Under the pieces are notes generated by a model. The model saw nothing but the letters and a program-made list of their open reading frames with translations. It did no database searches and was not told the DNA's origin. Positions 1 through 34,828 of a DNA stretch of 34,828 nucleotides are shown piece by piece. This DNA comes from Acidimicrobiia bacterium. GTDB taxonomy: Bacteria; Actinomycetota; Acidimicrobiia; Spongiisociales; UBA5794. Both the position numbers and the translations under genes were made by a program. Position 1 is the stretch's first letter. Every line of letters starts with the position of its first letter. The stretch covers positions 1-34,828 of the forward strand of contig JASJCF010000010.1 of the NCBI GenBank assembly GCA_030066265.1, given 5' to 3'.

Positions 1-178
1 GAGATCTGAGAACTGAGAACTGAGAACTGATGAGCGACGAGCCTCGAGTCCCGAGTCCCGAGTCCCGAGTCCCGAGTCCCGAGTCCCGAGTCTCGAGTCC
101 CGTCCCCCCTGAAGGGAGGACCTTCTTGCTGACAACTGAGAGCTGAGAACTGAAGACTGCGAACTGAAGACTGATGAC
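1..178. repeat. Heptanucleotide (7-bp period) short tandem repeat array: 'aactgag' units and 'agtcccg/agtctcg' units
   Basis: Direct reading: gag aactgag aactgag ... agtcccg x6 agtctcg agtcccg ... aactgag agctgag aactga agactg. No convincing CDS. Confidence 0.85.
102..121. other. Imperfect hairpin (possible terminator for the minus-strand unit or REP-like palindrome)
   Basis: gtcccccc-tgaa-gggaggac, 8-bp stem with one mismatch, 4-nt loop, about 60 bp downstream of the minus-strand CDS end at 179; no T-tract. Confidence 0.4.
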
Positions 179-1963
179 TCAGCTTCCGGCTTCGACCATC
201 TCGTCGCCGTCTTCGCTGCCGTCGCCTTCGCCTTCGACCAACCCGCAATCGGCTTCGGCTTCTTCGAGGGGCTGGCCACCGAACTGCACCCGCTCGTACA
301 GGGCGACTGCGGCCAGCTGCTCATCGGTGAGATTCCCGAACGCCGGCATGTTGCCGCCGCCTCCGACAGGCTTGTTCGTCGCGCCGTAGGTGTCATCCGG
401 CCATCCGGACGTGCCCAATCGGATCCACTCGACGTGCTCGTTGCACGTACCGGTGGGGAAGGTGGCGAGGACCGCTCCACCGGTGAACGCCGGCCCGACA
501 CCACCTTCGCCGTTCCCACCATGGCAGGCGACGCAGCCGCTGTACTGGCCGCTCCCGAGAGCCAGGAAGTCGACGCTCGATGATCCGTACTCGGAGCCGT
601 CGCAGTTGACGGCGAGGCCAGTGGCCTCATCGATCCTCAGCTGACCGGCAACTCCGCAGTCGGGGCCGTTCGGAGTGACCAGGATGTAGGTCACGGCGAG
701 GATGGGGATGATGACGAAGGCCGCGGCGAGCCATGCCGGGTATCCACGCGAACGCGATCCCTCATCGTCGTCCGTCTCGGATTGCGGCTCGCTATCGGCG
801 GGTGCTGTTCCTTCGATCACCTCGATCTCGGGGACATCCTCAGTGGCGGCGGCCGGTGCTGCTGCCGGTGCTTCGGGTGTCGGTGCTTGCGCAGCGGGCG
901 CGCCCGAGGCCGCTGGCGCGACCGTCGCAGGGTCGACCCCTGCCCATTCGGCGAGGACGGCTTCGAGTGGCTCCCCGGTCTTCTTCGCCCGGGCCTCCGC
1001 GGATCGTTTGGCGATGGGTGCCGGCATGCCCTTGGCTTCGGCGACCTTGTCGAGCAGTTCGTCCATCGACATCGCCCCCGCCGCTCCGGCGGCGGCAGTC
1101 GCTGCAGGAGCAGAGGATGGCTCAGATGCCGCCGGTTCGGACGCCACAGGTGTCGACGACGATTGCTCGGGCTCGGTTGCCGAGACCGCAGACGGATCGA
1201 CCCCTGCCCATTCGGCGAGGACGGCTTCGAGTGGTTCCCCGGTCTTCTTCGCCCGGGCCTCTGCGGATCGTTTGGCGATGGGTGCCGGCATGCCTTTGGC
1301 TTCGGCGACTTTGTCGAGCAGTTCGTCCATCGACATCGCCCCCGCCGCTCCGGCGGCGGCAGTCGCTGCAGGAGCAGGGGATGGCTCAGATGCCGCCGGG
1401 GCCCCTGCATCTTCTGAGTCGACGGGCTCGGGTGTTCCGGGATCTGGCGTTCCGGGATCTGGCGTTGCAGGCTGCGATGTCGCAGTGGTCTTCGAGTCGG
1501 CGGGTTCGACGTCCGGAACGGGAGCGGTGCCGTCGGCAACCTGCTTGGAGAGCTCGTCGAGATCGACGCCGGCCCAGGATGCGAGCACGGTGTCGAGGTC
1601 GGTGTTCGAGTTGCGTGCACGAGCCTCAGCCGACGAACGCACGAGCTTGGGCGGCATGCGCTTCGATGCGGCTGCGAGGTCGACGAGGTAGTCGGTCGTC
1701 ACCTCGTCCGGTGCGCCGGTCGCAGGAGCGTCCGCTGCCGGAGCATCGGAATCGGATGTCTCGGATTCGGCTGCCTCGGGTTCGGGTGCCTGCCCCTCGG
1801 CCGCCTGCGGCTCGGGGGTGGACCCGACGTCCTCGCCTGCCCACTCGGCGAGGACGGCCTCGACCGTCGTCCCCTCCTTCTCGGCTCGCGCCTGTGCGGA
1901 CCGTTCCGTCAGCGCCGGTGGCATCCCCATCTGCTCGGCAGCCCGTTTGAGCAGGTCATCCAT
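179..1963 (-). CDS. Membrane-anchored monoheme c-type cytochrome with four N-terminal copies of a ~45-aa helical module ('MPxxlxkRSAEARAkktGexlEaVLAeWAGvD') separated by Ala/Pro/Glu-rich linkers
   Basis: 594-aa ORF; TM 'YPAWLAAAFVIIPILAVTYILV'; CVACH heme motif at 521-535 (minus strand); downstream 'NMPAFGNLTDEQLAAVALY' typical of cytochrome c Met-ligand region. Confidence 0.9.
   Translation of the reverse strand: MDDLLKRAAEQMGMPPALTERSAQARAEKEGTTVEAVLAEWAGEDVGSTPEPQAAEGQAPEPEAAESETSDSDAPAADAPATGAPDEVTTDYLVDLAAASKRMPPKLVRSSAEARARNSNTDLDTVLASWAGVDLDELSKQVADGTAPVPDVEPADSKTTATSQPATPDPGTPDPGTPEPVDSEDAGAPAASEPSPAPAATAAAGAAGAMSMDELLDKVAEAKGMPAPIAKRSAEARAKKTGEPLEAVLAEWAGVDPSAVSATEPEQSSSTPVASEPAASEPSSAPAATAAAGAAGAMSMDELLDKVAEAKGMPAPIAKRSAEARAKKTGEPLEAVLAEWAGVDPATVAPAASGAPAAQAPTPEAPAAAPAAATEDVPEIEVIEGTAPADSEPQSETDDDEGSRSRGYPAWLAAAFVIIPILAVTYILVTPNGPDCGVAGQLRIDEATGLAVNCDGSEYGSSSVDFLALGSGQYSGCVACHGGNGEGGVGPAFTGGAVLATFPTGTCNEHVEWIRLGTSGWPDDTYGATNKPVGGGGNMPAFGNLTDEQLAAVALYERVQFGGQPLEEAEADCGLVEGEGDGSEDGDEMVEAGS
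929..1398 (-). repeat. 264-bp-period (88-codon) tandem duplication within the cytochrome c gene; near-identical ~200-bp cores at about 933-1135 and 1197-1399
   Basis: Both copies encode SMDELLDKVAEAKGMPAPIAKRSAEARAKKTGEPLEAVLAEWAGVDP; 'cccctgccca' occurs at 937 and 1201 (offset 264). Confidence 0.9.
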
Positions 1964-1969
1964 TCGCGA

Positions 1970-3871
1970 TCACCTCAGCGTCTCCAGGTAGCTCACGAGA
2001 GCGGCGAGCTCGTCGGTGGAAAGGTAGGAGTAGGACGGCATCGTCGACCACGGCATCACCGATCGCGGATTCTCGAGGTGCGCCTGGACGAGAACACGGT
2101 CGAAGAAGTCGGCCCTGCCGGCGAAGTGCATGAGGTCGGGCCCGAGGCGGTATGTGCCGAGCAAAGCGGGACTCTCGTTCGCATAGTCGCCGGCGATGGA
2201 CACCGGCCCGAGCCCGACGTCGGTGCCCACCGGGCGGACGGCCTGGGTGTGGCACGACACACACCCCTCGGAGATGTAGAGGTTGCGCCCCGTGAGCTCC
2301 ACCGTTCCCGCTCGATAGGTGCGGTCGGTGTCTGCGAGCAGGGTCGAGTCGCGATCGGCATTGTCCGCCACGGGCAGTACCAGCATCATGAGTGCAGCGA
2401 ACAGCCACACGCCGACGGAGCCCCACATGAGGCGACGCCAGCTGGCGTAGCGAGGTGTCCCCTCGAATTCGAGATCGTATGGCCGCTCGGCCGGGGGCAT
2501 GTCCAGCGCTTCGTCGTTGCGCCGGCCCAGCGTGGCAACGAAGGCAATCTGTCCCAAGAAGAAGATGGCCATGCCCACTGCCATCAGCCATGCAAAGGGT
2601 TCGAATGTCTCCGCAGTCACCTTCCATGCCGCACCGGCGTTCGCATAGGACTGGCTGGCGGGCCCGACCGCCCACGAGAATCCCACGGCGATCCCCCCGA
2701 TGAGCCCACCGAGCGTCATCACGGCGAGGCCCACCGTGGAGAGGACACCGTGCGCTGTGCGGGCGAGCGAAGAGCCGCCCCGCATGACACTCACCGCTGC
2801 GAAGAGTGCGAATGAGCAAGCGCCGAGCACCGTTGCGAACCACGCAGTGTCGACCCACGGCGAGTACTGGATGATGGTGCTCGTGCCTCGCCATGCCCAC
2901 AACAGGAGCACCACGGTTGCCGTGGCGAATGCAGATCCCGCGATGAGGATGAGCCTCAGGGACACGCGGTCCCCGATGAGGTGGATCCTGCCTCGCAGCA
3001 TCAAGCCGATGTCCCCGGCGATGGTGAGCAGGGGAACCAGAGCGGCGATTGCGAAGGCGATCGAGATCGTCTCGTACCAGTCGGGTACCGGCGTGAAGAT
3101 CAACGGAACCGCACCGAGATTCGCCCAGACGATCGTGAGCGACCAGAAGCCGAGGGCGGCCAGGGATCTCGTCTCGGTCGGGTCACCGTCCGAGATCGCC
3201 GCCACCACGTAGTAAGTCAACCCGACGGCCGAGGTGACGAGGAACAGACCGGTGAACGTCGAGCTGACGAAGCTCGCCTGGATGACTCCCGGGATGCCGT
3301 CAGAGCCGGGGATGAGCCCGACGATGGCCGATGCCGTCAGCCAGATGGGTGCAGCCGTGAGATACCAACCCGCTGCACCGAGCTTGTCTCCCTTCTGCCG
3401 GGCCATGCCGACGAGCGCAATGGCTGCGAGGAGGAAGCCAACCGTCGTGATCGCACGAGCCCACAGGGGTGCTTCGAGCCTCACCACGCCGGTCTGGAGC
3501 CCGAAGAGGATCGCCGCACCGCCGCCGAGGACGCCGACGGCGATCAGCGCCAGGGATCCGTACGCCAATGAGGTGCGCTGGTGGGCACCCGTGATACGTC
3601 CGAGCGCCCAATAGGAAGCGCCGAGCAGCCCGATCGTCAACCAACCCACCTCGATGAACAGCCTCGCTGCGGGTGCCATGCGCCCGTATGTCGTCGCTGG
3701 AATCCCGCCGAGGAAGTCGGGGAAGACGAGCTGGAACGATGCCAGAGAAGCGAGGAGCGTGCCGATCACGAGGAAGATGGCAGCCACGATGAGGTGGGCG
3801 CGGGTGGGGCTGGTGCTGTCGGAGTCCGAGGCGGATTCGGTCGCTTCGGTCGGCGAGGCTTCGGCGGTCAC
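1970..3871 (-). CDS. CcoN-like heme-copper oxidase subunit I homologue (canonical His ligands apparently absent) fused to a CcoO/FixO-type cytochrome c domain
   Basis: CcoN-like segments 'GRMAPAARLFIEVGWLTIGLLGASYW', 'GFWSLTIVWANLGAVPLIFTPVPDWYETISIAFAI'; CcoO-like C-terminus 'GRNLYISEGCVSCHTQAVRPV...YRLGPDLMHFAGR...HLENPRSVMPWSTMPSYSYLS'. CVSCH at 2249-2263. Start set at GTG 3871 preceded by AGGAGG; the ORF extends to ATG 3949. Confidence 0.8.
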   Translation of the reverse strand: MTAEASPTEATESASDSDSTSPTRAHLIVAAIFLVIGTLLASLASFQLVFPDFLGGIPATTYGRMAPAARLFIEVGWLTIGLLGASYWALGRITGAHQRTSLAYGSLALIAVGVLGGGAAILFGLQTGVVRLEAPLWARAITTVGFLLAAIALVGMARQKGDKLGAAGWYLTAAPIWLTASAIVGLIPGSDGIPGVIQASFVSSTFTGLFLVTSAVGLTYYVVAAISDGDPTETRSLAALGFWSLTIVWANLGAVPLIFTPVPDWYETISIAFAIAALVPLLTIAGDIGLMLRGRIHLIGDRVSLRLILIAGSAFATATVVLLLWAWRGTSTIIQYSPWVDTAWFATVLGACSFALFAAVSVMRGGSSLARTAHGVLSTVGLAVMTLGGLIGGIAVGFSWAVGPASQSYANAGAAWKVTAETFEPFAWLMAVGMAIFFLGQIAFVATLGRRNDEALDMPPAERPYDLEFEGTPRYASWRRLMWGSVGVWLFAALMMLVLPVADNADRDSTLLADTDRTYRAGTVELTGRNLYISEGCVSCHTQAVRPVGTDVGLGPVSIAGDYANESPALLGTYRLGPDLMHFAGRADFFDRVLVQAHLENPRSVMPWSTMPSYSYLSTDELAALVSYLETLR

Positions 3872-3971
3872 GCTCCGGTGGTCCTCCTGAGCGGCGTGGC
3901 ACGGTCTTGACGTTGGCCTGCGCGACTCTAGCCGCCGACCGATCGCCAACCCTCATCTGTGAAAGCGCGTG

Positions 3972-4041
3972 CCTCACCGGTGAACACCACGGTGAGGGCG
4001 GCCCGATGGAGCAGTTGGCGGGGTGAGGGCAGGGTTCACCC
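3972..4041. promoter_or_regulatory. Divergent intergenic region with two inverted repeats built from GGTGA/TCACC half-sites (candidate operator)
   Basis: cctcaccg-N10-cggtgagg at 3972-3997 and gggtga-N9-tcaccc at 4021-4041, between divergent respiratory units. Confidence 0.35.
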
Positions 4042-4087
4042 GCGTGACTCTGCGACGGCCGTAGAATGCATCCCACTCGCACGAGGG

Positions 4088-4678
4088 ATGCACGTGACAG
4101 AACGGATGCAGTTGTGGGCCGGCCTCGGTCTGATCCTCCTGGGGACGATCGTCTCGATCGTCGGAGGGTTCCTCGTCCACACCGCAGAGGCTCCGGAGTT
4201 CAACGAGTTCGGCCAAGCCATGTTCGAGGGCTTTCCCCGGGGATGGATACCGGCCCTCATCGCCCAGATGATCACGCTCGGCGGCGTCCTCATGGCAATG
4301 GGCGGGGTGTTGCTGGCCTTCGTCTACGGCAAGCCGCTCACCTGGGCGAGCGCGATGATCGGGGCTGCGCTGTTCACCGGCCTCATGTTCATCATCTTCG
4401 CCATCATCCCGAACCAGATGCTGACGCTCTTCCAGGGCACCCTCGACTGGAACGCAAACCGCATCCTGATCACCGTCCCGCCCGCCCTCGTCCTCGGCAA
4501 TGAGGTGGCGATCTCGTATTCGGCTGCCAAGGACATGATCGTTGCCGGGTATGTCACGACGGCGTTGATCGTCGTTCCCGTGGCCATGTACCAGTGGCAG
4601 GGGCGCCAGATGAAGAAAGACGAGCCCAAGCCCGAGCCCGTCTCGAGCTATGGCCGTCCGATGAGGAACGGTGGCTGA
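4088..4678 (+). CDS. Conserved-looking multi-TM membrane protein, first gene of the ferredoxin/cytochrome b/Rieske operon; function unknown
   Basis: About 4 TM segments; starts at ATG 4088 or 4106; stop overlaps the next start (TGATG). Confidence 0.75.
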   Translation: MHVTERMQLWAGLGLILLGTIVSIVGGFLVHTAEAPEFNEFGQAMFEGFPRGWIPALIAQMITLGGVLMAMGGVLLAFVYGKPLTWASAMIGAALFTGLMFIIFAIIPNQMLTLFQGTLDWNANRILITVPPALVLGNEVAISYSAAKDMIVAGYVTTALIVVPVAMYQWQGRQMKKDEPKPEPVSSYGRPMRNGG

Positions 4679-5121
4679 TGGCAAAGGAAGTCTGGCTCGA
4701 GACACCTCCGATCCGCGACGATTACCAGCTCGCGATGGTCGACACCTCGTACCTCGAGGCCGCCGTGAAGCCGAAGCAGTTCATCCACATCGACGAGGCG
4801 GAGTGCATCCTGTGCGCAGGCTGCGTCGACATCTGTCCGTGGAAGTGCATCCACTTCCTCGACCCGGACATCGTCTCCGAGACGTTCGGCGTGGAGAATC
4901 CGGCGGACAAGGAAGAGAATGGGGCACTGTTCCTCATCGACGACACCGAGTGCACGCGATGCAAACTGTGTGTCGACCGGTGTCCCACGAATGTGATCAC
5001 GATCGGCAAGTTCGCAGGCTCGCTCGCCGAGCAGTCCGGCGAATTCGACGAAGCGCCCTGGGAGTACGAGACGGGTCATCGAGACGACAAGAACGGTTAC
5101 AGCTACGGCGTGCGCTGGTAG
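4678..5121 (+). CDS. 2[4Fe-4S] ferredoxin-like protein
   Basis: CILCAGCVDICPWKC and CTRCKLCVDRCPTNV motifs. Confidence 0.92.
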   Translation: MAKEVWLETPPIRDDYQLAMVDTSYLEAAVKPKQFIHIDEAECILCAGCVDICPWKCIHFLDPDIVSETFGVENPADKEENGALFLIDDTECTRCKLCVDRCPTNVITIGKFAGSLAEQSGEFDEAPWEYETGHRDDKNGYSYGVRW

Positions 5122-5136
5122 ACAAACGGAGACGAG

Positions 5137-5916
5137 TTGGCTGACGACAAAGGCACAGCAACCCGGGTGAGAGAGTCCGTGTCCGGACTCGGCGATCACA
5201 TCCGGAACTCACAGGTGTGGACGTCGATCTTCCGGCCCGGCTCGCCCATGCGGGCGGACGGGGGCGATTCGCCGAGGAACCGCGCCTACGTGGTGATGAA
5301 CAACGTGCTGTATCACCTCCACCCGGTCAAGGTGAAGCGCCACGGCGTGAAGCTGTCCTACACCCTGTGTCTGGGGGGCCTCAGCTTCTTCCTGTTCATC
5401 CTGTTGACGATCACGGGCATCTTCTTGATGTTCTACTACCGGCCGACCTCACCGCAGGCCTACATCGACATGCAGGCCCTCGCCACGGACGTGGCGTTCG
5501 GCCAGCTGGTACGGAACATGCACCGATGGGGCGCCCACATCATGGTGTTGGCCGTGTTCCTCCACATGTCGCGGGTCTTCTACCACGGGGCGTACAAGCC
5601 ACCGCGCGAGTTCAACTGGGTGGTCGGAATCATCTTGTTGCTCCTGACCCTGTTGCTGTCGTTCACCGGCTACCTGCTCCCGTGGGACCAGCTGGCGCTC
5701 TGGGCAGTGACCGTCGGGACCAACATGGCTGCGTACACACCGGTGTTCGGTGATCAAGTGGAGTTTGCACTCCTCGGAGGAGTGCAGATCACGGCGGACA
5801 CCCTCTTGCGGTGGTACGTGCTCCACGTGCTGTTCCTGCCCTTCATCATCACCATCTTCATGGCCGTTCACTTCTGGCGAGTCCGCAAAGACGGCGGCAT
5901 CTCGGGACCCCTCTAA
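5137..5916 (+). CDS. Cytochrome b (b6-type N-terminal half) of a bc/b6f-type quinol complex
   Basis: TTG start; heme-ligand segments '[39 protein letters not shown]' and '[32 protein letters not shown]'. Confidence 0.93.
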
Positions 5917-5925
5917 GGAGACGGC

Positions 5926-6807
5926 ATGGCAGAGCTACCAGAACATCTCCAGAAGCGGGCGGCCGAGGCACGCGCCAAGGCTTCCGGTACGCCATCCCCC
6001 GATGCCGCTCCTGCTGCGCCTCCATCGGGCAACGGAGCAGCCGGGAACGGATCGGGCGGGAACGGATCGGGCGGCCCGGGTCGAGACCTCGACGCCGAGG
6101 CCGCTCAGTACGGCGTTCCCCGTGCGCTGTTGGAGCGGGCCATGTTCGCTCGAGCCCGCAAGGACGGCACTGCGGTCCCGCAGCTCGTCGGCGCTGGAGC
6201 ACCTGCCGCCTCGGCATCGGCGGGGACCACCGCTGGCGCGGGCTCCACGACGGTCACGACCTCAGCGCCTGCGGGCCCTCCGCCCGGCGTTCGCACCCAG
6301 CGCCTCTTGACGGTCGTCAAGGCCGGTGCGATCCAGGGAACGACGCGAGAGCCCACGGACAAGGTGAACGTGTGGCCGCACCTGCTCGCAATCGAGTTCG
6401 TCGCTCTGCTCGGGATGCTCGCCTTCCTGACGCTCCTGTCGGCGTTCGTCGATGCACCGCTCCTGGAGTTCGCCAACTTCAACGAGCAGCCGAACCCCTC
6501 GAAAGCCCCGTGGTACTTCCTCGGTCTGCAGGAGTTGTTGGCCTACTTCGATCCGATGGTCGCCGGCGTGATCATCCCCGGGTTCGGTCTTGCCGCACTG
6601 GCGTTCATCCCGTATGTCGATCGCAACCCGTCCGTCCGGCCATCGGACCGCAAGCTCGCGATCTCGATCTACACCATCTTCTTCATGGCTGCCGCCGTGC
6701 TCACGATCTTCGGCTCCTTCTTCAGAGGACCCGGGTTCAACTTCACCTTCCCATGGCGTGATGGCATATTCTTCGACGATCTGCTGACGATTCTGGGACA
6801 CGAATGA
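5926..6807 (+). CDS. Cytochrome b C-terminal subunit (subunit IV-like) with an N-terminal extension containing the RSAEARAK-type module
   Basis: Qo-site-like 'NPSKAPWYFLGLQELLAYFDPMVAGVIIPGF'; N-term 'LPEHLQKRAAEARAKASG' and 'LDAEAAQYGVPRALLERAMFARARKDGTAVPQLVGAG'. Confidence 0.9.
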   Translation: MAELPEHLQKRAAEARAKASGTPSPDAAPAAPPSGNGAAGNGSGGNGSGGPGRDLDAEAAQYGVPRALLERAMFARARKDGTAVPQLVGAGAPAASASAGTTAGAGSTTVTTSAPAGPPPGVRTQRLLTVVKAGAIQGTTREPTDKVNVWPHLLAIEFVALLGMLAFLTLLSAFVDAPLLEFANFNEQPNPSKAPWYFLGLQELLAYFDPMVAGVIIPGFGLAALAFIPYVDRNPSVRPSDRKLAISIYTIFFMAAAVLTIFGSFFRGPGFNFTFPWRDGIFFDDLLTILGHE

Positions 6808-7667
6808 CCGGCGCACTCCTCTTCGCGATGATCCTGATCCTCCTTGCGTTGATCTCGGCTGCCGCCGTCGTTGCGATTGCGGCCAGGCGCCAGGACGCCG
6901 ACGGACCCGCAACGGCAGGGGAGTTCGACCGCAGGGCCCAGAAGGCAGATCAGGAACGCAAGAAGGTGGCGGCCACCGTCGGAACAGCGCCCGCGTCCGA
7001 TGCCGTGCCTGCGGAGGATGTCGTCTATGTGCCCGCACCCCACGAGTTCGAGGAAGACGAACCGCGTGTGGAGATCTCATATGACGACTACGGGGTGACG
7101 CGCCGGAAGTTCTTCAACCGAGCAATCGGCGCCGTGTTCGGTTTGTTCATCCTCCAGTTCGCCCTCGCCGGCCTTGCCTTCTTTTGGCCGAAGCTCAAGG
7201 GCGGATTCGGTACGGCGATCAAGGCCGGGTCGGTGTCGAGCCTCAAGGCTCAGGTGATCGACGGCGCAACCGTCACTCCGCTGTTCGTGCCGGCAGCCCA
7301 GGCGTGGCTGGTTCCGTTCGAGGTTTCGAGGCTGCCCGGGAGTTCGTTCGAGGCGACCCCCAACGTTGTCGCGGGTGGTGAGAGCGACGGGATCGGGCTC
7401 ATGGCCCTCTGGCAGAAGTGCGTTCATCTGGGATGTCGCGTTCCCGACTGCGTGTCCTCACAGGGCTTCGAATGCCCATGCCACGGATCGAAGTACAACA
7501 TCTCTGGCGAGTACAGCTCGGGGCCCGCACCTCGCAATCTCGATCGGTTCGCCGTCGCCGTCGATGACGCCGGCGACTTCGTGATCGACACCGGGACCGT
7601 GGTCCAGACGTCCCGAGCCACCACGTTCACTGCGGTGTATCCGCAAGGGCCATTCTGCGTAGGGTGA
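6804..7667 (+). CDS. Rieske [2Fe-2S] iron-sulfur protein
   Basis: Rieske motifs 'CVHLGCRV' and 'CPCHGSKYNISGEYSSGPAPRNLDRF'; two N-terminal hydrophobic segments; overlaps previous stop by 4 nt. Confidence 0.95.
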   Translation: MTGALLFAMILILLALISAAAVVAIAARRQDADGPATAGEFDRRAQKADQERKKVAATVGTAPASDAVPAEDVVYVPAPHEFEEDEPRVEISYDDYGVTRRKFFNRAIGAVFGLFILQFALAGLAFFWPKLKGGFGTAIKAGSVSSLKAQVIDGATVTPLFVPAAQAWLVPFEVSRLPGSSFEATPNVVAGGESDGIGLMALWQKCVHLGCRVPDCVSSQGFECPCHGSKYNISGEYSSGPAPRNLDRFAVAVDDAGDFVIDTGTVVQTSRATTFTAVYPQGPFCVG

Positions 7668-7671
7668 TCTG

Positions 7672-9300
7672 TTGACAGCATTCTCCATCATCGTCGCCGT
7701 CGCCGAGGAGACCGAGCCGGTCGACTCCGCCGGCGGCCTCGGCATCGGCGCACTCGCCCTGCTCATCGCCGTGGCCCTGATCCTCGGGCTGATGGGCTGG
7801 CTGTTCGTCAACTCCCGTCGTTCCCGCGCCTCGTCGTCGGAGGCGGCGCCCCCCAACCAGTCGCCTCCCGCATCCGACGACGAGCTCGAGAACACGAAGC
7901 TGACCAAGATCCTCCGTGCGGCGCTCGTCGGGGCGGCACTCTTGGCGATCGCCCTTCCGTGGTACGCGGCCAACGAGCCCGACCGCCAGGCCGAGGCCGC
8001 AGTCGCCATCGAGGAGCTCGACATCGAAGAGGGAGGCCACTGGTTCTCCACGGAGGGCTTTGGTTGCGCCGATTGCCACGGACCTCTCGCCGGTGGCGGT
8101 GCCGCCGCGTACACCGAGGAGCGATCCGGCGTCGAGGTCTCATGGGATGCCCCGGCGCTCGACGACGTCACCTACCGGTATGACGATGAGGAGGTCGAGT
8201 ACTGGATCGTATTCGGTCGAGCCAATTCACCCATGCCGGCAAACGGTCTCGAAGGCGGAGGCGCCATGACCGTGCAGGAGGTCGACCAGACCATCGCGTG
8301 GATCCGGTCGGTGCAGGTCAGCCAGGCCGATGCCTTCGCCAGGGCCGTACCGGACGCGGAGGCCGCACTCGCCCGGATCGAAGGTGGCGAGCTCGCCACG
8401 GTCTCCCTGATCAACGTTCAGCAGGGCAAGATCGACGAGGTGAAGGCTGCGCCGGCCCAATTCGAGGTCGTCGGGGGCTTCCCCGAGGAAATCAAGGATC
8501 TGTTCCAGGCCGACGGGACCTGCACGGACGAGACCGCTGAGCTCATCGGAGCGACCTGTGGCCAGCCCGGTCCGGATAGTGACCGAGATGGTGTCAGCGA
8601 CCCTGTCGAGAAGGAGTTGACGGCCATCGCCGCAGTCTCCATGGAGACGATCAGGGTCCGTGTGTGTGCCACTGAGCCTTCCGAAGAAGGAGAGCCGCCG
8701 AATCCGGTGACCTGCACGTTCCAGCCGAACCCGCTCTACGACGTTCGGTTCGACCCGTTCATCGCCTTCACCAATGAGACGCCGGAAGGCCCCGTACCGG
8801 ATCTCGTCACGGCCGAGGAGCTCCTTGATCACCTCGAGACCGACGTACTTCTGTTGGGCGTGACCACCGAACGGCAGATCCAATTCCTCGGTGAGTTGGC
8901 GCCCGGTCTTCAGTTCCTCGAGCAGGCGCTCATCGATCAGCCGTGGCAGGTCGACTTCGATCAGGTGGCAGCGGACATGGGCGTGTCCCTGGATGACGCG
9001 AAGCTGGCCGTCGGGCTGTACAACTCGCAGTGTGCTCGATGCCATACCGGCGGATACAGCGCCGGCCCGGCCTTCGAGCAGGGAGCCGGATCCGGCGCCA
9101 TGGGCCCTGCGCTGTGGGAGGGACGCTCGGTCGTTCAGTTCCCGGACATCGAGGATCAGATCTCCTTCATCATCACGGGATCTCAGAATGCCGTGGGCTA
9201 CGGGGTCAACGGCATCGGACGCGGCTGGATGCCCGGATTCGGCAACGTCCTGTCAGCCGAGCAGATCGAACTGATCGTCAAGTACGAGAGGACGCTGTGA
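7672..9300 (+). CDS. Membrane-anchored diheme c-type cytochrome of the bc complex operon
   Basis: TTG start; two TMs; CADCH (8065-8079) and CARCH (9031-9045) heme motifs; internal 'DSDRDGVSDPVEKEL' calcium-binding-like motif. Confidence 0.9.
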   Translation: MTAFSIIVAVAEETEPVDSAGGLGIGALALLIAVALILGLMGWLFVNSRRSRASSSEAAPPNQSPPASDDELENTKLTKILRAALVGAALLAIALPWYAANEPDRQAEAAVAIEELDIEEGGHWFSTEGFGCADCHGPLAGGGAAAYTEERSGVEVSWDAPALDDVTYRYDDEEVEYWIVFGRANSPMPANGLEGGGAMTVQEVDQTIAWIRSVQVSQADAFARAVPDAEAALARIEGGELATVSLINVQQGKIDEVKAAPAQFEVVGGFPEEIKDLFQADGTCTDETAELIGATCGQPGPDSDRDGVSDPVEKELTAIAAVSMETIRVRVCATEPSEEGEPPNPVTCTFQPNPLYDVRFDPFIAFTNETPEGPVPDLVTAEELLDHLETDVLLLGVTTERQIQFLGELAPGLQFLEQALIDQPWQVDFDQVAADMGVSLDDAKLAVGLYNSQCARCHTGGYSAGPAFEQGAGSGAMGPALWEGRSVVQFPDIEDQISFIITGSQNAVGYGVNGIGRGWMPGFGNVLSAEQIELIVKYERTL

Positions 9301-9806
9301 TGAGCTCATCCCTCGCCCGTCGACTTCGCTCCGAGGAATCCGGCCTCTCCACCCTCGAGTGGATCGGCATCGTCGCCTTCGTGCTCGCGATCCTGGCGAT
9401 GATCCCGCCCATTCGGGAAGCCGCCATCGAAGCGACCGGCGTCGTGTTCAACCAGCGTGATCCCGACACCGGGGAGCTCTCGGACTTCTCGGTGGCGATG
9501 CGTGGATTCGGCATCGCGCTCGGATCCATCATCGTCTTCGTCGGGACGGGATTCTTCCTGCTCTACACCAACGTGGGCCGCCGCCTCGCCTTCCTCCTCA
9601 CCGGAGCCGCGGTCTTCGGCTGGCTGGTGATCAACGGCATCCTCTTCGTCGTCTACGCACCCCGGGGTATCCGGCCTGAGAACCTCGAAGGCCTCAATGC
9701 CTTCCAGATCCGCCTCCCCGCCGTGGCACTGACGCTCGGATCGCTCGTGCTGTTCGCCATGTTCATCGTCGCCCTGAATCGCTACGAGGCGGATACTGCT
9801 GAGTAG
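9300..9806 (+). CDS. Multi-TM protein with class III (Flp/Tad) prepilin-like N-terminus
   Basis: 'RSEESG-LSTLEWIGIVAFVLAILAMIPP' followed by three further hydrophobic segments; ATG overlaps the previous TGA (ATGA). Confidence 0.75.
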   Translation: MSSSLARRLRSEESGLSTLEWIGIVAFVLAILAMIPPIREAAIEATGVVFNQRDPDTGELSDFSVAMRGFGIALGSIIVFVGTGFFLLYTNVGRRLAFLLTGAAVFGWLVINGILFVVYAPRGIRPENLEGLNAFQIRLPAVALTLGSLVLFAMFIVALNRYEADTAE

Positions 9807-10320
9807 TTGTCAGTTGTCAGTCTTCAGTTAGCAGTTGGCAGTTGGCAGTTGGCAGTTTCGAGTCTCGAGTCCCGAGTTGGGCTATCAGCTGTCCGCTATC
9901 AGCCTGCCGTGCTCAGCTGAGAGCTGGGAGCAGAGGGCTGAGAGCAGTTGGCAGTTGGCAGTTTCGAGTCTCGAGTCTCGAGTCCCGAGTCTCGAGTTCT
10001 TGCTCAGTCGGAGCCTTGGGCCAAGGAGCCAAGGAGCTGAGGAGCCAAGGAGCTGAGGAGCTGAGGAGCTGAGGAGCTGAGAAGCTGAGGAGCGGTTGAC
10101 AGTTGTCAGTCTTCAGTTGCCAGTCTTCAGTTGGCAGTTTCGAGTCCCGAGTCTCGAGTCCCGAGTCTCGAGTCTCGAGTCTCGAGTTCTTGCCCAGTCG
10201 GAGCTGGCGTCATCTCTCCCTACGCAGAAGGCCTTGAGCCTTGAGGCTTAGGCCAAGGAGCTAAGGAGCTGAGGAGCAGAGAGCTGACGTCAGTTGTCAG
10301 TTGGCAGTCGTCTCGAGTTC
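9807..10320. repeat. Large heptanucleotide repeat array (AGTnnnn units) interleaved with 'ggagctga' 8-bp repeats
   Basis: agttgtc agttgtc agtcttc agttagc agttggc agttggc agttggc agtttcg agtctcg agtcccg agttggg; similar runs at 9947-10000 and 10088-10190; (ggagctga)n near 10030-10085. Confidence 0.88.
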
Positions 10321-10450
10321 TCCCCTTGTGGGGGAGATGCCCACCGGACCGGCAGGTCCGGCGGGCAGAGGGGGCAGTGCGGTTCGCTTCAGCTGGAGGT
10401 CTCAGGCGCCCCTCTCTGGCTTCCGCCATCTCTCCCCATGGGAGAGAGCG
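10318..10450. repeat. REP/REPIN-like palindromic element with three hairpins
   Basis: tctcccc-ttgtg-ggggaga (10319-10337); gcccaccggacc-ggca-ggtccggcgggc (10339-10366); tctctccc-cat-gggagaga (10429-10447). Confidence 0.5.
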
Positions 10451-10479
10451 CAGAAGGCCTCGAGCCTCGATCGCCTCGC

Positions 10480-10650
10480 TCAGGGGTTGTCGTCGGGGAA
10501 TTCCTCGGGTGGGATCTCCTCGTCGTACAGGGCGGTGGGCTTGCCCGAAACGGTCTCGTCGTAGTCCTCCCTGAACCACCGCTTCACGGCGGCGTAGATC
10601 AGGACGACAGCGATGATCACGATCACGGTCGTTACCAAGAATGCGGTCAT
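10480..10650 (-). CDS. Small single-TM protein (56 aa), below the ORF-track cutoff
   Basis: Reverse-strand translation: MTAFLVTTVIVIIAVVLIYAAVKRWFREDYDETVSGKPTALYDEEIPPEEFPDDNP*; TM followed by acidic tail. RBS not obvious. Confidence 0.55.
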   Translation of the reverse strand: MTAFLVTTVIVIIAVVLIYAAVKRWFREDYDETVSGKPTALYDEEIPPEEFPDDNP

Positions 10651-10720
10651 GCGGCCATCGTAGACACTTCACGGCTGGCTCGCCTGTACTGGCGATGCCG
10701 CCGATCGCACGGTGGGTGCG

Positions 10721-11341
10721 TCAGACGCGAGCCAGGTGATACGCGAGGATGCCCAACTCGGTCGACAGGTCGACACGGCGCACCGACACGTCCTCCGGCG
10801 TCTTGAGGACGACGGGTGCGAGGTTGAGGATGGACTTGACACCGGCGCCCATCAGCCGATCAGCCACGTCTTGGGCTGCCGACGGGGGGGTCGCGATGAT
10901 GCCGATGGAGATCTCGCGATCTTCGACGATCGCACCGAGGGCATCGAGTGGTTCGACGAACAGACCGTTCACCAACGTGCCGAGCTTGGCGTCGTCGACA
11001 TCCACGATGGCAGCGATCTCGAATCCCCAGTTCTCGAAGCCCCGGTAGTTGGTGATCGCCTCCCCCAGATTCCCAGCGCCGACGATCGCCACACGATGGA
11101 TACGGGTCATCCCGAGGACCTCCCGGATCTGGGCCATGAGGTCGTCGATGTCGTAGCCCACGCCGCGCGTTCCATGGCTCCCGAGGAAGCTCAGGTCCTT
11201 TCGCACCTGCGCAGCCGTGACGCCCGCCCCTTCGGCGATCTGATCCGACGAGCACTGGGTCGCAGTGGGAGCCATGTCGGAGAGACACCGAAGGTATCGA
11301 GGGAGTCTGGCCACTGTCGCAGAGGGAATCGTTCCCTTCAT
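10721..11341 (-). CDS. rex: Redox-sensing transcriptional repressor Rex
   Basis: 'ATVARLPRYLRCLSDMAP...TSDQIAEGAGVTAAQVRKDLSFLGSHGTRGVGYDIDDLMAQI' winged helix and 'VAIVGAGNLGEAITNYRGFENWGFEIAAIVD' Rossmann fold. Likely start ATG 11341; ORF extends to 11431. Confidence 0.95.
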   Translation of the reverse strand: MKGTIPSATVARLPRYLRCLSDMAPTATQCSSDQIAEGAGVTAAQVRKDLSFLGSHGTRGVGYDIDDLMAQIREVLGMTRIHRVAIVGAGNLGEAITNYRGFENWGFEIAAIVDVDDAKLGTLVNGLFVEPLDALGAIVEDREISIGIIATPPSAAQDVADRLMGAGVKSILNLAPVVLKTPEDVSVRRVDLSTELGILAYHLARV

Positions 11342-11429
11342 CGGCCGAACAATAGGAGCGCTGTGCGCGTCCGAATCGTCACGCCCCGGGATTACCGACT
11401 CCATTTCTGCCGCCGGTATCCTCTCGTGC

Positions 11430-11852
11430 ATGGAGCTCGCCGACTACTTGCCGATCGCGCTCATGGCGATCCTGGGAGTCGTGTTCGCCGTGGCTTCGAT
11501 CCTCCTCTCTCGAGCGCTGGCTCCGTCGAATCCGACACCGGAGAAGCTGGCCCCGTACGAATGCGGGATCGTTCCCCTCCAGGAGCCCGTTGAACGATTC
11601 CCCGTCAAGTTCTATCTGGTGGCGATGCTGTTCGTGATCTTCGACGTCGAGATCATCTTCTTGTTCATCTGGGCGGTGCGATACGAGCAGTTCGGGTGGG
11701 CCGGCGTTGCGGCCGTCGTGCTGTTCATGCTGATGCTCATCGAGACCCTCGCCTATGTGTGGAAGCGTGGTGCGCTCGACTGGAACGTGGCTCGCCGAGC
11801 CAGGTACCGCCGGATCGTGGCGCCCGAACCCGAGCTCGAGGAGGCAGCCTGA
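11430..11852 (+). CDS. nuoA: NADH-quinone oxidoreductase subunit A
   Basis: '[41 protein letters not shown]'. Confidence 0.96.
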
Positions 11853-12337
11853 TGGCCGGAGTCTCGAAGGAGCCGGGATTCCTCGTCACCACCCTCGAGA
11901 AGGGGGTGAACTGGGCGAGGACCAACTCGATGTGGCCCGCCTCGTTCGGCCTCGCATGCTGTGCCATCGAGATGATGGGCACCGGCGCAGCCCACAACGA
12001 CCTCGCCAGGTTCGGCATGGAGGTCTTTCGCGCATCGCCCCGCCAGGCAGATCTGATGATCGTGGCCGGCCGGGTCAGCCAGAAGATGGCACCCGTGCTC
12101 CGGCAGGTGTACGACCAGATGGCGGAGCCCAAGTGGGTGATCTCGATGGGTGCGTGCGCCTCCTCGGGAGGGATGTTCAACAACTACGCCCTCGTGCAAG
12201 GTGTCGACCAGGTCGTGCCCGTGGACATGTATGTGCCTGGTTGCCCCCCGGGACCCCAGTCGCTCATGCACGGCATCTTGAGTCTGCAGCAGCAGATCAT
12301 GGACGGCGAGATTCGCCGCTCGACCGGAGTGCTGTGA
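11852..12337 (+). CDS. nuoB: NADH-quinone oxidoreductase subunit B
   Basis: '[11 protein letters not shown]', '[38 protein letters not shown]'. Confidence 0.97.
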
Positions 12338-12338
12338 G

Positions 12339-12935
12339 ATGTCGGATCAGGTAGGAACACCGGATGCAGCCGACGGCCTGACCGAGGAATCCCTGGCCGA
12401 GGGCGACGCTGTGTCCGAGGGCGCTATGTCCGAACGTGCTCTCCCCGACAGCGAGCTCGTCGCCCAGCTCGTGTCGTCGTTCGAAGGCATCACGTACGAC
12501 ATCCGTTCGTACGCCTCGAGCGATGCCACCTACACCATGCTGTACGTTCCGGTTGCCGACTGGGTCGCCTTCGCCACGATGGCTCGCGACATCGGATTCG
12601 ACACGTTCATCGATCTCGCTGCCGTCGATCACTTCCGCGATGCTCCACGGTTCGAAGTGGCACTCAATCTGCTCTCCATGGACACGAACGAGCGGATCGT
12701 GGCCTCGACCAGGGTCCCGTACGACCACCCGGTCGTGCCGACGCTGACTGGCGTGTTCGCCGGAGCGAACTTCTACGAGCGCGAGGCATACGACTTGATC
12801 GGCATCGAATTCCCCGGCCATCCCGATCTCACCCGCATCCTGCTCCCGGATGACTGGGAGGGCCATCCCCTGCGCAAGGACTTCGCCGTCGGCGCCATCC
12901 CCGTCGAGTTCAAGGCCGGGAGCAGCGACCTGTGA
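12339..12935 (+). CDS. nuoC: NADH-quinone oxidoreductase subunit C
   Basis: 'YEREAYDLIGIEFPGHPDLTRILLPDDWEGHPLRKDF'. Confidence 0.95.
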   Translation: MSDQVGTPDAADGLTEESLAEGDAVSEGAMSERALPDSELVAQLVSSFEGITYDIRSYASSDATYTMLYVPVADWVAFATMARDIGFDTFIDLAAVDHFRDAPRFEVALNLLSMDTNERIVASTRVPYDHPVVPTLTGVFAGANFYEREAYDLIGIEFPGHPDLTRILLPDDWEGHPLRKDFAVGAIPVEFKAGSSDL

Positions 12936-14422
12936 CCGACGTCCACGACACGAGCGATATCGACGCAGGCGAGGACGTGCTCGAAGAGGACGCAGCCGAC
13001 GGTCGCGACCCGGAGAACGGTCAGGACGCGGAGAACGGTCAGGACCAGGCGAACGGCGAAGACACGGCCAGTGTCGAGACAGAGCGTCGTCACCTCCACG
13101 AGGTGTGGGTGTCGGGAACGGAGGAGCGCTTCCCCTTCTCGGCAGCCACCAACGAGGGGGCACAGGAGCTCCTGCCACGGGAAGAGGATCCGGCCCTCGC
13201 CATCCAGGCCGGTGTGGCCGTCGAAGACGACTACGTCACTGAGCCCGAGGTGTCCGACGAGGAGCGCCAGATCATCAACATGGGCCCGCAGCACCCCTCC
13301 ACGCACGGTGTGCTGAGGCTCCAGATGGAACTCGAGGGCGAGACCATCCGGCGTGTGAAGCCGATCGTCGGCTACCTGCACACCGGGATGGAGAAGACCG
13401 CCGAAGTGCTCAACTACGCCCAAGGCTCGACGAACGTCACGCGGATGGATTACCTCGCACCGTTCCACAACGAGCTTGTGTACTCCCTCACGGTCGAGCA
13501 GCTGCTCGGAATCGACGTACCGGAGCGCGCCAACGCCATCCGGGTGTTGATGACCGAGCTGAATCGGGTGTCGAGCCATCTGCTGTGGGCCGCCACGATG
13601 GGCATGGACATCGGTGCCCTCTCGATGATGATCTACGGGTGGCGGGAACGTGAGGTGTGTCTCGACTTCTTCGAGAAGACCACCGGCTTGCGCATGAACC
13701 ACAACTACATCCGGCCAGGAGGGGTCGCCGCCGATCTCCCGGATGGCTGGGAGGACGACGTCGACAACCTGATCGATGTCGTGAACGAGGGCGTGAGTGA
13801 ATACGAGGAGCTGCTCAACGAGAACCCCATCTTCCTCGACCGAACCATGGGGGTGGGCGTCATCACTCCCGAGGAGTGCAAGCAGTACGGTGTGACCGGC
13901 CCGATCGCCCGGGCGTCCGGGCTGGCATGGGACTTGCGCAAGGCGGCGCCGTACTCGGGCATCGACCAATACGAGTTCGATGTGCCGACGGGTCTCCACG
14001 GCGATGTGCACGACCGCTACCTGGTTCGGATCGCTGAGATCCGCGAGTCCCTCCGGATCGTCGCGCAGGTGAAGGAGTCCATGCCCCGGGGCGACTACCG
14101 GAACCCCGACCCGAAGGTGACGCCGCCTCCGCGCAAGCGCATCGACGAGTCGATGGAGGCGCTCATCCATCACTTCAAGCTGTTCACGGAAGGCATCGTG
14201 GTTCCACCCGGCACCGCCTATCAATCAGTCGAGGGGCCGCGAGGTGAGCTCGGCTGTTACCTCGTCTCCAAGGGCGGGGCTCGGCCGTGGAGGATGCACT
14301 GGCGAGCCCCTTCGTTCGCCGCCGTCCAGGCGCTTCCCGCCATGATGACCGACTCCCTCGTCGCCGATGTGGTCGCAGCCCTCGCGTCCGCGGATCCCGT
14401 GCTGGGGGATGTCGACCGATGA
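12932..14422 (+). CDS. nuoD: NADH-quinone oxidoreductase subunit D with acidic ~110-aa N-terminal extension
   Basis: 'NMGPQHPSTHGVLRL', 'PIVGYLHTGMEKTAE', C-terminal 'RMHWRAPSFAAVQALPAMM'; acidic/repetitive N-terminus 'DPENGQDAENGQDQANGED'. Confidence 0.96.
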   Translation: MTDVHDTSDIDAGEDVLEEDAADGRDPENGQDAENGQDQANGEDTASVETERRHLHEVWVSGTEERFPFSAATNEGAQELLPREEDPALAIQAGVAVEDDYVTEPEVSDEERQIINMGPQHPSTHGVLRLQMELEGETIRRVKPIVGYLHTGMEKTAEVLNYAQGSTNVTRMDYLAPFHNELVYSLTVEQLLGIDVPERANAIRVLMTELNRVSSHLLWAATMGMDIGALSMMIYGWREREVCLDFFEKTTGLRMNHNYIRPGGVAADLPDGWEDDVDNLIDVVNEGVSEYEELLNENPIFLDRTMGVGVITPEECKQYGVTGPIARASGLAWDLRKAAPYSGIDQYEFDVPTGLHGDVHDRYLVRIAEIRESLRIVAQVKESMPRGDYRNPDPKVTPPPRKRIDESMEALIHHFKLFTEGIVVPPGTAYQSVEGPRGELGCYLVSKGGARPWRMHWRAPSFAAVQALPAMMTDSLVADVVAALASADPVLGDVDR

Positions 14423-15048
14423 GCAACCCGATCTCGCATTGGAGCCCGGCGAATCAAGAGCGCGCCTCCCGACTCCTCGAGGCCTATCCGGACCGACGAT
14501 CGGCCCTGATGCCGTTGCTCTACGTGGCCAGCCTCGAGCACCGGTACGCCTCCGACGATGCGATGGAGGAAGTGGCCGAGCTCACGGGCATCACTGCCGC
14601 ACAGGTGCGATCGGTGGCGACCTTCTACACCATGTTCAAGCAGGCTCCGGTGGGCGAGTACCTGATCTCGGTGTGCACGTCGATCTCGTGTCACCTCCTC
14701 GGCGGCGAAGACGTGCTCGAGTCCGTCGAGGAGGCTGCTGGCGTCGAGCACGGTTCGACCGGTGAGGACGGACTGTTCTCGGTCGAACACGTCGAGTGCA
14801 TCGGGGCGTGCGGAGGGGCACCGGCCGTGCAGGTGAACTACGAACTCATCGAAGGCGTCATGCCGGATCGAGCAGGCGCCCTCGTGGGGTGGCTCCGAGA
14901 CACGAAGCCGGACGTGGTGCTCGCCGACGAGATGCAACAGCTCTTCGGTGGAGTCCGATCGTTCGATTGGGGCCCGACCGAGGCCGAAGGCGCCATTCGG
15001 CCCGTGCCGGCCTTCGCACCCTATGGATCGGCGAGGGAGGGCAGATGA
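14419..15048 (+). CDS. nuoE: NADH-quinone oxidoreductase subunit E
   Basis: 'VRSVATFYTMFKQAPVGEYLISVCTSISC...VEHVECIGACGGAPAVQVN'. Confidence 0.95.
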   Translation: MSNPISHWSPANQERASRLLEAYPDRRSALMPLLYVASLEHRYASDDAMEEVAELTGITAAQVRSVATFYTMFKQAPVGEYLISVCTSISCHLLGGEDVLESVEEAAGVEHGSTGEDGLFSVEHVECIGACGGAPAVQVNYELIEGVMPDRAGALVGWLRDTKPDVVLADEMQQLFGGVRSFDWGPTEAEGAIRPVPAFAPYGSAREGR

Positions 15049-16337
15049 CCACGAAGATCCTCACGGCGCGCATGGAGGCCCACCCCGAGGACAGCCACAC
15101 ACTCGCACGCTACGAATCCACGGGCGGGTACGACGCCCTGCGGAAGGCGTTGGCCGAGATGACACCGGAACAGATCGTCGATTCGGTGAAGGCATCCAAC
15201 ATGCGCGGTCGGGGCGGTGCCGGTTTCCCGATGGGTGTGAAGTGGGGCTTCCTCGCACCGGCCGAGCCCCGATACCTCGTGATCAACGCGGATGAATCCG
15301 AGCCTGGCACGTTCAAGGACCGACAGCTCCTCGAGCGCGATCCTCACCAACTCCTCGAGGGCATCCTCATCTCGAGCTACGCCCTCGGTGTGGATCAGGC
15401 CTATGTGTACATCCGGGGCGAGTACCCCAAACCTGCCCGTCGCCTCCAGCGGGCCATCGACGAGGCGTATGGGGCAGGCCTCCTGGGCGAGAACATCCTC
15501 GACTCGGGCTTCTCCCTCGACGTGTCGATCCACCTCGGTGGAGGCGCGTACATCTGCGGTGAGGAGACCGCTCTCCTCAACAGTCTCGAGGGTCGACGGG
15601 GCGAGCCGCGCTTGAAGCCGCCGTTCCCGGCCGTCGAAGGCCTCTATGCAAAGCCCACGATCGTCAACAACGTGGAGTCGATCTCGAACGTGCCGTGGAT
15701 GACCCTCAACGGTGGCGACAGCTATGCAGCGATCGGCCCCGAACGGTCGTCCGGCACGCGCCTCTTCAGCCTCTCGGGGCATGTGAAGAAGCCCGGCAAC
15801 TACGAGATCGTGATGGGCATCACCTGGGCCGAGCTCATCTACGAGCTGGGCGGGGGAATCCGCAACGACAATGCACTCAAGGCTTGGATTCCCGGCGGGG
15901 CATCCGCTCCGTGGCTCGTCCCCTCCGAGCACCTCGACACGCTGGTGACGATCGACGACGCGGCCGAGCAGGGCACGATGCTCGGTTCGGGTGCCATCGT
16001 CGTGATGGACGAGACGACGAACGTCGTTGCAGCTGCTCGCAACATCGTCAAGTTCTTCGCTCATGAGTCGTGTGGCCAGTGCACTCCGTGCCGCGAGGGA
16101 ACGTCGTGGCTCGACGACATCCTTCAACGGATCCTCGATGGTCAGGGGCGTCCCGAGGACATCGATCTCCTCCTCGACGTGTCCGACAACATCTCGCCGG
16201 GGCTCGCCTGGCCGCCGGCCATGACCACGATCTGCCCGCTCGGCCCCTCGGCGACGGCGCCCATCACGTCGATCATGCGCTGGTTCCGACCCGAAGTCGA
16301 AGCGATGATCCCCATGAGCGAGGTGGCGAGTGCCTGA
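15045..16337 (+). CDS. nuoF: NADH-quinone oxidoreductase subunit F
   Basis: 'MRGRGGAGFPMGVKWGF', 'GGGAYICGEETALLNSLEG', 'ESCGQCTPCREGTSWL'. Confidence 0.97.
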   Translation: MTTKILTARMEAHPEDSHTLARYESTGGYDALRKALAEMTPEQIVDSVKASNMRGRGGAGFPMGVKWGFLAPAEPRYLVINADESEPGTFKDRQLLERDPHQLLEGILISSYALGVDQAYVYIRGEYPKPARRLQRAIDEAYGAGLLGENILDSGFSLDVSIHLGGGAYICGEETALLNSLEGRRGEPRLKPPFPAVEGLYAKPTIVNNVESISNVPWMTLNGGDSYAAIGPERSSGTRLFSLSGHVKKPGNYEIVMGITWAELIYELGGGIRNDNALKAWIPGGASAPWLVPSEHLDTLVTIDDAAEQGTMLGSGAIVVMDETTNVVAAARNIVKFFAHESCGQCTPCREGTSWLDDILQRILDGQGRPEDIDLLLDVSDNISPGLAWPPAMTTICPLGPSATAPITSIMRWFRPEVEAMIPMSEVASA

Positions 16338-18765
16338 ACCGGCGAGCGTCACGATCACGATCAACGGCGTCGAGCACGAAGTCGAGCCCGGGCAGCGGCT
16401 GATCTCGGCGGCGGAGCGGGTCGGCGTCATGATCCCGCGGTTCTGCCACCACGACAAGCTGGAGCCGGTCGGGAAGTGCCGGATGTGCCTGGTCGAGGTC
16501 GAGGGGCCTCGCGGCAAGTCCCTCGTGCCGAGTTGCACGATGCCCGTGTCCGACGGCATGGTCGTCGACACCGAGTCGGCCGTGGTCGAGAAGGCCCAGG
16601 AGGGCGTGCTCGAGTTCCTGCTCATCAATCACCCCCTCGACTGCCCGATCTGTGACAAGGGCGGCGAATGCCCGCTCCAGGACCAGACGATGCAATGGGG
16701 GCCGGGTGAGAGTCGGTTCATCGAGCAGAAGCGCACGTTCCCCAAGCCGATCTCCATCAGCGACATCGTGCTCCTCGACCGAGAACGGTGCGTGCTGTGC
16801 GACCGCTGCACACGTTTCGCCGACGACATCGCCGGAGATCCGCTCATCACCTTCCAACAGCGCGGCAACGATGTCCAGATCCAGACCTTCCCCGATGAGC
16901 CCTTCGCCTCCTACTTCTCCGGCAACACCGTCCAGCTCTGTCCGGTCGGTGCGCTCACGTCGGTCGACTACCGGTTCAAGGCCCGACCGTGGGATCTCGA
17001 ACACACGGCGTCTGTGTCGTTGGTCGACAGCGTGCAATCGACGGCCGACGTTCAGACCTCGCGTGGCAAGATCATCCGGGTCTACGCCATCGAGAACGAC
17101 GCAGTGAACGAGGGCTGGCTCTCCGACAAGGACCGGTTCATCTTCTCCGCCGTGCATGCGGAGGATCGCGTCACGACACCGCTCATCAAGGAGGAGGACG
17201 GCTTCCGGGAGGCCAGCTGGGCGGAGGCCCTCGAGCTCGTTGCCGACAAACTGGGCTCGTACCGAGGGGACGAAGTGGCAGCCATCGGAGGGAGCCGCAA
17301 CACCAACGAGGAAGCCTTCGTCCTCGGCAAGTTCATGCGCTGGGTCGTCGGCTCTGGGAACGTCGACGCACAGGCGGGGGACGGCATCGATCCGGCGCTC
17401 GCCGCGACCCTCACACCGAGGGCCCGGATTGCCGATCTCGACACAGCGTCGACGATCCTGGTGTGGGGACCGGACCTCAAGGAGACTCTGCCGGTGCTGT
17501 ACCTGCGCGTGCGCAAGGCCGTCAGGAACGGCGCCACGCTGGTGGTCGCAAGCCCGGCGGGCACGGGACTCGACGGGATCGCCGCTCATGTGGTGCGGTA
17601 TCGGGCAGGGTCGGGATCGGACACGCTTCGCAAGGTCTCGGCCGGTGAGGCCGACTACGCCGCCGTGCGCGAGGCGCTCGGTGAGGGCCCGGTCGTCGCC
17701 CTCGTGGGTCGCAGCTCGCTCGCCGAGGATCCCAAGCTGGTGGAGGCCGTTGCTTCCTTTGCCCGATCCCTTCCCGAAGCCAAGCTGCTGACCCTCCTCG
17801 AGCGGGGGAACGTGTACGGCGCCCTCGACATGGGGCTGGCCCCGACCTTGCTCCCCGGCCGGATGAGCGCCTCTGACTCCACTGCCGTGGAGACACTCGA
17901 GGACGCCTGGGGCCCGATCCCGACGGAGCCGGGCAGATCTGCAATGGAGAGCCTCAGCGACCTGGACGAGGGAGTCATCAAGGCGTTGCTGCTCGTGGGC
18001 TCCGATCCCGTGAGGGATTGCCCGGACCCCTCCTTGGCCGCTGATGGTCTCGAACGCGCCGAATTCGTCGTTGCCGTCGATGCGTTCCTGACCGACTCTT
18101 CCTCATTGGCCGATGTCGTGCTGCCCGGAGCTGTTTGGGGGGAAGTGGACGGCACCGTCACGAACCTCGAGGGTCGCGTGCAGCGCATCAGGCCGTCGAT
18201 CCAGCCCGTCGGGCAGGCACGGCCCCTCAACGTGGTCCTCGACGACCTCGCACTCCTGATGGGCGTCGAACTCGGGTCCGCCAAGGTCGGCGATGTGACG
18301 GCCGAGATCGCCAGGATCGCTCCGGCCTACGCCTCGGTCACCCTCGACTACCTCACGTTCGAGGCCGATGAGGAGGGGATCGTCGTGCCGATCGACGAGT
18401 CGACGGACCTGCACCGATACATCCCGGCCGAGGTCAGCGTCCCCGTCGTGACCGACCGGATGACCCTCCACCTGGCGCCGGCCCTCTACGACGACGGTGT
18501 GTGGAATCGCAACGCGTCGTCCATCGCCGAACTGCCGCGGGCGGCAACCGCTGCCATCCACCCGCGGGACGCCTCGGTGCTGGCGGTAGCCGACGGAGAC
18601 TCGGTCCGGATCAACGAGACCCACACGCTGCCAGTCGTCGTCGACAGCGAAGTCGCTGTCGGCTCGATCGTCATCCCCTTCAACCAACGGGAGACCAAGG
18701 GCATCGCCGCAACGGCTTCGGTCCAGGTGGATCCCGTTCGAGGTGATGCGCAGGGTGATGCATGA
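16330..18765 (+). CDS. nuoG: NADH-quinone oxidoreductase subunit G
   Basis: N-terminal [2Fe-2S] 'PRFCHHDKLEPVGKCRMCLVEV', 'CPICDKGGECPLQD', 'CVLCDRCTRF'; molybdopterin-oxidoreductase-like C-terminal part. Confidence 0.95.
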   Translation: MPEPASVTITINGVEHEVEPGQRLISAAERVGVMIPRFCHHDKLEPVGKCRMCLVEVEGPRGKSLVPSCTMPVSDGMVVDTESAVVEKAQEGVLEFLLINHPLDCPICDKGGECPLQDQTMQWGPGESRFIEQKRTFPKPISISDIVLLDRERCVLCDRCTRFADDIAGDPLITFQQRGNDVQIQTFPDEPFASYFSGNTVQLCPVGALTSVDYRFKARPWDLEHTASVSLVDSVQSTADVQTSRGKIIRVYAIENDAVNEGWLSDKDRFIFSAVHAEDRVTTPLIKEEDGFREASWAEALELVADKLGSYRGDEVAAIGGSRNTNEEAFVLGKFMRWVVGSGNVDAQAGDGIDPALAATLTPRARIADLDTASTILVWGPDLKETLPVLYLRVRKAVRNGATLVVASPAGTGLDGIAAHVVRYRAGSGSDTLRKVSAGEADYAAVREALGEGPVVALVGRSSLAEDPKLVEAVASFARSLPEAKLLTLLERGNVYGALDMGLAPTLLPGRMSASDSTAVETLEDAWGPIPTEPGRSAMESLSDLDEGVIKALLLVGSDPVRDCPDPSLAADGLERAEFVVAVDAFLTDSSSLADVVLPGAVWGEVDGTVTNLEGRVQRIRPSIQPVGQARPLNVVLDDLALLMGVELGSAKVGDVTAEIARIAPAYASVTLDYLTFEADEEGIVVPIDESTDLHRYIPAEVSVPVVTDRMTLHLAPALYDDGVWNRNASSIAELPRAATAAIHPRDASVLAVADGDSVRINETHTLPVVVDSEVAVGSIVIPFNQRETKGIAATASVQVDPVRGDAQGDA

Positions 18766-19802
18766 GCGTCTTCCTCGATGCCTCCATCCGCACCCTCCTG
18801 GTCTTCGTCTTCCTCCTGGTCACCGTGCTCTTGCTCATCTGGGTCGAGCGGAAGTTCGTCTCGGACCTGCAGAACCGTGTCGGGCCGGACCGCGCAGGGC
18901 CATGGGGCATCCTCCAGTCGCTGGCCGACGGTGTGAAGGCGTTCTTCAAGGAGTCGATCCGACCGACGAGGGCCGAGTTCCTCCTCTACGCGGCTGCGCC
19001 CATCATGGCGCTCCTACCGGCGCTTCTGATCTTCATGGTGATCCCGATCGGCGCACCGATCACGGTCAACGGGACCGAGTACGAGCTCGTGGGGACGGAC
19101 CTGAACGTCGGGCTCCTCTACGTCCTCGCACTGTCCTCGATGGCGGTGTACGCAGTCACGCTCGCGGGCTGGGCGTCCGGGTCGAAGTACCCGCTCCTCG
19201 GGTCGGTGAGGGCATCGGCGCAGATGATCTCGTACGAGGCGGCGATGGGATTGGCGCTGGTGCCGGTGGTGATGTTCGCAGGCTCCACGTCCATCGTTGC
19301 GATCGTCGAATCCCAGCAGGGGACGTTCGGCGGCTTCATCCCCGCGTGGAACATCGTGCTCCTGCCCTCGTTCGTGATCTTCTTGATCGCAGGCTTCGCC
19401 GAGACGAATCGAGCTCCCTTCGATCTCGTGGAGGCCGAGTCTGAGATCGTCGGCGGGTACCACACGGAGTACTCGGGGCTGACCTTCGCCCTCTTCTTCC
19501 TGGCCGAGTACATCAACGTCTTCAACATCTCGGCGCTCGTGGCCGTGTTGTTCCTCGGCGGTTGGGCGGGACCGGTGTTCGGTCCGACGTGGCTCGAGGC
19601 CCTGCTGCCGATCTTCTGGTTCCTCGTCAAGACCTGGTCCATCGTCCTGCTCTTCGTATGGGTGCGAGCCACGCTGCCCCGGATGCGGTACGACCAGTTG
19701 ATGAGCTTCGGGTGGAAGCGACTCATCCCCGTGTCGCTGGCGTGGATCATCCTCGTGGCCCTGGCTCTCGGGGTGAGGGAGTTCGGGGCGCCATGGTCGT
19801 AG
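18762..19802 (+). CDS. nuoH: NADH-quinone oxidoreductase subunit H
   Basis: 'ERKFVSDLQNRVGPDRAGPWGILQSLADGVKAFFKE', 'ETNRAPFDLVEAESEIVGGYHTEYSG'. Confidence 0.97.
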   Translation: MSVFLDASIRTLLVFVFLLVTVLLLIWVERKFVSDLQNRVGPDRAGPWGILQSLADGVKAFFKESIRPTRAEFLLYAAAPIMALLPALLIFMVIPIGAPITVNGTEYELVGTDLNVGLLYVLALSSMAVYAVTLAGWASGSKYPLLGSVRASAQMISYEAAMGLALVPVVMFAGSTSIVAIVESQQGTFGGFIPAWNIVLLPSFVIFLIAGFAETNRAPFDLVEAESEIVGGYHTEYSGLTFALFFLAEYINVFNISALVAVLFLGGWAGPVFGPTWLEALLPIFWFLVKTWSIVLLFVWVRATLPRMRYDQLMSFGWKRLIPVSLAWIILVALALGVREFGAPWS

Positions 19803-19812
19803 GAGGAATGGC

Positions 19813-20490
19813 ATGAGCTGGATCGCAGACCTGCTGGGGCCCTTCCGAGGGTTCGCCGTGACGTTGCGTCAGGCCGGCAAGCCCCGCGTCACCCGCAAGT
19901 ATCCCCAAGAGAAGCGTGAGAAGCCCGCTCGATTCCACGGCCGGCATGTCCTCAATCGGTACGAGGACGGCATGGAGAAATGCATCGGATGCGAGTTGTG
20001 TGCAGGCGTGTGCCCAGCCGACTGCATCTACGTGCGGGGAGCCGACAACCCGCCCGATGCCCCCGTCAGCCCCGGCGAGCGTTTCGGTTTCGTCTACGAG
20101 ATCAACATGCTGCGATGCATCTTCTGTGCCATGTGCGTGGAAGCCTGCCCAACCGAGGCGATCACGATGACCCACCTGTTCGAGATGTCGGTGACCGACC
20201 GTGAGGACGCCATCTACACGAAGGACGAGCTCCTCGTCGACGTCGACGGCAGCCCGAACCATCCGCAGGAACCATCGAAGCTCATCGACCTCGAAGAGCT
20301 CAAGGTGGGCGATGGCTGGATGATGGCGACATCACCGTCCGGGCGCGCCGACTACGAAGGGGTCGTTGCATGGTCCCCGTCGGCGCGCACCGGTCTGCAA
20401 CCGGGCGAAGCCGGCCAATCCGTTGCCGACGACGCGCAGACAGAGGAGACACCCCCTGAAGCGGCGCTCGAGGACGACGCCGATGGCTGA
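19813..20490 (+). CDS. nuoI: NADH-quinone oxidoreductase subunit I
   Basis: 'CIGCELCAGVCPADCI' and 'CIFCAMCVEACPTEAI'. Confidence 0.96.
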   Translation: MSWIADLLGPFRGFAVTLRQAGKPRVTRKYPQEKREKPARFHGRHVLNRYEDGMEKCIGCELCAGVCPADCIYVRGADNPPDAPVSPGERFGFVYEINMLRCIFCAMCVEACPTEAITMTHLFEMSVTDREDAIYTKDELLVDVDGSPNHPQEPSKLIDLEELKVGDGWMMATSPSGRADYEGVVAWSPSARTGLQPGEAGQSVADDAQTEETPPEAALEDDADG

Positions 20491-21010
20491 GGCGGTCACG
20501 TTCGGGATCTTCGCCATTGTCGCTCTCGCTGGTGCCGTCACCATGCTCGTGGCGAAGAACCCCGTGTACTCGGCCGTCGGGCTCCTGAGTGCGATGTTCG
20601 CCCTTGCCGTGATGTACATCCTCCTCGATGCGCACCTCGTCGCCATGGTGCAGGTGATCATCTATGCCGGCGCCGTCATGACCCTCTTCCTCTTCGTGAT
20701 CATGCTCATCGGGGTCGACAACCCCAACGCGTACGGGCCGCGCCCGGTGAGCCAGAGCATCGTCACCTGGGTCGTCGCCGGCGTCTTCTTCGCCGCCATC
20801 GTGCTCGCAGGCTCCGGTGCGTGGGTCACCGGCTCGGCTGCGTTCGGCACGGCGGACCTCAACGGAACCATCGAGAACGTCGCCGATGAGATGTTCGGTA
20901 CCTGGACCATCGTGTTCCTGTCGACCGTGATGCTCCTCACCATCGCCGCTGTCGGCACGATCGCATTGGCGTACTTCACCGGGGCCGACGATGACGAGGC
21001 CGCGGCATGA
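20483..21010 (+). CDS. nuoJ: NADH-quinone oxidoreductase subunit J
   Basis: '[51 protein letters not shown]'; start ATG 20483 within nuoI end. Confidence 0.95.
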
Positions 21011-21318
21011 GCGACATCGTCACGGTCGACTGGTATCTGATCCTGGCGGCGGCGTTGTTCGCCATCGGCGTCGCAGGGGTGCTCATCCGCCGCAACGCCC
21101 TGGTGATGTTCATGTCGATCGAGCTCATGCTCAACAGCGTGAACCTCACCTTCGTGGCGGTGAGCAAGGAATTGGGACTGATCGAGGGGCAGGTGGCTGC
21201 TCTCTTCGTGATGGTTGTGGCGGCAGCGGAGGTGACGGTTGGTCTGGCGATCATCGTTGCGATCTTCCGCTTGCGAGCGAGCGCAAACGTCGATGAGCTC
21301 GCTGAACTGAAGGGTTGA
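21007..21318 (+). CDS. nuoK: NADH-quinone oxidoreductase subunit K
   Basis: '[36 protein letters not shown]...[17 protein letters not shown]'. Confidence 0.96.
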
Positions 21319-21322
21319 TCCG

Positions 21323-23203
21323 ATGACAGACTGGCTGTGGTTGCTCGTCGCGTTGCCGCTGCTCGGCGCGCTCGTCAACCTCTTCTTCGGTCGGAGGCTC
21401 GGGGAGCCGGCTTCCGGTTGGTTGGCTCTCATCGTGGTCGTTGCGAGCTTCCTGATCGGTGCAGCTGCCTCCGTTGGCTTCTTCACGGGGGACGAGCTGC
21501 CCGAGACGGTCTATCTGTTCGAGTGGATCCCGATCCTCGGGGTCGACGCAGCGATCCTGTGGGACCCGCTGTCGGCCCTGTTGACGCTGATCGTCACCGG
21601 GGTCGGATCGCTCATCCATCTCTTCTCGATCGGCTACATGCACGGCGACGAGCGATTCCCCAGGTACTTCTCGTTCTTGAACCTCTTCATCGCCTCCATG
21701 CTCATCCTCGTCCTGGCGGCCAACTACGCCGTGATGTTCGTGGGGTGGGAGCTGGTCGGCTTGTCGTCCTACCTGTTGATCTCGTTCTGGTTCACGAAGC
21801 CTGCTGCGGCCGCAGCAGGCAAGAAGGCGTTCATCGTCAACCGCATCGGCGACTGGGGCTTCCTCATCGCCCTGATGATCATCTTCGCCACCTTCGGCAC
21901 CTTCGACTTCGAGACGATCTTCGCTGAAGCTCCGCTGATGTTCGGCGTGGGATCCGGCACGATCACGGCGATCACCCTCCTGCTGTTCGTCGGGGCGGCA
22001 GGCAAGTCGGCGCAGATCCCGCTGTACGTCTGGTTGCCGGACGCCATGGAGGGCCCGACGCCGGTGTCCGCACTCATCCATGCGGCGACGATGGTGACCG
22101 CGGGCGTCTTCATGATCGCCCGCTCCGCCGTGCTCTACGAGCTCGCACCTGCCTCCGGTGTCGTGGTCGCAGTCGTGGGAACGGCGACCGCACTCCTGGC
22201 GGCCGTGATCGCCGTCGCCCAGACCGACATCAAGCGCGTGCTTGCGTACTCGACGATCAGTCAGCTGGGGTACATGGTTCTCGCCGTCGGCGCCGGGGCG
22301 TACTCCGCCGGGATGTTCCACCTCACCACGCACGCCATCTTCAAGGCGCTGCTGTTCCTCGGCGCCGGTTCGGTGATCCATGCGTTGGCGGGAGAGCAGA
22401 ACATGTTCAAGATGGGGGGTCTCCGCAAACCGATGCCCATCACGTGGATCACCATGGCCGCCGGTTGGCTCGCCATCGTGGGCATCGTCCCGTTCGCCGG
22501 CTTCTGGTCGAAGGACGAGATCCTCTTCGCCGTGTTCAATCGCGGCGACGGCTGGCTCATCCTGTGGTTGCTCGGGCTCGTGGTCGCTCTGCTGACGGCG
22601 TTCTACATGACTCGGTTGTTCGTCCTCACCTTCGTCGGGAAGCCCCGATGGGACGACGGAGTCGAACCCCACGAATCGCCTCCGTCGATGACGATCCCGT
22701 TGATCGTGCTCGCTGTCCTCGCCCTCGGCCTCGGCGCGTGGAACACTCCGTTCCGGCTCTCGTTCGAGCACTTCCTCGAGCCGTCCTTCGAAGGGGTGCC
22801 ACACCCCGAGGGTGCAAGCACGTCCGAGTTCGTGATCTTCGCCGGCCTGGTCCTCGTGATCGCCATCATCGGCCTCGCCGCAGCCTGGTGGCGCTACACC
22901 CGTGACCCGCTCCCGGCGGAGGACGGCTCGTTCTGGCGCAACGCGCTCGCCGGGTTCCATGTCGACGACTTCTACGGGCGGACGATCGTCGCCCCCGGGA
23001 AGGCGATCGCCACCTGGAGCAGCGAGGTGTTCGATCGCAAGGTGATCGACGGAGTCGCCGAGGGCACGGCCCGTGGGATCCGCGATGCCGGTTCCGGAAC
23101 GAGCGCCCTCCAGACCGGGCAGGTTCGCTGGTATGCGGCCGGAATGGCGATCGCAGGCATTCTCGTGATCGTCTTCTTCCTCTTCATCGGGGGAGCGTTC
23201 TAG
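21323..23203 (+). CDS. nuoL: NADH-quinone oxidoreductase subunit L
   Basis: 'WLPDAMEGPTPVSALIHAATMVTAGVFMIAR', 'DIKRVLAYSTISQLGYM'. Confidence 0.96.
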   Translation: MTDWLWLLVALPLLGALVNLFFGRRLGEPASGWLALIVVVASFLIGAAASVGFFTGDELPETVYLFEWIPILGVDAAILWDPLSALLTLIVTGVGSLIHLFSIGYMHGDERFPRYFSFLNLFIASMLILVLAANYAVMFVGWELVGLSSYLLISFWFTKPAAAAAGKKAFIVNRIGDWGFLIALMIIFATFGTFDFETIFAEAPLMFGVGSGTITAITLLLFVGAAGKSAQIPLYVWLPDAMEGPTPVSALIHAATMVTAGVFMIARSAVLYELAPASGVVVAVVGTATALLAAVIAVAQTDIKRVLAYSTISQLGYMVLAVGAGAYSAGMFHLTTHAIFKALLFLGAGSVIHALAGEQNMFKMGGLRKPMPITWITMAAGWLAIVGIVPFAGFWSKDEILFAVFNRGDGWLILWLLGLVVALLTAFYMTRLFVLTFVGKPRWDDGVEPHESPPSMTIPLIVLAVLALGLGAWNTPFRLSFEHFLEPSFEGVPHPEGASTSEFVIFAGLVLVIAIIGLAAAWWRYTRDPLPAEDGSFWRNALAGFHVDDFYGRTIVAPGKAIATWSSEVFDRKVIDGVAEGTARGIRDAGSGTSALQTGQVRWYAAGMAIAGILVIVFFLFIGGAF

Positions 23204-24823
23204 ATGCCGGTCCTCGCGCTCTTGGTCATTCTCCCCCTCGTGGGTGCCCTCGCCGTGGCGCTGATTCCGGCGCGTCGAAGCGAGCTGATCTATCCCGTCG
23301 CCATCATCGCCACGATTCCCCAACTCGTCGTGGCGGGCTACATCCTCGTGGAGTTCGAGCTCGGAACGCCTGCGCTGCAGTTCGGTGAGGAGCACGTGCT
23401 GATCGAGTCCCTCGGGATCGGCTGGATCGCCGCAATCGACGGGATCTCGCTCTTCATGGTTGCCATCACGGCCCTGCTCTTCCCCCTCGCCGTCGCTGCA
23501 TCTCGATCAGTGACCGAGCGGGTCAAGACCTTCATGGTGCTGCTGCTCGTCCTGCAGGCCGGCGTGTTCGGGGTGTTCATCGCTCTCGACCTGCTCTTCT
23601 TCTTCGCATTCTTCGAGATCGTGCTCGTCCCGATGTACCTGCTCATCCGGCTGTGGGGATCGGAGAACCGGGCATACGCGGCGTTGAAGTTCGTGTTGTT
23701 CACGGCCTTCGGCTCAGCGTTCCTGCTCGCGGCGATCATCGCACTCGCCGTGTTGACCGGTGATCAGTTCGGGCTCATCTCGAGCTTCGACTTCCGGCTG
23801 ATGGTGGCCACGGAGCTCACGGCAACGGCTCAGCTGTGGCTCTTCTTGGGCTTTGCGATCGCCTTCGCCATCAAGGTGCCGATCTTCCCGTTCCACACGT
23901 GGCTCCCGGATGCACACACCGAGGCACCGACTGCAGGCTCGGTGATCCTCGCCGGCGTGCTCCTCAAGATGGGCACGTATGGGCTGATCCGTTTCAACCT
24001 CACCCTGTTCCCGGACGCCACCGTCGACCTTGCGTTCTGGATGGCGCTGTTCGGCGTCATCGGCATCGTGTACGGAGGGGCGGTGGCGATCGTCCAGCCC
24101 GACATCAAACGGCTGGTTGCATACTCGTCGGTGAGTCACATGGGCTTCGCAGTGCTGGGCATCTTCGCCCTCACCAGCCAGGGTCTCCAGGGCTCCATCT
24201 TCTTGAGCTACAGCCACGCGCTCACGACGGGCATGCTGTTCCTCCTGGTCGGGATGATCTACGACCGGACGCATACCCGAGCGATCGCCGACTACGGGGG
24301 ACTCGCATCCATCATGCCGCTGTTCGCAGGGGCGTTCCTCTTCGCCGCCTTCGCATCGGCCGGGTTGCCGGGCCTCTCCGGGTTCATCGGCGAGTTCACG
24401 GTCCTGGTTGGCTCATACCTCACGCTCCCGGTCCTTGCAATCATCGCCGGCTTCGGAGTGATCCTCGCCGCCATCTACCTGCTGTGGGCGTACGAGCGGG
24501 TGTTCACGGGGCCTGTGGGCAATGACAAGCTCGAGACGCTCAAGGACATCGGCGTGCGCGAGGTGCTCATCCTCGTTCCGTTGGTCGTGCTGATCCTCGT
24601 GACCGGGGTCTATCCGAAGCCGATCCTCGAGCGAATCGAGCCCTCCGTCGAAGCGATCCTGATGCGCATCGAAGCCGTCACGGACTACGACGTGCCCGAG
24701 TTCGGCACCGCCGGTGAGCAAGTCGATGTCGAGTACGGGCCGATCGAGCCGGGTGAGAAGCACGATGACTCGTCCGAGGGCTCCCAAGGCGAACAACACG
24801 GCGACGAAGGGGAGGAGGGCTGA
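23204..24823 (+). CDS. nuoM: NADH-quinone oxidoreductase subunit M
   Basis: 'FPFHTWLPDAHTEAPTAGSVILAGVLLKMGTYGLIRF', 'DIKRLVAYSSVSHMGFAVLG'. Confidence 0.96.
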   Translation: MPVLALLVILPLVGALAVALIPARRSELIYPVAIIATIPQLVVAGYILVEFELGTPALQFGEEHVLIESLGIGWIAAIDGISLFMVAITALLFPLAVAASRSVTERVKTFMVLLLVLQAGVFGVFIALDLLFFFAFFEIVLVPMYLLIRLWGSENRAYAALKFVLFTAFGSAFLLAAIIALAVLTGDQFGLISSFDFRLMVATELTATAQLWLFLGFAIAFAIKVPIFPFHTWLPDAHTEAPTAGSVILAGVLLKMGTYGLIRFNLTLFPDATVDLAFWMALFGVIGIVYGGAVAIVQPDIKRLVAYSSVSHMGFAVLGIFALTSQGLQGSIFLSYSHALTTGMLFLLVGMIYDRTHTRAIADYGGLASIMPLFAGAFLFAAFASAGLPGLSGFIGEFTVLVGSYLTLPVLAIIAGFGVILAAIYLLWAYERVFTGPVGNDKLETLKDIGVREVLILVPLVVLILVTGVYPKPILERIEPSVEAILMRIEAVTDYDVPEFGTAGEQVDVEYGPIEPGEKHDDSSEGSQGEQHGDEGEEG

Positions 24824-26325
24824 TGGAGAACGCCGCGTTCCTCCCGGTGGCCTTCGAGGTCGTTCTGCTCGTCGGGGCGCTCGTCGTGCTGCTCGTCGCC
24901 GTGGTTGCCGATCGTGACCGCCGCTGGTGGGGTCCGGTTGCCGGTTTGAGCTTCGCACTCGCGGGCGCCGTGGGATTCCTGCAGTGGCGCGAGGTCGAAG
25001 AGACCGGCGGTGGCCTCTTCTTCTCGTCGCTCGATGTCCCGGTGTTCCGGTCGCCGATGGTGGTCCTCGATGGCTACTCGGCGTTTGCCGCCATGCTGTT
25101 GGCGGTCGTGGGCTTCGTCGGCCTCTTGGCGGCGTGGGATCTCGTCGTGAAGGTCGGGAAGCGGGGCCCGGAGTTCGTCGTGCTGGTCCTGCTGGCGTTC
25201 GCCGGCCTCCACATGATGACGGCGACACCCAACCTCGTGGTGATCTTCATCGGCCTCGAGACGGCATCGATCGCGTTCTACGTGTTGGCCGGCTTCGTGC
25301 GCACCAGCGAGGCGTCCAAGGAAGCGGCCCTCAAGTACTTCCTGCTCGGCTCGCTCGCGTCGGCCTTGTTCCTGTACGGCGTCGCCCTCGTGTTCGGGGC
25401 GACGGGCAGCCTCAGCATCTATGGCGCCAACTCGATCAGGAACTTCTTCTCGACCGTGATCGTCGCCGAACCCGGCATCCTGCTCGCAGGGATGGCGCTC
25501 ATGCTCGTGGGGCTCGCCTTCAAAGTCACCGCAGCGCCGTTCCATCAGTGGGCGCCCGATGTCTATCAGGGGGCGCCCACGGGCGCCGTCGGCCTCATGT
25601 CGGCCGGCATCAAGGTGGCGGCGTTCGCAGCGATCGGCAGGATCTTCATCGGAGGATTCATCAGCCAGATCGATGCCTGGGGACCGATCGTGGCGGTGAT
25701 CGCCGCACTCTCGATGATCGTGGGCACTTTCCTCGCCCTGGTCCAGGATGACATCAAACGGTTGCTCGCCTACTCGGGGGTCGCACACGCCGGCTACATC
25801 CTGACGGCGCTCGTGGCCGGTGTTCAGGGCATCGGGCCGATGTGGTTCTACCTGGCCACGTACTCACTCATGGTGGTGGGTGCGTTCGCCGTGGTCTCAA
25901 CGGTTGCCGGTCCCGATGCCGGGAGGGCCCCGCTGGCGGACTTCGGAGGATTGGCGAAGGCGAATCCCGAATTGGGGTGGCTGATGTCGTCCCTCGTACT
26001 CGGCATGGCCGGCATTCCCTTCTTCGCCGGATTCGTCGGCAAGGTGCTCTCGTTCACCGCTGCCGCGTCAGTCGAGAATCCCTGGCCTGCAGGTGACAAC
26101 GGCTATCTGTGGCTCGTCGTGCTCGGGACGCTCACCACGGTGATCGGCCTTGCGTTCTACCTCCGCATCATCTCCACGATGTTCACCGGGCAGGAGCCGG
26201 AACTGCAGACCGAGGCCACGCTTCCGATCCGGTTCGCCGTGGTCATCTCCGCCGTTGTCACGGTCGTGTTCGGTATCGTGCCATGGCCGCTGATCGATGT
26301 GGTACGTGACGCACTCCCGCTCTGA
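24823..26325 (+). CDS. nuoN: NADH-quinone oxidoreductase subunit N
   Basis: 'APFHQWAPDVYQGAPTGAVGLMSAGIKVAAFAA', 'DIKRLLAYSGVAHAGYIL'. Confidence 0.96.
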   Translation: MENAAFLPVAFEVVLLVGALVVLLVAVVADRDRRWWGPVAGLSFALAGAVGFLQWREVEETGGGLFFSSLDVPVFRSPMVVLDGYSAFAAMLLAVVGFVGLLAAWDLVVKVGKRGPEFVVLVLLAFAGLHMMTATPNLVVIFIGLETASIAFYVLAGFVRTSEASKEAALKYFLLGSLASALFLYGVALVFGATGSLSIYGANSIRNFFSTVIVAEPGILLAGMALMLVGLAFKVTAAPFHQWAPDVYQGAPTGAVGLMSAGIKVAAFAAIGRIFIGGFISQIDAWGPIVAVIAALSMIVGTFLALVQDDIKRLLAYSGVAHAGYILTALVAGVQGIGPMWFYLATYSLMVVGAFAVVSTVAGPDAGRAPLADFGGLAKANPELGWLMSSLVLGMAGIPFFAGFVGKVLSFTAAASVENPWPAGDNGYLWLVVLGTLTTVIGLAFYLRIISTMFTGQEPELQTEATLPIRFAVVISAVVTVVFGIVPWPLIDVVRDALPL

Positions 26326-28213
26326 CATCCTCGAACGACCAGGAAGCTTCCTCGCTGTCTCGATGCTCGCCGTGCTGGCCACGGTCATCGGATCGCTCGG
26401 GCTGGTCGGTGCCCTGATCACCACCGATCGATACCTGGTGCCCGCCGGGGAGCGAGTGGAGGAGGATCAGTACGTCACCTCCACCTCGGCGATCGTCGAG
26501 GGCGTGGTCGACGGCAACCTGACCGTCTTCACCGGCAGTCTCGAGGTGTCGGGAACCGTGACCGGGAGCGTCAACGTGTTCACGGCTGGGTCCGTGACGG
26601 TCACCGAGACGGGACGCATCGATGGTTCGCTCAACGGAGCAGCTGGGAGCGTGACCGTGCGGGGTCGTGTCGGGTCCGACGTGTTCGTCGCTGCGGGATC
26701 GACGGTTGTCGAGGAGCCGGGATCGGTCGGTCGCGACGCCATTGCCTTTGGCGGCACCTTCCGGATCGAAGGCTCGGTGGATCGTGACGTGCGTGGCCGC
26801 GCATACCGCATCACCGTCGACGGCTCCGTCGGGGGAGACGTCGACATCGCAGCTCAATCGCTCGGCGTGTCCTCCAGCGCGACCATCGGTGGCGACGTGC
26901 TCTACCGATCGCCGACCGAGGCGTCGATCGATCCCGGTGCCACGATCGGCGGCACCGTCACCCGGCTTCCCACGCAGAGCAACTTCATCTACAGCCTCGT
27001 CTTGTCGATAGCGAATGTCGTTTCGTTCCTCGGCTTCCTGGTGGCGGGCATCGCAGCCATCTGGATCCTGCGGGGAACCAGCAGCCGCGCCGTCGGCTCG
27101 ATCCTGACGAAGCCCTTCCGAACGCTGCTGGCAGGCATCGTGGTGGTGATCGTCTTCCCCCTGCTCATCGGTCTCCTCGCCGTCACGCTCGTCGGGTTGC
27201 CGCTGGCGCTCGTTGCCATCGCCATCGGCGTCATCCTGTTCGTCATCGGTGCCGTACCGGCGGTCACGGCTCTGGGGAACCTCGTCCTCCTGCGGCGCGG
27301 AGGCCTCTTCGGGGCCTTTCTCATCGGCGCCGTCATCTGGCGGTTGTCGTTCTTCATCCCGTGGATCGGTGGGTTCCTGTTCCTGCTCGGGCTCATCTGG
27401 GGAATCGGTGGGTGGGCGCTGGGCGCCGTGGCCGCGCGCAGGAGCGATCCGTCACCGGTTGCGCTGTTCCCGGCGTCGATCTCGGAACGCACCGACCGTG
27501 CGGAAGACTGGGAGCCGCCGCTCGCGCCGGGATCCCTGGCTGGAGCTGCGAGCGACACCCACGGCGAGGTCACGGGCGACGCTGCGATCGAAGACGACGC
27601 GCAGGTCGATGGGGCAATGGCAGAAGCCGATGTTCCCGAGCACGAAGGTGCGCCCGACGATGGCTCCGAACCTGACGAAGTCGAGGACGGTGCTGCGGAC
27701 GGCGGTGCCGATCCTGGCGGTGCCGCGCATGACCCTGCTGATGACGGTGCGGATGAGGCGTTGGGATTCGCCCTCGACGATGGATTCGTCGACGAAGGTG
27801 CCGACGACTCCGCCGAACCCGCCGCCGGGGATGGCGGTGGTGAGGGTGCCGATGCCGAGGAAGACGATGTCGCGGAAGACGATGTCGCGGAAGACGATGC
27901 GACGCCGAGCGATCGCTCTCCGATCGTGGGCGGCCGAGTCACCTTCGATTCCCCCATCGACGATCGAGTCGACGAGGGTGTCGACGAACCCGCCCAGGTG
28001 AGTGGCGGAGCTGCCGGGTCGGACGACGAACCGATCGAGGGGGCCGACGGCGGTTCGGATGACGAACCGGTGTCGTTGAGTGACCGTTTTCAGGCGTTGC
28101 GGGAGGAGCTCCTCGCAACGGGAACGGTCGAATCCGTCGAGCGCGATGACGATGACTCGGATGAGCCGGATGAGCCGGATGGTGACGGCGACTGGGGCCT
28201 GCCGGATCGCTGA
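26297..28213 (+). CDS. Bactofilin/polymer-forming-domain-like membrane protein with long acidic disordered tail
   Basis: Repeating Gly/Val beta-helix-like pattern 'GSLEVSGTVTGSVNVFTAGSVTVTETGRIDGSLNGAAGSVTVRGRVGSDVFVAAGS...', then several TMs, then ~240 aa D/E-rich tail. Overlaps nuoN by 29 nt. Confidence 0.75.
   Translation: MWYVTHSRSDILERPGSFLAVSMLAVLATVIGSLGLVGALITTDRYLVPAGERVEEDQYVTSTSAIVEGVVDGNLTVFTGSLEVSGTVTGSVNVFTAGSVTVTETGRIDGSLNGAAGSVTVRGRVGSDVFVAAGSTVVEEPGSVGRDAIAFGGTFRIEGSVDRDVRGRAYRITVDGSVGGDVDIAAQSLGVSSSATIGGDVLYRSPTEASIDPGATIGGTVTRLPTQSNFIYSLVLSIANVVSFLGFLVAGIAAIWILRGTSSRAVGSILTKPFRTLLAGIVVVIVFPLLIGLLAVTLVGLPLALVAIAIGVILFVIGAVPAVTALGNLVLLRRGGLFGAFLIGAVIWRLSFFIPWIGGFLFLLGLIWGIGGWALGAVAARRSDPSPVALFPASISERTDRAEDWEPPLAPGSLAGAASDTHGEVTGDAAIEDDAQVDGAMAEADVPEHEGAPDDGSEPDEVEDGAADGGADPGGAAHDPADDGADEALGFALDDGFVDEGADDSAEPAAGDGGGEGADAEEDDVAEDDVAEDDATPSDRSPIVGGRVTFDSPIDDRVDEGVDEPAQVSGGAAGSDDEPIEGADGGSDDEPVSLSDRFQALREELLATGTVESVERDDDDSDEPDEPDGDGDWGLPDR
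27859..27901 (+). repeat. 15-bp tandem repeat (gaagacgatgtcgcg) encoding EDDVA repeats in the acidic tail
   Basis: gaagacgatgtcgcggaagacgatgtcgcggaagacgatgcgacg. Confidence 0.75.
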
Positions 28214-28214
28214 G

Positions 28215-29249
28215 TCACCGAGCTCCGGCCGTGTCGTTCGTGAAGTAGACGATTGCATCGTCGATCTCGACGTCCACGCGCTCGCCGAGGGCAACGTCGA
28301 TCGAACCGGGCAGGAGGGCATCGATGCTGGTGCCATCATCCAGCCGAATTGCCACGCGCTGATCGTGGCCGTAGAACTCACGATCGACGATCTTGCCGAC
28401 GCCGTGGTCCACGACCGTGGGCCGCACCCACTCGGGTCTCACCATCACCTTGGCGCTCGCACCATCGGCCAGTGACGTCGGGACGACGCCGATGCCGGTG
28501 TCGATGGCGCCCCCTTCGGCGACGCCATCGAGGATCATCGCCTCGCCGAGGAATCGGGCGACCCATGGGGACACCGGTCTGGCGTACACCTCCACCGGCG
28601 TTCCCGACTGCACGACTCGGCCCTCGGACATCACGGCGATCCGGTCGCCCACGGCGAGCGCCTCGGCTTGGTCATGGGTGACGAGCACTGCGGTCACCCC
28701 CACGCTGTGGATGATTCGTCGCAGCTCCCTCCGCATCCGCTCGCGTTGGGGGGCGTCGAGATTCGAGAAGGGCTCGTCGAGGAGCACGACGTCTGGCCCG
28801 GGCGCCAGGGCGCGGGCCAGAGCCACCCGTTGCTGCTCTCCTCCGGAGAGCTCGTGCGGGAACCGATCCTCGTATCCCTCCAGGCCGACGAGCCGCAAGG
28901 TGCGACGAACACGATCGACGCGATCGGCTCCGCGGACTCCGTACCCCACGTTCTCGGCGACCGAGATGTGCGGAAAGAGGGCGAATTCCTGGAACACCAT
29001 GCCGACGCCTCTGCGCTCGGGCGGCGTGTTGGTGGTCTCGGTGGCAACCAGCTGACCGTTCAGGGTGATCGTGCCGGTGGTGATCGTCTGGAAACCGGCG
29101 ATGGCTCTCAGCGCTGTGGTCTTGCCGCACCCCGAGGGGCCCACCACGGCCGTCAACGCCCCGCTTGGCACGTCGAGATCGAAGCGGTCCAGCGCCGTCG
29201 TGCCGTTGAAGCTGACCGTGACATCAGATAGCGAGATGGCCGTCGTCAC
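28215..29249 (-). CDS. fbpC: ABC transporter ATP-binding protein, Fe(III)/FbpC-like with C-terminal TOBE-type region
   Basis: Walker A 'GPSGCGKTT', signature 'LSGGEQQRVALARAL', Walker B 'VVLLDEPFSNLD'. Confidence 0.9.
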   Translation of the reverse strand: MTTAISLSDVTVSFNGTTALDRFDLDVPSGALTAVVGPSGCGKTTALRAIAGFQTITTGTITLNGQLVATETTNTPPERRGVGMVFQEFALFPHISVAENVGYGVRGADRVDRVRRTLRLVGLEGYEDRFPHELSGGEQQRVALARALAPGPDVVLLDEPFSNLDAPQRERMRRELRRIIHSVGVTAVLVTHDQAEALAVGDRIAVMSEGRVVQSGTPVEVYARPVSPWVARFLGEAMILDGVAEGGAIDTGIGVVPTSLADGASAKVMVRPEWVRPTVVDHGVGKIVDREFYGHDQRVAIRLDDGTSIDALLPGSIDVALGERVDVEIDDAIVYFTNDTAGAR

Positions 29250-30883
29250 ACTCCCACCACGTCCTTCGGCTTGATGGAAAGGTAGTAAACGGGCACCACC
29301 GAGACGGCGATGAGCACCAACGCCGAAGCTGCCGCTTGGGTGTAGAGGAGCTCATCCGCCGATGACCAGATGCGCACGGCGAGCGTGGTGAACCCGCTCG
29401 GACGCAGCAAGAGGGTGGCGGGGAGTTCCTTCAGTGCGGTCACGAAGACGAGGAGTCCTCCTGCGAGGAGGCCCTTCGACATGAGGGGGACGGTGATCCG
29501 CGCCATGGTGGCCAGATGGCTCCTCCCGAGACCTCGGGAGGCGTCGTCGAGCGCCGGATCGATCTGGAGCAACGAGGCCTTCGCCGGGCCGGTTGCCTGG
29601 GCGAGGAACATCGCGGCATAGACCAGCACCAACACGAGCAGGCTCTGATAGACCGGACGGGCATAGCGGACGGTGAACGCGACGACGGCAATCGCCACGG
29701 TGATGTGTGGGAGGGAGAACATCACGTACACCGCTCGCTCGAGCGCGTTCGATGCCCCCGTCGGGTACCGGACCGCGAGGACGACGATGGGTACGGAAGC
29801 GGCGACGGCGACGATCGCGGCAAGGCTGGCTCCGGTGAGCGATCCTGCGATCGCATCGAATGGGATGGTCACGTCGATTCCCGACGTGAGACCCCGCAGC
29901 AGCCAAGCCGAGAGAACGGCGACGGGGAGGACGAGGCCGGCAGCCACGGTGGCGGCGAGGAAGGTCGTGCCAGCTGCGCGCTGCCAGGGCGTGAGCCGGT
30001 ACACACTCGGAGGACGCGCGGGCTTGCGGGAGAACAACGTCCCGTCTCCGCGCGTCCGTTGCTCTGCCCAGATGACGATCAGCGCAGCGGCGACCAACAC
30101 GATCGACAGGACGATTGCCGGCGAGCGATCGATCCGACCGCTGTACTGGGCGTAGATGACACGGGTGAACACGTCGAACCGCATGAGGCTCACGGCTCCG
30201 AAGTCCGAGAGCGTGTAGAGCGCGGCAAGCAGGGCACCGGCACCCATGGCCGGTCGGAGCTGGGGGAGCACGACGGTGCGGAACACGCGAGCGGGAGATG
30301 CCCCGAGCCCTCGTGCTGCCTCCTCGAGTGCCGGGTCGACCCGTTGGAGCGCCGCGGCGGTGATCAGGAACACGTAGGGGTACGTTGACAGGGTGAGCGC
30401 CAGCCATGCGCCGGGGAAACCGACGAGATGGGGGAGGTCGACACCGGTGATGTCAGCCACCAGCCCCCTTGGTCCGCTCGCAGAGATCAGCACGAGGGCG
30501 ATGACGTAGGAGGGAATCACCAGGGGGAGCGCGAACGCCACGCCCCATGCGCGCCGGAAGCGCAGATCCGTTCGGGCGAGCAACCATGCGCCGCTCACCC
30601 CCACCGCCGTCGCCGAGGCCGTGACGAGTGCCGTGAACACGAGGGTGCGCACCATCAGCCGGACGGTCTGCCAGGACAGGAGGCTCTGCCAGGCGGCGTC
30701 GGTCGCATCCAGCAGTCGCAACGCCAAGGACGTGACCGGTACGGCGATCACGCAGACGATCAAGAGCGAGATCACCCACAGGTACCACGGCCCGTGTGAT
30801 CGCCTCTGCTCGGTCGAACCTGGCGGGGCCGCCGGGACGCCGGCTGGTATCTCGATCTCGACGATCGAGCCGGGCTCGGTCAC
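29246..30883 (-). CDS. fbpB: Iron ABC transporter permease (two fused permease domains, FbpB-like)
   Basis: Two BPD-type EAA regions: 'EEAARGLGASPARVFRTVVLPQLRPA' and 'DDASRGLGRSHLATMARITVPLMSKG'. Confidence 0.9.
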   Translation of the reverse strand: MTEPGSIVEIEIPAGVPAAPPGSTEQRRSHGPWYLWVISLLIVCVIAVPVTSLALRLLDATDAAWQSLLSWQTVRLMVRTLVFTALVTASATAVGVSGAWLLARTDLRFRRAWGVAFALPLVIPSYVIALVLISASGPRGLVADITGVDLPHLVGFPGAWLALTLSTYPYVFLITAAALQRVDPALEEAARGLGASPARVFRTVVLPQLRPAMGAGALLAALYTLSDFGAVSLMRFDVFTRVIYAQYSGRIDRSPAIVLSIVLVAAALIVIWAEQRTRGDGTLFSRKPARPPSVYRLTPWQRAAGTTFLAATVAAGLVLPVAVLSAWLLRGLTSGIDVTIPFDAIAGSLTGASLAAIVAVAASVPIVVLAVRYPTGASNALERAVYVMFSLPHITVAIAVVAFTVRYARPVYQSLLVLVLVYAAMFLAQATGPAKASLLQIDPALDDASRGLGRSHLATMARITVPLMSKGLLAGGLLVFVTALKELPATLLLRPSGFTTLAVRIWSSADELLYTQAAASALVLIAVSVVPVYYLSIKPKDVVGV

Positions 30884-31875
30884 AGCAGGCCCGCCTCCGC
30901 GACGAGGTCGGTTGCTTCGTCCAGGGTGGTTGCGAGCAGCGACAGGTCGAGGTCGGGCGTCGGGATCGTCTCGATGGGCGGCAGCCGATCATCGGCTGGA
31001 ACACCGGGTACGAGGGGGTACTCGAAGGTCTCCTCGGCGAAGTAGCGCTGGCTGGCATCATCCACGAGGAAGTCCACGAATGCGTCCGCTTCGTCGGTGC
31101 GTTCGGATGAGGCGAGGATCCCCACCCCGGCTGGCATCACCAGCGACCCTGCCGTGGCAATGGCGAAGAAGTGATTGCGGCCCGGCACTTCCGGGTCTTC
31201 GGCAAGCGCCCGCAGGAGGTAGTAGTGATTCGCCAGACCGGTATCGACCTGCCCGTCGTTGACCGCCGTGACGATGGCGGAGTTCTTCGGGAACGTCGGA
31301 GATTGGTTCTCCGCCATGCCTTCGAGCCACGCCAGTGTGGCGTCGCGCCCGTCCAGCAGGATCTTCGCGGAGACGAATGCGAGGAAGGACCCATTCGTCG
31401 GGGCGATGCCGACCCGCCCTGACCACGACGGGTCCGTGAAGCCGTCCTCGGTCTGCGGCAGCTCCGAGGGATCGACGTTCGTGCTGTCGTAGACGACGAC
31501 GCGGGCTCGCCCAGATATGCCCAGCCAATAGCCGTCGGGATCGCTGAACCGTGACGGCACCCGGGAACGCTGCTCTTCGGAGAGCGGAGTGAAGAGCTCT
31601 GCGGTCGCAACGGTGCCGAGCGATGCTGGATCCTGCGCGAGGAACACATCTGCAGGAGAGGACGACCCCTCTTCGAGGATCGTGGCGGCGAGATCGGCTG
31701 AGCCTGCGTAGCGGACGGTCACTGAGATGCCGGTCTCCTCCTCGAAGCGGTCGATCAGGGGTTGGATCAGCTCCTCCGATCGGCCGGAGTACACGGTGAG
31801 GCTGCGATCGTCGGAGGAGGAGCATGCGGTTGCGGCCAGGGCAAGGACCGCGCCCGCGACGAGGAGCCTTCTCAT
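30880..31875 (-). CDS. fbpA: Iron(III) ABC transporter substrate-binding lipoprotein (FbpA-like)
   Basis: Lipobox 'LAATACSSSDD'; 'LTVYSGRSEELIQPLIDRFEEETGISVTVRYAGSADL'; Tyr-Tyr motif 'NHYYLLRAL'. Confidence 0.9.
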   Translation of the reverse strand: MRRLLVAGAVLALAATACSSSDDRSLTVYSGRSEELIQPLIDRFEEETGISVTVRYAGSADLAATILEEGSSSPADVFLAQDPASLGTVATAELFTPLSEEQRSRVPSRFSDPDGYWLGISGRARVVVYDSTNVDPSELPQTEDGFTDPSWSGRVGIAPTNGSFLAFVSAKILLDGRDATLAWLEGMAENQSPTFPKNSAIVTAVNDGQVDTGLANHYYLLRALAEDPEVPGRNHFFAIATAGSLVMPAGVGILASSERTDEADAFVDFLVDDASQRYFAEETFEYPLVPGVPADDRLPPIETIPTPDLDLSLLATTLDEATDLVAEAGLL

Positions 31876-31886
31876 GAGTTGAATAC

Positions 31887-31909
31887 CACCTAAGAAAATT
31901 GTTGAGGTG
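31887..31909. promoter_or_regulatory. AT-rich region with inverted repeat CACCT-N13-AGGTG upstream of fbpA; candidate iron-responsive operator
   Basis: cacctaagaaaattgttgaggtg, just upstream of the minus-strand fbpA start; conspicuously AT-rich in a GC-rich window. Confidence 0.35.
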
Positions 31910-32004
31910 AGAGTAAAAGCACTACGGCGGTAGGTGCAACCGGGGTGGCTTGGGTTGCCGGCAACAGGCCTCAGGTTTCTCGATGGCCCACCGATACCCT
32001 CTCC

Positions 32005-32436
32005 ATGAGCATGAGACGAACCTTTGCATTGAGCCTGGCGATCGTTGCGCTCTCACTCGTCGCCGCCGGATGCGCCGGTGAGGTGCTGAGCCTCGAGGTG
32101 GGCACGTGTTTCGACGATCCGCCGTCCTATGAAGAAGTGACCGACGTCCCGCAGGTCGAGTGCGTCGAACCACACGACAACGAGGTCATCGGGCTGCGGC
32201 AGCTGTCGGGCTCCGGCTACCCCGGCGATGATGCCGTGGCGGAGCTCGCCGACAACATGTGTGTCAGCGTGTTCGAGGAGTACGTCGGCACCTCGTACAT
32301 CGACAGCGCATACGAGTTCGGGTGGCTCGTCCCGACGTCGGGATCGTGGAGCGCGGGCGACCGCGAAGTGATCTGCTTCGCCTACGACCCGACGTTCGCC
32401 AAGATCACCGGCTCGATTCGGGGCACGGCTGCGTAG
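32005..32436 (+). CDS. Small secreted lipoprotein, septum-formation-family-like
   Basis: Lipobox 'LSLVAAGCAGE'; 'VGTCFDDP...VPQVECVEPHDNEVIGLRQL' pattern. Confidence 0.75.
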   Translation: MSMRRTFALSLAIVALSLVAAGCAGEVLSLEVGTCFDDPPSYEEVTDVPQVECVEPHDNEVIGLRQLSGSGYPGDDAVAELADNMCVSVFEEYVGTSYIDSAYEFGWLVPTSGSWSAGDREVICFAYDPTFAKITGSIRGTAA

Positions 32437-32455
32437 ACCAGCCCGGATGGTCAGC

Positions 32456-32491
32456 CGCACCTGATGTATCAGGCGCACCTGATGTGTCAGG
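32456..32491. terminator. Tandem 18-bp repeat, each copy a small hairpin, between convergent genes (candidate bidirectional terminator)
   Basis: cgcacctgatgtatcagg cgcacctgatgtgtcagg; CCTGAT-GT-ATCAGG and CCTGA-TGTG-TCAGG; no T-tract. Confidence 0.4.
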
Positions 32492-33566
32492 CGCGGACGA
32501 GCAACGGGATCTCTCGCTCTTCCACGCTGAGTCCTCCGTGGTGACCGATCAGCCGATCGTTCATGTAGCGCGTGAACGCCGCCGTGCCGTCAGGCATCAT
32601 CACGACCCCGTCGGGCATCCGGCCCCGGTAGCCCTCGGCCACGGCGCCGCCCAGGTACGACTCGAGTTCCTGCGCCGGCATCCAGGTCCCTCCGGTCGCC
32701 GCGATCACCGGCTCGGCGTCGCCGGTGATGTAGAGCGCACGGCCATCGCCGAAGACTCGCGCTGGCACGTCGAGGGGCGTCTTCGAGGCATCGGCGATGT
32801 CGATGTGGCCGTGGTCGGCCGTGCCGAGCAGTGTGACGTCGTCGTCGATGTCGTTGACGAGTTGCGTCCACACGAGGTTCGCGAGCGTCATGGCCTCCTC
32901 GTACGCCTCGCTCTGCTGCCCTGACAGGTGGGCGGCGACGTCGACGAACGGCACGTAGAGGAGGATCAGGCGATTGGCGTGCCCGGCGACATCACGGGTC
33001 ACGTCGACTGCATTGCGGGGATTGACGTAGGCCTCGAATCGCGCGCCGCGATACAGGACTCGAGTGAGCGGAGACCCATCGAAGTTGAAGGGCTGGACCA
33101 CCACCGGCTCGATGCCGTGCGACGCCAATCGCTCCCAGAGGTTCGGGGCGGGAAGGAACCCGTCGAGGTCGACGACCACCCGATCACCCCAGGCGGAGGT
33201 CATGTGGATGGTGTTGAGGATCGTGTGCGCCTCCGGTTCCCACAGCAGGTAGCCGAGCAGACCATGTTCGGCCGGTGTCAGGCCGGTAGCGAGGGTTGCG
33301 AGACTCACGGTCGTCGTGGTGGGGAACGGGGCATCCATCGTCCCTGCGAGCGAAGCCGACAGATCCTTCGCAGAACGATGCCCGAGCTGGCGGGCTCCGA
33401 GCCCGTCGAAGAGCACCACGACGTACGTATCGGCCTCGGGGATCGCCCGTGCCAGCTCCGATGAGAGAGGTGCGTGCGGTGACGACCCGATCAATCTGCG
33501 CTCGAGCTCGTTGGCCAGGTTGAGCAAGCTCGCGCCGCCGAAGTCGGGTGGTGGGTGGATCGCCAC
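32487..33566 (-). CDS. Alkaline-phosphatase-superfamily phosphodiesterase/nucleotide pyrophosphatase-like protein
   Basis: 'VVVLFDGLGARQLG', 'PFPTTTTVSLATLATGLTPAEHGLLGY', 'DVAAHLSG', 'LLGTADHGHIDI'. Confidence 0.85.
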   Translation of the reverse strand: MAIHPPPDFGGASLLNLANELERRLIGSSPHAPLSSELARAIPEADTYVVVLFDGLGARQLGHRSAKDLSASLAGTMDAPFPTTTTVSLATLATGLTPAEHGLLGYLLWEPEAHTILNTIHMTSAWGDRVVVDLDGFLPAPNLWERLASHGIEPVVVQPFNFDGSPLTRVLYRGARFEAYVNPRNAVDVTRDVAGHANRLILLYVPFVDVAAHLSGQQSEAYEEAMTLANLVWTQLVNDIDDDVTLLGTADHGHIDIADASKTPLDVPARVFGDGRALYITGDAEPVIAATGGTWMPAQELESYLGGAVAEGYRGRMPDGVVMMPDGTAAFTRYMNDRLIGHHGGLSVEEREIPLLVRA

Positions 33567-33617
33567 GTCGAAACGGTACCGGAAGCCCGGCTCCGGCCGT
33601 ACACAGCGTCCCGATGA

Positions 33618-33648
33618 TTGGGTGTGCCGACTGCGGTGCCGTTACAAT
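33618..33648 (+). promoter_or_regulatory. Candidate promoter for the second nuo operon (TTGGGT-N19-TACAAT)
   Basis: -10-like TACAAT at 33643-33648 about 50 bp before the nuoA2 GTG start; -35 spacing is long. Confidence 0.3.
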
Positions 33649-33698
33649 CGCCTGCGGTTGGCGGTCTACGACCGACACGGGCTCGCGAGGGATATCGG

Positions 33699-34082
33699 GT
33701 GCTGAACCAGTACTACGGCGATTACATCACGGTCGCGGTCTTCATCGGTCTCGGTGGGTTGCTCGTCGCCGGTGCCATCGGAGCGAACAAGCTGATCGCA
33801 CCGAAGGCGCCAGGTGGATTCAAAGACGTCGCCTATGAATCCGGCATCGAGCCCATCGGGGGCGGCTGGAACCAGAGCCACATCCGGTACTACATCTTCG
33901 CCCTGCTGTTCCTGATCTTCGACGTCGAAGCCGTCTTCATCTTCCCGTGGGCGATCCAGCTGGAGTTCTTCGCCGACAACGATCTCGGCCTGGCCGCCCT
34001 CGTGATCATGTTCCTGTTCATCCTGACGCTCGTCGAAGGTCTCGTGTACGCGATCCGCAAGGGTGTGCTCCGATGGGAGTGA
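33699..34082 (+). CDS. nuoA: NADH-quinone oxidoreductase subunit A, second copy
   Basis: '[45 protein letters not shown]'; GTG start. Confidence 0.93.
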
Positions 34083-34570
34083 TCGACAGGTTCGGCGCTC
34101 CGAAGCCGTTGAACTGGGTGCTCAACTGGTCGCGCAAGTACTCCCTCTGGTACTTCCAGTTCGGGCTCGCGTGCTGTGCGATCGAGGTGATGGCGGTGTC
34201 GGGGCCGAGATACGACTTCATGCGGTTCGGCATCGTCCCCTTGCCCGCATCGCCCCGACAGAGCGACCTCATGGTGGTGGCCGGCACCGTCACCGACAAG
34301 ATGGCTCCCGCCATCAAGCGCTTGTACGACCAGATGCCCGATCCGAAGTACGTGATCTCGATGGGATCGTGCTCGAACACCGGTGGTCCGTATTGGGATT
34401 CCTACTCGGTGACCAAGGGGGTCGACCAGGTCATCCCCGTGGACGTGTACGTGCCCGGATGCCCTCCTCGGCCCGAGGCACTGCTCGAGGGCATCGTGAT
34501 GCTCCAAGAGCGAATCCAAGGCGAAGATGTGCAGGAGAAGTGGAGGGCCATCGATGAGCGACGCGCCTGA
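34073..34570 (+). CDS. nuoB: NADH-quinone oxidoreductase subunit B, second copy
   Basis: '[24 protein letters not shown]', '[46 protein letters not shown]'. Confidence 0.96.
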
Positions 34571-34828
34571 GTCCACGGCGGTCACGGAGCCGTCTGCCCG
34601 CGAGGAGTGGGCAGCGGCGCTCGTCGAACGGCTCGATGCACAGGGCTTCACCGTGGAGTTCGACACCGTTCACATCACCGTGGACCCCTCGGCATGGGTG
34701 GGGACCATCGTCGCAGCCATCGAAGAGCTGCCGTTGTTCTCCTGGTTGTCGGCCATCGACTGGTCGAAGGAGGTCGCCATCGGCGAGGAGGTCGAGAACC
34801 CCGACGAGCTGGTCGAGCGCTTCGACGT
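34554..34828 (+). CDS. nuoC: NADH-quinone oxidoreductase subunit C, second copy (truncated by window end)
   Basis: ATG at 34554: [36 protein letters not shown]...[13 protein letters not shown]..., open to window end, nuoC position after nuoB. Confidence 0.75.

Follow-up and report, generated by a model that had tools for sequence, protein, structure and literature searches.

Conserved histidines are the feature by which heme-copper oxidases are recognised. The CcoN subunit of cbb3-type (C-family) oxidases (3mk7, 9g6b, 8smr; TIGR00780) shares with the protein described here its 12-helix fold, its structural Arg, Trp, Tyr and Glu positions and its gene pairing with CcoO; unlike CcoN, however, our protein has neither the six histidine ligands nor the cross-linked tyrosine, and the ligand-less genomes that were checked have no CcoS. 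Single-chain CcoN-CcoO fusions with the same domain order (PRK14485) have been modelled as oxidases, whereas the CcoN half of the present fusion is ligand-less. The actinobacterial QcrCAB-aa3 III2IV2 supercomplex resembles our system in its menaquinol-oxidising bc complex, its cytochrome c with two heme motifs and its aa3 oxidase, yet this obligate supercomplex holds no CcoN- or CcoO-like subunit (PMC8361435); in our system cytochrome b comes as two proteins, b6 and subunit IV, and there are three further parts: a protein derived from cbb3, a partner cytochrome and a shared module. In the alphaproteobacterial CI1-CIII2-CIV2-(cbb3)1 supercomplex (9g83), cbb3, bc1 and another oxidase are found in one assembly, and it is conceivable by analogy that such an arrangement was the ancestral state of the bc/cbb3-derived system reported here; the CcoN chain of 9g83 keeps its oxidase motifs in alignments, unlike ligand-less CcoN. 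Genomes of Acidimicrobiia have been described, from annotation, as carrying caa3- and cbb3-type oxidases (PMC8357290).

The window, that is the whole stretch of 34,828 nucleotides analysed here, carries near its beginning a gene which joins the two cbb3 subunits in a single frame:

1970..3871, minus strand: ligand-less CcoN-CcoO fusion gene (frame open to 3949; likely GTG start at 3869-3871)
2510..3805, minus strand: CcoN-like 12-helix domain (ligand sites, profile alignment, fold comparison)
1973..2452, minus strand: CcoO-like transmembrane helix and mono-heme cytochrome c domain (Pfam; CVSCH at 2249-2263)

In the list of open reading frames the fusion frame runs over 1970-3949 (-) and encodes 659 residues. 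The first-pass annotation had delimited the feature as 2500-3871; the upper end agrees with the likely GTG start and the CcoN-like part is covered, but the CcoO-like part (about 1973-2452) was left outside. Both Pfam matches exceed their cut-offs, COX1 over residues 49-461 (58.7 bits against 34.8, E 6e-16) and FixO over residues 548-649 (80.6 bits against 29.6, E 1.5e-22). Residues 563-567 form a complete heme c motif, CVSCH, and the Met-Pro around residue 637 is retained; the mono-heme CcoO partner expected for a cbb3 oxidase is thus present, and the fusion to an intact CcoO-type cytochrome c was correctly recognised in the first place. The top NCBIfam match of the fusion protein is the CcoN/CcoO fusion family (122 bits, E 2e-35), and with the dedicated ccoN model it scores only 43 bits, the equivalog cut-off being 583. 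Since ligand-bearing relatives themselves reach just 259-307 bits with the same model, this cut-off is a weak criterion.

The homology of the 12-helix part to CcoN is genuine and beyond chance. When the ligand-less family was aligned with nine six-histidine relatives, HHalign returned a probability of 100 and an E-value of 9e-95, ungapped at the ligand sites. The AlphaFold model of the fusion protein (pLDDT 88, pTM 0.90) has the 12-helix CcoN fold, and its closest PDB entries are CcoN chains (TM-score on target 0.83-0.86, rmsd 2.4-3.3), ahead of all others. Profile searches, structure and inspection of the six sites are concordant with the earlier proposal that a heme-copper oxidase fold was kept despite the loss of its ligands. 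Taking the CcoN of P. stutzeri (3mk7, sequence letters from the PDB search) as reference, the replacements in the alignment are as follows, all on the minus strand:

3665-3667, minus strand: A95 in place of H60, ligand of low-spin heme b
3260-3262, minus strand: S230 in place of H207, ligand of CuB
3107-3109, minus strand: V281 in place of H257, ligand of CuB
3104-3106, minus strand: P282 in place of H258, ligand of CuB
2843-2845, minus strand: A369 in place of H345, ligand of high-spin heme b3
2837-2839, minus strand: F371 in place of H347, ligand of low-spin heme b

The alignment made by eye in the first-pass annotation was right at every one of these sites. In addition, the tyrosine of the active-site cross-link (Tyr251 in 3mk7) is W275 in the fusion protein. 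Could the protein nonetheless be an oxidase or a NO reductase, with its ligands misaligned or exchanged for other histidines? The automatic annotation models do give a weak match to cbb3 subunit I, but the CcoN-like domain holds just four histidines (positions 52, 123, 323 and 400), none at a ligand site, several homologues have one or two across the entire domain, the profile alignment runs through the ligand sites without a gap, and CcoS is missing; we regard this explanation as extremely improbable. A misalignment as the source of the missing histidines was ruled out by the profile-profile alignment and by the count of all histidines of the domain. A NOR-type reductase (NorB) was likewise rejected, as no histidine stands at the FeB or heme b/b3 sites and NOR-type sequences branch outside. 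As judged from the alignments, the fold and ancestry are known ones, those of a C-family heme-copper oxidase, and membership among the oxidases fails at every ligand tested.

The family was matched in 121 of the 138 genomes of the host's order. A profile built from 24 members (A1) and searched within the phylum found further matches in the same class, in families f12 (genomes of about 1 Mb with 35-37% GC), f13 and f15; beyond this class the phylum contributed f66, f70 and f96. The f12 genomes, streamlined and marine-type, may be those of Candidatus Actinomarina. We aligned 62 homologues drawn from the order, from the ~1 Mb relatives in the class and from other actinobacterial classes, and all six ligand histidines are absent from each of them (62/62), so that the loss is conserved across the clade, a point on which the earlier proposal had asked for a check. 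All six are present in nine C-family relatives, and relatives of this kind occur in f76, f77, f80, f85 and f97; no intermediate keeping some of the six ligands was seen among the aligned sequences. In a tree from which the ligand columns had been taken out and which was rooted on NOR-type sequences as outgroup, the ligand-less sequences make a single clade with support 95/90, which is most simply read as one ancient loss. Among named genomes, a pattern scan returned only one CcoN match, a ligand-bearing one from Lysobacterales. In one streamlined genome of about 1 Mb (G151) the ligand-less cluster lies on two contigs, L090 and L091, possibly because two strains were binned together.

The ligand-less clade is under purifying selection, with dN/dS values of about 0.05-0.27 for close pairs, similar to those of intact relatives (about 0.02-0.12). 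A decaying pseudogene, an assembly error or a chimera was considered and rejected: full-length frames are open in dozens of independent genomes, the dN/dS values are low and the synteny is conserved, and as nothing in favour of such an artefact was found we give it practically no weight. One might also suppose that the retained bundle of helices is a path for protons or other ions, their conduction or pumping being coupled to the electron flow of the complexes attached to it; redox proton pumps have this fold, and purifying selection maintains it. We nevertheless hold an ion pathway to be quite improbable, because there is no known coupling site without the binuclear centre and because no conserved chain of buried acidic or lysine residues stood out in a non-exhaustive look.

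The fusion gene stands next to the gene of a partner cytochrome, which starts 6 bp downstream of it, and is divergent from a bc cluster:

179..1963, minus strand: cytcA, partner membrane-anchored cytochrome c in a CcoP-like position
4088..4678, plus strand: small membrane protein that opens the divergent bc cluster (no significant Pfam match)
4678..5121, plus strand: ferredoxin-like protein with two 4Fe-4S clusters (Pfam, synteny)
5137..5916, plus strand: cytochrome b6-type bc subunit (Pfam, NCBIfam)
5926..6807, plus strand: subunit IV, the C-terminal half of cytochrome b (Pfam; two copies of the shared module)
6804..7667, plus strand: Rieske iron-sulfur protein (Pfam, NCBIfam)
7672..9300, plus strand: cytcB, cytochrome c with two CxxCH motifs (ORF translation, Pfam)
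9297..9806, plus strand: conserved membrane protein that closes the bc cluster (synteny)

The partner cytochrome cytcA carries one CxxCH, and a weak FixP_N match to the CcoP type was seen in G529 only. With its two CxxCH motifs, cytcB is the kind of cytochrome c found in the bc-aa3 supercomplex. The 2x4Fe-4S ferredoxin-like protein (4678-5121 (+)) is a constant member of the bc operon. It is worth mentioning that cytochrome b6 (5137-5916 (+)) exceeds the NCBIfam ExtP cut-off (305.7 against 290), and automatic annotation may therefore label it a selenite/tellurite-reduction cytochrome; its genomic setting is that of a respiratory bc complex. A gene for a Rex-type redox repressor (10721-11431 (-)) separates the bc cluster from the Nuo operon, and a search for Rex operators gave matches at chance level; second NuoA/NuoB-like copies are present at the end of the window (33618-34570 (+)), the other set being at 11265-12337.

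The order of the cluster (small membrane protein, ferredoxin, cytochrome b6, subunit IV, Rieske protein, cytochrome c with two heme motifs, membrane protein) is conserved. Synteny with the bc operon, which the first-pass annotation had suggested examining, persists: in all 35 ligand-less loci that have a ferredoxin or cytochrome b6 in reach and could be judged, the CcoN-like gene and the ferredoxin-b6 cluster are transcribed away from each other, an arrangement seen in none of 7 ligand-bearing loci. Genomes of the order without the CcoN-like gene have no close cytochrome b6, just paralogues of at most 58% identity or none; in G059, G096 and G100 a close cytochrome b6 occurs without the CcoN-like gene, and there the expected site lies beyond the end of the contig. 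In f66 and f96 the CcoN-like gene is found away from the bc cluster, which counts against a scaffold role, and CcmF-like genes (assigned by eye) are near it in two of four such loci. This brings up the idea of a factor for cytochrome c biogenesis or complex assembly rather than an electron-transfer subunit, in line with which the gene adjoins ResB/CcsB-type genes in G142, G147 and G419 and has CcmF/CcmE-like genes nearby in G529 and G415 (Ccm again assigned by eye). However, genomes of the order, like the ~1 Mb relatives, have structural redox subunits encoded next to the CcoN-like gene, and the CcoO heme motif is retained in nearly all members of the family; a biogenesis function thus appears improbable.

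As for a terminal oxidase, a separate and intact A-type COX1 is encoded in 15 of 16 ligand-less genomes examined, the only one without it being G216, whose genome is 78% complete. Two oxidases, one A-type and one B-type, are encoded on further contigs of the host genome; in the region of the latter (L004:1-1215 (-)) a cytochrome b is fused to a 4Fe-4S ferredoxin-like domain.

A module of about 40 residues, with the consensus LxxAAAxxGxPExLVxRSAEARAxATGTxVxxVLAxWAG and followed by a low-complexity linker, recurs at the N-terminus of several of these proteins and had no significant match in Pfam or among solved structures:

1832-1951, 1565-1681, 1199-1318 and 935-1054, minus strand: four module copies in cytcA
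5926-6024 and 6088-6204, plus strand: two module copies in subunit IV
L154:2266-3357, L155:9310-10503 and L156:5416-6660, minus strand: module-bearing multi-helix proteins near or at the end of caa3 operons

The order of cytcA (module, one helix, cytochrome c) would place the module in the cytoplasm. In nearly all genomes with separate CcoN and CcoO the CcoO-like cytochrome bears the module, L042 being the exception; it is absent from the fused CcoN-CcoO protein and from all other open reading frames of the cluster loci scanned. In a search of eight whole genomes, G181, G119 and G021 proved to have one more bearer of the module, a multi-helix protein whose gene closes the caa3 operon or lies close to its end. 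The full-length form of this caa3-operon protein occurs in families f2, f3, f5 and f8, all with a split, module-bearing CcoO; families f1 and f6, in which CcoN and CcoO are fused, yielded no such protein. In the host genome no module copy was detected outside cytcA and subunit IV, which counts against a scaffold role. Through the distribution of the module, the bc complex is tied at the level of genes to caa3 and to the CcoN/CcoO-like unit.

The carrier attached to ligand-less CcoN is variable. In G147 (L087:5590-7719 (-)) it is fused to a cupredoxin and not to heme c (PF13473, E 7e-9); the residues HN...CxxHPxM of this domain resemble a blue-copper site, CxxHxxM being amicyanin-like, and the gene is flanked by the ferredoxin-b6 cluster on one side and, on the other, by a caa3 operon with ctaC, ctaD and further cta-like genes. 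One CcoN body with different one-electron carriers is thus the behaviour expected of an anchor. On the other side, in G429 a CcoO-like protein beside ligand-less CcoN (L126:4072-4509 (+)) has no CxxCH (EGCWFCAATTQ instead), a loss which counts against the scaffold, and in two related f66 genomes CcoO keeps CxxCH and loses the Met-Pro motif. In most ligand-less families CcoN and CcoO have remained separate genes, and the fusion in this clade therefore looks separate from the PRK14485 fusions.

Among the conserved residues of the body itself are R90, E159, Y246, W269, W291 and R332; for the most part intact CcoN conserves these residues too, and it follows that the frame of the protein was kept while the active site was lost. 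One may wonder whether the emptied pocket was re-used for a quinone, a carotenoid or an otherwise-ligated heme, making the protein an active quinol-handling module that feeds heme c, as the gene adjoins a quinol-oxidising complex and R354 and W426 add to the conserved aromatic and charged residues just named. Most of the conserved residues are, however, also conserved in intact CcoN, no new invariant polar residue appears in the pocket, the top histidine column of the ligand-less set is at most 52% occupied, and the cupredoxin variant, the same body with another carrier, suits a scaffold; re-use of the pocket, the chief rival reading, above all for a quinone, and voiced for quinol in the first-pass annotation as well, seems rather unlikely to us.

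The maturation genes were examined as well. CcoS was found in none of 12 ligand-less genomes versus 4 of 7 ligand-bearing ones (Fisher p about 0.009, an indicative value as the genomes are related), and CcoG, taken as a second marker, gave weak, uninformative matches everywhere. In R. capsulatus without CcoS, the CcoNOQP complex assembles in an inactive form devoid of heme b, heme b3 and CuB (PMC8267372), and a cofactor-free CcoN bound to CcoO is for that reason physically possible.

The role that we infer for ligand-less CcoN, as opposed to its loss of ligands and its conservation, is that of a membrane scaffold, which had been put forward in the first-pass annotation and is the best supported of the readings. 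We consider it rather probable, with real room for error, that this cbb3-derived, cofactor-free protein gives a membrane anchor to a one-electron carrier linking the bc complex with (c)aa3 and does not reduce O2. The protein would have a catalytic cbb3 oxidase subunit as its ancestor and would no longer bind hemes b and b3 or CuB, leaving a presumably metal-free pocket, and its 12-helix body would have been retained as a scaffold in the membrane. There it may position a periplasmic carrier, the fused CcoO heme c together with cytcA, beside the menaquinol-oxidising complex of b6, subunit IV, Rieske protein and cytochrome c. Electrons would then flow from menaquinol through cytochrome b6/subunit IV/Rieske to cytcB, the CcoO heme c and cytcA, and finally to the CuA of (c)aa3, the presumed acceptor, whose genes lie in another part of the genome. 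The module on subunit IV, cytcA, unfused CcoO and the caa3-operon membrane protein may hold the parts together in a putative physical association. It is tempting to go one step further and to view CcoN as an obligatory metal-free bridge in a bc-caa3 respirasome, with interchangeable carriers (heme c or blue copper) and an undescribed module common to both complexes; this wider proposal is tentative, and we lean slightly towards doubting it. A heme-free homologue of a heme-bearing membrane subunit also exists in CydB, beside CydA; CydB has another fold and belongs to another superfamily.

No earlier report of a clade-wide ligand-less CcoN was found in the open-access full-text literature, a search which may miss subscription papers; what is new here is the clade-wide distribution, the module linking bc and caa3, the cupredoxin variant and the missing CcoS. 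Annotation of these proteins as cbb3 oxidase would wrongly assign a high-affinity oxidase to the organisms. If the scaffold role is true, a respiratory oxidase fold can persist for structure alone across long evolutionary time, and the link between bc and caa3 would become testable for a large group, most of it uncultivated, to which streamlined genomes of about 1 Mb belong.
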